From Psychromonas sp. Urea-02u-13 (GTDB lineage Bacteria > Pseudomonadota > Gammaproteobacteria > Enterobacterales > Psychromonadaceae): a stretch of 64,000 bases of DNA. Under the pieces are notes generated by a model, which saw only the letters and a list, made by a program, of their open reading frames with translations, did not search any database and was not told the origin of the DNA. Below, piece after piece: positions 1 to 64,000 of this stretch (positions are counted from its first letter, which is position 1; each line of letters starts with the position of its first letter). A program made the position numbers and the translations under genes. Location of the stretch: the NCBI RefSeq assembly GCF_002835995.1, contig NZ_PJBZ01000068.1:1-64000 (forward strand). Reading direction: 5' to 3'.

Positions 1-167
1 CGTTAAAGGAAGCTCGCTAATCCAGACTGCGAAACATGTTTCGGTTCTGTAACCGCTAGGCGCCGAGAGGCGGAACCACACTAAACGTATAAATAGTGGC
101 ATTAAGCGAGCTTGCCTCGCACTGGTCACTTTTTATAATATCTTTTATAGTAGAGAGGGTAAGGTCT

Positions 168-342
168 GAATGGCACTGCATTAAGCCTAAAAGCTATAGA
201 TAATAGGCTTTACAGGGAGAGAGCGAATTCAAGTTAACCCATTAAGTTCATGTTTTTAGGTTGATTTACCAAAGGCATTAAATTTACTCTGACCTTTAAT
301 GTCCTGAAAATATTGCGTTTATAGCTTAATGCAGTGCCATTC
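168..342. repeat. 19-nt inverted repeat pair (168-186 / 324-342) with flanking direct repeats
   Basis: GAATGGCACTGCATTAAGC at 168-186 is the exact reverse complement of 324-342. The 11-mer GGGTAAGGTCT lies just outside on the left (157-167) and again just outside on the right (343-353) in the same orientation, as a target-site-like direct repeat would. The 156-bp span has no ORF. A MITE-like element is possible but unproven. Confidence 0.65.
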
Positions 343-441
343 GGGTAAGGTCTTTAATCTTTAGTTTTTATTTTGAGTCCCTTGTTCGTCAGCTCATCCA
401 ATCATTTTTTAATCTAACCTCACAGGGGGTTCGACTGTCGT
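331..441 (+). repeat. Dispersed intergenic repeat, copy A
   Basis: Bases 331-358 (GCAGTGCCATTCGGGTAAGG then TCTTTAAT) recur at 3152-3181, and 385-441 (GTTCGTCAGCTCATCCAATC onward to GACTGTCG) recur almost unchanged at 2217-2274. This is one of three copies in the first 3.3 kb. Confidence 0.7.
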
Positions 442-507
442 CGAGTAGTTAATCCAGCACCAAAACATGTTTCGCAGTCTGGATTAGCAAGATTCTTTGT
501 ACGGACT

Positions 508-548
508 AAAGAAAACAGAACCAAAAGAAAACAGAACCAAAAGAAAAC
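508..548 (+). repeat. 16-nt tandem repeat, about 2.5 copies
   Basis: AAAGAAAACAGAACCA occurs at 508-523 and 524-539, and its first nine bases follow at 540-548. It is purine-rich, non-coding and of the kind produced by replication slippage. Confidence 0.75.
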
Positions 549-555
549 CGCCCGA

Positions 556-688
556 GCATTTTTTATCTAACTCAATTAATCCCTTTAAATCGCACCAGTT
601 CGGACTGCGCATCCCTGCGCAGAACCGAACTTAGCGACGACATCCATGTCGTCACTTGCTAAAGGAATTCATTGAGCTAGAAAAATGC
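556..688. repeat. Nested inverted-repeat (hairpin) block
   Basis: The outer arms 556-587 and 660-688 are imperfect reverse complements, GCATTTTTTATCTAACTCAA pairing with TTGAGCTAGAAAAATGC. Inside are two perfect hairpins: CTGCGCA/TGCGCAG (605-622) and GACGACAT/ATGTCGTC (636-653). The whole could fold as a branched structure. Function unknown. Confidence 0.6.
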
Positions 689-748
689 AAACGGGATTTG
701 TGAAGCTGCATAGATTCCGCACCTAACGAAGGTTTTAGATGTAATGCC

Positions 749-949
749 TTGATTTTATTGTGTGCAAGTTATGGGGGTCCTACCTTTTTAGTGTTTTTTG
801 GCGTGGTGAAACTGTTAGATAGAAATGAAGGGACAATCGTAAAATGGGATTCAAGTTTCGAGTCAGCGAATAGCGAAGAAGTCACTGAGTTTTGTGACCC
901 GATTTATCAAGGTTTGTTATCAGCGCGACAACAAACATTATCTAGCTAA
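749..949 (+). CDS. Small hypothetical ORF, doubtful
   Basis: This 66-residue reading frame starts at TTG with no clear Shine-Dalgarno. The N-terminus is hydrophobic (LLCASYGGPTFLVFFGVV) and the C-terminus polar and acidic. The same frame is open further upstream without a better start, so it could be the tail of a decayed gene. I recognise no family. It is followed by a bidirectional terminator-like hairpin, the main reason to list it. It may not be translated. Confidence 0.25.
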   Translation: MILLCASYGGPTFLVFFGVVKLLDRNEGTIVKWDSSFESANSEEVTEFCDPIYQGLLSARQQTLSS

Positions 950-964
950 TAAAAATTCGTTAAA

Positions 965-990
965 AAGGAAGCATTTCAGCTTCCTTTGTT
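965..990. terminator. Bidirectional intrinsic terminator
   Basis: AAAGGAAGC (965-973), a six-base loop and GCTTCCTTT (980-988) form a 9-bp stem with A-rich and T-rich sides. It sits between convergent genes and could end transcription from both. Confidence 0.65.
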
Positions 991-1034
991 TATGCTTACA
1001 TCTGCAATTTCACTACATCAATGAGATCTATTGA

Positions 1035-2051
1035 TTATAAATCAGCTAATGCAGTTTCAACTTTCTTCACTACGTCCAGGGGTAACCACTGGCTCCATAT
1101 CGTTTTATTATTCAATAAGAAGTGTTCTGCAGCGTAATCACCATCGGCTTGCTCTTCTTGTATCCATGCCAACTGCTGATTCATTTCAGCATTGGTAAAT
1201 GCACGTTTAGACAAATATTGCATCACTGCAGGCTCTCGCTTAGAAAAATCTGTAGTCACAATACTCTGTACTGGCGCTGCTGGATAATCCGTTACTTTCG
1301 GGTTTTCACAGTCTTCGATGATGGTGCAATTCTCGAATTCTTCACGGTTAAACCCAGTACCAAAATCAACGCGAACCATATCGTACTTATCCATGATTGC
1401 CGTTGGTGACCAGTAATAACCGAACCACGCTTCTTTATTTTCATACGCTTTAACCATAGAACCAGCCAAGCCAGCGCCGGAACCTGGATCAACTAAATCA
1501 AAGCCGTAATCAGCCAGATTCATAGCATTGAATAAGTTAGTCGTTGATATCTGACAAGTCCAGCCCGCAGGACAAGCCATGAAAGCAGAACGGCTTGGGT
1601 CTTCTGGGTGCTTGAATAATTTAGCATTGGCCTTAATACCAGCAAGCGTTGCTAAAGACGGATCTTTCTCGACCATATACTTAGGTACCCAAAAACCAGA
1701 CACCGCGCCATCAGACAGTAAATCACCGGCAACAACAATGCGGCCTTCTTCACCACCTTTCGCCAATGTCGATCTGATCTGGTTAGTCCAAAATTCAGGT
1801 GCGATATCTGGGGTGTTTTTTTCAATCATTGATGTGGCTGTTATCGTTGAATTACCCGGCACAATATCAACATCGCAGCCATAGCCATGTTCTAAGATAA
1901 ACGCATCAATATTAGCAACTAAGGTGGCACTACCCAAGTTCATATCAGCGATAGTCACTGAACCGCATTCAGCAGCAAGCGTATCATTTGCCGCGAAAGA
2001 ATTGAAAGAAGCCATAGTTAACAGCAATGCTAAGGGAGCTTTTTTAAGCAT
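1035..2051 (-). CDS. Glycine betaine/proline-type ABC transporter substrate-binding protein
   Basis: Predicted periplasmic receptor of the OpuAC/ProX family, which delivers quaternary amines (glycine betaine, choline, proline betaine) to an ABC importer for osmoprotection or catabolism. The first ~20 residues form a Sec signal peptide (Lys-Lys, hydrophobic core, cleavage near SFA-AN). The mature part shows OpuAC features: VTIADMNLGSATLVANI near residue 32, VDIVPGNSTIT, PDIAPEFW and AWFGYYWSP, with Trp/Tyr residues of the type that cage a cationic head group. 338 aa is normal. No ATPase or permease lies beside it, so it is an orphan receptor here. Exact ligand unknown. Confidence 0.88.
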   Translation of the reverse strand: MLKKAPLALLLTMASFNSFAANDTLAAECGSVTIADMNLGSATLVANIDAFILEHGYGCDVDIVPGNSTITATSMIEKNTPDIAPEFWTNQIRSTLAKGGEEGRIVVAGDLLSDGAVSGFWVPKYMVEKDPSLATLAGIKANAKLFKHPEDPSRSAFMACPAGWTCQISTTNLFNAMNLADYGFDLVDPGSGAGLAGSMVKAYENKEAWFGYYWSPTAIMDKYDMVRVDFGTGFNREEFENCTIIEDCENPKVTDYPAAPVQSIVTTDFSKREPAVMQYLSKRAFTNAEMNQQLAWIQEEQADGDYAAEHFLLNNKTIWSQWLPLDVVKKVETALADL

Positions 2052-2195
2052 AATAAAACCTCAAATTAAACTTGGTGTATTGAATATAAATGACAGTATT
2101 GTACTTCACTATTTTAAAGGCAAGTTTAAACTTTAGTTAAAAATGTTAACTTATCATTCAAATTCAGTTAGTTAATTACGGTGTGGATGGGGGCT

Positions 2196-2275
2196 GGTCT
2201 TTCATTTTGCATTATCGTTCGTCAAGCTCATCCAATCATTTTTTAATCTTACCTCACAGAGGTTTCGACTGTCGG
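2196..2275 (+). repeat. Dispersed intergenic repeat, copy B
   Basis: GGTCTTTCATTTTG followed by GTTCGTCAAGCTCATCCAAT and onward to GACTGTCGG matches copy A at 385-441 with few changes, and its left part matches copy C at 3169-3182. It directly precedes the decayed gene fragment at 2282. The intergenic stretch 2052-2414 holds only this repeat and that fragment. Confidence 0.7.
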
Positions 2276-2281
2276 CCGTTG

Positions 2282-2352
2282 TTAGCTTCTATTCAGTCTA
2301 CAAGTCCTTATTCAACATAATCAATTGGTTTATAAGAATGGCTGCGGTGTTA
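2282..2352 (+). pseudogene. Decayed 3' fragment of a paralogue of the 2415-3134 gene
   Basis: These 71 bases align with 3003-3079, inside the downstream Sel1-like gene (for example CAGTCTACAAGTCCTTATTC against CAGTCTACCAGCCCTTATTC). Read in the matching frame it gives LASIQSTSPYST followed by a stop and a small deletion. It is therefore a remnant of a second gene copy, not a functional ORF. Confidence 0.7.
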
Positions 2353-2414
2353 ATATACCGATACCATTGATTATTGCCAATTCCCCTACCAACTTACAAA
2401 AAGAGAACTAAAAA

Positions 2415-3134
2415 ATGATAAGCGACCTAGTAAAACGTAAAGACGGTAAAGAGTTGCTAAGACTATCGGTTGAAGAAGAAAATCACGAAGCTGGCCTTGC
2501 ATTTGCCAAGCTTGTATTTACGGGTGGCTACTCTGGCGAACGTATCAATAATGAAGAGCAAACTCTGACAAAAAAAGAAATGGATAGGCATGCCAAGGAT
2601 ACCTCACGAGCCGATGCACAAACGTGTATTGTTCGAGGTGCAGAAGTTGGGGATCTTGGTTGCATAGAAGAAGCCGCCGACATGTACCTTTTTGGGCGTA
2701 GTTTACCTGGTACATTTGGGGCGCTAGTTATTAAGTGTACTTACAAAAAAGCGGTCGTATATTACCAGATGTTGCTTGAACACGATTATGCCAGTACCGA
2801 ATTAGTTGGCCTCGCGCATTTCCGAATGGGGGTTTTAATTAAAGCCTTGGATAAAAATGATAAAGATAAAGATTGGTCTCTAATCATTTATCATTGGGAG
2901 TTAGCACGAAACTTCTCAGGTGAAGGAGCGGATCTTGCGACTGCGCAATTAGCCCGATATTACTACTATGAGAAAAAAAACTATGATCGCGCTATCCCTT
3001 TATTAGTTTCTATCCAGTCTACCAGCCCTTATTCAGCATTATTACTTGGTTTGGCTTATAAGCATGGCAACGGTGTTAAGAAAGATCAGTTTCAATATAA
3101 TCAACTGCTAGCGCATTGGAATAAGAACGCATAA
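2415..3134 (+). CDS. Sel1/TPR-like repeat protein of unknown function
   Basis: A 239-residue protein with no signal peptide and no membrane segment, so probably cytoplasmic. The C-terminal half has helical-repeat character: ARYYYYEKKNYDRAIPLL and SALLLGLAYKHGNGVKKD resemble Sel1-like repeats (A..LG..Y..G.GV..D). The middle (VVYYQMLLEHDYASTELVGL) is a likely further repeat. Such repeats usually mediate protein-protein contacts. The start is weakly supported (AAAGAGAAC about 9 bases upstream). A decayed copy of its 3' part lies just upstream and related dispersed repeats flank both, suggesting a family that duplicates and decays. No specific role can be given. Confidence 0.6.
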   Translation: MISDLVKRKDGKELLRLSVEEENHEAGLAFAKLVFTGGYSGERINNEEQTLTKKEMDRHAKDTSRADAQTCIVRGAEVGDLGCIEEAADMYLFGRSLPGTFGALVIKCTYKKAVVYYQMLLEHDYASTELVGLAHFRMGVLIKALDKNDKDKDWSLIIYHWELARNFSGEGADLATAQLARYYYYEKKNYDRAIPLLVSIQSTSPYSALLLGLAYKHGNGVKKDQFQYNQLLAHWNKNA

Positions 3135-3151
3135 TTAGGATGTGTTGGGGG

Positions 3152-3245
3152 GCAGTGCCATTCGGGTAGGTCTTTCATTTTGAATTTTATAAGTAAAGTT
3201 CTCATGCGTAGGCCTTTAATATTGAGCAGTCATTCGTCAAGCAAT
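3152..3245 (+). repeat. Dispersed intergenic repeat, copy C
   Basis: GCAGTGCCATTCGGGTAGG and TCTTTCATTTTGA repeat copy A (331-358) and copy B (2196 onward). The right end, CATTCGTCAAGC, matches the GTTCGTCAAGC of copy B. It follows the Sel1-like gene as copy B precedes the decayed fragment. Confidence 0.6.
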
Positions 3246-3597
3246 GCGTACACAATTACCCCTTCCATTTTTCTTGCTAAGGCTTGATTGCTTAGCAAGA
3301 GCCTGCATGGAACGAATTATGCGACAGCATAGTGTCATGAGGAGGGTTAAGCTCTGCGTGCCCTTTGTCAGGCCTAGGCTCAGTCAGCACAAGGATGTGC
3401 TGTTTGAGCCGATGCGTTTAAGCAATCAGGACGTGCAAGATAAAAAAATGGCAGTGGCGAGCTTTCTTTTGCTTCTGTTTTCTTTACTCGCTAAAGAAAA
3501 TGAAGTCGCCATAGGCGAAATCACGCTAAACGTATTAACAACTTCCTCAAACGAGCTTGTCTCGTACTGGTTACTTCTGCGTATAAAGACGAATTGA
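3244..3597 (+). other. Repeat-associated open frame, probably not a gene
   Basis: A 117-codon open frame with no Shine-Dalgarno and odd composition (Arg/Cys-rich start, Leu-rich middle). It is dense in short inverted repeats (GACAGCATAGTGTC, GCACAAGGATGTGC), and bases 3522-3578 are homologous to non-coding 77-133 (CTAAACGTAT, then CGAGCTTG and CTCG). That argues for structured repeat DNA that happens to be open. The remainder, 3598-3935, holds a terminator-like hairpin and part of a 13-nt direct repeat, nothing else obvious. Confidence 0.4.
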
Positions 3598-3688
3598 AAG
3601 TTCTCTATACAAACAATAACAATGAAAGGTTAGGCTGACAGTGTTGATATAAACCATGTCGCAACTCGCTGAGAACAGCCAACAATTC

Positions 3689-3714
3689 AAAAAAGAGACT
3701 GCGATCTCTTTTTT
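3689..3714. terminator. Intrinsic terminator-like hairpin
   Basis: AAAAAAGAGA and TCTCTTTTTT form a perfect 10-bp inverted repeat around a 6-base loop, ending in a T-run on the plus strand and an A-run on the other. It would isolate the chitinase from upstream transcription. Confidence 0.6.
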
Positions 3715-3935
3715 ACAATCAAACCCTTGGGTTGATATTTATCTGACTTGATTTCTACCTTATAAAGGGTATATTGGATCTGTTAATTCAGCTTTTTATT
3801 AAGCACAGGAAGTGTTTTTAGTTAACAATCATTAAACTATCGGAGTCAAGGAAGATATTGATAGTGTAATTTTAGCGGAATAGATCTATTCCCTATCGGT
3901 TACTCTCCTCTCTATTTTACTCTGTTCTTTTGTGA

Positions 3936-3980
3936 CTTCCTTTGCTTGATTAAATGTTCTCTTTATTTTAATCAAGGAAG
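3936..3980 (+). promoter_or_regulatory. 5'-leader hairpin enclosing the chitinase Shine-Dalgarno
   Basis: TTGATTAAA (3946-3954) pairs with TTTAATCAA (3967-3975), and after a one-sided bulge CTTCC (3936-3940) pairs with GGAAG (3976-3980). GGAAG is the Shine-Dalgarno of the chitinase ATG at 3987, so the closed hairpin would hide it. The 13-mer TCAAGGAAGATAT also occurs at 3846-3858 and again at 3972-3984. Regulation at this hairpin is inference. Confidence 0.5.
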
Positions 3981-3986
3981 ATATAA

Positions 3987-6887
3987 ATGTTTACATTTAC
4001 TCCAACAAAAAAAGCAGTTTCAATTGCTTTATTTAGTGTCGGTGTTTTTGCGAGCTCTTCAGCACTAGCTGCTACAGAGTTTGTTCCTGGTAAAACAAAG
4101 GTTGCTAATGGCGACGTTGTTACATACCAAGGTGAGTGTTACGAAGCTCAAAACAATCCAGGTACTTGGGAAACACCAAGTGCATCTGCAACGTGGTTTT
4201 GGACAACTGCCGAATGTGGTGTTGTAACGCCTACTTCAGTGCCAACAGTTGAACCAACTCCTGAGCCTACACCAGTAGTAACGCCAACTTCAGTTGCTAC
4301 TGCTGAACCAACTCCAGTAGCAACACCTACACCAGTGGTTACGCCTCCACCTAGAACAGGTAATGGATGGGATGCGAGCAGTGTTTATAATACTGGCGAT
4401 GAAGTGACCCATAACGGTTCTACTTATGTTGCTGGTTGGTGGACGAAAGGGCAAGAGCCTGGTACTACAGGTGATTGGGGTGTTTGGACACTGACAAGTG
4501 GTGGTGTAGTAACACCGACTCCAGTTGTAACGCCTACACCAGTTGTAACACCTACTCCAGTAGTAACGCCTACGCCAGTAGTAACGCCGACTCCAGTTGT
4601 AACGCCGACTCCAGTTGTAACGCCTACACCAGTAGTAACACCGACTCCAGTTGTAACACCTACTCCACCAGTAACTGGCGGAAACCCGGATGATGTATGT
4701 CGTCCTGATGGTTTATTTGTTGTCCCTGGCGCAAACACACCTTACTGTACTGTTTATGATACAGAAGGTCGTGAAATCATGGGTGCTGATCATCCACGTC
4801 GTATTATCGGTTACTTTACGTCATGGAGAAACGGTGCAAACGGTCAACCTTCATTCCTAGCATCTGATGTTGCTTGGGATAGTGTGACGCATATTAACTA
4901 CGCATTTGCACATATTGATAAGCAAGGCGAAGTTTCTATTGGTGATACAACAGATCCGAAAAACCCTGCGACAGGTATGACTTGGGAAGGTGCTGAAAAT
5001 GCAATGGACCCATCACTACCGTACAAAGGTCACTTTAACTTATTAAACCAATACGCTAAGAAAAATGACGTTAAGTTATTACTTTCTGTTGGTGGTTGGG
5101 CTGAAACAGGAGCTCACTTCGATGACGCTGGTCGTTACATGGATGGTGGTTTCTACAGCTTAACAATTGATGATGCAACGGGTGAAATCAACCATGCTGC
5201 TATCAATAAATTTGCTAAATCAGCCGCTAAATTTGTTAACCAATATGACTTTGATGGTATCGATATAGATTACGAATACCCATCTTCAATGTCTGATGCG
5301 GGTCATCCAAATGATTGGTCTGTCTCTAACATGCACCGTGGGAAACTATGGGGCGGTTACATGGCGCTAATGGAAGCATTACGTACAGAACTTGATATGC
5401 AAGGTGCTGCAGATAAAGAGCATTACATGCTAACTATCGCTTCTCCTTCATCGGGTTATTTATTACGTGGTTTTGAAGGTTTCCAAGCACTTCAATACTT
5501 AGATTACGTAAATATCATGTCTTACGATTTACACGGTGCATGGAATCACTTTGCAGGTCACAATGCTGCATTGTTTGACAACGGTACTGATGCTGAAATC
5601 AAAGATGCGGGTATCTACGAAGGTGGCGATGCGAAATACTACAATGGTCAAGGTTACTTGAATATTGATTGGTCTTTCAAATACTTCCGTACAGCGCTTG
5701 CTGGTGGTCGTATTAACATCGGTCTTCCTTACTACACACGTGGTTTCCAACAAGTTGAAGGCGGTACTAACGGTCTTAACGGTTTAGCTTCATTACCAAA
5801 TCAGAAAGAATGTTATTTAGGTACTGGTGGCAACTTAGGTCCTGATGCTCTAAGCCCTAAAGCGGGTGCTCCATGTGGTTACGGCGCTGAAGGTATTGAT
5901 AACCTATGGTTTGATGGCGATGCAATGGGTAAAGAAATGTTTGCTGGTGCAAACCCTATTTGGCACGTTGAAAACTTACGCGCTGGATTACCAACTCCTT
6001 ACGTAGATGTATACCATCCATCAAATGTTGACCAAGATGTTTCTCCTGATAAAAATAATGCGAGTTACGTGAAGGTTTATACTGATGCAGCTGCTAAAGC
6101 TAACGTTGGTACATATGTTGAGAACTATGATGAAGTTGCACAAGCTTCATGGTTATGGAATGAAGAGAAGAAAGTTTTCCTTTCAACTGAAAACTTAAAA
6201 TCATTCAAAGCTAAAGTTCAATACGCAATCGACCAAGGCGCTGGTGGTATTATGTTCTGGGAAATGGCGGGTGATTACTCGACGCCAGAGCAAAACGGTT
6301 TAGGTTACCATTACTTTGGTAGCACATTAACTGATACTGCTTACGACATGATTAAAACAGCCGCTCCATATGGTGTTAAAGCCGGTGATGAGAACTTCGT
6401 TATCCCAATGGAAACTGTTGATGTTGATGCGGACTTAGTAGGTTACTTACCTAAAGGTGAAGATAACTACCCAATCCAAATCGCACTTAAACTAACGAAC
6501 AACTCTGACGTAGATTTGTCTGGTGCTGCTATCGCGTTTAATGCATCTCCAGCTGTACCAATGAATGCGCAAATCGCAGATACATTGAAACCTTATGCAG
6601 TACCATCAGGTAACGGAATCGTTAACTTAGTTGATATGTACTCTGGTGTTAAATGGTCTGTTGATAATATCGCAGAAACGGGTCTGAGCATGGGTAATGT
6701 TGGCGGTCTATCAAACGACTTCCACCGTTTCTCTGCACAGCTTAAAGCAGAAGGTTGGGGCGCGCCACAATGGTTACCAGGTGAAACAATTTCGATTGCA
6801 CTTCGTCTGTACATGCCAATGCCTGTCCCTACAAACTTCACATTTACGGTTGCTGGTAAAACATACGGTCGTACATCTGAAAAATAA
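3987..6887 (+). CDS. Secreted GH18 chitinase with two CBM5/12-type chitin-binding modules
   Basis: Extracellular endo-acting chitinase. Order: Sec signal peptide (about 1-29, ASSSALA-A); a first CBM5/12-like module (about 30-75, ending ATWFWTTAECG); a Pro/Thr linker; a second CBM5/12 module (about 127-168, NGWDASSVYNTGDEV then GDWGVWTL); a longer VTPTPV linker (about 174-231); the GH18 barrel from RRIIGYFTSW (near 271) to about 790; and a C-terminal beta-rich region of about 150 residues. The chitinase signature is complete: SVGGW at 367-371 and DGIDIDYE at 423-430, with E430 the expected proton donor. SYDLHGAWN is also typical. At 966 aa it is a large multidomain form. It stands alone, with its own leader hairpin and terminator. 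Confidence 0.95.
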   Translation: MFTFTPTKKAVSIALFSVGVFASSSALAATEFVPGKTKVANGDVVTYQGECYEAQNNPGTWETPSASATWFWTTAECGVVTPTSVPTVEPTPEPTPVVTPTSVATAEPTPVATPTPVVTPPPRTGNGWDASSVYNTGDEVTHNGSTYVAGWWTKGQEPGTTGDWGVWTLTSGGVVTPTPVVTPTPVVTPTPVVTPTPVVTPTPVVTPTPVVTPTPVVTPTPVVTPTPPVTGGNPDDVCRPDGLFVVPGANTPYCTVYDTEGREIMGADHPRRIIGYFTSWRNGANGQPSFLASDVAWDSVTHINYAFAHIDKQGEVSIGDTTDPKNPATGMTWEGAENAMDPSLPYKGHFNLLNQYAKKNDVKLLLSVGGWAETGAHFDDAGRYMDGGFYSLTIDDATGEINHAAINKFAKSAAKFVNQYDFDGIDIDYEYPSSMSDAGHPNDWSVSNMHRGKLWGGYMALMEALRTELDMQGAADKEHYMLTIASPSSGYLLRGFEGFQALQYLDYVNIMSYDLHGAWNHFAGHNAALFDNGTDAEIKDAGIYEGGDAKYYNGQGYLNIDWSFKYFRTALAGGRINIGLPYYTRGFQQVEGGTNGLNGLASLPNQKECYLGTGGNLGPDALSPKAGAPCGYGAEGIDNLWFDGDAMGKEMFAGANPIWHVENLRAGLPTPYVDVYHPSNVDQDVSPDKNNASYVKVYTDAAAKANVGTYVENYDEVAQASWLWNEEKKVFLSTENLKSFKAKVQYAIDQGAGGIMFWEMAGDYSTPEQNGLGYHYFGSTLTDTAYDMIKTAAPYGVKAGDENFVIPMETVDVDADLVGYLPKGEDNYPIQIALKLTNNSDVDLSGAAIAFNASPAVPMNAQIADTLKPYAVPSGNGIVNLVDMYSGVKWSVDNIAETGLSMGNVGGLSNDFHRFSAQLKAEGWGAPQWLPGETISIALRLYMPMPVPTNFTFTVAGKTYGRTSEK
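4507..4675 (+). repeat. 18-nt coding repeats for the VTPTPV linker
   Basis: About nine 18-nt units of the form GTNGTAACNCCNACNCCA encode the second Thr-Pro linker of the chitinase. Units differ mostly at third positions. A shorter irregular version lies at 4220-4350. Such runs change length by slippage and set the spacing between binding module and catalytic domain. Confidence 0.85.
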
Positions 6888-6913
6888 TAGTTAATCTCAT
6901 TAACTAGTTTGAT

Positions 6914-6943
6914 AAAGGGAGTGCATTTGCACTCCCTTTTTTT
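6914..6943 (+). terminator. Intrinsic terminator of the chitinase gene
   Basis: AAAGGGAGTGC (6914-6924), loop ATTT and GCACTCCCTTT (6929-6939) followed by a T-run, 26 bases after the stop codon. Confidence 0.9.
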
Positions 6944-6976
6944 ATGTTTTTTATTTAGTGATTGATTCAGGAAAAA

Positions 6977-7104
6977 GCCTGTACCAGCAACTTAAGCTTC
7001 ACATTTAAGGTTGCTGGTAAAACAGCCGGTCGACCATCTGAAAAATAATAGTTAATCTTATTAACTAGTTTGATAAAGGGAGTGCATTTTTACTCCCTTT
7101 TTTA
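6977..7104 (+). pseudogene. Duplicated chitinase 3' end plus terminator
   Basis: This stretch repeats 6821-6943, the last codons, stop, spacer and terminator of the chitinase, about 157 bp downstream. The frame is preserved and reads TFKVAGKTAGRPSEK then stop, against TFTVAGKTYGRTSEK in the gene. A second terminator (AAAGGGAGT/ACTCCCTTT, 7075-7103) follows. Either a tandem paralogue was lost down to its tail or the end was locally duplicated. The rest of the gap to 7317 shows no other feature. Confidence 0.85.
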
Positions 7105-7317
7105 TACGTCTTATAACATATTTTTGTTTATAGGAAATTGTAAAAAACAAGACTCGCTTCACGTTTCTAACAACACTAAAAGAGGCTGTTTTAGGTATAA
7201 AGGAGGGCAAAAAAGAATAGCAAAATACAGCCCCTTTTTTTTATCATAAATGTTTGTAAAATAGTTGATTTATCACTATGTTGTAAGTCTAGCGATTTAT
7301 AAAAACAGGTGATACAG

Positions 7318-10300
7318 ATGACTTCTACTCTCAACCAAAAAAATGATATTTTAGAGCAAATCTTTACCCAGCTAAAAAAACACTTTTCAGACAAAGATCA
7401 AAAAACATTACAGCTGTTTATTAACAGCGTTTATCGTGATGTATCTATTACAGACCTTGCCCAAATTCCACAGGATGATCTTAACGGATTGACTGTTTCA
7501 CTATGGCGCGAAGTGCTTGTGCGTAAGGGCGATAGCGCGAAAGTCAAAGTCTTCAATCCTGATGTAGAACAGGATGAATGGCAGTCCGCACATACTGTTA
7601 TTAGTGTTGTTTGTCGTAATATCCCTTTTGTTATTGATACCTTAAAATTGGTACTCAATGAATTAAATATTAAATTACATCGCGTTTTTTATAGCGAAAT
7701 ATCAAGTGAACGTTCTAAATCAGGAAAACTGAGTTCACTCACTGCAAAATCAGCAGAAGAGTTAGTGCTCTATTTTGAAGTCGATCATACCAGTTCGAAT
7801 GCTGAACGAGAGCAGATCAAAAGTAGCATCGAAAGCGCATTATTAGATGTTAGTTTAGTGGTTGATGATTTTAGTGTATTAAGTAAATTGGTTAAAAGTG
7901 CGCTTAAGCAAAATAAGAGCGACAAATTCAGCCCACAAATTAAAGATATCGAAGAGCAGCAAACATTTTTAACTTGGTTACTTGATGATCACTTTACGTT
8001 TATTGGTTGCGATCAGTTTATTGTTAAAGAAGATGGGGTTCATTTAGTGGCGAATAGCCAACTGGGCCTATTAAAGCGCGATGATTTTTTACAAGATCCA
8101 CTGCCTTTTGAGTTGTTTGATACCCTACAGAAACAATCGCTCATTCATTTTAGTAAAGCCTCGCAACGTGCGATGGTACATCGTCCTGCCTATCCTGATG
8201 TTATTTATATCAAACGATTTAATGATCAAGGGGAGCTCATTTCTGGTTACCGCTTTATCGGTTTATACACGTCATCGGTTTATAGCGGAACACCTAAAGA
8301 TATTCCGATTGTGCGTCATAAAATAAGTAATGTATTAGCGAAATCTAGCTATAGCAAGGGTAGTCATTACTTTAAAGAGTTGTCGCAAATTCTTTATACT
8401 TTCCCGGTGGAAGATCTTCTGCTTTGTAACGAAGCGATATTACTCAATAATGTGGTTGAAGTATTACATGCACAGGAACGCAAAGAATTAAAACTATTCA
8501 TGCGTTGTGCGGGTAACAAACAATTTGTGATTGCTACGTTATACGTACCACGAGATATTTATAGCACCGAAGTAAGACGTACTTTTGAAGGTCTTATTTG
8601 CCGTACTTTAGAGGTAGAAGATATTGATTTTCAAACCTACCTCAGTGAATCAAATCTAGCGCGTTTACGTGTTGTATTGCGTCTTAAGTCGCCGCTTAAT
8701 CAGGTATTAGAAGAGAAAGCGATTCAAGAGCGAATGAAGCAGTTAACTCGACATTGGGATGATGAATTACACGATGCGTTGATTGAGCAGTTTGGCGAAG
8801 AGACGGGCATTAAATTAACCAAGAAATATGCAGACGCTTTTCCTAGTAGCTACCAAGACGGTTTTAGTTCGCGCGTTGCAGTTGCTGATATTGAGCGTAT
8901 TGAGTCTTTGTATAACGATGAAAAACGTTCAATGACCTTACGTTTCTATCGCTCAATAGAGCCTAATAGCAGTGAACTTAAGTTAAAACTGTTCCATCAA
9001 GATGGTTCTTTGCTGTTATCTGACTTGATTCCTATTTTAGAAAATATGGGCCTTAAAGTTGCTGAAGAATATCCTTATAAAGTGACGCCAATCGGCGAGG
9101 AATCATTTTGGTTATATGATTTCACTTTACTCTATTCTCAAGTGAAACACTTTGACCCTGAAGCATACAGAGCGCGTTTTGCCGATGCCTTTTTATCTGT
9201 TTGGTATGCAAAAACAGATAATGACCCTTTCAATAAATTGATCTTAGGTGCTGGCCTAAATTGGCGAGATATAAGCATGTTACGTGCTTATGCTAAATAT
9301 CTAAAACAGTTACGTTTTGGTTTCAGCCTGTCGGCGATTGCAAAAACGTTATTAGATCACCATAAATTAGTGAAAGAAATTGTGACACTGTTTAGTTTAC
9401 GTTTTGATCCTAAAAAAGCAGGTGATTTGGCGAAGCAAGAAAAGCTACAAGATAAAATAATAAATGCATTAAATGATGTTAAAAACCTTAACGAAGACAG
9501 AGTATTACGCAAGTATGTAGAGCTGATTATGGCGACGATACGCTGTAACTATTATCAAACTAATAATGGTGAAAGCCATGATTACCTTAGTTTTAAATTT
9601 GATCATAGCCTGCTGACTGAAATCCCATTACCGCGCTTAAATTATGAAATTTTTGTTTACTCACCTCGTGTTGAAGGTGTGCATTTGCGCGGTGGTAAAG
9701 TGGCACGTGGTGGCTTGCGCTGGTCAGACAGGGGAGAAGATTTCCGTACTGAGGTATTAGGGCTAGTAAAAGCACAGCAAGTTAAGAACGCTGTGATTGT
9801 ACCTGTTGGTGCAAAAGGCGGTTTTGTTGCTAAGCAACTGACTGCTGAAATGGACAGAGAAGCCTTCATGACTGAGGGAATTAGTTGTTACAAAATTTTC
9901 ATCAGTGCGTTACTGAGCATCACTGATAATTTGGATAACGGCAAAGTTATTCCACCGCTTGATGTTGTTCGCTACGATAGTGACGACCCTTATTTAGTGG
10001 TTGCAGCCGATAAAGGCACGGCTACTTTTTCTGATATCGCTAACGAATTAGCAACCGATAGAAATTTCTGGCTTAACGATGCTTTTGCTTCGGGTGGCAG
10101 TAATGGTTATGACCATAAGAAAATGGGCATTACCGCGCGTGGTGCGTGGATAAGTGTACAGCGTCATTTCCGCGAGTTAGGCACAGACGTACAAACGAAA
10201 CCTATTACCGTTATTGGCATTGGTGATATGGCAGGGGATGTTTTTGGTAACGGTATGCTGAGTTCTAAGTGTATTTCATTACTGGCTGCGTTTAACCATT

Positions 10301-12105
10301 TACACATCTTTATTGACCCTTCACCAGTGGATAATGAAGTTAACTTTAAAGAGCGATTACGTTTATTTGAAACGCCAAGAACAGGCTGGAATGATTACGA
10401 TAAAAAGCTTATTTCTAAAGGTGGCGGTATCTTTGAACGTAGTGCTAAATCAATTAGTGTTAGCCCTGAAATGGCGAAGCGTTTTGATATTTACCAAAAA
10501 GAGATAACACCAACTGCGCTTATTACACTGTTACTTAAATCGCAGGTCGATTTGTTATGGAATGGGGGTATTGGGACTTACGTTAAAGGTGAAACAGAAA
10601 CCCATGCAGACGTAGGTGATAAAGCCAACGATGTCTTACGTATTGATGGTGCAGAGTTACGTTGTGCTGTGGTAGGTGAAGGCGGGAACTTAGGCTTTAC
10701 ACAACTCGCGCGTATTGAATATTCTCTTAACGGCGGGCATTGCTTTACCGATGCGATTGATAATGCGGCCGGTGTTAACTGTTCAGATTTAGAAGTTAAC
10801 ATTAAAATATTATTAGATAAATTAGTCTCAAAAGGTGATTTAACGGTTAAGCAGCGTAATGTTTGGCTGGTTAATATGACCGATGAAGTGGCGCAAATTG
10901 TATTGGCTAATAATTATCGCCAAGCGCAATCCATTAGTCTTTCTTTCGGTGATAGCTACAAACGTATTGAAGAGTTCCGACGTTTGATTATTGACTTAGA
11001 AGACAAAGGCAAACTGAATCGTTCATTAGAATTTATTCCGAGCGATGATGTCTTAAATGAGTATAAGAGCACAGAGTGCGGTTTAACCCGTCCAAGTATT
11101 TCTGTAATGCTTTCGTATGCTAAAAACGAGCTTAAGGAAGCATTAGCGCATGAAAAAATAGCCGATGATCCGTACTTACTAAAAGAAGCAGAAAAAATAT
11201 TCCCTGCTTCTTTGGTTAAACAATACCAACAAGAAGTGCATCAACATCCACTGGTCACTGAAATCGTAGCCACACAAGTGAGTAACGATCTGTTTAACTG
11301 CATGGGGCCTACTTTTACTTACCGTATTATGGCGAGTGCCGGTTGTTCATTCTTAGATGTCAGTAAAGCTTGGGTCGCTGCCCGTGATATTTTCTCAATG
11401 AGTGAAACATTACAAGCGATTGAAGACCTAGATAATATTATTAGCACTGAAGTACAAAGCGTTCTCATTGAACGTTTAAAACGTATGGTGCGTCATGCTA
11501 CACGTTGGTTAGTACGTAATCATCGTGCGGATTTAGACACCGGTAAATTAGTTAAATGTTACCAAGCGCCTTTGCAAAAACTAGTGGCACAATTTGATGA
11601 GTTATTAATTGGCAGTTCAGTAACCCACAGGAAAGAGGTGATTGATTGTCTCGTGGAAGATAATGTGCCAACTGCTTTAGCTGCCTCACTAGCAAGTAGT
11701 GATCAAATTTATGCAATGTTAGGGGTTATCTCAATTGCTAAAAAAGCAGCGGTGAAACCAGAACAGGCATTACGTGTTTATTTCCACAGTGGCGAGTCGT
11801 TAAAACTGTTTGATATCAGCAAGCAGCTTAACTTGTTACCGGGTGATAGTCACTGGCAGTCATTAGCACGCGAAGCAATGCGCGATGATCTTGAATGGCA
11901 ACAGTTGCGCATTAGTAAAGGTATTTTAGAAAAAGTGAAAGAGGGAGTTGATATTGGTGATGCATTTGTAGAATGGCATACCTCGCATCATATTCTTTCT
12001 GAGCGCTGGCAACGTATGGCCGAAGCGATTATGGCGGTTAATAAACCAGAGTTTAGTATGTGTCAGGTTGCTTTACGCGAACTGATGGATCTTTCGCAGA
12101 GTTAA
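7318..12105 (+). CDS. gdhB: NAD-specific glutamate dehydrogenase, large (~180 kDa) type
   Basis: Oxidatively deaminates L-glutamate to 2-oxoglutarate and ammonia with NAD+, chiefly for amino-acid catabolism. 1595 aa fits the L-180 class: a long N-terminal part with ACT-like segments (about 1-700), a catalytic core (about 700-1200) and a C-terminal helical region. The core shows GGLRWSDRGEDFRTEVLGL and VPVGAKGGF with the catalytic-type lysine K833, then IGIGDMAGDVFGNGML of the dinucleotide-binding part. ATG 7318 is preferred over GTG 7309 because AGGTGA lies five bases before it. Monocistronic, closed by a strong terminator. Confidence 0.96.
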   Translation: MTSTLNQKNDILEQIFTQLKKHFSDKDQKTLQLFINSVYRDVSITDLAQIPQDDLNGLTVSLWREVLVRKGDSAKVKVFNPDVEQDEWQSAHTVISVVCRNIPFVIDTLKLVLNELNIKLHRVFYSEISSERSKSGKLSSLTAKSAEELVLYFEVDHTSSNAEREQIKSSIESALLDVSLVVDDFSVLSKLVKSALKQNKSDKFSPQIKDIEEQQTFLTWLLDDHFTFIGCDQFIVKEDGVHLVANSQLGLLKRDDFLQDPLPFELFDTLQKQSLIHFSKASQRAMVHRPAYPDVIYIKRFNDQGELISGYRFIGLYTSSVYSGTPKDIPIVRHKISNVLAKSSYSKGSHYFKELSQILYTFPVEDLLLCNEAILLNNVVEVLHAQERKELKLFMRCAGNKQFVIATLYVPRDIYSTEVRRTFEGLICRTLEVEDIDFQTYLSESNLARLRVVLRLKSPLNQVLEEKAIQERMKQLTRHWDDELHDALIEQFGEETGIKLTKKYADAFPSSYQDGFSSRVAVADIERIESLYNDEKRSMTLRFYRSIEPNSSELKLKLFHQDGSLLLSDLIPILENMGLKVAEEYPYKVTPIGEESFWLYDFTLLYSQVKHFDPEAYRARFADAFLSVWYAKTDNDPFNKLILGAGLNWRDISMLRAYAKYLKQLRFGFSLSAIAKTLLDHHKLVKEIVTLFSLRFDPKKAGDLAKQEKLQDKIINALNDVKNLNEDRVLRKYVELIMATIRCNYYQTNNGESHDYLSFKFDHSLLTEIPLPRLNYEIFVYSPRVEGVHLRGGKVARGGLRWSDRGEDFRTEVLGLVKAQQVKNAVIVPVGAKGGFVAKQLTAEMDREAFMTEGISCYKIFISALLSITDNLDNGKVIPPLDVVRYDSDDPYLVVAADKGTATFSDIANELATDRNFWLNDAFASGGSNGYDHKKMGITARGAWISVQRHFRELGTDVQTKPITVIGIGDMAGDVFGNGMLSSKCISLLAAFNHLHIFIDPSPVDNEVNFKERLRLFETPRTGWNDYDKKLISKGGGIFERSAKSISVSPEMAKRFDIYQKEITPTALITLLLKSQVDLLWNGGIGTYVKGETETHADVGDKANDVLRIDGAELRCAVVGEGGNLGFTQLARIEYSLNGGHCFTDAIDNAAGVNCSDLEVNIKILLDKLVSKGDLTVKQRNVWLVNMTDEVAQIVLANNYRQAQSISLSFGDSYKRIEEFRRLIIDLEDKGKLNRSLEFIPSDDVLNEYKSTECGLTRPSISVMLSYAKNELKEALAHEKIADDPYLLKEAEKIFPASLVKQYQQEVHQHPLVTEIVATQVSNDLFNCMGPTFTYRIMASAGCSFLDVSKAWVAARDIFSMSETLQAIEDLDNIISTEVQSVLIERLKRMVRHATRWLVRNHRADLDTGKLVKCYQAPLQKLVAQFDELLIGSSVTHRKEVIDCLVEDNVPTALAASLASSDQIYAMLGVISIAKKAAVKPEQALRVYFHSGESLKLFDISKQLNLLPGDSHWQSLAREAMRDDLEWQQLRISKGILEKVKEGVDIGDAFVEWHTSHHILSERWQRMAEAIMAVNKPEFSMCQVALRELMDLSQS

Positions 12106-12155
12106 TTGTCTATTGAGCGCGCACTATTAAGCGAATTAAATACACTTAACCGTTA

Positions 12156-12197
12156 ACGCCACTTGCAGTTTAAACACTGCAAGTGGCGTCTTTTTTG
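12156..12197 (+). terminator. Strong intrinsic terminator after gdhB
   Basis: ACGCCACTTGCAGT (12156-12169) pairs perfectly with ACTGCAAGTGGCGT (12176-12189) around a 6-base loop, followed by CTTTTTT. Confidence 0.92.
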
Positions 12198-12278
12198 GGC
12201 CGTCTTTGTTGGCTTAATAAGCATTTTATGTTTTTTAGATTATTAACCATTTCAACAAACGTTTAACAAAAAAGTTAA

Positions 12279-12293
12279 ATTGGTATTACCATT
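12279..12293. promoter_or_regulatory. PdhR operator, distal
   Basis: ATTGGTATTACCATT matches the known PdhR box (ATTGGTnnnACCAAT) apart from the right edge. It lies about 160 bp upstream of pdhR. The 12106-12451 gap otherwise holds the gdhB terminator and the pdhR promoter. Confidence 0.8.
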
Positions 12294-12386
12294 TTTAACT
12301 TTTTGTCATTTACTGTTCAAATTCATACCAAATGACACTTTGTTACCTGCGTCAGATCAAACTTTGCTAGACAGATGTTAAAAAAA

Positions 12387-12426
12387 TTGTTAATTTCTCT
12401 GTATATCGTAAATTGGTAATACCACT
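12387..12426 (+). promoter_or_regulatory. pdhR promoter overlapped by a second PdhR operator
   Basis: ATTGGTAATACCACT at 12412-12426 is a second PdhR box, 25 bases before the start codon. A possible promoter, TTGTTA (12387-12392), 16-base spacer, TAAATT (12409-12414), runs into the box, so bound PdhR would block RNA polymerase. This arrangement means autorepression relieved by pyruvate; the promoter assignment is inferred. Confidence 0.65.
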
Positions 12427-12451
12427 TTACAACTTGATAATAAAGGGCACC

Positions 12452-13201
12452 ATGGCTTACGCAAAAATCAAGCAACCTAAATTAGCTGATGTAATAGAAG
12501 ATCGCATTGAAAGTATGATTTTAGATGGCTCGCTTGAGTTAGGCGAAAAGCTACCTGCAGAACGTGAACTTGCTAAGCAATTTGATGTTTCTCGTCCCTC
12601 TTTACGCGAAGCCATTCAGCGCTTAGAGTCAAAAGGGCTATTAACACGTCGTCAAGGTGGAGGCACTTACGTTAAAGAAGCATTACGTGAGAAATTAACC
12701 GATCCTCTTTTTGAATTATTAAATACCCACCCTGAATCGCAATATGATTTGCTTGAATTCCGCCATGCTTTGGAAGGTTTTTCTGCTTATTATGCAGCGC
12801 TTCGTGGAACAGCTGAAGATTTCGATAAAATAAAACATTGTTTTGCTGCCATTGAAGATGCGCAAAAAAATGATGACTTAGAGCTTGAGATTCAAAGTGT
12901 TGCTTTGTTTTATTTAGCGGTTATTGAAGCATCTCGTAATGTGGTTTTCTTGCATTTAGCACGTGGTATCAAACCTTTATTAGAAAAAAACATTTCAGAC
13001 AATGTTAAGCAACTTTATGATTATCCTGAAGTCGCTAAAAAAATTCATCAACATCGTCTACAGTTGCTGGAAGCCATTCTTTCTAAGCAACCTTTAGTTG
13101 CACAAAAAGCATCAGCACAACACCTTATCTACATTGAAGAATCACGTTCAGTCATGTTACGTGAAGAAAGCTCTTTTAAACGCGAATTAGGGCGTTTTTA
13201 A
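12452..13201 (+). CDS. pdhR: Pyruvate dehydrogenase complex repressor PdhR
   Basis: GntR-family (FadR subfamily) repressor that senses pyruvate and controls the pyruvate dehydrogenase genes. The N-terminal winged helix is near-identical to characterised PdhR (EKLPAERELAKQFDVSRPS, then LREAIQRLESKGLL and RRQGGGTYV); the C-terminal all-helical FCD domain begins at PESQYDLLEFRHALEGFSAY. The start is ATG 12452, giving MAYAKIKQPKL like the E. coli protein (MAYSKIRQPKL), with AAAGGG upstream; an in-frame earlier start at 12413 would fall inside the operator. 249 aa is the usual length. It precedes aceEF-lpd, separated by an unusual repeat array. Confidence 0.97.
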   Translation: MAYAKIKQPKLADVIEDRIESMILDGSLELGEKLPAERELAKQFDVSRPSLREAIQRLESKGLLTRRQGGGTYVKEALREKLTDPLFELLNTHPESQYDLLEFRHALEGFSAYYAALRGTAEDFDKIKHCFAAIEDAQKNDDLELEIQSVALFYLAVIEASRNVVFLHLARGIKPLLEKNISDNVKQLYDYPEVAKKIHQHRLQLLEAILSKQPLVAQKASAQHLIYIEESRSVMLREESSFKRELGRF

Positions 13202-13228
13202 ATCTACATTATTTAAAAATAGCAGAAT

Positions 13229-13880
13229 CACTATGGATAGTGAGCTAATAGCTATTTAGATTACTTATTACCACTTGGTATTAACCATTTGTTAGTAGTT
13301 GGTGAATCTAAATCGTTATAGTGGAAAAACACGTTTAGTGATATTACGTGGATAAATTTAAAGAATCACATTGGATAGTCAGCTAATAGCTATTTAGACT
13401 ACTTATTGCCACTTGGTATTAACCATTTGTTAGTAGTTGGTGAATCTAAATAGTTATATAGCAGCAACACGTTTAGTGATGTACGTGGATAAATTTAAAG
13501 AATCACATGGATAGTGAGCTAATAGCTATTTAGATTACTTATTGCCACTTGGTATTAATCATTTTTAGTAGTTGGTGAATCTAAATCGTTACATAGTAAA
13601 ACACGTTACATGGTAAAAACACGTTTAGTGATATTACGTGGATAAATTTAAAGAATCACATTGGATAGTCAGCTAATAGCTATTTAGATTACTTATTGCC
13701 ACTTGGTATTAACCATTTGTTAGTAGTAGGTGAATCTAAATCGTTACAGTGTAAAAACACGTTCAGTGATGTACGTGGATAAATTTAAAAGAATCAACAT
13801 GGGTAATTATTTAGATTACTTATTGCCACTTGGCATTAACCACAGGTAGTGGGTGAATCTAAATAGTTACAAATTAAACG
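13229..13880 (+). repeat. Five tandem ~135-bp hairpin repeats between pdhR and aceE
   Basis: Units begin near 13229, 13367, 13503, 13657 and 13795, with shared-anchor spacings of 138, 136, 154 and about 126 bp; the last is shortened. Each carries ATTTAGATT (or a one-base variant) and its reverse complement AATCTAAAT, enclosing TTGGTATTAACCA, a PdhR-box-like core with a four-base instead of three-base spacer (13275-13287, 13413-13425, 13549-13561, 13703-13715, 13830-13842). The first four units also have a CACG...CGTG hairpin and the A-rich tail GTGGATAAATTTAAAGAATC. No ORF. It fills the whole 724-bp gap. Confidence 0.93.
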
Positions 13881-13925
13881 CTTAGCCTACGGCTAAGATA
13901 CTTAAGTACAAAGAAGGAAAGTGTC

Positions 13926-16589
13926 ATGACTGACATCTTAAACAGTGATATTGATGCACAAGAAACTTCAGAATGGCTTGCAGCACTAGCCGATATTCTT
14001 GAAGATGAAGGCTCTGAACGCGCACAATTTATTCTTGAAAAAGTAATGGAAAAAGCGCGTGTAGAGGGTGTTAACTTACCACACGGTATTAACACTAATT
14101 ATGTAAATACAATCCCTGTTAGCAAGCAACCAGCTTACCCTGGTGATCTTAAACTTGAACAACGCATCCGTTCAATCATTCGCTGGAACGCGATCATGAT
14201 TGTTATGCGTGCTTCTAAGAAAGACTTAGACTTAGGTGGCCACATGGCTTCTTACCAGTCTGCCGCTGCTTTCTACGAAGTTTGTTTTAACCATTTCTTC
14301 CGTGCTGCAAATGCAACGGATGGTGGTGATTTAGTTTATTACCAAGGTCATATCTCTCCTGGTATTTACGCGCGTGCATTTGTTGAAGGTCGTTTATCGG
14401 CAGCTCAACTTGATAACTTCCGTCAAGAAGTCGATGGCGAAGGTCTTCCTTCATACCCGCATCCAAAACTATTACCTGAATTCTGGCAGTTCCCAACAGT
14501 TTCTATGGGTCTTGGTCCAATTACATCTATCTATCAAGCACGTTTCTTAAAATACTTGAACGGTCGTGGTCTTAAAGACACAACTGCACAACGTGTTTAT
14601 GCTTTCCTAGGTGATGGTGAGATGGATGAGCCGGAATCTCGTGGTTCATTATCATTCGCTTCACGTGAAAAATTAGATAACTTATGTTTCTTAGTTAACT
14701 GCAACCTACAGCGCCTTGACGGTCCTGTTATGGGTAACGGTAGCATCATTCAAGAACTAGAAGGCCTATTTACAGGTGCTGGTTGGAATGTTGTTAAAGT
14801 TATCTGGGGCGGTAACTGGGATGCACTACTTGCTAAAGATACTTCAGGTAAATTATTACAATTAATGGATGAAACCGTTGATGGTGATTACCAAACATTT
14901 AAATCTAAAGATGGCGCATACGTGCGTGAAAACTTCTTTGGTAAATACCCTGAAACAGCTGCACTAGTTGCAGACATGACTGATGATGAGATTTTTGCTC
15001 TGAAACGTGGTGGTCATGATTCATCTAAACTGTTTGCTGCTTTCAAAAATGCAGAAGAAACGATGGGTAAACCAACGGTTATTCTTGCTAAAACAGTTAA
15101 AGGTTACGGCATGGGCGCTGCCGCTGAGGGTAAAAATATTGCTCACGGCGTGAAGAAGATGAACGAGTCTCATATTCAGAGTCTACGTGATCGCCTAGGT
15201 CTACAAGATATCGTAAGTAATGAAAAAGCTGCTGAACTACCGTACTTAACGTTAGAAGAAGGCACTGAAGAGCATACATATTTACATGCTCGTCGTGATG
15301 CGTTATTAGGTTACACTCCTAAGCGTTCACCTCAGTTTAGTGGTAAATTAGAAGTACCTACACTTGAGAAATTTGCGCCTCTTTTACAAGAGCAAAAACG
15401 TGATATCTCAACAACGATGGCTTACGTACGTATCTTAAACGTGTTATTAAAAGATAAAGGTATCGGTAAAAACATCGTTCCAATTATCTGTGATGAAGCA
15501 CGTACATTCGGTATGGAAGGTCTATTCCGCCAAGTGGGTATTTATAACCCAGATGGTCAAGAATACACACCAGAAGATCGCGGTGTTGTTTCTTACTATA
15601 AAGAAGCGGTATCGGGTCAAGTACTTCAAGAAGGTATCAACGAACTAGGTTCTATGTCTTCATGGGTTGCTGCTGCAACGTCATACAGTACTAATGACTT
15701 ACCAATGATTCCATTCTACATCTACTACTCAATGTTTGGTTTCCAACGCATTGGTGATATGGCATGGTTAGCGGGCGATCAACAAGCACGTGGTTTCCTA
15801 TTAGGTGCTACTGCTGGTCGTACTACGCTAAATGGTGAAGGTCTACAGCATGAAGATGGCCACAGTCATATTCAAGCAAATACGATTCCTAACTGTATCT
15901 CTTACGACCCAACATTTGCTTATGAGCTTGCTGTTATCGTACAACACGGTATTGAGCGTATGTATGGCGATAACCCAGAAAACGTTTTCTACTACTTAAC
16001 AGTAATGAACGAAAACTACGCTATGCCAGCAATGCCTGAAGGCGCTGAAGAAGGTATCCGTAAAGGTATCTACAAACTTAAATCATATGCTGGTAGCACT
16101 AAAGTTCAATTATTGAGCTCTGGTACTATTATGAACGAAGTGACTAAAGCGGCGCAAATTCTAAGCGAAGAATACAACGTTGCATCTGATGTATTCTCTG
16201 TTACTTCATTCAATGAATTAACACGTGAAGGTCAGCATGTAGAACGTGAAAACATGTTAAACCCTGAAGCTGAAGACAAAGTTGCTTACATCACACAAGT
16301 ATTAGGTGATGCACCAACAATCGCAGCAACGGATTACATGAAAAACTATGCAGAGCAAGTACGTGCATTTATCCCATCTGATACTTACAAAGTATTAGGT
16401 ACTGATGGATTCGGTCGTTCAGATAGCCGTGCAAACCTACGTCGTCACTTTGAAGTGAACGCGGGTTATGTTGTTGTTGCTGCTCTGAGTGAACTTGCAA
16501 AACGTGGTGATATTAAAGCATCTGTAGTAACAGAAGCGATTGCTAAGTTTGATATTGATACAAACAAAGTTAATCCTCTGTTTGCATAA
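13926..16589 (+). CDS. aceE: Pyruvate dehydrogenase E1 component (homodimeric)
   Basis: Thiamine-diphosphate-dependent E1 subunit: decarboxylates pyruvate and acetylates the lipoyl groups of E2. 887 aa, the same length as the E. coli enzyme and typical of the homodimeric class. Visible are the ThDP-binding stretch FLGDGEMDEPESRGSLSFA followed by FLVNCNLQRLDGPVMGNG, and the transketolase-like pyrimidine domain (ICDEARTFGMEGLFRQVGIY, then TTLNGEGLQHEDGHS). AAGGAAAG precedes the ATG. aceF follows 58 bp on. Upstream is the five-unit repeat array, so its transcription may depend on reading through or starting within that array. Confidence 0.98.
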   Translation: MTDILNSDIDAQETSEWLAALADILEDEGSERAQFILEKVMEKARVEGVNLPHGINTNYVNTIPVSKQPAYPGDLKLEQRIRSIIRWNAIMIVMRASKKDLDLGGHMASYQSAAAFYEVCFNHFFRAANATDGGDLVYYQGHISPGIYARAFVEGRLSAAQLDNFRQEVDGEGLPSYPHPKLLPEFWQFPTVSMGLGPITSIYQARFLKYLNGRGLKDTTAQRVYAFLGDGEMDEPESRGSLSFASREKLDNLCFLVNCNLQRLDGPVMGNGSIIQELEGLFTGAGWNVVKVIWGGNWDALLAKDTSGKLLQLMDETVDGDYQTFKSKDGAYVRENFFGKYPETAALVADMTDDEIFALKRGGHDSSKLFAAFKNAEETMGKPTVILAKTVKGYGMGAAAEGKNIAHGVKKMNESHIQSLRDRLGLQDIVSNEKAAELPYLTLEEGTEEHTYLHARRDALLGYTPKRSPQFSGKLEVPTLEKFAPLLQEQKRDISTTMAYVRILNVLLKDKGIGKNIVPIICDEARTFGMEGLFRQVGIYNPDGQEYTPEDRGVVSYYKEAVSGQVLQEGINELGSMSSWVAAATSYSTNDLPMIPFYIYYSMFGFQRIGDMAWLAGDQQARGFLLGATAGRTTLNGEGLQHEDGHSHIQANTIPNCISYDPTFAYELAVIVQHGIERMYGDNPENVFYYLTVMNENYAMPAMPEGAEEGIRKGIYKLKSYAGSTKVQLLSSGTIMNEVTKAAQILSEEYNVASDVFSVTSFNELTREGQHVERENMLNPEAEDKVAYITQVLGDAPTIAATDYMKNYAEQVRAFIPSDTYKVLGTDGFGRSDSRANLRRHFEVNAGYVVVAALSELAKRGDIKASVVTEAIAKFDIDTNKVNPLFA

Positions 16590-16647
16590 ACCAACTTAAG
16601 ATGAGCACAAACAAAACTGTGCTCATTGATTAATTAGGAAGATTATT

Positions 16648-18210
16648 ATGTCTGAATTAAAAGAATTTTTACTGCCTGATATTGGTGCTGATGCTGCTGA
16701 TGTTACTGAAATTTTAGTGTCTGTTGGCGATGTTATCGTTGAAGATCAAGATGTGATGTCAATTGAAGGTGATAAAGCTTCAATGGACGTACCTGCTGCA
16801 TTTGGCGGCACGGTTAAAGAAATCAAAATGAACGTGGGTGACAGCGTTTCTGAAGGCCAAGTGGTTTTAATCATTGAAGTTGCTGGCGCTGCCACTGCAG
16901 AAGCACCTGTTGCTGCTGTTGTTACAGAAGCTGTGGCTGAAGTTGCTGCTCCTGCTGCTGCAACACAACTAAAAGAAGTTTGTGTTCCTGATATCGGTGG
17001 TGATGAAGTTGAAGTAACAGAAGTGTTAGTTTCTGTTGGTGATGTGATTGCAGAAGACCAAGATATCCTTTCTGTTGAAGGTGATAAAGCTTCAATGGAC
17101 GTACCTGCACCGTTTGCTGGTACTGTAAAAGAAATTAAAATCGCTGCTGGCGATAAAGTATCTGAAGGCACATTAATTCTAGTAGTTGAAGCATTAGGTA
17201 GCGCACCGGCTGCTGCACCTGCACAAGCCGCTGCTCCAGTTGCCGCTCCTGCACCTAAAGCTGCGCCTGCTGCCGCGAAAGCTGCTGAACCTGTGACTAC
17301 TGGTTCAATCAAAGCGTCTCCTTCAGTGCGTCGTTTAGCACGTGAATTTGACCTTGATTTAGCACGCATTCCAGCAACTGGCCGTAAAGGTCGCATTAGC
17401 AAAGATGACGTACAAAAATTTGTTAAAGCACAATTAGCAATCGCAAAAAGCGGTGGCGGTGGTGGTTTACAAGTATTGCCTTACGCTGAAATTGATTACT
17501 CTAAATTTGGTGAAATTGAGATTAAACCTCTTTCACGTATTCAGAAAATCTCTGGTCCAACATTGCACCGTAACTGGGTAACTATCCCACACGTAACGCA
17601 GTTTGATGAAGCAGATATCACTGATTTAGAAACGTTCCGTAAAGAGCAAAATGCAATTGCTGCTAAACAAGATTTAGGTCTTAAAATTAGCCCGCTTGTA
17701 TTTATGATGAAAGCCGTTGCTAAAGCATTAAAAGAATACCCTAACTTCAATGCTGCACTATCAACTGATGGCGAAAATGTAATTCTTAAGAAATACATCA
17801 ACATCGGTATCGCAGTAGATACACCAAACGGTCTAGTTGTTCCTGTTGTTAAAGATGTAATTAACAAAGGCATTTACGATATTTCTCGTGAACTGGGTGA
17901 AATCTCTCAAAAAGCACGTAAAGGCAAACTAACTGCGAAAGATATGCAGGGTGGAAGCATGAGTATTTCAAGTCTTGGCGGTATCGGTGGTACACAATTT
18001 ACACCTATCGTTAATGCACCTGAAGTAGCTATTTTAGGTGTTTCAAAATCTGCGATGAAGCCTGTTTGGGATGGCGCTAAATTTGAGCCTCGCTTAATGG
18101 TTCCGCTTGCTCTTTCTTACGATCATCGTGTTATTGATGGTGCTGATGGCGCACGCTTTATTACTGCAATTAACAACTACTTATCTGATCTACGCACGTT
18201 GATCCTATAA
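16648..18210 (+). CDS. aceF: Dihydrolipoamide acetyltransferase (PDH E2)
   Basis: Core E2 subunit, transferring acetyl from lipoyl-lysine to CoA. Two lipoyl domains are present, with lipoylated lysines in [11 protein letters not shown] at K43 and K147, an Ala/Pro linker (about 185-215), a peripheral-subunit-binding domain ([18 protein letters not shown], near 224) and the acyltransferase domain with catalytic DHRVIDG (H493, D497). At 520 aa it has two lipoyl domains, against three in E. coli. GGAAG precedes the ATG. A long antisense open frame at 16746-17402 is a composition shadow of the Ala-rich part. Confidence 0.98.
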
Positions 18211-18305
18211 ATTTGTTAGCGCTGTACGAGACGAATAAGTTGCCACAAAAAATTGTCAATACTAAGGTTTCGTACAATTTAAAGTAATTCCAAAAATTAT
18301 GTTAA

Positions 18306-18335
18306 CGGGTCGGCATTTGTCGACCTTTTATTTTG
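18306..18335 (+). terminator. Weak hairpin between aceF and lpd
   Basis: GGGTCG and CGACCT flank a short loop and are followed by TTTATTTT. The stem is only five to six pairs. It could partly separate aceEF from lpd, which has 200 bp of its own upstream DNA. Confidence 0.4.
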
Positions 18336-18410
18336 CATTTATTTAACATTTAAATAGAATCAACGCATATTTAAATGTTGGCATTATTGATATCAAACAC
18401 AGAGGTCAAA

Positions 18411-19844
18411 ATGAGTAAAGAAATCAAAGCACAAGTTGTCGTAATAGGCTCTGGCCCTGCTGGTTATTCAGCAGCATTTCGCGCAGCAGATTTAGGTTTA
18501 GAAACTGTATTAATCGAAAAATATGAAACACTAGGTGGTGTTTGTCTGAATGTTGGTTGTATTCCTTCTAAAGCTTTACTTCATGTATCAAAAGTAATTG
18601 AAGAAGCAAAAGCATTATCAGAGCATGGTGTTTTATTTGGCGAACCTTCAACAGATATCGATAAAATCCGTATCTGGAAAGACAAAGTTGTTTCACAGCT
18701 AACTGGCGGCCTTCAAGGCATGGCTAAAATGCGTAAAGTGACAACTGTAAATGGTTGGGGACGCTTTACTGGCGCTAATACTATTGAAGCGACAGATCGT
18801 GAAGGCGAAGTGACTACAATCACTTTTGATAACGCAATCATTGCTGCCGGCTCTCGCCCAGTTAAATTACCGTTTATTCCGCATGATGATCCACGTGTTT
18901 GGGATTCTACAGATGCGCTTGAACTTAAATCTGTACCAAAACGTTTACTTATTTTAGGCGGTGGTATCATCGGTCTTGAAATGGGAACAGTTTACAAATC
19001 ATTAGGTTCTGATGTTGATGTTGTAGAATTTGCTGACCAATTAGTGCCTGCTGCCGATAAAGATATTGTGCAAGTTTACACTAAGAAAGTTAAAGACAAG
19101 TTCAACATCATGTTATCAACTAAAGTAACGGGCGTTGATGCTAAAGAAGACGCGTTATACGTTTCTTTTGAAGGTAAAAATGCACCCGCTGAAGCGAAAG
19201 CTTATGATGCTGTATTAGTGGCTGTTGGTCGTGTTCCAAACGGTTTCTCAGTAGATGCTGAAAAAGCGGGTATTACGGTAACAGAACGTGGTTTCATTGA
19301 AGTTGATAAGCAAATGATGACTAACGTGCCACACATTCACGCAATCGGCGATATCGTTGGTCAACCTATGCTTGCGCATAAAGGTGTGCATGAAGGCCAT
19401 GTTGCTGCTGAAGTTATCGCGGGTAAGAAACATTACTTTGATCCTAAAACAATTCCTTCAATTGCTTACACTGAGCCAGAAATGGCATGGGTTGGTTTAA
19501 CTGAACGTGAAGCGAAAGAGCAAGGTATTAACTTCGAAAAATCAGTATTCCCTTGGGCGGCTTCTGGTCGTGCAATCGCATCTGATTGCTCTGACGGTAT
19601 GACTAAGCTTATCTTTGATAAAGATACTCACCGTATTATTGGTGGTTCAGTTGTTGGTACTAACGCAGGTGAATTATTAGGTGAAATCGGTCTTGCAATC
19701 GAAATGGGTTGTGATGCAGAAGATATCGCATTAACTATTCATGCTCACCCAACATTACATGAATCTGTTGGTCTTGCTGCTGAAATTTACGAAGGTTCTA
19801 TTACAGATCTTCCAAATGCAAAAGCAGTTAAACGTAAAAAATAA
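18411..19844 (+). CDS. lpd: Dihydrolipoamide dehydrogenase (E3)
   Basis: FAD/NAD flavoprotein reoxidising dihydrolipoamide in the pyruvate and 2-oxoglutarate dehydrogenase complexes and the glycine cleavage system. FAD site VVVIGSGPAGYSAA, redox disulfide GGVCLNVGC (C45, C50), NAD site LILGGGIIGLEMGTV and C-terminal catalytic HAHPTLHE. The start is ATG 18411 (MSKEIKAQVV), preceded by AGAGG, giving 477 aa; an upstream in-frame ATG at 18375 lacks a ribosome site. Its separate upstream region suggests expression beyond the PDH operon. Confidence 0.98.
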   Translation: MSKEIKAQVVVIGSGPAGYSAAFRAADLGLETVLIEKYETLGGVCLNVGCIPSKALLHVSKVIEEAKALSEHGVLFGEPSTDIDKIRIWKDKVVSQLTGGLQGMAKMRKVTTVNGWGRFTGANTIEATDREGEVTTITFDNAIIAAGSRPVKLPFIPHDDPRVWDSTDALELKSVPKRLLILGGGIIGLEMGTVYKSLGSDVDVVEFADQLVPAADKDIVQVYTKKVKDKFNIMLSTKVTGVDAKEDALYVSFEGKNAPAEAKAYDAVLVAVGRVPNGFSVDAEKAGITVTERGFIEVDKQMMTNVPHIHAIGDIVGQPMLAHKGVHEGHVAAEVIAGKKHYFDPKTIPSIAYTEPEMAWVGLTEREAKEQGINFEKSVFPWAASGRAIASDCSDGMTKLIFDKDTHRIIGGSVVGTNAGELLGEIGLAIEMGCDAEDIALTIHAHPTLHESVGLAAEIYEGSITDLPNAKAVKRKK

Positions 19845-19867
19845 CCGTTTAATGACTTAGCATTTTG

Positions 19868-19902
19868 AGGCTTGTTATCGTTAAGGTAACAAGCCTTTTT
19901 TA
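19868..19902 (+). terminator. Intrinsic terminator after lpd
   Basis: AGGCTTGTTA (19868-19877) pairs with TAACAAGCCT (19887-19896), followed by a T-run. Confidence 0.9.
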
Positions 19903-19942
19903 TTTCTTTTAAATGTACGTTTGATCTTTACTTGATTGTTGT

Positions 19943-19970
19943 TTGATTGTTGAAGTTCTCTGTGTATGAT
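19943..19970 (+). promoter_or_regulatory. Sigma-70-type promoter for the STN-domain gene
   Basis: TTGATT (19943-19948), 16-base spacer and TATGAT (19965-19970) lie 42 bases before the ATG at 20013. Pattern-based only. Confidence 0.5.
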
Positions 19971-20012
19971 GCGCGTATATTGCTGTTATCATTGAAATTA
20001 CAAGGATGTACA

Positions 20013-20267
20013 ATGAAAAAGTTATTCGTAACAATGTTTGTTATTGCGACAATATCACCATCGGTATTTGCTAAGCCTGAAGTCATTAGTATCGAGATGA
20101 GTAATAAGAAGATGTCTGAAGTGGTACAAATTATTAATCGTATTTGTGATAGCCAAATTGCGCTTGAGAGCTTATCTAACCCACAAATGAATGTTAGTAT
20201 CGATTTAGAGAATAAGCAGTGTGTCGAAGTAGTTTCGCTGATTCAAAGCTTTGATAAAAGTGCTTAA
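20013..20267 (+). CDS. Small periplasmic protein, standalone STN-like domain
   Basis: An 84-residue exported protein. ATG 20013 is preceded by AAGGATG, and the first 20 residues are a clear signal peptide (MKKLFVTMFVIATISPSVFA). The remaining ~64 residues resemble the secretin/TonB short N-terminal (STN) fold: a beta strand ISIEMSNKKMSEVVQIIN, a helix, and VSIDLENKQCVEVVSLIQ, matching the pattern of a strand ending in a helix that scans 'L..L' positions. STN domains normally sit at the N-terminus of secretins or TonB receptors; here nothing is attached. Two cysteines (in RICDS and NKQCVE) could form a disulfide. Function unknown; own promoter and terminator. Confidence 0.65.
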   Translation: MKKLFVTMFVIATISPSVFAKPEVISIEMSNKKMSEVVQIINRICDSQIALESLSNPQMNVSIDLENKQCVEVVSLIQSFDKSA

Positions 20268-20289
20268 AATAAAGTAATAAAGATTTAAA

Positions 20290-20322
20290 AAGAAAAAGGG
20301 GAATCATATGATTCCCCTTTTT
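20290..20322. terminator. Bidirectional terminator between STN gene and torD
   Basis: AAAAGGGGAATCAT and ATGATTCCCCTTTT form a 14-bp stem with A-rich and T-rich flanks between convergent genes. Confidence 0.9.
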
Positions 20323-20940
20323 TTATGCGTTTAATTCATTAAGATCTTGTTCAACAAAGAGCAATAGAAGCTGACAAATACCTTGATAGAAACCGGAATT
20401 ATTCACCTTCTGAGTCGCGCTAACAAAAGTGCTTAACCAAGATAAAAGCTGATGCTCAATAAAGTCAGTTTGTGCTTGCTGACTATTTTCATCTTCTTTC
20501 ATGATTAGGTTACCTAAATAATCTAATTGAATCGCAATATGATCCGCCGGCTCTTTAAAGTCGGGGTCGATCATCAAGCCTTGCTGTTTAAAAATATCTA
20601 ACATCTCATGATGCGGTTTTTCAAATAGTTGACCCGTTTCAGAAAGATAAACAGACGCATAAGGCGGCGCGCCTTTTTTAGCATCCGTTAGAAACAGCTG
20701 ACTAAAGTCTGCTGCTAATTCTAAGCTAGGTTGCTTAATCGCCATAATGGTCACTAGCGCCGCTTTTATCTGCGCCACCGCTTGTTCAAATTTAGGCTCT
20801 GTACCTAGTTGAGTAAGCAGTGCTACGCCTTCGCCAGAAAAGTAATGAGCGAGTTTCTCTTTATCTAGCTCTTTTGTCAGCAAGGTTGCAAACCACCAAT
20901 AAAGGCTTGCGCGCTGCTCATTTAATTCATTTTCATCCAT
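20323..20940 (-). CDS. torD: TorD chaperone for TMAO reductase maturation
   Basis: Cytoplasmic chaperone of the TorD/DmsD family that binds apo-TorA and its Tat signal while the molybdenum cofactor is inserted. All-helical, 205 aa. The family motif EPADHIAIQLDYLGNLI and the preceding PPYASVYLSETGQLF are present. It is the last gene of torECAD, starting 9 bp after the torA stop, which fits co-translation with its client. Confidence 0.95.
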   Translation of the reverse strand: MDENELNEQRASLYWWFATLLTKELDKEKLAHYFSGEGVALLTQLGTEPKFEQAVAQIKAALVTIMAIKQPSLELAADFSQLFLTDAKKGAPPYASVYLSETGQLFEKPHHEMLDIFKQQGLMIDPDFKEPADHIAIQLDYLGNLIMKEDENSQQAQTDFIEHQLLSWLSTFVSATQKVNNSGFYQGICQLLLLFVEQDLNELNA

Positions 20941-20948
20941 TGATTGTA

Positions 20949-23414
20949 TTATCCTACTTCAGTTGGGCCTGAGAAGGCCGTTACAGCAGGTACTTTACCT
21001 GTAAATTTCTCATACTGCACTTGGCAAGTATTTGCGCTAGTTGCCTGTGCAAGCTCTGAGGTTGGAATATCTTGCGTTAAGGTATTTGGATCGCCGTAGG
21101 TACACATTGAACCAATTGACTCATCGACAGGGGCATACCAAGCGCCTTCTTCGATACGTGCCACACCTTCTGAGAAATTATCTGAAACAACCGCACCGGC
21201 AAGTAGTTGACCACGATCGTTAAATACACGCACTAAATCACCATCTTTAATGCCACGTTGCTTAGCATCTTGTGGATTAAGATAGATTGGCTCACGACCT
21301 TTCACCGTGTAAGTTTCACGGAATTGCTGTGAATCACACATCTGTGAATGTAAACGTTTGTTCGGGTGACAAGATTGTAACCAAATAGGGTGCTTGTCTG
21401 AACCAGGACCACCGTGTGAACGTTCTGATTTTTCAAACCACATTGGATGACCTTGACACTCTTTGTAACCGTATCTGTCAATCTTACGACTAAATATTTC
21501 GATAAAGCCCGATGGTGTACCCAACGCATTGATCTCTGGATCTTCTCGGAAAGCCGCTTGGCGAGTCCAATCTTTACCTTTACCAAAATCTACAAAACCT
21601 TCTTTCCAGAATGTTTTGAAATCAGGCATTTTAAAGCCTGCTTTATTGGCTTCAACACAATCATTATACAATTTTTCTACCCACTGCATTTCACTTTTAC
21701 CACGGGTGTAATCGTGCTCTTGACCTAATTTACGGGCAAGCAGGGTAAAGATTTCAAAGTCTGTTTTAGATTGAAATAGTGGATCAACCAATTTCTGCAT
21801 GGCAATAATGCCACGTGCGCTGTATGAACCGTAAAGATCTAAATCGTTACGCTCCCATTGTGTACAAGCGGGTAATACGATGTCAGAAAAACGACAGGTT
21901 GCCGTCCAAGTGAAATCAACGGAAACAACTGTTTCAAGCTTATGGAAGGCTTTTTTCATGTTGTTACGATCTTGGTGATGATGCCAAGGATTACAACCTG
22001 AAAAGACCATCATCTTGATATCGGGTAGAGTGATCGTCGCACCATTCGCTTGAATCTTCTTACCTGGTTCTAAAATACTGTCGACCCAGCGTGCAACAGG
22101 AATAGTACTGCTGTAACCGTTAAAGTCTTTGTTTTTATGAATACGGTTTTGTGGTTTATCTGGATTACGTGGGAATCCACCTGGGCCTGCAGCACCCGTT
22201 GAAGAAACACCCACCGAGCTATAGTGATGTGCGTAACTAATACCGCCACCAGGTAAGCCGATTTGGCCTAACATAGTCGCAAGCACGGCTGCCATCCAAT
22301 AAGGTTGTTCACCATGTTGCTGGCGTTGAATACTCCAACCGACCATAATTTGCGTACGTTCTTTAACAATCGTACGTGCAAATTCACGGATATCATCCGC
22401 TTTAATACCACAAATTGTTTCTGCCCATTCAGGTGTCTTTTCAACTTTATCTTTTGTCTCACCTAATAGGTAAGGCAAGAAATCTTCAAAACCTAATGCG
22501 TAGGTTTCAATAAATTTCTTATCGTATAAGTTTTCTTTATAAAGCGTATGCGCAATCGCCAACATAAACGGTACATCGGTTTGTGGGTTGATGTAGCGAT
22601 GCTCTGATTTTAAGTAATCTTGTGTTTTAGTGCCAACGGGATCAACACTGATCACGCGGATCTCTTTGTTGGCAATCTTCTCTTTTAATTGCTCAAGGTA
22701 TTCAAATGACTCGTGCGTTTCACAATTCCAACCGACCTGAAGATTTTTAACTAAATCATTACCCCAAAGTACAATGGTTTTACTGTTTTTTAGGATCAAA
22801 GGCCATGAAGTACCTTGTGCATATACTTCTGTGGTGCCTAATACGTAAGGCATGATCGTTTGACCTGCGCCCGTAGAGTAGTCACCTACTTTATTAACCG
22901 TATAACCATGCATCGCAATCGCACGTGCCATGTGATTACCACAAGAATGTACTTGGCCTGTTGAGCGCCAACCTGTACTACCTGCATGAATTGCCCACGG
23001 ACCGTATTGCGTTTGCATACGTTCAAGTTCACTGTGGAATAGGGTGATTGCTTCATCCCACGTCACACGAATAAAGCGGTTGTCGCCACGTTTAGTGGTA
23101 TCACTTTTTTCACGGTTTAAATACCACTCGTAACGCACCATTGGGTAGCGAATACGAGAAGGGCTATAAATAATACCTTTGATACCATTAAGCATATCCG
23201 TTGGATATTTATCGACTTCAAAGGCTTTAATTTCTTGTACTTTACCTGCGTAAACACGTGCGCGGAAAGCGCCCCAATGGGAACCACTTACTTTCCAAGT
23301 GCCCGCGACTTCTGTAGTGGCAGCATGTGCCACTTGTAATAACCCAGGTCCAACTAATGCAGCACCACTAGAAGCTAACAAACCTTTTAAAAAACTACGT
23401 CTTGAAATTGACAT
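20949..23414 (-). CDS. torA: Trimethylamine-N-oxide reductase, catalytic subunit
   Basis: Periplasmic molybdoenzyme reducing TMAO to trimethylamine in anaerobic respiration. The N-terminus is a twin-arginine signal ([14 protein letters not shown]) cleaved near AHA-A. 821 aa and colinear with DMSO/TMAO-reductase-family bis-MGD enzymes: [18 protein letters not shown] (region of the molybdenum-ligand serine), [16 protein letters not shown] and the C-terminal MGD-binding [13 protein letters not shown]. There is no N-terminal Fe-S Cys motif, as expected for TorA. It is fed by TorC immediately upstream. Confidence 0.97.
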
Positions 23415-23427
23415 TGTGAGCTCCTAA

Positions 23428-24609
23428 TTAATGCGCTTCATCTGAAAAATCAGATGAGTGTTTTTGTAAATATTTAAGGACTAATGCTTGTGTATCACCG
23501 TCTAAATTCACGAATGACAACATGCCATTAAACATACCTGGCCAAGTGTTGGTATCGAAATGGTTTTCTGCTGGCTGGGTATGACAAACACTACAGCTAG
23601 TATCGTAAGTCGATTTAGCAAAGGTCCACAAGGTATCGCGAGACTCAGTCAAAGAACCATTACGTGCCCACAGTTTTACTTCTACTTTCTGCCAAGGCAA
23701 ACCTGTCAGATCATCAATTTTAGTTTCACCTTTATTCATGTAGTCATCACTTTGCGCGACTTCTTTAGTCAGGTAACCATCGTTGATGTTCATTGCAAAG
23801 TCTTCAAACATAACACGGCCAAAACCTTTCGTTTTACGCCATACATCAAGCTCAACCTGAATCGCGTCACCTTCAACTGCCAGTACGGTTACTTTAGTGG
23901 CTGCATTTAATTGGCCCGCTTCAGTGGTCATTGTCTCATCGGTAAATAACGGTAGCTGTCGAACGCTGTAATAACTGTTGCCCGCTTTGTAGCCTGATGT
24001 CGCCATCTCTTCAAGTTTAGATAGCGTACCTTCACCAGAGTTCATGTTATCAGGTAAGTTATGTGCGATTCCTTTATGACAATCGACACAACTTTGATCG
24101 CGCTCAGCTGCCATTTTCATCTGTACTTGTGCTCGTTCAGACATTATTTCAAAGTCCATGCTTTCGTAGTTATGACAGTTTTTACATTCCATTGAATTAT
24201 TTGCGCTGAATCGATCCCACTCATGCTGTGCAAGCTCGCCACGTTTCGCTAAGAATTTTTCGCGTGTATTAACCGTACCAAAAACAGTTGCCCAAACTTC
24301 CTTAGAAGCTTGCATTTTTCTGGCGATTTTATCGCTCCAATTGTGTGGAACATGACAATCTGGACAGGTTGCTCGTACACCTGAACGGTTTTGCCAATGC
24401 ACTGTTTCTTGCAGTTCTACGTAGACGTTATCTGCCATTTCATGACAGCCAATACAGAACTTTTCGGTATTAGTTACTTCAAGTGCGGTATTAAAACCAC
24501 CCCAAAAGATGATACCGGCGAGGAACCCGCCAATGGTTAAAAAACCGAAGCTTAAATGAACGCTTGGTTTGCTGGCAATGTGCCAAAAACGTTTGATGAT
24601 TTGAATCAT
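23428..24609 (-). CDS. torC: Pentaheme c-type cytochrome TorC
   Basis: NapC/NirT-family membrane-anchored cytochrome passing electrons from menaquinol to TorA. One N-terminal membrane helix (about 19-40) is followed by four NapC-type haem sites (CIGCH, CPDCH, CKNCH, CVDCH) and a C-terminal monohaem domain with CSVCH, five CXXCH in all. 393 aa matches E. coli TorC. It lies 13 bp before torA. Confidence 0.97.
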
Positions 24610-24638
24610 AATGAGACCTTAATAATTAGAGTGGAAGG

Positions 24639-24809
24639 TTAATGGCCAGGAGGACCCATTAAAAACATTTGTAGGAACCATATTCCAAAGCCATAAGCGC
24701 CAATTAAGGCAACACTTAACGCTGGAAATAGGCAAACAGTAAGTACAAGAAATGTTTTCCATTCTGAGGCCTTATTGTGTACTTCAGGCTCATTGTGATT
24801 ATCTGACAT
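24639..24809 (-). CDS. torE: Small membrane protein TorE (NapE/TorE family)
   Basis: A 56-residue single-span membrane protein heading torECAD. The start was set at the ATG ending at 24809 (MSDNHNEPEVHNKASEWKTF), which gives the family's usual short hydrophilic N-terminus before one hydrophobic helix (VLTVCLFPALSVALIGAYGF). A longer frame to 24911 lacks a ribosome site and runs through the leader hairpin. The role of TorE/NapE is not settled; it is generally found with tor or nap operons. Confidence 0.85.
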   Translation of the reverse strand: MSDNHNEPEVHNKASEWKTFLVLTVCLFPALSVALIGAYGFGIWFLQMFLMGPPGH

Positions 24810-24855
24810 AAGTATTCCAAAATAATAAATAATATTAGGACAATATATTGCCCAG

Positions 24856-24874
24856 CTCTCTGCTTTCCAGAGAG
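24856..24874 (-). promoter_or_regulatory. Leader hairpin upstream of torE
   Basis: CTCTCTG (24856-24862) and CAGAGAG (24868-24874) form a perfect 7-bp stem with a 5-base loop, about 50 bases before the torE start. No T-run follows in the direction of transcription, so it is more likely a leader structure than a terminator. Confidence 0.4.
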
Positions 24875-24970
24875 TAGGTTTGAAAAGAGATAAACTCAAG
24901 TTTACAGTCAAATATATAGCATGTAAATGCTTTGTATCTTATGTAACTTATTGTAATTGATGTGTTTTAA

Positions 24971-24984
24971 TTGATCTAGATCAA
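24971..24984. promoter_or_regulatory. FNR-type binding site upstream of torECAD
   Basis: TTGATCTAGATCAA is a perfect 14-bp palindrome and a full match to the FNR consensus TTGATnnnnATCAA. It is 162 bp before the torE start and implies anaerobic activation. Bases 24985-25367, on to the acnB stop, show no gene or clear terminator. Confidence 0.8.
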
Positions 24985-25367
24985 TGTTTTTTAAGGGAGT
25001 TGGTTTTGATGTTTTTTGTGGGAAGGAGTAACGCTGTCAATGCAGTTTATAACTTAGGCCATGATACTTTAACTGGTATTTTAACTGACATTTTGTTATC
25101 TACTAATCATAAGCGCTTCTAAAAAGACTTTTTATTTTTTCCTGGTCTAGCTAATTACTGCTTTGAGATCAATAGAATGAAGTTGTCGTGCAGGGGGGCT
25201 TTGAAACCTCTGTAAATCTACATTAGTAAAATATTAATGGGTAAATATTCAAATTAAAAAAAAGAGGCTTACTTATTTTAGTTGATTGGGAGTTTACCTC
25301 ACTCAATCCAAATAAATAACCCTCATATTTTATTCTCATTTAGCGTTTAAAATAGCGCTTCTGAGCA

Positions 25368-28175
25368 TTATAAAACTTTAATTGGCACTGCTTTACCAGC
25401 GAATTTAGTCGTCATTTCTTCAGTAGGAGGCGTAAATCGCGTTAAATCGATACCTTCTACAGCTGATTTGTACTCTTCGATGGTAGGGAAGCGACCTAGC
25501 ACTGTTGAAAGAACAACTAAAGGCGTAGAGCCTAGTAGTGATTCACCTTTCTTCTCTGCAGTATCTGCTACAACACGACCTTGGAATAAACGTGTTGAAG
25601 TGGCGATAACAGTATCACCTGGTTCAGCTTTCTCTTGGTTACCCATACATAAGTTACAGCCTGGGCGTTCTAAGTACATAATATTTTCGTATTTAGTACG
25701 TGCAGCGCCTTTCGGGTTTGTATCGTCAAATTCGAAACCAGAATACTTTTGCAAGATATCCCAATCGCCTTCAGCTTTAAGCTCATCAACAATGTTGTAT
25801 GTTGGTGGCGCAATCACTAATGGTGCTTTGAACGAAACGCTACCATTAATTTTCTCAAGGTTACGCAACATTTGAGCGACAATTTGCATATCACCTTTAT
25901 GTACCATACAAGAACCAACAAAACCTAAATCTACCGATTTACCTTTGTAGAATGAAACAGGACGAATAACATCATGCGTATAACGCTTAGATGCATCTTC
26001 GTTGTTAACATCTGGATCTGCAATCATAGGCTGGTCGATAACGTCTAAATCAATCACAACTTCTGCGTAATATTTAGCATTGTCATCGGGTGCTAGTGCT
26101 GGATTAGTACCTGACTTAATATCACCGATACGTTTGTCAGCTAAAGCGATTAGGCCTTTAAGTGTTGCTGCTTCGTTTTCCATACCCTTGTTGATCATGA
26201 TTTGGATACGGCTCTTAGCAAGCTCAAGTGACTCAATTAACGTTGCATCTTCAGAAATACAGATAGACGCTTTGGCTTTCATTTCTGCAGACCAATCGGT
26301 AAATGTGAATGCTTGGTCAGCTAGCAAAGTACCGATATGCACTTCAATGATGCGACCTTGGAATACATTCTCGCCGCCAAACTGCTTAAGCATTTGTGCT
26401 TGAGTCGCATGTACAACATCACGGAAATCCATGTGACCTTGCATGTTACCTTTAAACGTAACTTTTACAGAGTCAGGGATAGGCATTGCTGCTTCACCTG
26501 TTGCTAGTGCTACCGCTACTGTGCCTGAGTCAGCGCCGAACGCCACACCTTTAGACATACGAGTATGCGAGTCACCACCAATGATGATAGCGCGATCATC
26601 AATGGTAATATCGTTTAATACTTTATGAATAACATCAGTCATCGCTGGGTAGAGACCTTTAGGGTCACGTGCAGTGATAAGACCAAATTTGTTCATGAAG
26701 CTCATTAGCTTAGGAATGTTAGCTTTCGCTTTGTTATCCCAAACAGATGCCGTATGACAACCAGACTGGTAAGCGCCGTCTACTAATGGAGAAATAGTAG
26801 AAGCGGCCATTGCTTCAAGTTCCTGACAAGTCATAGGACCGGTCGTATCTTGAGAACCAACGATGTTTACTTTAACACGAACATCAGAGCCCGCATGTAA
26901 TGCAGCTTCTGACTGAACGCCAACAGCGTTGTTATTAAATATTTTTTCAACCGCTGTCAGACCTTGGCCTTCATGCGAAATTTCTTTTGAAGTTGCATAG
27001 ACAAGCTTTGTTGCAACGCCAAGTGTTTCTGAAGCAAACGTTTGTAATTTCTTACCAAATGTTACCGCGTAAGAACCACCGGCTTTCATGAACTCAACTT
27101 TTTGTGGTGTAAACGCTGAAGATATATCAGAAAGTTCTTTATCACCGTTGAATAATTTCTTAGCAACTGTATCGATAGTTAAAACTGACCCAGTTTCTAC
27201 TGAGTAAGCTTCTTCTAAAACAGCATCGCCATTTGCATCAACAACAGTATTACCGTTTGCATCTACTTTCTTAACCCAGTTTTTAAGATCAAGACCGATA
27301 CCACCCGTTACATCAACGGTTGTTAAGAAGATTGGAGAGATACCGTTAGTACCAGCAACAACAGGCGCGATATTAATGAAAGGAACATAAGGACTTGCTT
27401 GCTTACCAGCCCAAAGTGCCACATTGTTCACACCAGACATACGAGAAGAACCTACGCCCATTGTGCCTTTTTCAGCAATAAGCATGACTTTCGCTTCTGG
27501 GTGTTTAACTTGTAATGCTTTAATTTCTTCTTGAGCTTCTGGCGTCATCATACATTGGCCATGTAACTCACGGTCAGCACGTGAATGCGCTTGATGACCA
27601 GGAGAAAGTAAATCAGTTGAGATATCACCTTCACCAGCAATATAAGTGACTACTTCAATTTTTTCTGCAACGTTAGGTAATTTAGTGAAGAACTCTGCTT
27701 CAGCGTAGCTTTCAAGAATCTCTTTAGCGATAACATTGCCAGCTTTATAAGCTGTTTCAAGACGGCTTGTATCTGCGTCGTATAGGAATACTTGTGTTTT
27801 TAATACTTTAGCTGCTGTAGTTGCCACTGATGCATCATCAGATAGGGCTAAATCAAGTAGCACGGAAATTGAAGAACCACCTTTCATGTGTGACAACAAT
27901 TCAAAAGCAAATTCTGGGGTTATTTCAGCAACGTCGAATTCACCTAAAATGATCTCTTTTAAAAATGCTGATTTTGCACTTGCAGCACTAGTCGTGCCAG
28001 GCAAAGTGTTATAAATGAAGAAATTAAGCGAATCTTTTCGATACTCATTTCCTAAATCTTTAATTTGACCAATTATTTCTGATAATAAATCAGCAGAATC
28101 AATTGGTAGAGGAGCTAATCCTAGCTCATTATTACGACTTTCAATTTCTTTGATGTACTCTAAATATAGACTCAT
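25368..28175 (-). CDS. acnB: Aconitate hydratase B, long divergent form
   Basis: Interconverts citrate and isocitrate via cis-aconitate in the TCA cycle; AcnB enzymes may also act on 2-methylisocitrate. The 4Fe-4S ligands are visible: GSCMVH (C756) and PGCNLCMGN (C840, C843), plus SGCHTASVW and GGDSHTRMS. At 935 aa it is about 70 residues longer than the 865-aa enterobacterial protein and diverges from it through the N-terminal half; as I recall the family, the N-terminus (EFAFELLSHMKGG, FFIYNTLPGTTSAA) and the segment GGIGLDLKNWVKK match the ~930-aa form of Bacteroidetes. It sits near yacL, its usual partner, but inverted relative to lpd. Confidence 0.93.
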   Translation of the reverse strand: MSLYLEYIKEIESRNNELGLAPLPIDSADLLSEIIGQIKDLGNEYRKDSLNFFIYNTLPGTTSAASAKSAFLKEIILGEFDVAEITPEFAFELLSHMKGGSSISVLLDLALSDDASVATTAAKVLKTQVFLYDADTSRLETAYKAGNVIAKEILESYAEAEFFTKLPNVAEKIEVVTYIAGEGDISTDLLSPGHQAHSRADRELHGQCMMTPEAQEEIKALQVKHPEAKVMLIAEKGTMGVGSSRMSGVNNVALWAGKQASPYVPFINIAPVVAGTNGISPIFLTTVDVTGGIGLDLKNWVKKVDANGNTVVDANGDAVLEEAYSVETGSVLTIDTVAKKLFNGDKELSDISSAFTPQKVEFMKAGGSYAVTFGKKLQTFASETLGVATKLVYATSKEISHEGQGLTAVEKIFNNNAVGVQSEAALHAGSDVRVKVNIVGSQDTTGPMTCQELEAMAASTISPLVDGAYQSGCHTASVWDNKAKANIPKLMSFMNKFGLITARDPKGLYPAMTDVIHKVLNDITIDDRAIIIGGDSHTRMSKGVAFGADSGTVAVALATGEAAMPIPDSVKVTFKGNMQGHMDFRDVVHATQAQMLKQFGGENVFQGRIIEVHIGTLLADQAFTFTDWSAEMKAKASICISEDATLIESLELAKSRIQIMINKGMENEAATLKGLIALADKRIGDIKSGTNPALAPDDNAKYYAEVVIDLDVIDQPMIADPDVNNEDASKRYTHDVIRPVSFYKGKSVDLGFVGSCMVHKGDMQIVAQMLRNLEKINGSVSFKAPLVIAPPTYNIVDELKAEGDWDILQKYSGFEFDDTNPKGAARTKYENIMYLERPGCNLCMGNQEKAEPGDTVIATSTRLFQGRVVADTAEKKGESLLGSTPLVVLSTVLGRFPTIEEYKSAVEGIDLTRFTPPTEEMTTKFAGKAVPIKVL

Positions 28176-29217
28176 TTAAAACTCTCTCTCTAGTGTGCTA
28201 AAAATATTATCATCATTTTTAGCAAGGACAAATTTTGCCAACAGTTTACCTGATTTTCTAGTAACGACTAGGTTTTGGGCGAATTAACATTAAATTAACA
28301 CTATTCATGTGATTTATGTTGGATAGCAGAAATCGTAATGTTAATTATCTTTGTTAAATTTTTACTATTGATGGTACTCATTCGCGTAGATTGCTTTGTC
28401 TGAATAATTCTTCTTGGGTGTCATTCAGCTTTCAAGTGGCATCAGAAAAATCGATCAAGTCTCTTTTTTTGAAGGGGCTAGGGTGTTTGAAAAAGCGGAG
28501 CTTGAAAAACTATATATTGAAAATATTGGGCCTCACTTTTAAACGCGAAGAAAACAGCGTTATTACTCTTTATTAAAGATAGCGCCACAAGCAATGCGTA
28601 CGAGGGAGATACACATAGAGCACATTGTCACCGGTCGTAATTCAACGAAGATGCACAGATATTTTCGATTTAGCACAGTATTTGCTGCCTAAATACTGTG
28701 AATTGAAAGTAACAATGTTTGTTTCTATTTATAGCTATTACTTATCGAGTCGTTTAAATCGCATCAAAATAATCACTTAAGCTCTGCTAATTTGACTCTG
28801 TTGTTGAATATATTAAGTATGCATAACTATAAAAGTGTAGGCGCCCTTATAAGGTATCGCTATTTGAACTTTCATTTAACCTTATTAGCGATAAAGCTGA
28901 CTGAGTTATTGCAGTGAAAAGCATCATAATTAACGTTATTTAACTACTCATTTAGATTAAATATCATTCAAAAGACTATTTTCGGTCACTAGAAATAAAC
29001 TTTTTTATGCATATAGGATATATCATATTTATTTTTAGACTGAATGGATATAAAATAACTATTTGATAAATAACAATCTAGGTTAATCTAATGTGACAAA
29101 AGAATGAAAAATCTTAAATTAGCTTGTTTTTTCACCAAAAATTGATATTATCTTAAAAGATGACAAAAAACAGAGGCTGTCGAAACAGTCCAGTAATAAT
29201 CAATGACAAAATGAAAT
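28176..29217. other. AT-rich intergenic region between acnB and the regulator
   Basis: Over 1 kb without a believable gene. A 61-codon open frame at 28391-28576 has no ribosome site and no recognisable features. The promoters of the two divergent genes must lie here but I could not place them. One strong hairpin at 28674-28700 is listed separately. Confidence 0.5.
28674..28700. other. 10-bp perfect inverted repeat in intergenic DNA
   Basis: CACAGTATTT (28674-28683) and AAATACTGTG (28691-28700) around a 7-base spacer, with no T-run. It could be an operator or a transcript hairpin. Confidence 0.5.
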
Positions 29218-29272
29218 AAAAATAGATAAAGTAGGGGGGTTGCTACGATAAGCAAAATCCTTCTCTATTTTT
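29218..29272 (+). promoter_or_regulatory. Long leader hairpin before the wHTH-REC regulator
   Basis: AAAAATAGA (29218-29226) pairs with TCTATTTTT (29264-29272), and inside it TTGCT pairs with AGCAA around ACGATA. The structure ends in a T-rich stretch about 40 bases before the start codon, so it could act as a terminator/attenuator or a leader fold. Confidence 0.45.
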
Positions 29273-29312
29273 AATAATCGATATTAAATAAATCATAAAA
29301 GTGGGTGCTATT

Positions 29313-30146
29313 ATGTTAGAAAAAAGCTTAGTTGTGGGCGAATACCACATTGACACAAGTCAAAACAGTCTTATTCACGGAAGCCGTAAGGTTTACTTAG
29401 GTCCATTACGTACATCGTTATTACATTTCCTATGTAAAAATGTAAATACAGTAGTAACTCGTGAAGATCTTGCTCAACATGTATGGGGACGTCTAGTGAC
29501 GGATCATACAATTAACCAACATATTTCTCAATTACGTAAAAGTATCGGAACATTAAGCTTACACGGCTTAAATATCTCTACTATTCCAAAACGTGGCTAC
29601 ATTGCTCGTATGGAAGGTGTTGGCGTTTCTGAAAACAGTATTGCTCCAATGACACAATCTGAAGGTGCTAGTAACGTCATCAGTACGATGAAAGTATTAG
29701 TCGTTGAGGGTGCTGCTACTGACCGTATCCAGCTAATCGAATTATTAGAAGAGCTAGACGTTGCATATGTTGAAGGTGTTGCTACAACAATTGAAGCAGA
29801 ACGTTCTGTTGCACTTCAAGACTTCGATTTAGTGATTGTTGATACTTTATTATCTGATAACTCAGGTATTGAACTCATTAAAAATATCCGTATAGGCCAA
29901 ACATCAGCCGCTGCTGATATCTGTATTTTAAGCTCTCATTTCGATGTTCAGCGTGAGCTACTTGGTTTAAACAGCTTATTAGACGTGCAAGGTTTATTAT
30001 TAAAACCTTTCGAATCTAGCCGTTTAAAGCAAATGTTAATGGTTGCTACTAAATCAAATGTTGTTTTAAAACCACAAGCCGCTTACGAGCTTGTACCAAC
30101 AGACGTATTAGAAATTGCAGCATCAGCTAAAGCTGTAAACAGCTAG
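29313..30146 (+). CDS. Regulator with N-terminal winged helix and C-terminal receiver domain
   Basis: A 277-aa predicted transcription regulator. Residues 1-98 form an OmpR/ToxR-type winged helix (LGPLRTSLLHFLCKN, then VTREDLAQHVWG and INQHISQLRKSIG ending TIPKRGYI). Residues 126-240 resemble a CheY-type receiver: KVLVVEG, D177 in LVIVDTLLSDNSG, S207/S208 in ILSS and K231 in LLKPF. The order is the reverse of normal response regulators. Of the acidic pair only E132 remains, but the phospho-acceptor Asp, Ser and Lys are kept. No histidine kinase is adjacent. ATG 29313 was chosen over GTG 29301 because it gives the family start MLEKSLVVGEY; support is modest. Target unknown. Confidence 0.75.
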   Translation: MLEKSLVVGEYHIDTSQNSLIHGSRKVYLGPLRTSLLHFLCKNVNTVVTREDLAQHVWGRLVTDHTINQHISQLRKSIGTLSLHGLNISTIPKRGYIARMEGVGVSENSIAPMTQSEGASNVISTMKVLVVEGAATDRIQLIELLEELDVAYVEGVATTIEAERSVALQDFDLVIVDTLLSDNSGIELIKNIRIGQTSAAADICILSSHFDVQRELLGLNSLLDVQGLLLKPFESSRLKQMLMVATKSNVVLKPQAAYELVPTDVLEIAASAKAVNS

Positions 30147-30162
30147 TCACTGACTTTTTATT

Positions 30163-30196
30163 AAAGGCTCCCATGGCAACATGGGGGCCTTTTTTG
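30163..30196 (+). terminator. Intrinsic terminator after the wHTH-REC gene
   Basis: AAAGGCTCCCATG (30163-30175), GCAA loop and CATGGGGGCCTTT (30180-30192), then more T. A 13-bp stem with one G-T pair. Confidence 0.92.
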
Positions 30197-30378
30197 CTTT
30201 TAAGAAGATGTAATGCCAATCGAAATAAATAGCTGATAAATTTTACTTGTTAAAATAGCTTATTTCCGCGTTGTAAATCTCGTAAAGGGAACAACCATTC
30301 ACATCAATTTACGCCTTGATCTAAGCTATTTTTCCTACGCAAGAATTAGATCACATACTTAATACAATTGGTATAAAA

Positions 30379-30744
30379 ATGGAATTCGAATTTAGAAAAG
30401 ATTTTATTACTGAGCACGCAACCGTTCAAACTGAAATGGACCATGAGGCCATTGCAACCTGGCTTGAAATGGAAGGGCAGTCTACCGCCTGGGTTGAAGC
30501 GCTTATTGTAAATATTATTGCTGTACAAACGAGAGCATTAACAGAGTATAAATTAGCGGGCAGTGAATTTAATTTGTTATTAACCAATGCAGACGCACAA
30601 GTGACCAATCACCGTTTGATGGAAACTGATGAAGATGAAACGTTAGATGATAGTTTGTCATTCTATGATGCTGAAATAGAAGCGTGTTGCGGATTAGAGG
30701 ACTTTAAAAACTTAATTGAGTCTTGGTTAGAGTTTATAAGCTAG
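30379..30744 (+). CDS. yacL: UPF0231 family protein YacL
   Basis: A 121-residue acidic cytoplasmic protein of unknown function. It matches E. coli YacL in length and pattern: the opening MEFEFRKD (MDYEFLRD in E. coli), the GSEFNLLL/GHEYTLWM stretch, and SFYDAEIEACCGLEDF near the C-terminus. In enterobacteria yacL sits beside acnB; here the wHTH-REC regulator lies between. No ribosome site is obvious; ATG 30379 is the only sensible start. Confidence 0.85.
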   Translation: MEFEFRKDFITEHATVQTEMDHEAIATWLEMEGQSTAWVEALIVNIIAVQTRALTEYKLAGSEFNLLLTNADAQVTNHRLMETDEDETLDDSLSFYDAEIEACCGLEDFKNLIESWLEFIS

Positions 30745-30762
30745 ATAGCAGACTTGATGCAC

Positions 30763-30793
30763 GAAGCTAGAAGGCTTAATGCTTTCCAGCTTC
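30763..30793. terminator. Hairpin between convergent yacL and mgtE
   Basis: GAAGCTAGAAGGC and GCTTTCCAGCTTC pair with one mismatch and one G-T around a 5-base loop. It lies in the 62-bp convergent gap. The T-run is weak, so terminator function is tentative. Confidence 0.45.
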
Positions 30794-30806
30794 AAGCGAT
30801 TAGCTT

Positions 30807-32171
30807 TTAACTATGTTGTAGTACTAATGTTGCCATTCCTAAAAATGAGAATAAACCCACAACATCTGTAATGGTTGTTAATGCCATCCCACCTGCTAAT
30901 GCAGGGTCAATTTTATACTTATGCATAATCAACGGAATACTCACACCAGCAATACCTGCAACGGATAGGTTAATAAACATCGCTCCGGCAATAATAATAC
31001 CGACAGTAATATCTCCTTTCCATATCACGACAGCGATGGCAACAAAGATTGCCCAAACCATACCATTTAAAAGACCAATAGCTGCTTCTTTACCAATTAA
31101 CCAACGTGTATTGGTATTACCTATATGTCCGACTGCGATACCACGAATAACCAGTGCTAATGTTTGGTTACCTGCAATGCCACCCATGCTTGGAACGATA
31201 GTCATTAATACCGCTAAAGTTGCCATCTGTTCTAATGTTGCTTCAAACATATTCGACACAGAGGCAGCAATAAAGGCTGCAATTAAATTAATCGATAACC
31301 ATACCGTTCGACGCTTAGCACTGGGTAAAATAGGGGCAAAGGTATCTTCATCATCGTCCATCCCCGCCATACCCATCATGGAATGTTCGGCATTTTCACG
31401 GATAATATCAACGACATCATCGATAGTAATACGACCCAGTAATTGGTTGTTATGATCCACAACAGGCGCTGAAATCCAATCATGTCGCTCGAATAACTTG
31501 GCGATTTCAAGTTCAGGCATTTCTGCTAATAAACTACCTGTTTTATTGTTCATGACTTCTTTGACAGAAAGCGACGGGTCGACGGTTAATAGTGTTGAAA
31601 GCGGCACATCACCAATAAGGTGATCGCCTGCATTAACTACATATAAAGTATCAGTGGCTTCGGGTAGTTCACCTTTAAGGCGTAAATAGCGTAATACCAC
31701 ATCGATAGAAACGTCAGGACGCAGAGTGATAGTGTCGGTATTCATGATAGATCCGGCTGTATCTTCAGGATAAGCCAATGCTTGCTCTACACGATGTCTA
31801 TCCTGAGCATCCATTTGCTCCAGCACTGCTTGGTAAAGACTATCTGGGATGCCACGTAATATATAAGCAAGATCGTCGGTATCCATGCCTTCTGTGACTG
31901 CCACTAGATTAGTGGCATCCATCAGGCTGATAATGCCATCTTTGGCATCTTCATTTAATTCTTCGAGGATTTCACCTTGCTGATCATGATCTGTGAGGTT
32001 CCAGAGGACTTTACGATTTGCGGGGGGAGAAGACTCAAGTAATAGTGCAACATCACAAGCATGCATTTTTTCAAGGATGCTGCGTGCCAGTACAAACATG
32101 CCACTTTCGAGTGCTTTATTGATGGTTTGCAGTTGCTGTTGGGTATCTTTTAACTCTGTTTTTTCCAGCAT
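30807..32171 (-). CDS. mgtE: Magnesium transporter MgtE
   Basis: Inner-membrane Mg2+ channel. 454 aa with the MgtE order: N-terminal helical domain (about 20-130, ILEKMHACDVALLLESSP), two CBS domains (about 135-255, including PEDTAGSIMNTDTITLRPD), a plug helix and five membrane helices (from about 285, TVWLSINLIAAFIAAS) with the pore signature MGGIAGNQTLALVIRGIAVG and the C-terminal GGMALTTITDVVGLFSFLG. Cytosolic Mg2+ bound by the N/CBS domains closes such channels. It is the last gene of the rpoN-ptsN-rapZ-ptsO cluster, 14 bp after ptsO. Confidence 0.96.
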   Translation of the reverse strand: MLEKTELKDTQQQLQTINKALESGMFVLARSILEKMHACDVALLLESSPPANRKVLWNLTDHDQQGEILEELNEDAKDGIISLMDATNLVAVTEGMDTDDLAYILRGIPDSLYQAVLEQMDAQDRHRVEQALAYPEDTAGSIMNTDTITLRPDVSIDVVLRYLRLKGELPEATDTLYVVNAGDHLIGDVPLSTLLTVDPSLSVKEVMNNKTGSLLAEMPELEIAKLFERHDWISAPVVDHNNQLLGRITIDDVVDIIRENAEHSMMGMAGMDDDEDTFAPILPSAKRRTVWLSINLIAAFIAASVSNMFEATLEQMATLAVLMTIVPSMGGIAGNQTLALVIRGIAVGHIGNTNTRWLIGKEAAIGLLNGMVWAIFVAIAVVIWKGDITVGIIIAGAMFINLSVAGIAGVSIPLIMHKYKIDPALAGGMALTTITDVVGLFSFLGMATLVLQHS

Positions 32172-32185
32172 CTGCTTTCTCCGAA

Positions 32186-32461
32186 TTATTCTTCTTCTAA
32201 AAATTTATCTTCAATTAACTGGGTAACGGCTGACATTGCTTGCTGAGCTTCATTACCTGTCGCTATAATTTCTATCTCTTGGCCATAACAAGTCTCTAAT
32301 ACCAATAAGCCTAGAACACTGTCTGCATCGGCTTGCTTATCATGATGTCTAATCGTAATTTTGGCATCAAAATCATTAACTAATTCAACAAGTTTAATGG
32401 TTGCACGTGTATGTAAACCCAATTTGTTCTGTATTGTAATAGTTTGCTTGATGATATCCAC
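32186..32461 (-). CDS. ptsO: Phosphocarrier protein NPr (nitrogen PTS HPr)
   Basis: HPr-family carrier of the nitrogen PTS, passing phosphate from PtsP to PtsN. 91 aa with active-site histidine H17 in NKLGLHTRAT. The usual regulatory-Ser region is SVLGLLVLE. Its position directly after rapZ and ptsN identifies it as NPr rather than the sugar-PTS HPr. Confidence 0.93.
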   Translation of the reverse strand: MDIIKQTITIQNKLGLHTRATIKLVELVNDFDAKITIRHHDKQADADSVLGLLVLETCYGQEIEIIATGNEAQQAMSAVTQLIEDKFLEEE

Positions 32462-32476
32462 TTTTTTATGCTTCTC

Positions 32477-33322
32477 TTATTTTACACGTAAACATTTGTG
32501 TTCGATTTGCACCTGATACTTACTCTTAAAGCGAGAGGCAATTTTTTCGGTTAGATACACTGAACGATGTTTTCCACCTGTGCAACCAATTGCAATAGTG
32601 ACATAGTTACGATTGTTATTTTCTAGGTGTGGTAACCACGATTGAAAGAGGTTTTCTATCTGATTCGCCGTCTGTTCAACGACTGGAAATGATTCCAAGT
32701 AATCAATAATAGGCTGCTCTTGCCCATTGTATTGCTGTAATTCTGCTTCCCAATGAGGGTTGGGTAAAAAGCGCACGTCAAAAATGTAATCAGCGTCTTC
32801 AGGGTGAATATATTTAAAGCCGAATGATTGAAAAATAATTAATAGGTTACTTTTACTTGAACCTTGTAAATAAATCTTAAGTCGCTCATTCAAATTGTGA
32901 ATTGACAGTGTTGTTGTATCTATCTCAAGGGCTGCACTTTGCTTGATTGGCGCTAATAGCTCACTTTCGAGTTCTAGTGCCTGTGAAAGCGATAGCTTTT
33001 GTTTTGAAAGGGGGTGCAGTCGTCTTGTTTCACTATAGCGACGTATTAGCTCTGTACTGATTGCATCAATATAGAGAATTTCTATCTCTACTTTTGCTTT
33101 GAGTGTTGCTAATAGTTGCTCAATATCTTGTGCGCTACTGGGTAGGTTACGAATATCTAAAGTGATGGCGATTTTGTTGTTGATAGGATCAACACTATCG
33201 ATAAGCTGTTCTAAAAGCTGAAAAGGAACCCCATCAATACAGTTGTAACCTAGATCTTCAAGCACATGTAGTGCAATTGTTTTCCCTGATCCTGATCGCC
33301 CACTAATAATGATTAGCTTCAT
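32477..33322 (-). CDS. rapZ: RNase adapter protein RapZ
   Basis: Nucleotide-binding protein that, in enterobacteria, delivers the GlmZ small RNA to RNase E and so tunes glucosamine-6-phosphate synthesis. 281 aa. Walker A GRSGSGKT at residues 8-15, and the conserved C-terminal CTGGKHRSVYLTEKIA followed by a basic tail. It lies between ptsN (15 bp) and ptsO (15 bp). Whether the GlmZ circuit exists in this organism cannot be told here. Confidence 0.94.
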   Translation of the reverse strand: MKLIIISGRSGSGKTIALHVLEDLGYNCIDGVPFQLLEQLIDSVDPINNKIAITLDIRNLPSSAQDIEQLLATLKAKVEIEILYIDAISTELIRRYSETRRLHPLSKQKLSLSQALELESELLAPIKQSAALEIDTTTLSIHNLNERLKIYLQGSSKSNLLIIFQSFGFKYIHPEDADYIFDVRFLPNPHWEAELQQYNGQEQPIIDYLESFPVVEQTANQIENLFQSWLPHLENNNRNYVTIAIGCTGGKHRSVYLTEKIASRFKSKYQVQIEHKCLRVK

Positions 33323-33337
33323 TTTATTTCCTATCGA

Positions 33338-33784
33338 TTAGTCGATTTGCAGTAACTTATATAAACTTTCATTATTTTCAGCACTTCTGATTTGACGTAT
33401 ATAACGTTTATCTAACAGTTTTTTGCTGATTTCTGACAATGCCGTCAAATATTGTTTACAACGGTCTTCGGGAACAAAGATAGCAAACAGTATATCCACT
33501 TTATTTCCGTCATAGGAATCATAGTCTATACCTGAGCTACATTGCATAAAAATAGCCGTTGCAGAGTGTGAGCTATCAATTTTAACATGGGGAATTGCAA
33601 TACCATGACCCACCCCAGTAGAGCCTATTTTCTCTCTGGCAATGAGCGCATTAAATAACTGCTGGGGATCCATATCTAATTTTTCAGCTGCAATGTGGCT
33701 AATTTTTTCTAAAGCACACTTTTTGCTAGTACAAGTCGTTTGACTAAAAACAGATTCTTTATCTAATAGTTCAGATATTTTCAT
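33338..33784 (-). CDS. ptsN: Nitrogen-PTS EIIA protein PtsN
   Basis: EIIA-Ntr regulator, phosphorylated by NPr; in E. coli it controls potassium transport and phosphate sensing. 148 aa, with active-site histidine H66 in GVGHGIAIPHVK. It follows rpoN after 124 bp. In most gammaproteobacteria hpf lies between rpoN and ptsN; no such ORF is present here. Confidence 0.95.
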   Translation of the reverse strand: MKISELLDKESVFSQTTCTSKKCALEKISHIAAEKLDMDPQQLFNALIAREKIGSTGVGHGIAIPHVKIDSSHSATAIFMQCSSGIDYDSYDGNKVDILFAIFVPEDRCKQYLTALSEISKKLLDKRYIRQIRSAENNESLYKLLQID

Positions 33785-33842
33785 ATTAACTTTTTTAATT
33801 GCTACATTTGGCGCGATTTTATCAGGTTAAAATAGAATGGCT

Positions 33843-33866
33843 ATTAAGAAATCTTATTTTCTTAAC
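33843..33866. other. Hairpin in the rpoN-ptsN gap
   Basis: TTAAGAAA and TTTCTTAA form a perfect 8-bp inverted repeat around a 6-base loop. The T-run is short. It may mark where hpf was lost or a weak processing/termination site. Confidence 0.4.
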
Positions 33867-33908
33867 ATTTATCAGTATTGAAGCAATGACTATGTGTATT
33901 TACTCAAA

Positions 33909-35357
33909 TTATAACAATTGTTTACGCTGATTTGATGGAGGAATTCCTAAAGACTCTCGGTATTTTGCAATCGTGCGTCGAGCGACTTTTATTCCCTGCT
34001 GTTCTAATAATTGCGTTATTTTATTATCGCTGAGCGGCTTTGTTGTAACTTCTGCATTTACTAATTTTTTTATTAATGCGCGAATGGCTGTAGATGAACA
34101 CTCTCCACCACTTTCAGTTGCAACATGACTGGAAAAGAAAAACTTGAGTTCGTAAATACCACCTGGAGTATGCATAAACTTTTGTGTGGTAACACGTGAA
34201 ATAGTGGATTCATGCATTTCTACTTCATAGGCTACATCATTGAGTACCATTGGTTTCATGGCCTCATCACCGTATTCAAAAAAGGCTTGTTGTTGCTGTA
34301 CTATACAGTTAGACACTTTTAACAGCGTTTCATTGCGGCTTTCAAGGCTTTTGATGAACCATTTGGCATCTTGCAGATTGCCTTTGATAAATTGAGAGTC
34401 TGTTTTGCTAATCTTACCTTTACAAAGATCTGCATATTGTTGATTAATAGACAGGTTGGGATTGCAGTCTGGGTTGAGCGAGACACGCCATTGTCCGGCA
34501 ATTTTTTTAACATAAACGTCGGGCACAATGTATTGTGCTTGAGTATCTTCAAACTGATTACCTGGTCTTGGTTCTAGCGTTTGAATCAGGCGCATTATTT
34601 CCGCAAGCTCTGGTTCTTTTAATTTTGTCTTACGCGCTAGTGTCCTATAATCTCGATTTCCCAATAAATCCATATGCAGTTCGAGTATGTTTAATGCTTC
34701 ATCACGCCATGGTGTTTCTTTTGCAAGATGGCGTAGTTGTATTTGCAGGCAGTCTTGTGCTGATTTTGCGGCAATACCAATAGGGTCAAAATGTTGAACT
34801 CTTTTTAATACGGCTTCTATTTCATCAAGTTCCAGGCCTTCAACTTCGTTAGCTAGCGCTTCTAGAATAGAGTCACAGGTACTTGTTAGGTAGCCTGATT
34901 CATCGATAGAGTCGATAATGGCCATCGCAATAAGCAGGTCTGTTTCTGTGAAAGGGGTCAGTTGCATTTGCCAAATAAGATGATCTTGCAGTGAGACTGA
35001 AGATTCGCCTTGATAGATAGTATCTTCACCATCGTAACTTGCTGAGCCAGAAGAAACAGACGTCGTTGGAGGTGGTGTATAAGATTCTTCCCAATTATTT
35101 TCGTCGGGTGTTTCCTGTGAAAACTCTTGTTGTGTTAAGGCTTCACTGGTATCTAATTGACTACTGTCTTTTTCTTTTATTACTTCTTCGACAGAGCTAT
35201 TATCTTCTTGATCAAGAAGAGGGTTTTCATCAAGTGCGTTCTGTATCTCTTGCTGTAACTCAAGGGTTGATAGTTGTAATAATTTTATGGCTTGCTGTAA
35301 TTGAGGGGTCATCGCTAATTGCTGACCCATCTTTAATTGTAACCCTTGTTTCATCAA
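33909..35357 (-). CDS. rpoN: RNA polymerase sigma-54 factor RpoN
   Basis: Sigma factor for enhancer-dependent promoters (nitrogen assimilation, motility and others). 482 aa with all regions: the Gln/Leu-rich region I (MKQGLQLKMGQQLAMTPQLQ), an acidic linker (about 45-110), the core-binding domain and the C-terminal RpoN box ARRTIAKYRE. HESTISRVTTQKF is the HTH. Two adjacent Met codons could start it. lptB is 39 bp upstream. Confidence 0.97.
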   Translation of the reverse strand: MMKQGLQLKMGQQLAMTPQLQQAIKLLQLSTLELQQEIQNALDENPLLDQEDNSSVEEVIKEKDSSQLDTSEALTQQEFSQETPDENNWEESYTPPPTTSVSSGSASYDGEDTIYQGESSVSLQDHLIWQMQLTPFTETDLLIAMAIIDSIDESGYLTSTCDSILEALANEVEGLELDEIEAVLKRVQHFDPIGIAAKSAQDCLQIQLRHLAKETPWRDEALNILELHMDLLGNRDYRTLARKTKLKEPELAEIMRLIQTLEPRPGNQFEDTQAQYIVPDVYVKKIAGQWRVSLNPDCNPNLSINQQYADLCKGKISKTDSQFIKGNLQDAKWFIKSLESRNETLLKVSNCIVQQQQAFFEYGDEAMKPMVLNDVAYEVEMHESTISRVTTQKFMHTPGGIYELKFFFSSHVATESGGECSSTAIRALIKKLVNAEVTTKPLSDNKITQLLEQQGIKVARRTIAKYRESLGIPPSNQRKQLL

Positions 35358-35396
35358 AGCAGCTTCTTCCTATCTAAATTAGGCTTTAACTATAAC

Positions 35397-36122
35397 CTAT
35401 AGTTTGAATTCTTCACCGAGATACACTTGTTTTACATGATCATTTGCTAATATTTCGTCTTGCGTCCCAATTGCAATAATTTCACCATGGCTAACAATAT
35501 AGGAGTGTTGACATACATCTAATGTTTCACGCACGTTATGATCGGTAATTAATACACCTAAACCTCTATCACGTAACTGACCAATGATATTTTTAATATC
35601 AATAACAGAAATAGGGTCAACTCCGGCAAAGGGTTCATCAAGTAAAATAAATTTAGGCTCTGTCGCAAGTGCACGGGCAATTTCTACACGACGTCGCTCG
35701 CCACCAGAAAGGCTCATGCCTTTATTATTGCGAATATGCTGAATATTAAACTCTTCTAACAAAGTATTTAGTTTTTCTAAACGTTGTGCTTTAGTCAGCT
35801 CTTTACGTGTTTCTAAAATACCCATGATATTTTCAGTCACGGTTAAACGACGAAAAATAGAGGCTTCTTGAGGAAGGTAACCAATGCCTTTTTGCGCTCG
35901 GATATGCATAGGATGATGAGAAATATCTTCATCATCAATGACAATCGTGCCTTCATCTTGTTTCACAAGGCCAACAACCATATAGAATGAAGTGGTTTTT
36001 CCTGCCCCATTTGGTCCGAGTAAACCAACTATTTCGCCTGTTCTAACGGTTAAACTAACACCATTAACAACAGTGCGGCCTTTGTAGCTTTTTACTAAAC
36101 CTGTTGCGATTAATTCTGCCAT
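35397..36122 (-). CDS. lptB: LPS export ABC transporter ATP-binding protein LptB
   Basis: Cytoplasmic ATPase of LptB2FGC, which pulls lipopolysaccharide from the inner membrane. 241 aa. Walker A GPNGAGKT at 36-43, signature [16 protein letters not shown], Walker [14 protein letters not shown] and H-loop ITDHNV. The start overlaps the lptA stop by one base, so the two are translationally coupled. Confidence 0.97.
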
Positions 36123-36721
36123 TATTGTTGCTCAGTCTGTTGCTTGTTGTCTGTGTCTAATTCTGCGCTAGGCTCATTGTTTTCTGTTTCTGTTTCTGCT
36201 ACAGGGCTTGGTTCACTTTTTTCTTTTTCAAATTGAGAGGGCAAAAATACAGTTTTAACACGTTCTTCAGTTGCTTTATCACTTTTAACAATTAGCTCTT
36301 CTGTTTCAAGAAAGTAAATTATTTTAGCACCGTTTATCTGGCTATCGAGCTGTTTTACTTGAGCGTTACCGGTCAGTGTTATTTTTGATTTAGCGACATC
36401 ATAGTGAATCTTGTCTGCTTCTGCATCAAAGGGTTTTCCATCATCTTGTGTTTGATAGAATGTCGCTACTTTACCTTCTGCAATCATAATTTCATGATTT
36501 GCTAATGTGCCGCGAATGACGGTTAGCTTATCACCTGTTATTTTTATCGTGCCTTGTGTTAATAATACATCTTCGGTAAAAACGATGGTATTACTCTTCA
36601 TTTTGGCATGTTGTCCCACAGAGCTTACATTGATTGCTTGATCGTAATCAGACTCTAAAGCTTGTGCTGATAGTGACCAGATCATTGCGCCAAAAATTAA
36701 ACTTATTTTATTTATTTTCAT
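36122..36721 (-). CDS. lptA: LPS transport periplasmic protein LptA
   Basis: Periplasmic bridge protein of the OstA/LptA family, carrying LPS to LptDE. 199 aa: signal peptide (about 1-21, cleaved after SAQA), then beta-jellyroll repeats ([40 protein letters not shown]) and an unusual Glu/Thr/Gln-rich C-terminal tail of about 30 residues. It overlaps lptC by 14 bases and lptB by one. Confidence 0.93.
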
Positions 36722-37271
36722 TTAGATATACCGATTTAACCTGTTTTTTTACAATTAATTCTTCGCTAGCAAGTGATGCCCACATACCAATGCCCTGTTG
36801 CTTCATTTGTGGGCCTTGCCAATGGACAAGCAATTGACTGCTAAGTTCTTTTTCTGCGAGTAACACTGTCATTTTTTCAGTATTCATTGTTTGTACTAAT
36901 TGATCTAAGCTGAGATTTTTTACCCAGACATCGCCAAATAACAATAATTTATTATTTTCTGAAAGAGTGCCATTTTGAGCAGTAACTTGCCACGTTGTTA
37001 CGCTATTATCCTGTTCATTTGTTATATATAAAATAACTTTTGGATTTTCAAAAATGGTGATCTCTTTATCACTGTAACTTATTGCTTTCGTAGCATAAGT
37101 TTTATGCGTGATTTTCCCTGTTTCATCATAATGGGTATTATCGAGGTTGTATGCAATATAGCTCGGATGATGTTCTGCGAGTACAGCAAGTTCGTCCTGG
37201 GGTTTTAGATATAACCAGGTTAAAAAAGCAATAAGAAGGAGAGCGTAGGGAATGGCTTGGCGTTTATTCAT
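36708..37271 (-). CDS. lptC: LPS export protein LptC
   Basis: Bitopic inner-membrane protein taking LPS from LptB2FG to LptA. 187 aa: one N-terminal membrane helix (about 8-22, IPYALLLIAFLTWLYL) and a periplasmic jellyroll similar to LptA (ITIFENPKVILYI, LLFGDVWVKNLS). It starts directly after the kdsC stop and overlaps lptA, as in the conserved operon. Confidence 0.93.
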   Translation of the reverse strand: MNKRQAIPYALLLIAFLTWLYLKPQDELAVLAEHHPSYIAYNLDNTHYDETGKITHKTYATKAISYSDKEITIFENPKVILYITNEQDNSVTTWQVTAQNGTLSENNKLLLFGDVWVKNLSLDQLVQTMNTEKMTVLLAEKELSSQLLVHWQGPQMKQQGIGMWASLASEELIVKKQVKSVYLNENK

Positions 37272-37820
37272 CTATTCGCTTTTACCCTGTGTTGTATTGA
37301 GCTTATTGTTGCACTGTAAAAAGAGATCACAAATTTCACGTACTGCGCCAAATCCACCTTTTGTATGGGTGATTAAGTCAGCACCTTGTAATACAAGAGG
37401 GTGTGCATCAAAAACAGCAATGCCTAATCCACAATGTTGCATAACAGGTAGATCAACTACATCATCACCAATATAAGCGACTTCTTCACTGGTTAGTTCC
37501 AGCTCTTCAAGTAAAGAGTGATAAACACTTAGTTTATCGTCGATGCCTTGTTTAATATGCGTGACACCTAATGCTGTCATTCGGTTTTCAACAATATTTG
37601 ATTGGCGACCGGTAATAATCGCGATCTCAATACCCATGTTCATTATCGCTTTCATGCCAAAGCCATCTTTAGTGTGAAAGGCTTTCAACTCTTCACCTTG
37701 ATTGCCGAGGTAGATGCGACCATCGGAAAACACGCCATCAACATCACAAATCAATAGTTTTATTTGTGATGCACGGTGGTAGTTTTCATTGCTTATAAGT
37801 CCGTAGGGCGTTGTGAACAT
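37272..37820 (-). CDS. kdsC: KDO-8-phosphate phosphatase KdsC
   Basis: HAD-family phosphatase hydrolysing 3-deoxy-D-manno-octulosonate 8-phosphate to KDO for the LPS inner core. 182 aa, capless. Nucleophile motif ICDVDGVFSDG (D26, D28), motif II IITGRQS, and motif III YIGDDVVDLPVM. First gene of the minus-strand LPS operon; kdsD, which normally precedes it, is absent from the divergent gap. Confidence 0.95.
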   Translation of the reverse strand: MFTTPYGLISNENYHRASQIKLLICDVDGVFSDGRIYLGNQGEELKAFHTKDGFGMKAIMNMGIEIAIITGRQSNIVENRMTALGVTHIKQGIDDKLSVYHSLLEELELTSEEVAYIGDDVVDLPVMQHCGLGIAVFDAHPLVLQGADLITHTKGGFGAVREICDLFLQCNNKLNTTQGKSE

Positions 37821-38006
37821 CTGATCCTCTATTTTAATCGTTTATCTGGTAAATAAAATAGCAAAATGGGGGGGGCAAGGCGAGTAATGATTATCTGTTT
37901 TGTCATAATAATATTATAAAACAGAGAAATTACGTGCATTAAGGTTTGAATATTAGCTGTAATCCCATAAACTAGCGTTCAAATCATCAAATGAACATCA
38001 TAATTT
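37821..38006. promoter_or_regulatory. Divergent promoter region kdsC / mlaF
   Basis: A 186-bp AT-rich gap, with a run of eight G at about 37868-37875, must hold promoters for both operons. No -35/-10 pair could be fixed with confidence. Confidence 0.4.
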
Positions 38007-38816
38007 ATGGCGCAATCAAATCACTTAGTGATAAAAAAACTCTCTTTTTCTCGAAATGAACGATTACTTTTTGATGATCTTGATTTCGAATTTGAAAGAG
38101 GAAAAATTACCGCAATTCTTGGCCCAAGTGGCATAGGAAAGACAACCCTATTAAAATTGATAGGTGGACAACTCCCGGTTGACAGTGGAGAAATACTTTT
38201 TAATAACCAAGCTATTCACAATTGTAGTGAAAAGGTGCGTTATCAAGCGCGTCAAAAAATGGGCATGTTATTTCAAAGTGGTGCGTTATTTAACGATCTT
38301 TCTGTCTTTGAGAATGTCGCGTTTCCGCTACGTGAGCATTTCAAATTAGAAGAGTCATTACTGCAAACCTTAGTGCTTATGAAATTAGAAGCGGTGGGCT
38401 TACGTGGAGCGAAGGATCTAAAACCTGCTGAACTTTCTGGTGGTATGGCAAGAAGAGTGGCACTTGCTCGTGCTATTGCGCTGGATCCTGAATTAGTGAT
38501 GTACGATGAACCTTTTACCGGACAAGATCCTATTTCAATGAATGTTTTGCTTAAGCTGGTAAAGCAGCTTAATAGCACACTTGGAATCACTTCAATTATT
38601 GTTTCTCACGATGTTAATGAAGTGCTTTCTATTGCTGATAACGTCTATGTATTAGCGGAGCAAAGCATTATTGCCAGTGGGTCTGTAGACGATATTTTTA
38701 AACAAACAGATAACGCATTATTGCAGCAGTTTTTATTAGGTAAAAGCGAAGGGCCTGTACCGTTCCACTTTAAAGGCGCAAGTTTTGCAGATGACTTGGA
38801 GCAGGTAAATCGATGA
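38007..38816 (+). CDS. mlaF: Phospholipid ABC transporter ATP-binding protein MlaF
   Basis: ATPase of MlaFEDB, which maintains outer-membrane lipid asymmetry by moving phospholipids between the membranes. 269 aa: Walker A GPSGIGKT (39-46), signature [16 protein letters not shown], Walker [15 protein letters not shown]-loop SHDV. The ATG of mlaE overlaps its stop. First gene of mlaFEDCB-ibaG-murA. Confidence 0.96.
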
Positions 38817-39592
38817 TAACCTCTTTTATAAGCCATGTAGGTCAAACGAGTTTAACATTTGTGCACTTAATTGGGCGTGCATGTTTAATGTTGTGGTTAA
38901 CGTTATTTGGTAAGCCACATCGCAAGTTATTCCCGTTGTTTATTCAGCAACTTTTTCAACTTGGTATTTTATCACTGCCTATTATCTTAACCTCCGGTTT
39001 ATTTATCGGTATGGTACTGAGTTTTCAGGGATATTATGTACTGGTCGATTATGCCGCAGAGCAAAGCTTAGGTAGCCTCTCGGCATTGTCCTTGTTACGT
39101 GAGTTAGGCCCCGTCGTTGCTGCTCTTTTGTTTGCGGGTAGAGCAGGTTCATCATTAACAGCTGAAATAGGTTTAATGCAAAGCACAGAGCAGATAGCGA
39201 GCATGGAAATGATGGCTGTTTCTCCTTACAAGCGTGTACTTGCGCCACGTTTAATTGCTGGCATTGTGGCGCTACCATTATTGACCTTACTGTTTAACGT
39301 AATGGCAATCTGGGGAGGGTATTTAATTGGAGTTAGCTGGTTAGGCGTTGATAGTGGCGCTTATTGGTCTGTTATGCAGGGCAGTGTTGATTATGTACCT
39401 GATGTGCTGAATGGCGTCTTAAAAAGCGTCATCTTTGCCATTATCATTACTTGGGTTGCACTTTATAACGGTTATTATGCAGTACCTACTGCACGAGGAA
39501 TTAGTCTCTCAACAACAAAAACGGTTGTTATCTCATCATTGTTAGCGCTCGCAATGGACTTTGTATTAACTGCCTTAATGTTTGGCGCTTAG
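38813..39592 (+). CDS. mlaE: Phospholipid transporter permease MlaE
   Basis: Inner-membrane permease of the Mla complex. 259 aa with about five to six hydrophobic segments. Family motifs are [39 protein letters not shown] and [18 protein letters not shown]. The start overlaps mlaF by four bases. Confidence 0.96.
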
Positions 39593-39614
39593 AATTTATT
39601 AATTGGAATTAGTT

Positions 39615-40085
39615 ATGTCTCAGAAAAAAATTGAACTATGGGTCGGGTTGTTTGTCATTAGTGCAGGGCTATCGCTCGCAATATTGGCCTTTAGCGTGGC
39701 AGGTCTTTCCTTTAAAGGAGAGGGCAGTAGTTATACGTTAAACGCTAGCTTTTCGAATATCGGGGGGTTAAAAGTAAGAGCGCCTATTAAAGTCGGCGGT
39801 GTTGTAGTGGGTAGAGTCGAAGAGATAACTTTAGATGTGCAAAGCTATATGGCTGTTGTTCGTTTATCAATGTTCGAGAATAAAGGTAGTTATCCAGAAA
39901 CATCGTCATTGTCTATATTAACCTCTGGTTTACTCGGTGAGCAATACATTGGTATTACGCCAGGTTTTATTGATGATGATATCGAGATGCTTGCTGATGG
40001 CGATACCATTGAAGATACAAAATCTGCATTGGTATTAGAAGACTTAATTGGTCAATTTATCTACTCACTTAATAAGGACGATTAA
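39615..40085 (+). CDS. mlaD: Phospholipid-binding MCE protein MlaD
   Basis: Membrane-anchored MCE-domain protein that forms a hexameric ring on MlaFE. 156 aa: short cytoplasmic start, one helix (about 8-28, WVGLFVISAGLSLAILAFSV), then the MCE domain (NIGGLKVRAPIKVGGVVVGR, LTSGLLGEQYIGI) ending in SALVLEDLIGQFIY. ATG 39615 is chosen because TTGGAA lies upstream and the protein then begins like E. coli MlaD; an earlier TTG (39603) is less likely. Its stop overlaps mlaC by one base. Confidence 0.95.
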   Translation: MSQKKIELWVGLFVISAGLSLAILAFSVAGLSFKGEGSSYTLNASFSNIGGLKVRAPIKVGGVVVGRVEEITLDVQSYMAVVRLSMFENKGSYPETSSLSILTSGLLGEQYIGITPGFIDDDIEMLADGDTIEDTKSALVLEDLIGQFIYSLNKDD

Positions 40086-40693
40086 TGCGCATTGCTCTGT
40101 TTATGTTTTTCAGTTTACTGACTTCATTCGTTTACGCGGATGCCGTTGTTGGTAATAATCCTAATGAGGTTATTCATTCCGTTTCCAGTAATACGTTTGC
40201 GCGTATTAACGCTGAAAAAAACAAGTTAGAAACGCAACCAGGTTATATCAAAGTCATTATTGAAGAAGAGTTGATTCCTTACTTTGATTATAAGTATGCT
40301 GCTTATAAAGTGATGGGAGCACATTTAAAAAAGACAACAAAAGAACAGCGTAATGATTTTGTAAGCGCTTTTAGAGATTATTTAGTGAATGCTTATGGCC
40401 ATATTTTATATGAATATGATCAGCAAGAAATTGAAATATTAGATAATAGCCATTTTAAGGATAAGAGAATAATCTCTATTCCTGTTAGAATTCGTGATAA
40501 AAATGGGCAAGTAACACAAATCGCCTTTAAATTACGTAAAAACAAAAAAACAGGTGAATGGAAAGTGTTTGATGTGATTGCTGAAGGTATTAGCATGCTT
40601 AATACTAAGCAATCAGAGTTCGGTGATCTTATCCATAAAAAAGGCATCGATCATGTTATTGCGCTTTTAGAAAAGAAAAATAATGAATTTTAA
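40085..40693 (+). CDS. mlaC: Periplasmic phospholipid-binding protein MlaC
   Basis: Soluble shuttle carrying phospholipid between MlaA-OmpC at the outer membrane and MlaFEDB. 202 aa with a Sec signal peptide (about 1-18, ending YADA). The family region ELIPYFDYKYAAYKVMGAHL and the C-terminal YRLRKNKKTGEWKVFDV-type segment (LRKNKKTGEWKVFDVIAEGI) are present. Confidence 0.94.
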   Translation: MRIALFMFFSLLTSFVYADAVVGNNPNEVIHSVSSNTFARINAEKNKLETQPGYIKVIIEEELIPYFDYKYAAYKVMGAHLKKTTKEQRNDFVSAFRDYLVNAYGHILYEYDQQEIEILDNSHFKDKRIISIPVRIRDKNGQVTQIAFKLRKNKKTGEWKVFDVIAEGISMLNTKQSEFGDLIHKKGIDHVIALLEKKNNEF

Positions 40694-40706
40694 GGGCGAT
40701 GCACAA

Positions 40707-40970
40707 ATGATTGAGCAAAAAGCAATCTCTGGAAATTTAGTGCTGAGTGAGTTGTCAAAGCAATCATTCCCCAATATTAAAAGTTACCTCACTATAAAAA
40801 CAATTGATTTGCAGGGGGTAAAAAATATAGACTCTGCGGGTATTGCCTATTTGGCACAAATTAAAACAACCTATTCAACGATAAAATTTATCAATGGCTC
40901 CGAAAAGATTTCTATATTATCGGCGTTATACGGGGTTGATTTTCTATTTACAGAACGAGGCTTTCAATGA
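40707..40970 (+). CDS. mlaB: STAS-domain protein MlaB
   Basis: Small cytoplasmic STAS protein that binds and activates MlaF. 87 aa from ATG 40707; an in-frame ATG at 40683, overlapping mlaC, would add eight residues, but AAGGG at 40692-40696 favours the later one. The STAS core TIDLQGVKNIDSAGIAYLAQ carries the conserved D-S-A/G loop. It overlaps ibaG by four bases. Confidence 0.85.
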   Translation: MIEQKAISGNLVLSELSKQSFPNIKSYLTIKTIDLQGVKNIDSAGIAYLAQIKTTYSTIKFINGSEKISILSALYGVDFLFTERGFQ

Positions 40971-41215
40971 ACATTGAAATTATAAAAGAAAAATTAGAAA
41001 GTACATTAACGTTACAAGAATGTATTGTAAAAGGTGAAAATGGTACTTTTCAAGTGATTGCTGTTGCTGAGTTCTTTAATGGAATGAGCCGCGTAAAAAA
41101 ACAACAAACAATATATGCGCCATTAACCGAAGAGATTGCATCTAATGCAATCCATGCTTTAACCATTAAAGCGTTAACGCCAGATGAATGGCAAAAACAA
41201 AAACATTTTATTTAG
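40967..41215 (+). CDS. ibaG: BolA-family protein IbaG
   Basis: Small BolA-like protein (82 aa) of the IbaG/YrbA group, thought to act with monothiol glutaredoxins in Fe-S handling and acid resistance. The BolA fold is visible as IIKEKLESTLT at the start, FQVIAVAEFFNGMSRVKKQQ in the middle and IHALTIKALTPDEW at the end. The usual position between mla genes and murA supports the call. Confidence 0.92.
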   Translation: MNIEIIKEKLESTLTLQECIVKGENGTFQVIAVAEFFNGMSRVKKQQTIYAPLTEEIASNAIHALTIKALTPDEWQKQKHFI

Positions 41216-41223
41216 TCAGTTAG

Positions 41224-42495
<1,272 letters not shown>

Positions 42496-42511
42496 GCTTT
42501 TTAGGTTAATA

Positions 42512-42539
42512 AAAAGGGAAGCTAATGCTTCCCTTTTTT
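42512..42539 (+). terminator. Intrinsic terminator after murA
   Basis: AAAAGGGAAGC (42512-42522), loop TAAT, GCTTCCCTTTT (42527-42537) and T-run. Confidence 0.93.
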
Positions 42540-42595
42540 GTGCCTGAAATTCAATGATTAAAAACTAAAGTTCCCTGTAATGTTCTTTGTTTAAG

Positions 42596-42621
42596 CGCCC
42601 TTACTTTCTAAAGTAAGGGCG
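42596..42621. terminator. Hairpin downstream of degS
   Basis: CGCCCTTACTTT and AAAGTAAGGGCG are perfect 12-base complements with a two-base gap. It lies 21 bp past the degS stop. It lacks a clear T-run on the minus strand, so termination strength is uncertain. Confidence 0.55.
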
Positions 42622-42641
42622 TTGTCTTAATACCTTTACTA

Positions 42642-43712
42642 TTACGTTTTAGGCGTACTTAGCTCGCCAATAACAACAGATAATTGAATCTCTTTGCCTT
42701 TTCTGAGCAAGGTAAGTGTGGTTGTATTACCCGGTTTTATTTCCGCAACACTGTCCATTGCCATGATGAGATTGATTACCGGCTTGTTATCAATTTTTAA
42801 TAATATGTCATTTACCTTCACGCCAGCATGAAAGGCAGGACCATTATCCTTGACGGATTTTATAATAATGCTGTTTTGAGATTCCAATCCCCATAAACGT
42901 GCCAGTAATGGATCTAGATTTTCAGCAACTAAGCCTAAAGATCCCCTGATAACACGACCATCTTTAATTAAGCTTTTCATAATACGTTGTGATAATTGGT
43001 AAGGAATCGCAAAACTTATACCGGTGCTTAGGTTTTGTGTCGTGGTATAAAACTCAGAAGTGTTAATACCCACTAACTCGCCACGACTATTGATGAGTGC
43101 GCCACCAGAGTTTCCTTCATTAATAGCGGCATCGGTTTGCAAGAAGTCTTGTCGCCCCGATGAACTCATTCCGTTACGGCCCGTTGCACTGATAATGCCT
43201 TGGGTAATGGTTTGCCCTAAGTTATAAGGGTTACCGATAGCGAGGACAATATCACCGACTCTTGGTATGTAATCTAAATTTTGTGGGATGACAGGTAAGT
43301 TATTACCTTCTATTTGTAATACCGCTAAATCAGTAATGGCATCACTGCCAACTACTTTGGCACTGAATAAACGGCCATCTTGTAAGGCAATGAGAATTTG
43401 GTCTGCTTGTGCGACAACATGAAAGTTGGTGAGGATATACCCTTTTTTATCGACAATAATGCCAGAGCCTAAACCGGTTGGTTGTAGGTGCTGTTTATTA
43501 TCGATGCTTGAATCGACGTATTGTTGTGAATATATATTCACTACCGCTGGAGAGGCTTTCTTTACTGCTTCACTGTAGCTAGAAACTTGATTGTTATTGA
43601 GTAAATTACCAAGCGTATGAACGAATTTAGTCCCATACATAACCACAATAGCAATAATAACTCCCCAGAAAATGGGTTTTATAAAATAAAAAAACTTTGC
43701 TTTGAAGTTCAT
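42642..43712 (-). CDS. degS: Periplasmic serine endoprotease DegS
   Basis: Membrane-anchored HtrA-family protease that starts the sigma-E response by cutting RseA when misfolded outer-membrane protein C-termini bind its PDZ domain. 356 aa: one N-terminal helix (about 12-28), protease domain with the complete triad H98 (TNFHVV), D128 (ITDLAVL) and S202 (GNSGGAL), and one PDZ domain (about 255-350). A single PDZ plus the anchor distinguishes DegS from DegP/DegQ. rseA is not in the window. Confidence 0.95.
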   Translation of the reverse strand: MNFKAKFFYFIKPIFWGVIIAIVVMYGTKFVHTLGNLLNNNQVSSYSEAVKKASPAVVNIYSQQYVDSSIDNKQHLQPTGLGSGIIVDKKGYILTNFHVVAQADQILIALQDGRLFSAKVVGSDAITDLAVLQIEGNNLPVIPQNLDYIPRVGDIVLAIGNPYNLGQTITQGIISATGRNGMSSSGRQDFLQTDAAINEGNSGGALINSRGELVGINTSEFYTTTQNLSTGISFAIPYQLSQRIMKSLIKDGRVIRGSLGLVAENLDPLLARLWGLESQNSIIIKSVKDNGPAFHAGVKVNDILLKIDNKPVINLIMAMDSVAEIKPGNTTTLTLLRKGKEIQLSVVIGELSTPKT

Positions 43713-43927
43713 AAAAGCGTGCCAATGTTGAGGGAAAAAAACAGTATATATGATGGTGTTGTATTATTTCTCTTTTTTATCTTTTTGCTTTGTACTTTTT
43801 ATTCAAATCTAAGCAATAAAAAAGAGTATTAATATCAGTGAATGATGCTCAGTATTGATAACGTTATCTTCAATAATCTTATTGCTTTTGTAAACTGTAA
43901 TTGTTTTGTGTATTTCATTGTTTTGTG

Positions 43928-43957
43928 TTGACTTTCTTTTTATGAAAAATGTATTAT
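43928..43957 (+). promoter_or_regulatory. Sigma-70-type promoter for the OmpA-like lipoprotein
   Basis: TTGACT (43928-43933), 18-base spacer, TATTAT (43952-43957), 36 bases before the ATG. Confidence 0.6.
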
Positions 43958-43992
43958 GTGCTTATTTTAATAATTTCAAGGAAGTAAATCGT

Positions 43993-44553
43993 ATGTCTGC
44001 TATTAAACTGTTTTTAATCACTTGTAGTTTCGCCTTTTTAGCTGCTTGTTCATCAACACCTGAGCCTCAAGTAGAAAGTGCAAAAACTGAAGTTAAGCCT
44101 GCCGTTGAGACTGAAACAGCACAAAACGAAGTGGCTCCAATAGCGGTTGAATACTCTGGTGTTGAAGTGTTGAGTAGCTGTTTAGAATATGTGATTATTC
44201 GAAATGATGAATTTATTGGTTACCAGCCACGTTATTTTGATTTTGATGCGACGGTTTCAACTGAAAAAGCAGATAAGCAAATGAGCTGTGTTGCTGGCTT
44301 GTTAAAAGATTACCCAGAGCAGATTGTAGAAGTTCGTGGCTATACTGATACTAAAGGTAGTGAAGCGTATAACTTATTACTTTCAGAAAAGCGTTCAGCT
44401 TCTATTACTGCGGAATTATTAATCCTAGGCGTACCTGAGAAACAACTCTCTAATGTTGCTGTAGGCGAAAGTGAACCTGTTAATAAAAATCTAACGGAAG
44501 AAGAGCGTCGCTTAAACAGAAGAGTTGAATTTGTTTTAGTGAACCAAGATTAA
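43993..44553 (+). CDS. OmpA/Pal-like peptidoglycan-associated lipoprotein
   Basis: An envelope lipoprotein of 186 aa. A lipobox FLAAC places the lipidated cysteine at C19, followed by a Pro/Glu/Thr-rich linker and a C-terminal OmpA-like domain (about 75-185; YFDFDATVS, EVRGYTDTKGSEAYNLLLSE, RRLNRRVEFVLV) that should bind peptidoglycan. ATG 43993 has AAGGAAG at normal spacing; longer upstream frames lack one. It is not in a tol-pal cluster, so it is not Pal itself. Stands alone with its own promoter and terminator. Confidence 0.9.
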   Translation: MSAIKLFLITCSFAFLAACSSTPEPQVESAKTEVKPAVETETAQNEVAPIAVEYSGVEVLSSCLEYVIIRNDEFIGYQPRYFDFDATVSTEKADKQMSCVAGLLKDYPEQIVEVRGYTDTKGSEAYNLLLSEKRSASITAELLILGVPEKQLSNVAVGESEPVNKNLTEEERRLNRRVEFVLVNQD

Positions 44554-44622
44554 TAGTAATCGGGCTAATAGATTATAAAAATCTCGTTATTATTAACGCC
44601 CTAGGGTAAGTAATAACGTAAT

Positions 44623-44658
44623 AAAAAGGGGAAGGTAATTAATTACCTTCCCCTTTTT
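44623..44658. terminator. Bidirectional terminator between OmpA-like gene and hemL
   Basis: Two 18-base arms (44623-44640 and 44641-44658) are perfect reverse complements, AAAAAGGGGAAGGTAATT against its complement, giving A- and T-flanked stems on both strands. Confidence 0.95.
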
Positions 44659-44717
44659 GTTTTTATGACTTTTAAAGATTAATCACTTTAAAGATTATTA
44701 ATCTTATGAAAGCTAAA

Positions 44718-45995
44718 TTAAAGCTGTAAAAATGCTTTCTTAGCAGCTGTTAACGTATCTTCAATATCTTGGTCTGTATGCGCTAAAGATAAAAAACCTG
44801 CTTCAAAGGCTGAAGGTGCTAAATAGATACCTTCGGCTAACATGAGGTGAAAGAATTTTTTGAATTTCTCTACATCACAATCACAAACATCTGCAAAGTT
44901 TGTTACCTGCTGTGCTTCGGTGAAGAAGAAACCAAACATACCACCGACGTAATTTACCGCTAATGCAACGTTTGCCTCTTTGGCTACTTGTTGTAAACCC
45001 AGTGCTAGCTTTTCTGTTTTCAGTGCAAGTTGTTTGTATTCTGGCGTGTCTAACGCATTTAATGCGGCAAGTCCTGCCGCCATTGCAATAGGGTTACCTG
45101 AAAGTGTACCCGCTTGGTAAACTGGACCCGTTGGCGCAATGTGTTGCATTATTTCTTTTTTACCACCAAAAGCGCCCACTGGCATGCCGCCACCAATCAC
45201 TTTACCTAATGTTGTTAAATCAGGGGTGATACAGTAGTGAGCTTGTGCGCCACCTAATGCAACACGAAAACCTGTCATCACTTCATCTAAAATAAGTAAC
45301 GCGCCGTATTGATCACAGATTGCTCGCAGGCCTTGTAAAAAACCTTCTGCAGGTGGAATACAGTTCATATTTCCGGCAACGGGCTCAACAATAATACAAG
45401 ATATTTGCTCTGGGTATTCTGAAAATAACACTTCGACAGAGGCTAAATCATTATAGTTTGCAGTCAGGGTATGTTTAGCAAAATCAGCTGGAATACCTGG
45501 AGAGCTTGGTTGACCTAAGGTAAGCGCACCTGAGCCAGCTTTAACTAATAACGAGTCTGCATGGCCGTGATAACAACCTTCAAATTTTAAAATTTTATCG
45601 CGGTTTGTATAACCACGTGCTAAACGAATCGCACTCATTGTCGCTTCAGTACCTGAGCTCACCATGCGTAATTGTTCCATTGAAGGAACCAGGCTTTTCA
45701 CTTTCTCTGCCATGGTGATTTCAATAGCTGTGGGTGCGCCAAAACTTAAGCCATTCTCTGCCGCTTCAATAACGGCTTTTTTAATTGCCGGGTGATTGTG
45801 GCCAAGAATCATCGGTCCCCATGAGCCGACATAATCAATATACTGTTTTTTATCGACATCAAAGATATAAGCATCCTGTGCACGTTCAATAAATAACGGA
45901 CCTCCGCCTACGCCATTAAAAGCACGAACAGGGGAGTTTACGCCACCAGGAATGATATCCTGTGCGCGTTGAAAAAGAGTTTTTGAATGGCTCAT
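44718..45995 (-). CDS. hemL: Glutamate-1-semialdehyde 2,1-aminomutase HemL
   Basis: PLP enzyme converting glutamate-1-semialdehyde to 5-aminolevulinate, the C5 route to haem. 425 aa from the ATG ending at 45995 ([12 protein letters not shown]), preceded by AGGAATAG; a longer frame to 46031 has no ribosome site. PLP lysine K265 in [27 protein letters not shown] holds the cofactor aspartate; [15 protein letters not shown] is the phosphate site. The hemL-clcA-erpA order is as in E. coli, here with clcA divergent from hemL. Confidence 0.97.
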
Positions 45996-46176
45996 GCTAT
46001 TCCTATTTGTAGTTATTTTAAGAGGCGACAATATAGCAGATTCTCAGCATTGTGAATAACAGGTAATTATTTTTACCTTCAATGGTTTATTTGAGCTATA
46101 TCAGGTTTCTATTTGTTGTTTATTTTATATAATAGCTTTTTCCCGCTTTCACCTACATAAAGTTGTTTTCAATTGT

Positions 46177-47595
46177 ATGAAAAATACCGTGTCATCTTTT
46201 TTTATCAATAATTTCCGTCGTTTTGTGGATCGTTTCTTTACACGAAAAAGCAGTGCGTTATTGATCTGGTTATCTGTTTTTATTGGCGTCTTAGCTGGCG
46301 CTATGTCAGCTTTATTTGATCACGGTATTATTTGGATTAGCGAATTACGATTATATCTTATTGCCACCTATAGTGATTCCGCGGTGCCGATGTGGGCGGT
46401 GGCTATTCCTATCTCATCGTTGATGGCGGGGCTGGCATTTTATATCACTCATCGATTTGCACCTGAAGCGGGTGGCAGTGGTATCCCTGAAATAGAAGGG
46501 GCGATGGAAGGGATGCGTCCGGTACGTTGGAAGCGTGTTATTCCGGTTAAGTTTTTTGGTGGATTGTTAGCGCTAGGTAGTGGCATGGCATTGGGTCGCG
46601 AAGGGCCTTCGGTGCAATTGGGTGCAAACCTTGGACGTATGATCTCAGACATTTTTAAAGTAAACAAAGTAGATGCTCAAGCGCTGTTAGCAGCCGGGGC
46701 TGCTGGTGGTTTGGCTGCTGCCTTTAATGCACCACTTGCGGGTATTATGTTTGTGATTGAGGAGATGCGTTCTCAATTTAATTACAGTTTAACCTCGACA
46801 AAAAGCGTATTTATGAGCGCCGTGATGGCGACCATTGTGATGCGTTTGATTACCGATCAAGATGCCGTTGTGACAGTGACCCAATACTCTCACCCCGATT
46901 TAATGTCTTTGTGGTTATATCTTCTTTTAGGTTTCTGTTTTGGTGTGATTGGTATCCTCTTTAATAGGATGATTCTTGCGACACAGGATATGTACTTATT
47001 GATTCATAAAAATCAGCGCTGGCGTTTTGTTTCCATTGGTCTTTTTCTAGGGGCTATTTTTGGCGCGTTATCAATTGTGCAACCGGACATCGCATTTAGT
47101 GGTATCGAGCTGATTCCTGAAGTTGAAGGTGGGCATTATCTGATGGGCGGATTACTCATGCTGTTTATGTTCCGTACTATTACCACCTTATTGAGTTTTG
47201 GTTCGGGTGCCCCTGGCGGTGTATTTGCGCCAACACTTGCATTAGGGACTCTATTTGGCATGTTATTTGGTTTGGCCGCACAGCAACTGTTTCCTCATTT
47301 GGTGACGGATGCCGGTACATTTGCTATTGCGGGTATGGGCGGCTTATTTGCGGCTACGGTAAGAGCGCCAATCACTGGCATTTTATTAGTTATTGAAATG
47401 ACTAGTAATTATGAAATGATTTTACCCCTTATTGTAACTTGCTTAGGTGCTACAATGGTGGCTCAGTCTTTAGGAGGGCGACCTATTTATACGCAACTTC
47501 TAGAGCGCACAATGAAACTTTCTATGCGTCGTAAACGTCAAGAAACAACACGTAAAGCGATGTCACGTGTTGCCCCTACAGATCCTAAGGAATAA
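46177..47595 (+). CDS. clcA: ClC-type chloride/proton antiporter
   Basis: Inner-membrane 2Cl-/H+ exchanger of the ClC family, which in E. coli supports extreme acid resistance. 472 aa. Chloride-filter motifs GSGIPE (S101), GREGPSVQ with external gating glutamate E142, and GGVFAP are present. The internal proton glutamate corresponding to E203 of E. coli is kept (VIEEM, E196), so it should be an antiporter rather than a channel. About ten to twelve hydrophobic segments. Confidence 0.94.
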   Translation: MKNTVSSFFINNFRRFVDRFFTRKSSALLIWLSVFIGVLAGAMSALFDHGIIWISELRLYLIATYSDSAVPMWAVAIPISSLMAGLAFYITHRFAPEAGGSGIPEIEGAMEGMRPVRWKRVIPVKFFGGLLALGSGMALGREGPSVQLGANLGRMISDIFKVNKVDAQALLAAGAAGGLAAAFNAPLAGIMFVIEEMRSQFNYSLTSTKSVFMSAVMATIVMRLITDQDAVVTVTQYSHPDLMSLWLYLLLGFCFGVIGILFNRMILATQDMYLLIHKNQRWRFVSIGLFLGAIFGALSIVQPDIAFSGIELIPEVEGGHYLMGGLLMLFMFRTITTLLSFGSGAPGGVFAPTLALGTLFGMLFGLAAQQLFPHLVTDAGTFAIAGMGGLFAATVRAPITGILLVIEMTSNYEMILPLIVTCLGATMVAQSLGGRPIYTQLLERTMKLSMRRKRQETTRKAMSRVAPTDPKE

Positions 47596-47597
47596 CA

Positions 47598-48326
47598 GTG
47601 AAACGGTTAAGAAATAGTGTTGTAAAATGGTTAGTTATCTCACTACTATGTTTATTATTAGGCTTTTTTTTAGGCAAGTTTAAACAGGATATTTTAGACG
47701 AAAAGTTATCTGTGATGGCGGTCGATTTACACACCATAAAAATTCGTAACCAACGTGTAGAAACAGACCTTTCACGTGTGCAGATTATCTCTGTTTCGGA
47801 CCAACAGACAATTAAAAGTTTGCTTCAAAGTAATAAACAGCTTCAAAATGAACTCGCCATTGTTAATAATAAATTGTATTTTTATGAAGGTGTTATCTCG
47901 CCAGAGTTAGAAAAAACAGGGGTGAAGGCACATTCATTTGAAATGACTGAAAATGCAAAAACGGGTGGTTGGGATTACGAGCTTGTGCTTATGCAGTCAA
48001 AAAAGGGCAGACGTTTTTTAAGCGGCAATATCGATATTAGCTTGTCCATTTTTGAAGGCGAAAATTTAAAAAAAGTATCACTTTCTGCATTGACTGAAAC
48101 ACTTGAAAAAAGCTTTAAATTTAAATATTTCCAAACCGTGCAAGGTAGTTTTGTATTACCTGAGGGAATGATGGTTGATGAGGTGATTGTAAACTTAAAT
48201 GTTGTGGGTAATCGTTGGTACAAAGCACAGCGTGTTGAACAACTTTATGATTGGCGTGTATTAACGACACATGATGTCGGTGATGCCAGTGAATATGATA
48301 GTAGTGACAATAGCACGACACCATAG
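47598..48326 (+). CDS. Membrane-anchored coiled-coil protein, DUF6776-like
   Basis: 242 aa. One N-terminal membrane helix (about 11-27, WLVISLLCLLLGFFLG) is followed by a coiled-coil stretch (about 35-95, QTIKSLLQSNKQLQNELAIV) and a beta-rich C-terminal region (WDYELVLMQSKKGRRFLSGN). I assign it tentatively to the DUF6776 family, which has no known function. It starts two bases after the clcA stop and precedes erpA, so it is probably co-transcribed with clcA. Confidence 0.7.
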   Translation: MKRLRNSVVKWLVISLLCLLLGFFLGKFKQDILDEKLSVMAVDLHTIKIRNQRVETDLSRVQIISVSDQQTIKSLLQSNKQLQNELAIVNNKLYFYEGVISPELEKTGVKAHSFEMTENAKTGGWDYELVLMQSKKGRRFLSGNIDISLSIFEGENLKKVSLSALTETLEKSFKFKYFQTVQGSFVLPEGMMVDEVIVNLNVVGNRWYKAQRVEQLYDWRVLTTHDVGDASEYDSSDNSTTP

Positions 48327-48335
48327 AATAAATAG

Positions 48336-48364
48336 TTGAACAAAACAGTCGGGTATTAGATAAT
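48336..48364 (+). promoter_or_regulatory. Possible erpA promoter
   Basis: TTGAAC (48336-48341), 17-base spacer, GATAAT (48359-48364), 33 bases before the erpA ATG. Pattern-based only. Confidence 0.4.
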
Positions 48365-48396
48365 GCATGATAGATCACATCGAATTAGAGGTTAAC

Positions 48397-48744
48397 ATGA
48401 CATCCGAAGTAGAAATGGCATTACCCATTTATTTCAGCGATAGCGCTGCAAATCAAGTAAAAACACTAATGGAAGACGAAGAAGCTAACATGAAGTTACG
48501 TGTTTATGTTACGGGTGGTGGTTGTTCTGGTTTTTCATACGGGTTTACCTTCGATGAAAAAGTTAATGACGGCGATACACAAATAGAGAAAAACGACGTT
48601 ACTTTGATTGTTGATTCAATGAGTCTGCAATACTTAGTGGGTGGCACTGTTGATTATACAAGTGGCTTAGATGGCTCACGTTTCTTTATTGATAATCCAA
48701 ATGCAACAGCAACCTGTGGTTGTGGCTCTTCATTCTCAATTTAG
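48397..48744 (+). CDS. erpA: A-type iron-sulfur carrier ErpA
   Basis: Delivers Fe-S clusters to apoproteins such as isoprenoid-synthesis enzymes. 115 aa from ATG 48397 ([13 protein letters not shown]), preceded by AGAGG; the longer frame from 48367 is not needed. The three cluster cysteines are C43 (GGGCSGF) and C107/C109 ([10 protein letters not shown]). It is very close to E. coli ErpA through the C-terminal half. Confidence 0.97.
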
Positions 48745-48913
48745 TCTAAATCCCGCTCTATTAAAAAGTGATGAAGTTTTGAAATACAATGCTTCATCAA
48801 TTTTTTCATTTAAAACCCCGCTCAAATAACAATACCTCTCATTTTGCCTAGTAATCAGCTTCAATCACTATAATATAAATTTATTAGGATTTTATTATTT
48901 ATTGAGGTTTGTT

Positions 48914-49993
48914 ATGTTTCTCTCTGCTGTTAGTTATATTGTCTTACGCCCATACTATTTAACTTTATTAATTACAGCCCTACTATTTTTTTGGATGTTC
49001 TCAGCGCCCGCTCAAAGTGAATTAATAGAGAAAGATAAAGAAACACCAGTGGTTGCACTACCTAAAGTCCAAACAACACATTTTACCCCTCAAGCAATGA
49101 TTAAAGAACTCAGTTTATACGGGAAAAGCGAAGCTAATAGTCGCGCCGTTATTCGCGCAGAGGTTGCGGGTAAGATCATAAAGATATCAACGCAAAAAGG
49201 GCACTATGTTAAGGCCAATAAAAGTCTGATTAACATAGAAAAAAGTGAACTACCTGAACGACTCGCACAAGCTGAAGCACAACTCGCTGAACGAGAGTTA
49301 AACTTTAAAGCGGTTAAATCTCTGAATGACAGAGGTCTTCAAGGACGCGCCCGACTTGCGGAAATGAAAAGCTTATATCTTGTTGCTAAAACCAGTGTGA
49401 AAAAATTAAAACTACAACTACAGCGAACGCATGTTGTTGCGCCTTTTGCTGGGGTATTACAGGAACAGTTTGCAGATAAAGGGGACTATATGCAGGTTGG
49501 CGATCCTATTTTTAGTATTGAAAATACTAACCCTATCGTGATTCGGGGTGATGCAACTGAGCATTATATTACTCAGTTAAAACGTGGCCAAAAAGTAACT
49601 GCAACTTTATTGTCTGGCGATGTGATTAGCGGAAAATTGACCTTTATTGCATCAATGGCAGACAGTAAAAGCAGTACTTTTCGTATTGAAGCTGAATTTG
49701 ATAACCCTGATTTTAAAATCTTCTCTGGTATCAGCGCTAAATTAACCATTCCACTTTACCCTGTTGACGCTATCTATGTTTCTCCTTCTGCACTTGCTAT
49801 GGATGAGTCGGGCAACCTCGGCGTTAAATTGGTAAAGCAGGGCATTGTAGTGTTTATAGCGATCAACTTAGTTGAAGCGGACAATGACGGGGCTTGGTTA
49901 TCTGGATTTGATGGGCCTGTTGATATTATTACGCTTGGGCAAGGTTTTGTGAAACCGGGCGCACAAGTTGATGCAACGGCTGCCAAGGAGTAG
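48914..49993 (+). CDS. RND efflux periplasmic adaptor (HlyD/AcrA family)
   Basis: Membrane-fusion protein linking an RND pump to an outer-membrane channel. 359 aa from ATG 48914, with GAGG six bases upstream. An N-terminal hydrophobic segment (LTLLITALLFFWMFS) anchors it. Then come the lipoyl half-motifs (AVIRAEVAGKIIKI and THVVAPFAGVLQE) around a short coiled-coil hairpin (about 115-170) and the beta-barrel. It ends two bases before the pump gene. No TolC-like gene is adjacent. Confidence 0.9.
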   Translation: MFLSAVSYIVLRPYYLTLLITALLFFWMFSAPAQSELIEKDKETPVVALPKVQTTHFTPQAMIKELSLYGKSEANSRAVIRAEVAGKIIKISTQKGHYVKANKSLINIEKSELPERLAQAEAQLAERELNFKAVKSLNDRGLQGRARLAEMKSLYLVAKTSVKKLKLQLQRTHVVAPFAGVLQEQFADKGDYMQVGDPIFSIENTNPIVIRGDATEHYITQLKRGQKVTATLLSGDVISGKLTFIASMADSKSSTFRIEAEFDNPDFKIFSGISAKLTIPLYPVDAIYVSPSALAMDESGNLGVKLVKQGIVVFIAINLVEADNDGAWLSGFDGPVDIITLGQGFVKPGAQVDATAAKE

Positions 49994-49995
49994 GT

Positions 49996-52900
49996 ATGAA
50001 AACAATCATTGAAGGTTCATTATCGCGCAAACGTGCCGTGTTAATGATGCTCGTTTTTTTACTGGTGGCAGGACTTTCCGCTTATATCAACATTCCTAAA
50101 GAAGCGGATCCTGATATCCCTATTCCTGTTATTTATGTCTCTGTTGGCCATGAAGGCATATCACCAGAGGATGCAGAGCGACAGTTACTAAGACCGCTCG
50201 AACAACAATTACGCAGTATTGAAGGTATTAAAGAGATGAAGTCCACGGCAAGTTCTGGGCATGCCTCGATAGTGATTGAGTTTTACATCGATACGGATAT
50301 TAAAAACGCATTAATTGATGTGCGTGAGCAGGTCAATCAAGCCAAGAGTAAATTACCTCAAGATAGCGATGAACCGGTTGTAAAACAGGTCACGCTAGCC
50401 AGTGAGAACCCCGCGTTAACTATTTTACTTTCTGGTAGCACACCTGAGCGTGCCATGATTACGCTTGCTCGCTTGATGCAAGATAAATTGGAAAGTTTTG
50501 CTGAAGTCTTAGAAGTTAGAATTGGTGGCGATCGAGAAGATATGGTTGAGATCCTCGCGGATCCTCTGCTAATGGAAAGCTATCAATTAGACATGGCTGA
50601 TATCTATACCCTGATTTCACGTAATAATCGTTTAGTGGCCGCGGGGGTAATGGATAACGGCAAAGGGCGTTTTCCTATTAAAGTGCCTTCGGTTTTTTCT
50701 TCGGTTAAAGATGTGATGGAAATGCCCATTAAAGTAACCGGTGACAAGGTCATTACCTTTGCGGATGTTGCGCAAATACGCCGCGCTTTTAAAGATCCTT
50801 CAAGTTATGTACGTGTGAATGGTTTACCCACTATTTCATTAGAAATCATTAAACGCCCCGGTGAAAATATTATTGAAACGGTTGATAAGGTAAAAGCGTT
50901 AATCGATGAAAATAGAGAATATTGGCCTAATAATATTCAGGTAAGTTACGCGGGTGATAGCTCTAAAGATGTAAAACAGATGCTTAATGATCTGCAGAAT
51001 AACGTTATCAGTGCGGTGTTATTAGTGGTGATCGTTATTATCGCCACCTTAGGAATAAGAAGTGCAGGTTTAGTCGGCATTGCTATTCCTGGCTCGTTTT
51101 TAACCGGTATTCTGGTGTTATGGTTATTTGGTATTACGGTCAATATTGTGGTGTTATTTGCGTTGATTATGGCGGTAGGCATGCTCGTAGATGGCGCGAT
51201 TGTTGTCACCGAATTTGCTGATCGGGAAATGAGTGCGGGTGTTCAACGTCATCAAGCTTATTTAACGGCTGCAAAACGCATGGCATGGCCAATTATTGCA
51301 TCAACAGCGACAACATTAGCTGCATTTGCGCCGTTACTTTTTTGGCCTGGTATGACAGGTGAATTTATGAAATATCTACCTTTAACCTTGATTGCCACGT
51401 TAAGTGCATCATTGTTAATGGCGCTTATTTTTATTCCTGTCTTAGGCAGTGTTTTTGGTAAACCACGTAAGCTTTCTGAAAAAGAACAAAACAATGCCCT
51501 GATTGCGGATAAAGGGGATCTTTTAGCGTTAACAGGTTTCACCGGAGCCTATGTTAAAACACTGAATAAATCCTTAAAAAGTCCATGGTTAGTTTTATTC
51601 ATGGCGACGCTAATTGCTGGTTCAGGCATGACTCTTTTTGCCACTTCAAATTTAGGTGTTGAGTTCTTCCCTGATGTTGAGCCTCCTGGTATTAATGTCA
51701 AAGTGCGTTCTTATGGCGATTTTTCGATTGATGAGCAAGATGAGATAATGGCTACAATTGAAGCTAGAATTTTACCTTTAAAAGATGAGATAGATACGCT
51801 CTACGTGAAGACGGGAGACTCAACAGGCGAGACCGCTGGCTCGATGCGTATTAACTTACGTGATTGGCAAGATAGACGTAGTGCGAGTGAAATTATTGCT
51901 GATATTCAAGCGCGTACTAAAGATCTGCCCGGCGTTGAAATTGAATTAAAAAAAGACCAAGCAGGCCCTCCAACGGGTAAAGCATTACAAATCGAAATAA
52001 GCTCTCGTTACCCTGAATTATTACAAAGTGCCGCTGATAAACTACACCATGCGTTAGCCACTAAACCCTATTTTATTAATTTGGAAGATGATGGCGACAA
52101 ACCGGGGGTAGAGTGGCAGTTTCAAATCAATCGTGCAGATGCTGCGCGTTATGGTGCTGATGCCACATTATTAGGAAGTACGGTTCAATTTGTGACTAAC
52201 GGCCTGATGTTAGGGACTTATCGACCCGATGATGTAGATGACGAGCTGGATATTCGTGTTCGTTATCCTGAAAGCGAGCGTAGTTTGAGCAAGCTTGCTG
52301 AGTTACGTCTACAAACTGCCTTTGGTCAAATACCTGTGAGTCATTTTGTTACGTTAACACCAATGGCTAAACAGTCTTCGATTAAAAAAGTAGATGGTCG
52401 TATTGTCATGACAGTAAGTGCTGATATGGCTGAGGGTTACAATTTGAGTCTTATTTTACCTGAGTTAGAAAAAGAACTACCTACCTTAGGGTTAGACGCG
52501 CGTGTAACGTTGAAATTACGTGGTCAAAATGAAGATGAACAGGAAGCCGCTGCCTTTTTGAAAAATGCGTTTATGGTGGCACTTGCTGTGATGGCGTTAA
52601 TTCTTGTGCTGCAGTTTAATTCTTTTTATCAATCATTCTTAATTCTCAGCGCGGTTATCTTCTCAACCGCGGGTGTATTTATCGGCCTATTTTTGAGTCA
52701 AAGTGCCTTTGGTATTGTCATGTCGGGCATTGGGGTGATTGCGTTAGCGGGCATTGTTGTTAATAACAATATTGTATTGATTGATACCTTTAATGTTTTC
52801 AAAAAACGCGGAATGGAAACACACGAAGCAATATTAAGAACGGGAGCCCAGCGTATCAGGCCGGTATTATTAACAACGGTCACGACTATTCTTGGGTTAA

Positions 52901-53139
52901 TGCCCATGGTCTTAAAAATGAATATCGATTTTGTTGCGCGTACTATTGAATTTGGTGCGCCTTCTACTCAATGGTGGGCACAGTTAGCGACTGCTATTGC
53001 AGGTGGCCTTACTTTTGCAACATTACTGACATTAATTTTAACGCCATGTTTGTTAATGATTGGGGCAAATAGTGCACGTTGGTTTTCGCAATATAGAGGG
53101 AGATCAATGCCTCAAAAAACTAAACTAGAAGCGAATTAA
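49996..53139 (+). CDS. RND-family efflux pump, inner-membrane subunit
   Basis: Proton-driven resistance-nodulation-division exporter, 1047 aa, with the twelve-helix, two-large-loop plan. The start MKTIIEGSLSRKRAVLMMLV and the porter motif NIPKEADPDIPIPVI fit the group. TM4 reads VGMLVDGAIVVTEFADREM, with one aspartate where AcrB has two (VDDAI). The second half shows GVIALAGIVVNNNIVLID and LRTGAQRIRPVLLTTVTTI. Substrate unknown. Forms a two-gene operon with the adaptor. Confidence 0.94.
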   Translation: MKTIIEGSLSRKRAVLMMLVFLLVAGLSAYINIPKEADPDIPIPVIYVSVGHEGISPEDAERQLLRPLEQQLRSIEGIKEMKSTASSGHASIVIEFYIDTDIKNALIDVREQVNQAKSKLPQDSDEPVVKQVTLASENPALTILLSGSTPERAMITLARLMQDKLESFAEVLEVRIGGDREDMVEILADPLLMESYQLDMADIYTLISRNNRLVAAGVMDNGKGRFPIKVPSVFSSVKDVMEMPIKVTGDKVITFADVAQIRRAFKDPSSYVRVNGLPTISLEIIKRPGENIIETVDKVKALIDENREYWPNNIQVSYAGDSSKDVKQMLNDLQNNVISAVLLVVIVIIATLGIRSAGLVGIAIPGSFLTGILVLWLFGITVNIVVLFALIMAVGMLVDGAIVVTEFADREMSAGVQRHQAYLTAAKRMAWPIIASTATTLAAFAPLLFWPGMTGEFMKYLPLTLIATLSASLLMALIFIPVLGSVFGKPRKLSEKEQNNALIADKGDLLALTGFTGAYVKTLNKSLKSPWLVLFMATLIAGSGMTLFATSNLGVEFFPDVEPPGINVKVRSYGDFSIDEQDEIMATIEARILPLKDEIDTLYVKTGDSTGETAGSMRINLRDWQDRRSASEIIADIQARTKDLPGVEIELKKDQAGPPTGKALQIEISSRYPELLQSAADKLHHALATKPYFINLEDDGDKPGVEWQFQINRADAARYGADATLLGSTVQFVTNGLMLGTYRPDDVDDELDIRVRYPESERSLSKLAELRLQTAFGQIPVSHFVTLTPMAKQSSIKKVDGRIVMTVSADMAEGYNLSLILPELEKELPTLGLDARVTLKLRGQNEDEQEAAAFLKNAFMVALAVMALILVLQFNSFYQSFLILSAVIFSTAGVFIGLFLSQSAFGIVMSGIGVIALAGIVVNNNIVLIDTFNVFKKRGMETHEAILRTGAQRIRPVLLTTVTTILGLMPMVLKMNIDFVARTIEFGAPSTQWWAQLATAIAGGLTFATLLTLILTPCLLMIGANSARWFSQYRGRSMPQKTKLEAN

Positions 53140-53237
53140 AGGCATAGGTTAAGCTATCTATTAAGGGATAGCTTGCAAGATGAATATTAGGTCGCTAACA
53201 TTCATGGCCTACTATTTTGTTTCATGGACGTACCTTA

Positions 53238-53864
53238 ATGCTAGAAAGTTTTATCTATATATTGGACATGATCGGCGTTATTGTCTGTGCAATATCTGGT
53301 GTGTTAGTGGCTACTCGCTTACGTATGGACCCTTTTGGTATCGCTGTACTTGCTGGTGTTACCGGTATTGGTGGCGGCACGTTAAGAGATATGATGATGG
53401 GGGCAACCCCAGTATTCTGGATTATTGATAATACCTATATCTATGTGATCCTGGCAAGCGCTGCTATTTCGGTGTATTGGTTACATCGTATACACCGCTT
53501 TCCCGCCTATTTATTACCTCTTTTAGATGCCTTTGGTCTTGCTATTTTTACTATTATTGGCGCACAAAAAGCATTGACGTTAGGCTTTACTGGGCCCGTT
53601 GCTATTGCGATGGGATGTATAACTGGGGTGGCTGGTGGCATGATACGCGACTTGTTAAGTGGTCAAATCCCCTTTGTATTACAAAAAGAGATCTATGCAA
53701 CAGCTTCCATTTTAGGCGCCACGTTATATGTTATTTGTCACTACTTTGAGTTTGGCCCTATTTTCGCGATGACGATTGCAATGCTTGGCACACTCTCACT
53801 GCGTATATGTGCTATTTATTGGCATTTATCGTTGCCGGTTTTTAGTGATGATAGAGAGGCTTAA
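53238..53864 (+). CDS. TRIC/YicG-family membrane protein (UPF0126)
   Basis: A 208-aa integral membrane protein with about seven hydrophobic segments and the family's duplicated unit: GVTGIGGGTLRDMMMG in the first half and GCITGVAGGMIRDLLSGQIP in the second. TRIC-type proteins are trimeric cation channels; the bacterial YicG branch has been linked to glycine export or cation flux, but the substrate here is unknown. ATG 53238 was chosen (MLESFIYILDMIG) over an upstream TTG. Confidence 0.88.
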   Translation: MLESFIYILDMIGVIVCAISGVLVATRLRMDPFGIAVLAGVTGIGGGTLRDMMMGATPVFWIIDNTYIYVILASAAISVYWLHRIHRFPAYLLPLLDAFGLAIFTIIGAQKALTLGFTGPVAIAMGCITGVAGGMIRDLLSGQIPFVLQKEIYATASILGATLYVICHYFEFGPIFAMTIAMLGTLSLRICAIYWHLSLPVFSDDREA

Positions 53865-53865
53865 A

Positions 53866-53928
53866 AAGAGTTTAACTAGATGTATATAGCAAATTAAACT
53901 CTTCAAGGTTATTAATCAATTAATAACC
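53866..53928. terminator. Two adjacent hairpins between convergent genes
   Basis: AAGAGTTTAA/TTAAACTCTT (53866-53875, 53894-53903) and GGTTATTAA/TTAATAACC (53907-53915, 53920-53928). They fill the 65-bp convergent gap and probably end one transcript each; T-runs are short. Confidence 0.55.
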
Positions 53929-53929
53929 G

Positions 53930-56296
53930 TTAAAATATGACACTCCCGATTGTATCTGCAGTGTCATGCTCACTTTCATCATCATTCCATGTATTTACTT
54001 CATTAGAATAATGGGTAAAGAAGTCAATGCTATATTTCGCATCGTTATTAATAAAAGATTTAGGTATCATCACTTCAATATACTGAGTTGATGTATTCAC
54101 TGTTAATGAATCTGATAACTGCTCAAGTGAGTTGTAATCTCTATCGACACCTGTTGAATCGTAAAGTCTAGGGGAAACTTCATTGTGGGTAGAGTGGAAT
54201 AGCTCAACGGCAAACTCTGGACCACCATCATCAGATTCAAAATATATCCAATAGTTGTAGTAGGCCTCTACAATTGGAAGCGCTAGGGATGCTTTGTCTA
54301 AGCGAAGATATAAATTACTATCATCTTGTGCTAAATATAGGGCTGTGAGATCTAAGGCTCCTACACCTGCATCGCCATTTGCATCAGATATGATTGAGCT
54401 CGTATTGCCCCAGTCTGTTATTACGCCATCTACTGTTATGTCTAAAGTAGAAATGGTGACTGTTTCAGTTGTGTTACTATCAATGTTATCCCTATCTGCA
54501 TTCTCTAAAATAAATTCTTTAGCTATGGTGTTAAATGCATACTCACCATCGTCGCCAAAATCATTATCAGCATGCACAACACGTACAAAACCATCAACAG
54601 CCGTCAAATACAGCTTATTATCGTCATCATTAACATTTGTCCATTGCTGGCCAGATATCGTTGCAATTGATGCTGGAACACTTATTTCCCGTAATACTTT
54701 TCCATGCACGGTTAGATCTTTCCAACTACCAGAAGCTAACTTAGTTGCATTATTATCATAATCTTGGTTATAAAAATTAACGATGCCTCCTGTCATTATT
54801 TCTGTAACAATATTAGTGTTTGCTAAGCCAATGACCGCTGAGACAGAAGTTAATTCAGTATATGGGCTTGTTGCAGCAGAAGCTTTAGTCAAAGATGCAA
54901 GCGTTGTTGCCCAGCTACCGTTTAAGTACACGGCATTACATGTGCCATCAAGAGCTTCCCATCGTGACACATCATCAGTTTCGCACCAATCACCCATATT
55001 AAGCTCATAAGGGTATGCAGTATTAGAGAATGTTAGCTGATATGCCCTGGATCCCTCTGGAAAGACTAGCTCATCAGTCACTGTGTCTGCCCATGAACCA
55101 TCGCCTCCAGTACTACTTAGTGCATTTTGAACATTTAAGCCATCTAAAATTAGCTCTTTACCAGTAACGGTTTCGTTCAACTCCGATGTTTCCATAATTA
55201 ATGTTATTGAGTTATCTTCATTTAGAATGATGTTCATGATCGTATCATCAGCAACAATCCAGCCACTGCTGGTTAAAAGGAGGTCTGTTTCGGCCTCATA
55301 AACTCGTTCTTCAGTGACGCCATCAGCATTTATTTCATATTCAATATCAGTGAAGGTGCCATCGCTATTAATATTTAGTCTTCCAAACTCTAATGATATA
55401 AAGTCATCACCATTTTCCTCGCTCCAAAACCAGTTGATGCCAGTGCCTTTAATTAGCGTAGCTAGGCTTGTTGCAGTAGAAGTGTTTTCTGCTTCATTTT
55501 GAGCGACTTGAGCGGATAAACCGCCACTTTCAAGGCTAATAAGTTCCTCATCCACCTCTGTTGCAATGCCATCAGCGTCAAAAATTAGGCTATCGTCGGT
55601 AGCTATATCTTCAACTTGTTGAGTAATATTATTTAACGCATCATAAACTTCATTGGTTACCAATGAAATTAACTCTTCTAACGAGATGTCTTCTGTTTCT
55701 GCTGCACTTTCTAGAAGCGTCATATTATCTGCAATAATATTGGCAGTGACTTGCGCTATTTGGTGTAATTTTTCAAATTCAGCTGCATTTTCTTGTCCAT
55801 CTGTGCCGGCAACATAATCTTCATTAAGGGAGAGTGTTGTGCCTAATTTTCCTTGTACTGAGACTTCGGCTTCAGCAACGCTACTGCCGTTATCAATCTC
55901 GTTTTGTACCAGTGAGGTGAGTGGGCTTACAAAGGTATAACCAGCAGGCGCGCTTAGTGTGTAACCTTGTGTTAATACAACACCGGGTTCATCTTCATCA
56001 ATAGTCTCACCGGCAACAATTTCGACTAATAATGGGTTGCCATCAATTTGAGCTTGCGTAACACCGATTAATGTAAATTCACCGCCATCGCCAGTGACAG
56101 CAGAAGGCTCATCAGTATCACATACTTTATTATTGTTTAAATCCAGACAAACTTTAGCATTACTCAGGTAACCGTCAGCGGCTTTACCAGCAAGAGAAAG
56201 CGACTCAGCTGTTGTTGAGCTAGAGGAAGAACTGCCGCCACAAGCAGAGAGGGTCGCAAGAACAAATAACGAGATTAGACTTTGTTGAAATTTCAT
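53930..56296 (-). CDS. Large surface lipoprotein with possible CBM9/DOMON-like C-terminal domain
   Basis: 788 aa. Lipobox LATLSAC places lipidation at C19, followed by a Gly/Ser-rich tether. Residues about 38-100 (DGYLSNAKVCLDLNNNKVCD) look like a carboxypeptidase-regulatory-type beta fold seen in marine surface proteins. The middle is acidic and unrecognised. The last ~170 residues, starting at ITVDGVITDWGN and including LYLAQDDSNLYLRLDKA, resemble CBM9/DOMON-type domains that bind sugars or haem. The start was moved to ATG 56296, because GGAGT then serves as Shine-Dalgarno. The role is unknown; sugar binding is inference. Confidence 0.75.
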   Translation of the reverse strand: MKFQQSLISLFVLATLSACGGSSSSSSTTAESLSLAGKAADGYLSNAKVCLDLNNNKVCDTDEPSAVTGDGGEFTLIGVTQAQIDGNPLLVEIVAGETIDEDEPGVVLTQGYTLSAPAGYTFVSPLTSLVQNEIDNGSSVAEAEVSVQGKLGTTLSLNEDYVAGTDGQENAAEFEKLHQIAQVTANIIADNMTLLESAAETEDISLEELISLVTNEVYDALNNITQQVEDIATDDSLIFDADGIATEVDEELISLESGGLSAQVAQNEAENTSTATSLATLIKGTGINWFWSEENGDDFISLEFGRLNINSDGTFTDIEYEINADGVTEERVYEAETDLLLTSSGWIVADDTIMNIILNEDNSITLIMETSELNETVTGKELILDGLNVQNALSSTGGDGSWADTVTDELVFPEGSRAYQLTFSNTAYPYELNMGDWCETDDVSRWEALDGTCNAVYLNGSWATTLASLTKASAATSPYTELTSVSAVIGLANTNIVTEIMTGGIVNFYNQDYDNNATKLASGSWKDLTVHGKVLREISVPASIATISGQQWTNVNDDDNKLYLTAVDGFVRVVHADNDFGDDGEYAFNTIAKEFILENADRDNIDSNTTETVTISTLDITVDGVITDWGNTSSIISDANGDAGVGALDLTALYLAQDDSNLYLRLDKASLALPIVEAYYNYWIYFESDDGGPEFAVELFHSTHNEVSPRLYDSTGVDRDYNSLEQLSDSLTVNTSTQYIEVMIPKSFINNDAKYSIDFFTHYSNEVNTWNDDESEHDTADTIGSVIF

Positions 56297-56698
56297 AAAA
56301 TACTCCATGTATCAATATAAAAAAACGTAATAGAAAAATAGATAAATGTGATTGATTAACCTTGGTGGAGCCTAGGTTGGTCAGCAATATCAAAATAAGT
56401 TTAGGTAGGATTTAAGTGCTTGCAAGGCTTGCATTTATTGGTTTTGAGTGAGAAAAAGGGAAGCATTTGATTTTTAATATTTATCCTTTTAGCGTTGCGT
56501 AATTATTTGCCATTAAAGTGACTTTTAATTCATTAGAATTGGGTTGGTTTTAGCTGCTTGTGTTTTTATCTGTTTATTCTGCGCGCAGAAAAAAGCATAA
56601 AACCTCATCGTGCTAGCAACGTGAATAATTGTTATCCGCAGAGCATTTATTTTCTTCTATAATTTCAATATATAAAAACAGATAACATGGAGTCTATT
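56297..56698. promoter_or_regulatory. Divergent region between the lipoprotein gene and glgX
   Basis: 402 bp with no gene. It contains a perfect 14-bp palindrome TTCTGCGCGCAGAA (56577-56590) and a good -10 hexamer TATAAT (56658-56663) for glgX without a matching -35, suggesting an activator. The two divergent starts share a near-identical initiation context, CATGGAGTxTxTTATG. Confidence 0.5.
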
Positions 56699-58753
56699 AT
56701 GTACAGTCATTCGCAGGGAAAGCCGGATAAATTAGGTGTCACTTTTTCTCAAAAAGGCGCCAACTTTTGTGTTTATGCGCGATTAGCAGAATCGGTCGAG
56801 TTACTGTTTTTTGATGATAAGGATGCTTTAGAGGCGAGCCAAGTCTTTAATCTGTCAGATATTGATAATCGCACCGCCTATTACTGGCATATTTTTATTG
56901 AAGGGGTTGATGCAGGGCAACTCTATGCATTTCGTGTTAATGGGCCTTATCGGCCATATGAAGGTTTGTCATTTCAACCAGATAAAGTGTTGCTTGATCC
57001 CTACGGTTTATTAGTAGAACGAGGTGAAAACTTTTGTCGTGACGCTGCGATTAAAGAGGGCTCAAATATTGATAAATGCTTAAAAAGTGTTGTCGTTGAT
57101 ATTGATAATTATGACTGGGAGGAGGATGTACATCCGCGTCACCCCTTTGCAACCAGTGTTATTTATGAAATGCATATTGGTGGATTTACGCGGGATGTGA
57201 GCTCTGGTATCAGTAAAGATAAACGTGGGACTTATGCGGGTTTAATTGAAAAAATTCCCTACCTTAAAGAGCTTGGTATTACTGCGGTGGAATTGATGCC
57301 AGTGCATCAGTTTGATCCAAGTGAGCATCATGCAGGATTGGTTAATTATTGGGGGTATAGCCCTTTATCGCTATTTGCCACGCACCGGGAATACAGCTCT
57401 GATCAATCTGTATTAGGGCCAATTAATGAATTTCGCGATATGGTCAAAGCATTACATGCAGCGGATATTGAAGTTATTTTGGATGTTGTTTACAACCATA
57501 CGGCCGAGGGAGATGAAAATGGCCCGACACTGTCTTTTCGTGGTTTCGACAGTAGTGTTTATTACATTATGTCAGAAGACAGAAAGCACTACATGAACTT
57601 TAGTGGTTGTGGTAATACACTCAACGGAACACATTCTGTGGTACGTAGAATGATTTTGGATAGTTTGCATTTTTGGGTGGAAAAAATGCATGTGGATGGA
57701 TTTCGATTTGATTTAGCCTCTATTTTATCCCGCGATGAAGTCGGTCGCCCAATGCTCAGTCCGCCGACATTATGGAGTATTGATACGGATCCTATTTTAT
57801 CGCCAGTTAAACTGATCGCCGAAGCATGGGATGCGGGGGGATTATATCAAGTGGGTAGTTTAGCGGGACAGCGTTGGCGTGAGTGGAATGGCCATTTTAG
57901 AGATGATGTACGTCGTTTTGTCCGTGGTGACTCAGGGCTTGTCGGTAAATTTGTAGCACGTTTAATTGGTAGCCCTGATATCTATGGCGCGCATAATTTA
58001 GAACCAGAAAAGTCAGTTAACTTCATCACTTGCCACGATGGTTTTACCTTAAATGATTTGGTGAGTTATAACGATAAACATAACCTCGCTAATGGTGAAG
58101 AAAATCGTGATGGTTGCTCTGATAACTTTAGCTGGAATCATGGGGTTGAAGGGCAAACAGACGACCCTCAAATTCAACAGTTAAGATTGCAACAAATTAA
58201 GAACTTGTTGGCGATTAATTTAATTTCGCTGGGCACTCCGATGATTTTAATGGGGGATGAGATAGCGCATAGCCAGCAAGGTAACAATAATGGCTACTGC
58301 CAAGACAATCCTGATTTTTGGTTTAATTGGGACAATGTAGAAAAAAATAAAGAGTTGTTCCGTTTCACTAAAGCCTTAATTGAGCAACGTACCACACTGG
58401 AAGCGGTGCATTTGAGTGATGCTCGACGTGATTCATTACATGATATTATCGCGCAATCAGGCATTCGCTGGCATGGAGTAAAAGTAAATGAGCCTGATTG
58501 GGGTGAGCATTCTCACGCAATTGCGATGGAAAGCAAACAATTGGGCTCGAAGCATGTTTCCTATGTTGTTTTTAATGCTTACTGGGAAGAACTCCGTTTC
58601 GAGTTACCGCCTTCTCCGAGTGGAAAATGGCAACGTATCGTTGATACCTCATTAAGTAATGGTCAAGATATTCATCTAGAAGGAGATAAAAAACATTTTG
58701 TAACAAAAGATTACTTAGTTACTGCACGTTCTATTGTTATTTTGATTGGATAA
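56699..58753 (+). CDS. glgX: Glycogen debranching enzyme GlgX (isoamylase type)
   Basis: GH13 alpha-1,6-glucosidase cleaving the short branches left by phosphorylase on glycogen. 684 aa. N-terminal CBM48 (GVTFSQKGANFCVYARLAES), then the catalytic barrel with DVVYNHTAEG, nucleophile D338 in DGFRFDLAS, acid E375 in IAEAWDAGG and transition-state D447 in TCHDGFTL. ATG 56699 is preferred over 56687 because GGAG then lies at correct spacing. No other glycogen gene is in the window. Confidence 0.95.
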   Translation: MYSHSQGKPDKLGVTFSQKGANFCVYARLAESVELLFFDDKDALEASQVFNLSDIDNRTAYYWHIFIEGVDAGQLYAFRVNGPYRPYEGLSFQPDKVLLDPYGLLVERGENFCRDAAIKEGSNIDKCLKSVVVDIDNYDWEEDVHPRHPFATSVIYEMHIGGFTRDVSSGISKDKRGTYAGLIEKIPYLKELGITAVELMPVHQFDPSEHHAGLVNYWGYSPLSLFATHREYSSDQSVLGPINEFRDMVKALHAADIEVILDVVYNHTAEGDENGPTLSFRGFDSSVYYIMSEDRKHYMNFSGCGNTLNGTHSVVRRMILDSLHFWVEKMHVDGFRFDLASILSRDEVGRPMLSPPTLWSIDTDPILSPVKLIAEAWDAGGLYQVGSLAGQRWREWNGHFRDDVRRFVRGDSGLVGKFVARLIGSPDIYGAHNLEPEKSVNFITCHDGFTLNDLVSYNDKHNLANGEENRDGCSDNFSWNHGVEGQTDDPQIQQLRLQQIKNLLAINLISLGTPMILMGDEIAHSQQGNNNGYCQDNPDFWFNWDNVEKNKELFRFTKALIEQRTTLEAVHLSDARRDSLHDIIAQSGIRWHGVKVNEPDWGEHSHAIAMESKQLGSKHVSYVVFNAYWEELRFELPPSPSGKWQRIVDTSLSNGQDIHLEGDKKHFVTKDYLVTARSIVILIG

Positions 58754-58822
58754 CGCATCATGACTTGTTAAAATAAAAGTCATTCAACCCTTCGCTAAGC
58801 TTAAGAATAAACAGGTAAATAG

Positions 58823-60157
58823 ATGCAAGTGGTACAAGACTCTACACAATTAGTTAATTGGTTTCGCAGTTCAGCGCCTTATATTAATGCTCACCGAAAC
58901 AAAACATTTGTATTAATGTTAGGTGGTGAAGCATTAGAGACTGATAATTTTCAACATATCATCAATGATATTGCACTGCTTAATAGCTTAGGTGTAAAAC
59001 TTGTTATTGTGCATGGCGTTCGCCCGCAAATTCAAAAGCAACTTGATATTCATGGTCATAAAAGTGCTTTTAAAAATGATGTGCGTATTACCGATGAAAA
59101 AAGTTTAGCGCTTATCAAACAGGCTGTTGGTGTTGTTCAAATTGAATTGCAAGCTCGTCTTTCAATGGGCCTTGCAAATTCGCCAATGCAGGGCGCGAGT
59201 ATTCGCACGGTTATTAGTAATTTTGTGACCGCACAACCCATTGGCATTAAAGATGGTCTCGATTATTGCCACACTGGCAAGGTGCGCCGTATCGATATTG
59301 AAGGCTTAAAAATCCATCTTGATATGGGCGCGATTCCTGTGATATCACCGATTGGTTACTCGGTTACTGGTGAAGTTTTTAGCTTACTTGCTGAAGAAGT
59401 GGCGACACAAGTTGCGATTGATTTACACGCTGACAAGCTGATTGGTTTCTGCTCTAAAACCGGTGTCTTAGATGAATCGGGTGAATTGATCTCTGAGCTG
59501 TTACCTGAGCAAGCAGAGCAACATATTGAAGTTATTGGCGCTCAAGCTGGTGAGGCTTCTGGTACCTTACGCTTTTTACGGGCTGCTGTTGCCGCTTGTA
59601 AAGCCGGTGTTACACGCAGCCACTTGATTAGTTATTATCAAGAGGGCGCATTATTAAAAGAATTATTTACCCGCGATGGCAGTGGTTCACAAATAGTAAA
59701 AGAGAGCTCAGAACGCGTTCGCACAGCAACAATCGATGATATCGGTGGTTTATTAGAGCTTATTGAACCCCTTGAAAAGCAAGGTGTTTTAGTAAAACGC
59801 TCTCGTGAGTTACTTGAGAATGAGATCCATCATTTTCAGATTGTTGAGTTAGACGGCATGGTAATTGGTTGTGCTGCTTTGTATCCCTTTAAAGATGAAA
59901 AGATGGGCGAGTTAGCCTGTCTTGTTAGCCATCCTAAATATCGTCGTAGTGCACGCGCAGATAATTTGGTGGCACATGTTGAACGTAAAGCAAGAGAGTT
60001 AGGCTTGGAGTCTATTTTTGTATTAACCACACAAAGTATTCATTGGTTTAGAGAGCGAGGTTTTGATTTTACTGATATTAGTGAGTTACCTGCTGCCAAA
60101 AAAGAGATGTATAACCTAAAGCGTAACTCCAAAGTGTTATTACGCAAAATTAGTTAA
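58823..60157 (+). CDS. argA: N-acetylglutamate synthase ArgA
   Basis: First step of arginine synthesis, acetylating glutamate with acetyl-CoA; usually inhibited by arginine. 444 aa, the same plan as E. coli ArgA: an amino-acid-kinase-like domain (about 1-290; KTFVLMLGGEAL, LVIVHGVRPQI) and a GNAT acetyltransferase domain (about 295-440; YPFKDEKMGELACLVSHPKY, GLESIFVLTTQ, WFRERGF). No convincing ARG box is visible in the short 69-bp gap after glgX. Confidence 0.96.
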   Translation: MQVVQDSTQLVNWFRSSAPYINAHRNKTFVLMLGGEALETDNFQHIINDIALLNSLGVKLVIVHGVRPQIQKQLDIHGHKSAFKNDVRITDEKSLALIKQAVGVVQIELQARLSMGLANSPMQGASIRTVISNFVTAQPIGIKDGLDYCHTGKVRRIDIEGLKIHLDMGAIPVISPIGYSVTGEVFSLLAEEVATQVAIDLHADKLIGFCSKTGVLDESGELISELLPEQAEQHIEVIGAQAGEASGTLRFLRAAVAACKAGVTRSHLISYYQEGALLKELFTRDGSGSQIVKESSERVRTATIDDIGGLLELIEPLEKQGVLVKRSRELLENEIHHFQIVELDGMVIGCAALYPFKDEKMGELACLVSHPKYRRSARADNLVAHVERKARELGLESIFVLTTQSIHWFRERGFDFTDISELPAAKKEMYNLKRNSKVLLRKIS

Positions 60158-60180
60158 CCCAAGGATTTCCTATTATTATT

Positions 60181-61152
60181 ATGCCCTTAGCTAAACCGTT
60201 GTTATCGATATTTTTGACCCTTTTTTTGGTCTCGTTATCACTGAATGCACAAAGTAAAACGCAATATCTATCGATTGGTACGGGTGGTGTGACGGGCGTT
60301 TATTACCCAACAGGTGGGGCTATTTGTTATTTAGCCAATCAAATAAAAGAAACGGATTATCACTGTGAAATTAAAAGTACACCGGGGTCAATTTACAATA
60401 TTGAAGGCATTCGCTCGGGTGAATTAACGCTGGGTGTGTTGCAGTCTGATTGGCAATATCATGCCTATGAAGGCACGGGGCGTTATAAAAAAATTGGTAA
60501 GTTTCCAGAGCTTCGTTCTCTTTTTTCTGTTCATGCAGAACCTTTTACCGTGCTTGCAAGAGCGGACTCAAATATCAATCGTTTTGAAGACTTAAAAGGG
60601 CAACGTGTAAATATTGGTGCTCCTCGCTCTGGACAGCGTGCGACAATGGAAATGTTATTAGATCTTTATCAGTGGAAAAATAAAGATTTTAAAAACGTTT
60701 TACAACTAACCCCTAGTGAACAAGCTAAAGCATTATGTGATGACAAAGTTGATGCCATTATTTATGTTGTTGGCCATCCTAATAGCTCAATCAAAGAAGC
60801 CTCTGGTGCTTGCCAAACAAAATTGGTTAATGTGTCGGGCGATAAAATTAATACCTTAACTGAGCAAAGAAGTTATTATCAAAAAACGATTATCCCGGGT
60901 GGTATGTATCGTGGTAGTGACGAAGATACACTAACATTTGGTGTTGGCGCAGTGGTCACAACCACATCAGCATTATCAGAGGTCGTTGCTTACCAATTAG
61001 TTAAGTCTGTGTTTGAAAATCACGATGAGTTTATTCAATTACATCCTGCGTTTAAGTATTTAAAAAAACAAGCGATGGTAACGAACTCTATTACCGCTCC
61101 ATTGCATAAAGGCGCCATCCGATATTATAAAGAAGTCGGTTTAATGAAATAG
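60181..61152 (+). CDS. TAXI-family TRAP transporter receptor, copy 1
   Basis: Periplasmic solute receptor of a TAXI-type TRAP transporter. 323 aa: signal peptide (about 1-25), then the TAXI hallmarks SIGTGGVTGVYYPTGGAIC, LGVLQSDWQYHAYEGTG, RVNIGAPRSGQRATMEMLL and CDDKVDAIIYVVGHPNSSIKE. It starts 23 bp after argA without a strong ribosome site. It is clearly paralogous to the next gene. Known TAXI ligands include glutamate-like acids, but nothing here identifies the substrate. Confidence 0.93.
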   Translation: MPLAKPLLSIFLTLFLVSLSLNAQSKTQYLSIGTGGVTGVYYPTGGAICYLANQIKETDYHCEIKSTPGSIYNIEGIRSGELTLGVLQSDWQYHAYEGTGRYKKIGKFPELRSLFSVHAEPFTVLARADSNINRFEDLKGQRVNIGAPRSGQRATMEMLLDLYQWKNKDFKNVLQLTPSEQAKALCDDKVDAIIYVVGHPNSSIKEASGACQTKLVNVSGDKINTLTEQRSYYQKTIIPGGMYRGSDEDTLTFGVGAVVTTTSALSEVVAYQLVKSVFENHDEFIQLHPAFKYLKKQAMVTNSITAPLHKGAIRYYKEVGLMK

Positions 61153-61228
61153 TTCATAATAAAAGCTATTTTTCACCTAAATATATCTAGATTAATCACT
61201 GGTTACTCGCAAAAATTACTTAATAAGA

Positions 61229-61256
61229 TTGAAAACCGCTACCATTTACTCATAAT
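61229..61256 (+). promoter_or_regulatory. Promoter before the second TAXI receptor
   Basis: TTGAAA (61229-61234), 16-base spacer, CATAAT (61251-61256), 28 bases before the ATG at 61285. Confidence 0.5.
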
Positions 61257-61284
61257 ACGTGTTCACCTTATTAAGGAACTATCA

Positions 61285-62247
61285 ATGAAAAAGACCTTCA
61301 AATACTCACTATTGAGTGCATTAGTATTATCCGCTTCATTTGTTCAAGCAGCTGACCAAAAATTTGTAACGATTGGAACGGGCGGACAAACAGGTGTTTA
61401 TTACGTTGTTGGCCAATCTATTTGTAAATTGGTTAACCGTGGCATTAAAGATCACCAGATTAAATGTAATGCACCTTCAACAGGCGGCAGCGTTGCTAAT
61501 ATCAATGCAATTGGCGCTGGCGAGCAAGATATGGGTGTTGCACAGTCTGATTGGCAATACCATGCTTACAACGGTACTAATAAGTTTGAAGGCAAGCAAA
61601 ATAAAGAGCTACGTGCTCTATTTTCAGTTCATCCTGAACCATTCACATTAGTGGTACGTAGTGATTCTGGTATTGAAAGTTTTGATGACCTAAAAAACAA
61701 ACGTGTTAACGTCGGTAACCCAGGTTCTGGTACGCGTGGTACAATGGAAGTGGTAATGGGCGCTAAGCACTTTACCATGAAAGACTTTAGCCTTAAATCT
61801 GAGCTTAAAGCTGCTGAAATGTCAGCCGCTTTATGTGATAACAACTTAGATGCAATTACTTATACCGTGGGTCATCCTTCTGGTGCAATCAAAGAAGCGG
61901 GTGTTTCTTGTGATTCAAAAGTAGTGCCTGTTGTTGGACCTGAAGTTGACAAGTTAATTGCTGATTTCCCATTCTACGCACCTGCAATTATTCCTGGTGG
62001 CATGTACAAAGGCACACCTAACGATGTACCAACCTTTGGTGTTGCTGCAACATTTGTAAGTTCAACTAAAACAGATGATGAAACTGTTTATCAAGTTGTT
62101 AAAGCCGTATTTGATAACTTTGAACGCTTCAAAAAATTACACCCTGCTTTCGCTAACCTGAAAGAAGAAGATATGATTAAAAATGCACTTTCTGCTCCAT
62201 TGCATAACGGTGCGATTAAATATTACAAACAGCGCGGCTGGATGTAA
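61285..62247 (+). CDS. TAXI-family TRAP transporter receptor, copy 2
   Basis: 320 aa, signal peptide about 1-22 (VQA-A), then TIGTGGQTGVYYVVGQSIC, MGVAQSDWQYHAYNGTN, RVNVGNPGSGTRGTMEVVMG and CDNNLDAITYTVGHPSGAIKE, the same blocks as copy 1. AAGGAAC lies at good spacing and a promoter precedes it, so this copy is probably the main receptor for the downstream permease. An inverted-repeat element and a terminator follow. Confidence 0.94.
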   Translation: MKKTFKYSLLSALVLSASFVQAADQKFVTIGTGGQTGVYYVVGQSICKLVNRGIKDHQIKCNAPSTGGSVANINAIGAGEQDMGVAQSDWQYHAYNGTNKFEGKQNKELRALFSVHPEPFTLVVRSDSGIESFDDLKNKRVNVGNPGSGTRGTMEVVMGAKHFTMKDFSLKSELKAAEMSAALCDNNLDAITYTVGHPSGAIKEAGVSCDSKVVPVVGPEVDKLIADFPFYAPAIIPGGMYKGTPNDVPTFGVAATFVSSTKTDDETVYQVVKAVFDNFERFKKLHPAFANLKEEDMIKNALSAPLHNGAIKYYKQRGWM

Positions 62248-62254
62248 TTTCAAC

Positions 62255-62337
62255 TATACCCGTGAGACTTAAAGTCGCGCCTTGCTCTGTTCTATGAGCT
62301 AGCACCTGACAAAGTATTTTGAGTCGCTACGGGGATA
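62255..62337. repeat. Imperfect inverted-repeat element
   Basis: TATACCCGTGAGACTTA (62255-62271) and TGAGTCGCTACGGGGATA (62320-62337) are imperfect reverse complements, spanning 83 bp between receptor and permease genes. It resembles a REP/MITE-like palindromic unit; copy number in the genome is unknown. Confidence 0.5.
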
Positions 62338-62357
62338 TAATTTAATATAAAACTATA

Positions 62358-62384
62358 AAGGCAGTGTTACTGTCTTTTTTTTTA
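62358..62384 (+). terminator. Intrinsic terminator/attenuator between TAXI receptor and TRAP permease
   Basis: AAGGCAGT (62358-62365) and ACTGTCTT (62369-62376) form an 8-bp stem with one G-T pair, followed by a run of T. It lies 25 bases before the permease start and would reduce its transcription relative to the receptor. Confidence 0.75.
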
Positions 62385-62408
62385 TAACAACTAAAATAAG
62401 AATAATTT

Positions 62409-64000
62409 ATGCGCGAAAAAATTCATATAATGGATGAAAACGAGCTGCAAGAGCTGGTGGAACAAACTGAAACAGGTGGACGTCATGTTGTCGGTAATAT
62501 CAAAAAACTGATCACTTTCACGGCTATAGCATGGTCACTGTTCCAGTTATATTTTTCATCACCCGTGCCTTTTATGTTGCAGCAGTTTTTAAACACTATT
62601 GGATTAGATCTAAACGTGGTGTTTGACGATACCAAAGCGCGCTCTATTCATTTGTCATTTGCACTATTTCTGGCTTTTTTATCTTACCCTGCATTTAAAA
62701 ATTCCTCAAAGAAAACCATTCCAGTGATTGATTGGATACTGGCATTAGTGGGTGGTTTCTTAGGGGCTTATTACTTTATTTTCTATGAAGGCATTGTGAC
62801 ACGAGTAGGCATTCCAAATCAGATGGATGTTATCGCAGGTGTTGTCGGCATATTGATTCTACTTGAAGCGACACGCCGAAGTTTAGGCGCACCCTTAGCG
62901 GTGATCGCGCTAATCTTCCTCCTGTTCAACTTTATGGGCCCCAATTTACCGCAATTACTTGCCCATAACGCCAATAAAATTACCACTATTGTTAATCAAC
63001 AATGGATAACAACCGAAGGTGTGTTTGGTATTGCCTTAGGTGTTTCGACTAAATTTGTATTCCTTTTTGTATTGTTTGGCGCTTTGCTTGATAAAGCAGG
63101 CGCAGGTAATTACTTTATTAAAACCGCGTTCTCTTTACTTGGGCACCTTCGTGGTGGTCCCGCAAAAGCCGCTGTTATTGCATCTGGGTTAACCGGTCTA
63201 ATCTCTGGTTCATCAATTGCTAATGTAGTCACCACGGGTACATTCACTATTCCCATGATGAAAAAAGTTGGCTTTTCTGCGGAGAAAGCTGGCGCAGTAG
63301 AAGTGGCTTCTTCTGTTAATGGACAAATCATGCCACCTGTTATGGGGGCCGCTGCTTTCTTAATGGTTGAATACGTGGGTATTAGTTATTTTGAAGTGGT
63401 TAAACATGCCATTATTCCAGCCTTAATTTCTTATATTGCACTGGTTTATATTGTTCATTTAGAGGCGATGAAAGCAGGCATGTTTGGTTTGAAACGCGCT
63501 AAACCTCCAGCAAAAATGTTAATTCGTTTACGTAACGCGGCCTTAATTGTTTTCTCTTTTTGTTTATTAGCTCTAGTTACTTATTACGGCTTAGGCTGGA
63601 TAAAAGGCATAGCGGGTGATAGTTCTGTTTATGTTATCGCTTTACTTGTTGGGCTGGCTTATATCGCCGTGGCTTACTGGTGTGCGCGTTTTCCTGAGTT
63701 AGAACTTGACGATCCTAATGCGCCGATTGTGCATCTACCTGACGTTAAATCGACAGTGAATTCAGGATTACATTTCTTATTACCCGTGATTGTATTGATC
63801 TGGTGTTTGATGATTGAACGTTTATCACCGGGGTTATCTGCTTTTTGGGGCACCGCGGTATTAATATTTATCCTGTTAACGCAAAAAGCGTTGTTTGGTT
63901 ATTTTCGTGGAGAGTCTAACTTCGCTGCTCAATTTAAAGCAGGGTTCAGTGACTTATTAGAAGGCCTTGAAACCGGCGCTAAAAACATGGTGAGCATCGG
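62409..64000 (+). CDS. TRAP transporter fused permease (4TM/12TM), partial
   Basis: Integral membrane part of a TAXI-TRAP secondary transporter, with small (DctQ-like) and large (DctM-like) subunits fused. The frame is open from ATG 62409 (MREKIHIMDENELQELVEQ) to the window edge, at least 530 codons; the C-terminus is missing. It shows many hydrophobic helices and DctM motifs: FVLFGALLDKAGAGNYFIK, AVIASGLTGLISGSSIANV and VASSVNGQIMPPVMGAAAFL. Works with the upstream TAXI receptors using a Na+ or H+ gradient. Confidence 0.93.
   Translation, partial: MREKIHIMDENELQELVEQTETGGRHVVGNIKKLITFTAIAWSLFQLYFSSPVPFMLQQFLNTIGLDLNVVFDDTKARSIHLSFALFLAFLSYPAFKNSSKKTIPVIDWILALVGGFLGAYYFIFYEGIVTRVGIPNQMDVIAGVVGILILLEATRRSLGAPLAVIALIFLLFNFMGPNLPQLLAHNANKITTIVNQQWITTEGVFGIALGVSTKFVFLFVLFGALLDKAGAGNYFIKTAFSLLGHLRGGPAKAAVIASGLTGLISGSSIANVVTTGTFTIPMMKKVGFSAEKAGAVEVASSVNGQIMPPVMGAAAFLMVEYVGISYFEVVKHAIIPALISYIALVYIVHLEAMKAGMFGLKRAKPPAKMLIRLRNAALIVFSFCLLALVTYYGLGWIKGIAGDSSVYVIALLVGLAYIAVAYWCARFPELELDDPNAPIVHLPDVKSTVNSGLHFLLPVIVLIWCLMIERLSPGLSAFWGTAVLIFILLTQKALFGYFRGESNFAAQFKAGFSDLLEGLETGAKNMVSI

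Follow-up and report, generated by a model that had tools for sequence, protein, structure and literature searches.

The pdhR-aceE locus

The window analysed here is the whole stretch of 64,000 nucleotides, and the feature of interest lies in it between the genes pdhR and aceE. The open reading frame of pdhR occupies 12452..13201 on the plus strand, with ATG 12452 as the chosen start, and its product shows 81-88% identity to 13 named Psychromonas records, which identifies the window as Psychromonas DNA. The open reading frame of aceE, specifying pyruvate dehydrogenase E1, follows at 13926..16589 (+), with aceF (16648-18210) 3' of it and lpd (18375-19844) after aceF, the latter two having been named by reading their translations. 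An RNase III-domain protein (PF14622) is encoded in the same genome.

Upstream of pdhR lies a canonical PdhR box with a 3-base spacer, ATTGGTAATACCACT (12412..12426, +), overlapping a promoter-like TTGGTA-17-GATAAT (12413-12441) which is a consensus match only, no more than shuffled sequence gives. A second box-like sequence, ATTGGTATTACCATT, is found approximately 130 nt further upstream of the 12412 box. In the promoter scan no sigma-70-like consensus match was found inside the pdhR-aceE gap, but since the scan returned only four matches against a shuffle mean of 7.4, i.e. fewer than the shuffles, this absence says little.

The gap (13202-13925, 724 nt) contains five tandem units with start-to-start distances of 138, 136, 154 and 127; Tandem Repeats Finder reported a period of 138, 2.8 copies and a score of 639 for 13224-13607. 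Minimum-energy folding, with z-scores taken from 200 dinucleotide shuffles per unit, gave plus-strand hairpins of 28 pairs, bulges included, for unit 1 (13247..13319, P1-type; z -3.9), unit 2 (13385..13457; z -3.9) and unit 4 (13675..13747; z -5.0), and one of 25 pairs, again with bulges, for unit 3 (13521..13592; z -2.7). The hairpin of unit 5, P1 (13802..13870, +), is the orthologous copy found throughout the genus and likewise has 28 pairs including bulges (z -6.6). A 17-bp sub-repeat at 13587-13625 makes unit 3 longer, and a small spacer hairpin (ACGTTTAGTGAT..ACGTG) is present in units 1-4 as well as in two relatives (loci L007 and L141). Elsewhere in the window, positions 4224-4675 carry tandem 18/54-bp repeats (consensus GTAACGCCTACTCCAGTT), which probably encode a Val-Thr-Pro-rich stretch.

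The earlier note had described five units filling the whole gap. Five units are indeed present, but the final 55 nt hold a second hairpin, P2 (CTTAGCC-TAC-GGCTAAG; 13881..13897, +), which covaries across the genus, and the ribosome site of aceE, read in the sequence as a Shine-Dalgarno-like AAGGA (13914..13918, +). The complementary arms that it had placed around a constant core occur in all units; the core is less constant, TTGGTATTAACCA being exact in units 1, 2 and 4 only and replaced by TTGGTATTAATCA in unit 3 and TTGGCATTAACCA in unit 5.

Similarity searches of the source genome (320 contigs) returned five unit matches at E <= 0.001, every one within the array, and three extra short matches of 16-22 nt at E <= 1. 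An RNA model of the element recovered the same five units; its remaining hits, at E-values of 0.47 and above, were a partial match and two echoes of the array on the reverse strand. A dispersed repeat of the REP or MITE type is rejected, given the confinement of all matches at E <= 0.001 to the array. Of the suggestion that a repeat family had expanded locally, there remains the multiplication of copies at this site; no copies are scattered elsewhere in the genome at that threshold.

The tip TGGTATTAACCA of units 1, 2 and 4 looks like an operator, and it had been proposed that the units form an array of DNA sites binding or titrating PdhR. The PdhR core, as it is given in the part of PMC7660256 available to us, is GGTnnnACC. 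Units 1, 2 and 4 share with this operator an inverted TGGT/ACCA, but their look-alike has a spacer of 4 rather than 3 bases, is unconserved and forms the tip of a hairpin. GGTnnnACC occurs in none of the 23 Psychromonas pdhR-aceE gaps, and the 4-spaced look-alike in one of them, that of this genome (units 1, 2 and 4). The canonical core instead precedes pdhR in 19 of 20 loci; in the 20th, L046, the contig ends inside pdhR. Operator function of the array is accordingly extremely improbable, and titration of PdhR is not supported, given the wrong spacing and the absence of the sites from the gaps of relatives.

Distribution of the element in Psychromonas

Comparison of the gap across related genomes revealed a conserved element, in which the long hairpin P1 is followed by the short hairpin P2 and then by the aceE ribosome site. 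With strict filters and E <= 0.01, the RNA model detected it in 23 of 24 Psychromonas genomes (the source genome included) and in none of the 370 others of the order, though the model was trained on Psychromonas and could therefore miss distant forms. At this threshold it listed just one of the three units of genome G011. All 23 best matches fall between pdhR and aceE; in the exception, G019, no pdhR was detected within 1500 nt upstream of aceE.

Relatives with a single copy have gaps of 113-198 nt containing one unit, then P2, AAGGA and aceE; in L141 the gap is 230 nt and holds one unit plus a remnant. P1 ends 51-63 nt before aceE throughout Psychromonas, and AAGGA is retained in 22 of 22 leaders. 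In the window it is the aceE-proximal unit 5 that aligns with the single unit of relatives and is hence the orthologous copy; this fifth unit, taken at first to be a shortened one, does keep both arms.

The longest helix in the predicted folds is at least 21 bp in 20 of the 23 Psychromonas leaders (the last 150 nt only being folded for L001, L007 and L141) and just 15-16 bp in L020, L037 and L143. A helix of at least 18 bp was found in 20 of 23 Psychromonas gaps versus three of 64 non-identical gaps from other genera, a comparison set drawn mostly from Pseudoalteromonas and Shewanella, with gaps that are often shorter, and excluding the E. coli family as well as loci where pdhR does not adjoin aceE (8 of 18 in one set).

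A separate observation concerns aceE itself. In L008, L009, L010 and L046 the first approximately 200 residues of AceE are 68-69% identical to those of the window, the corresponding values being 83-96% for the genes behind the other Psychromonas gaps and 66% for G019. These four loci keep the leader, and their pdhR shows 82-88% identity, so that aceE appears diverged or replaced behind the same leader.

Covariation analysis

Covariation was analysed in 22 distinct leaders, L022, whose element is identical to that of L021, being omitted. A test of all column pairs against a tree-shuffled null gave no individually significant pair, as 22 similar sequences provide little power, and a structure-level test was therefore used. 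Its alignment contained hand-shifted gaps and its structure was derived from 18 of the 22 sequences, so that the test leans towards structure. In the null, substitutions were re-placed at random on the pdhR tree in 1000 replicates. For P1, 94.6% of cells were paired (null mean 86.2, maximum 92.9) and nine pairs had changed on both sides (null mean 2.6, maximum 7), neither value being reached in any replicate. For P2, 98.7% of cells were paired against a null mean of 76.5, again reached by none of the 1000, and its four doubly changed pairs were equalled in 45 of them. The earlier note had suggested a covariation check; across the leaders the pairing of both hairpins lies beyond all 1000 null replicates at the level of the structure, with single pairs not significant, and neither of two outcomes named there as refuting, a lack of covariation or conservation and units scattered through the genome, was observed. 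An earlier set of 18 leaders had also yielded nine pairs changed on both sides, matched by none of 500 shuffles.

Individual changes can be followed in the arms. The sisters L020 and L037 have T in the 5' arm at a position that is G in the others; in L037 the partner has changed too. Compensatory arms are seen in L141 (TTTCAAT/ATTGAAA) and in L142 and L143 (TTTCGA/TCGAAA), the others having TTTAGAT/ATCTAAA. By parsimony the 5' arm has undergone 27 changes and the 3' arm 35, hence neither arm alone is fixed. Two adjacent U-G pairs persist in 20 and 18 of the 22 leaders, respectively; retained G-U pairs of this kind are more in keeping with an RNA than with a palindrome in DNA. The unit represents an RNA element, selected as RNA. 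The proposal of a multi-hairpin leader of aceE is upheld to this extent, by covariation and by presence throughout the genus.

Part of the P1 arms is conserved in sequence besides pairing. Conservation beyond pairing is what a ligand- or protein-sensing leader would display, a riboswitch-like device controlling aceE translation in which P1 would be the sensor, present here in extra copies, and the switch would be either P2 or a pairing of ACGCUU with AAGUGU beside the ribosome site. The six bases located before and at the foot of P2 can form a full pairing with AAGUGU by the Shine-Dalgarno sequence in 18 of 22 leaders; L009 has one mismatch, and L015, L142 and L143 have two apiece. Candidate riboswitches upstream of aceE are mentioned for other bacteria in the parts of PMC11109978 and PMC2864571 at hand. 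Against a sensor, the apex of P1 varies in both length and sequence with no conserved apical core, and in L141 it is a plain hairpin. We consider such a leader unlikely. When positions 12000-14200 of the window were searched against Rfam, no family reached its gathering score, the lowest E-value being that of L13-Bacteroidia (22.9 versus 38 bits).

Copy number

Copies were counted by reading the gap sequences and with a pattern for the 5' arm, which missed L046; a pattern for the 3' arm failed in most rows. There are five units in the window, three in L007, one plus a spacer remnant in L141 and one in L006, the gap of which is the same as that of P. marina (L034). On the pdhR tree these four loci form one group (0.845), within which L007 and L006 are sisters (0.986); either gain or loss of copies must therefore have occurred more than once, or L006 lost copies. 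Most Psychromonas relatives have one copy.

Such differences among close relatives (five, three, one plus remnant, one) are as expected if the tandem expansion is neutral, unit 5 being functional and units 1-4 duplicates with no effect. The folds point the same way, units 1-4 being less stable than unit 5 and, in L007, both extra units less stable than the third. On the other side, both arms are retained in units 1-4 and in the two extra units of L007, which may however be too young for decay. We regard neutral expansion as a serious possibility, somewhat short of an even chance; it bears on nothing but the extra copies and does not conflict with the processing function proposed for P1 below. 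It is very doubtful that hairpin number is a selected dosage device retuning pyruvate dehydrogenase output, or that the array is a multi-sensor leader of a new class. The occurrence of one, three and five hairpins in close relatives nevertheless forms a natural series in which to ask whether multiplying a processing site alters expression.

A putative RNase III processing hairpin

A duplex of the length of P1 is a plausible RNase III substrate. The double-stranded stretch of approximately 22 bp that an RNase III hairpin needs is predicted, at 21 bp or longer, in the 20 leaders noted above.

The E. coli counterpart of the gap has been studied. In the part of PMC5371410 available to us, an RNA-seq study, the pdhR-aceE gap of E. 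coli heads the list of newly proposed RNase III sites; RNase III cleaved the site near aceEF in vitro, 5' RACE gave its position, the half-life of the aceEF mRNA was about 3 min versus about 5 min in an rnc mutant, and 22 nt is given as the minimum target size. In E. coli K-12 we located a 22-bp hairpin in the pdhR-aceE gap, ending 39 nt before aceE. The published coordinate 122961 falls inside it if the numbering is that of NC_000913.3, and it is probably the hairpin described in that study (PMC5371410).

In the family of genome G040 this hairpin is kept in 29 of 30 loci (the miss is L179), with similar arms and a variable apex. The 30 loci are taken from 40 matching among 119 genomes of the family and were chosen for their similarity to the E. 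coli stretch containing the hairpin, so that the figure expresses conservation among similar gaps and not family-wide; 79 of the 119 genomes, many of them very small, gave no match. Seven loci of the family (L185-L191) have similar arms with a hairpin loop of 30 to more than 100 nt. The 342-nt gap of G029 (L156) contains one very long hairpin of MITE-like appearance, its 31-bp helix forming part of a larger inverted repeat. A strict pattern of the E. coli type matched nine of 394 genomes of the order, in four genera, Psychromonas not being among them.

P1 is similar in length to the E. coli hairpin. The 5' arms of the two have the 7-mer CUUAUUG in common, a match of a kind given by 177 of 5000 shuffles (approximately 3.5%). 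The Psychromonas RNA model, run against 10 loci including L144, L163, L183 and L192, left the E. coli hairpin unmatched, so that common descent of the two can only be conjectured.

We judge it slightly more probable than otherwise that P1 serves the pdhR-aceEF-lpd transcript as a processing hairpin of the RNase III type, multiplied in this species. For Psychromonas we infer read-through and cleavage, what P2 does and whatever effect copy number may have, as follows. A read-through transcript from pdhR would carry each unit as an RNA hairpin before aceE; the absence of a promoter match in the gap agrees weakly with this. An RNase III-type cut in P1 would split the transcript into a pdhR message and an aceEF-lpd message and would set the decay rate of the latter, and the small P2 would remain beside the ribosome site after processing. 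The extra copies would have been added upstream by tandem duplication.

Covarying hairpins directly upstream of a ribosome site could also serve mainly to stabilise the RNA or to block nucleases, as an intercistronic or 5' stabiliser that RNase III does not cut. The duplex length suits RNase III, however, and in E. coli the site in this gap is reported as cut (PMC5371410), which makes a pure stabiliser quite unlikely. On the processing reading of P1, two lineages or more would seem to control their pyruvate dehydrogenase mRNA at a long hairpin located between pdhR and aceE.

Comparison with known systems

Among the literature matches listed, the titles and abstract openings contained no description of the element in Psychromonas. 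Two candidate RNAs bear comparison. The aceE-II motif of Thioalkalivibrio is described as a candidate riboswitch upstream of aceE in the available part of PMC11109978; judged by that description, it resembles the present element in being a structured RNA 5' of aceE and differs in belonging to another lineage. The 'aceE' motif, a candidate RNA of gamma-proteobacteria, appears in PMC2864571 as a table row with no Rfam accession, and the likeness here lies in both being candidate RNAs connected with aceE in gamma-proteobacteria.

The closest comparison is with the E. coli RNase III site. The two differ in arm sequence and in number, the E. coli hairpin being present in a single copy; the latter moreover contains a promoter, according to the accessible text of PMC5371410. 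They agree in lying in the same gap of the same operon, as a long hairpin before aceE (PMC5371410), in carrying CUUAUUG in the 5' arm and in being kept among relatives. By this analogy, the proposal that P1 works like the E. coli RNase III hairpin is well motivated.
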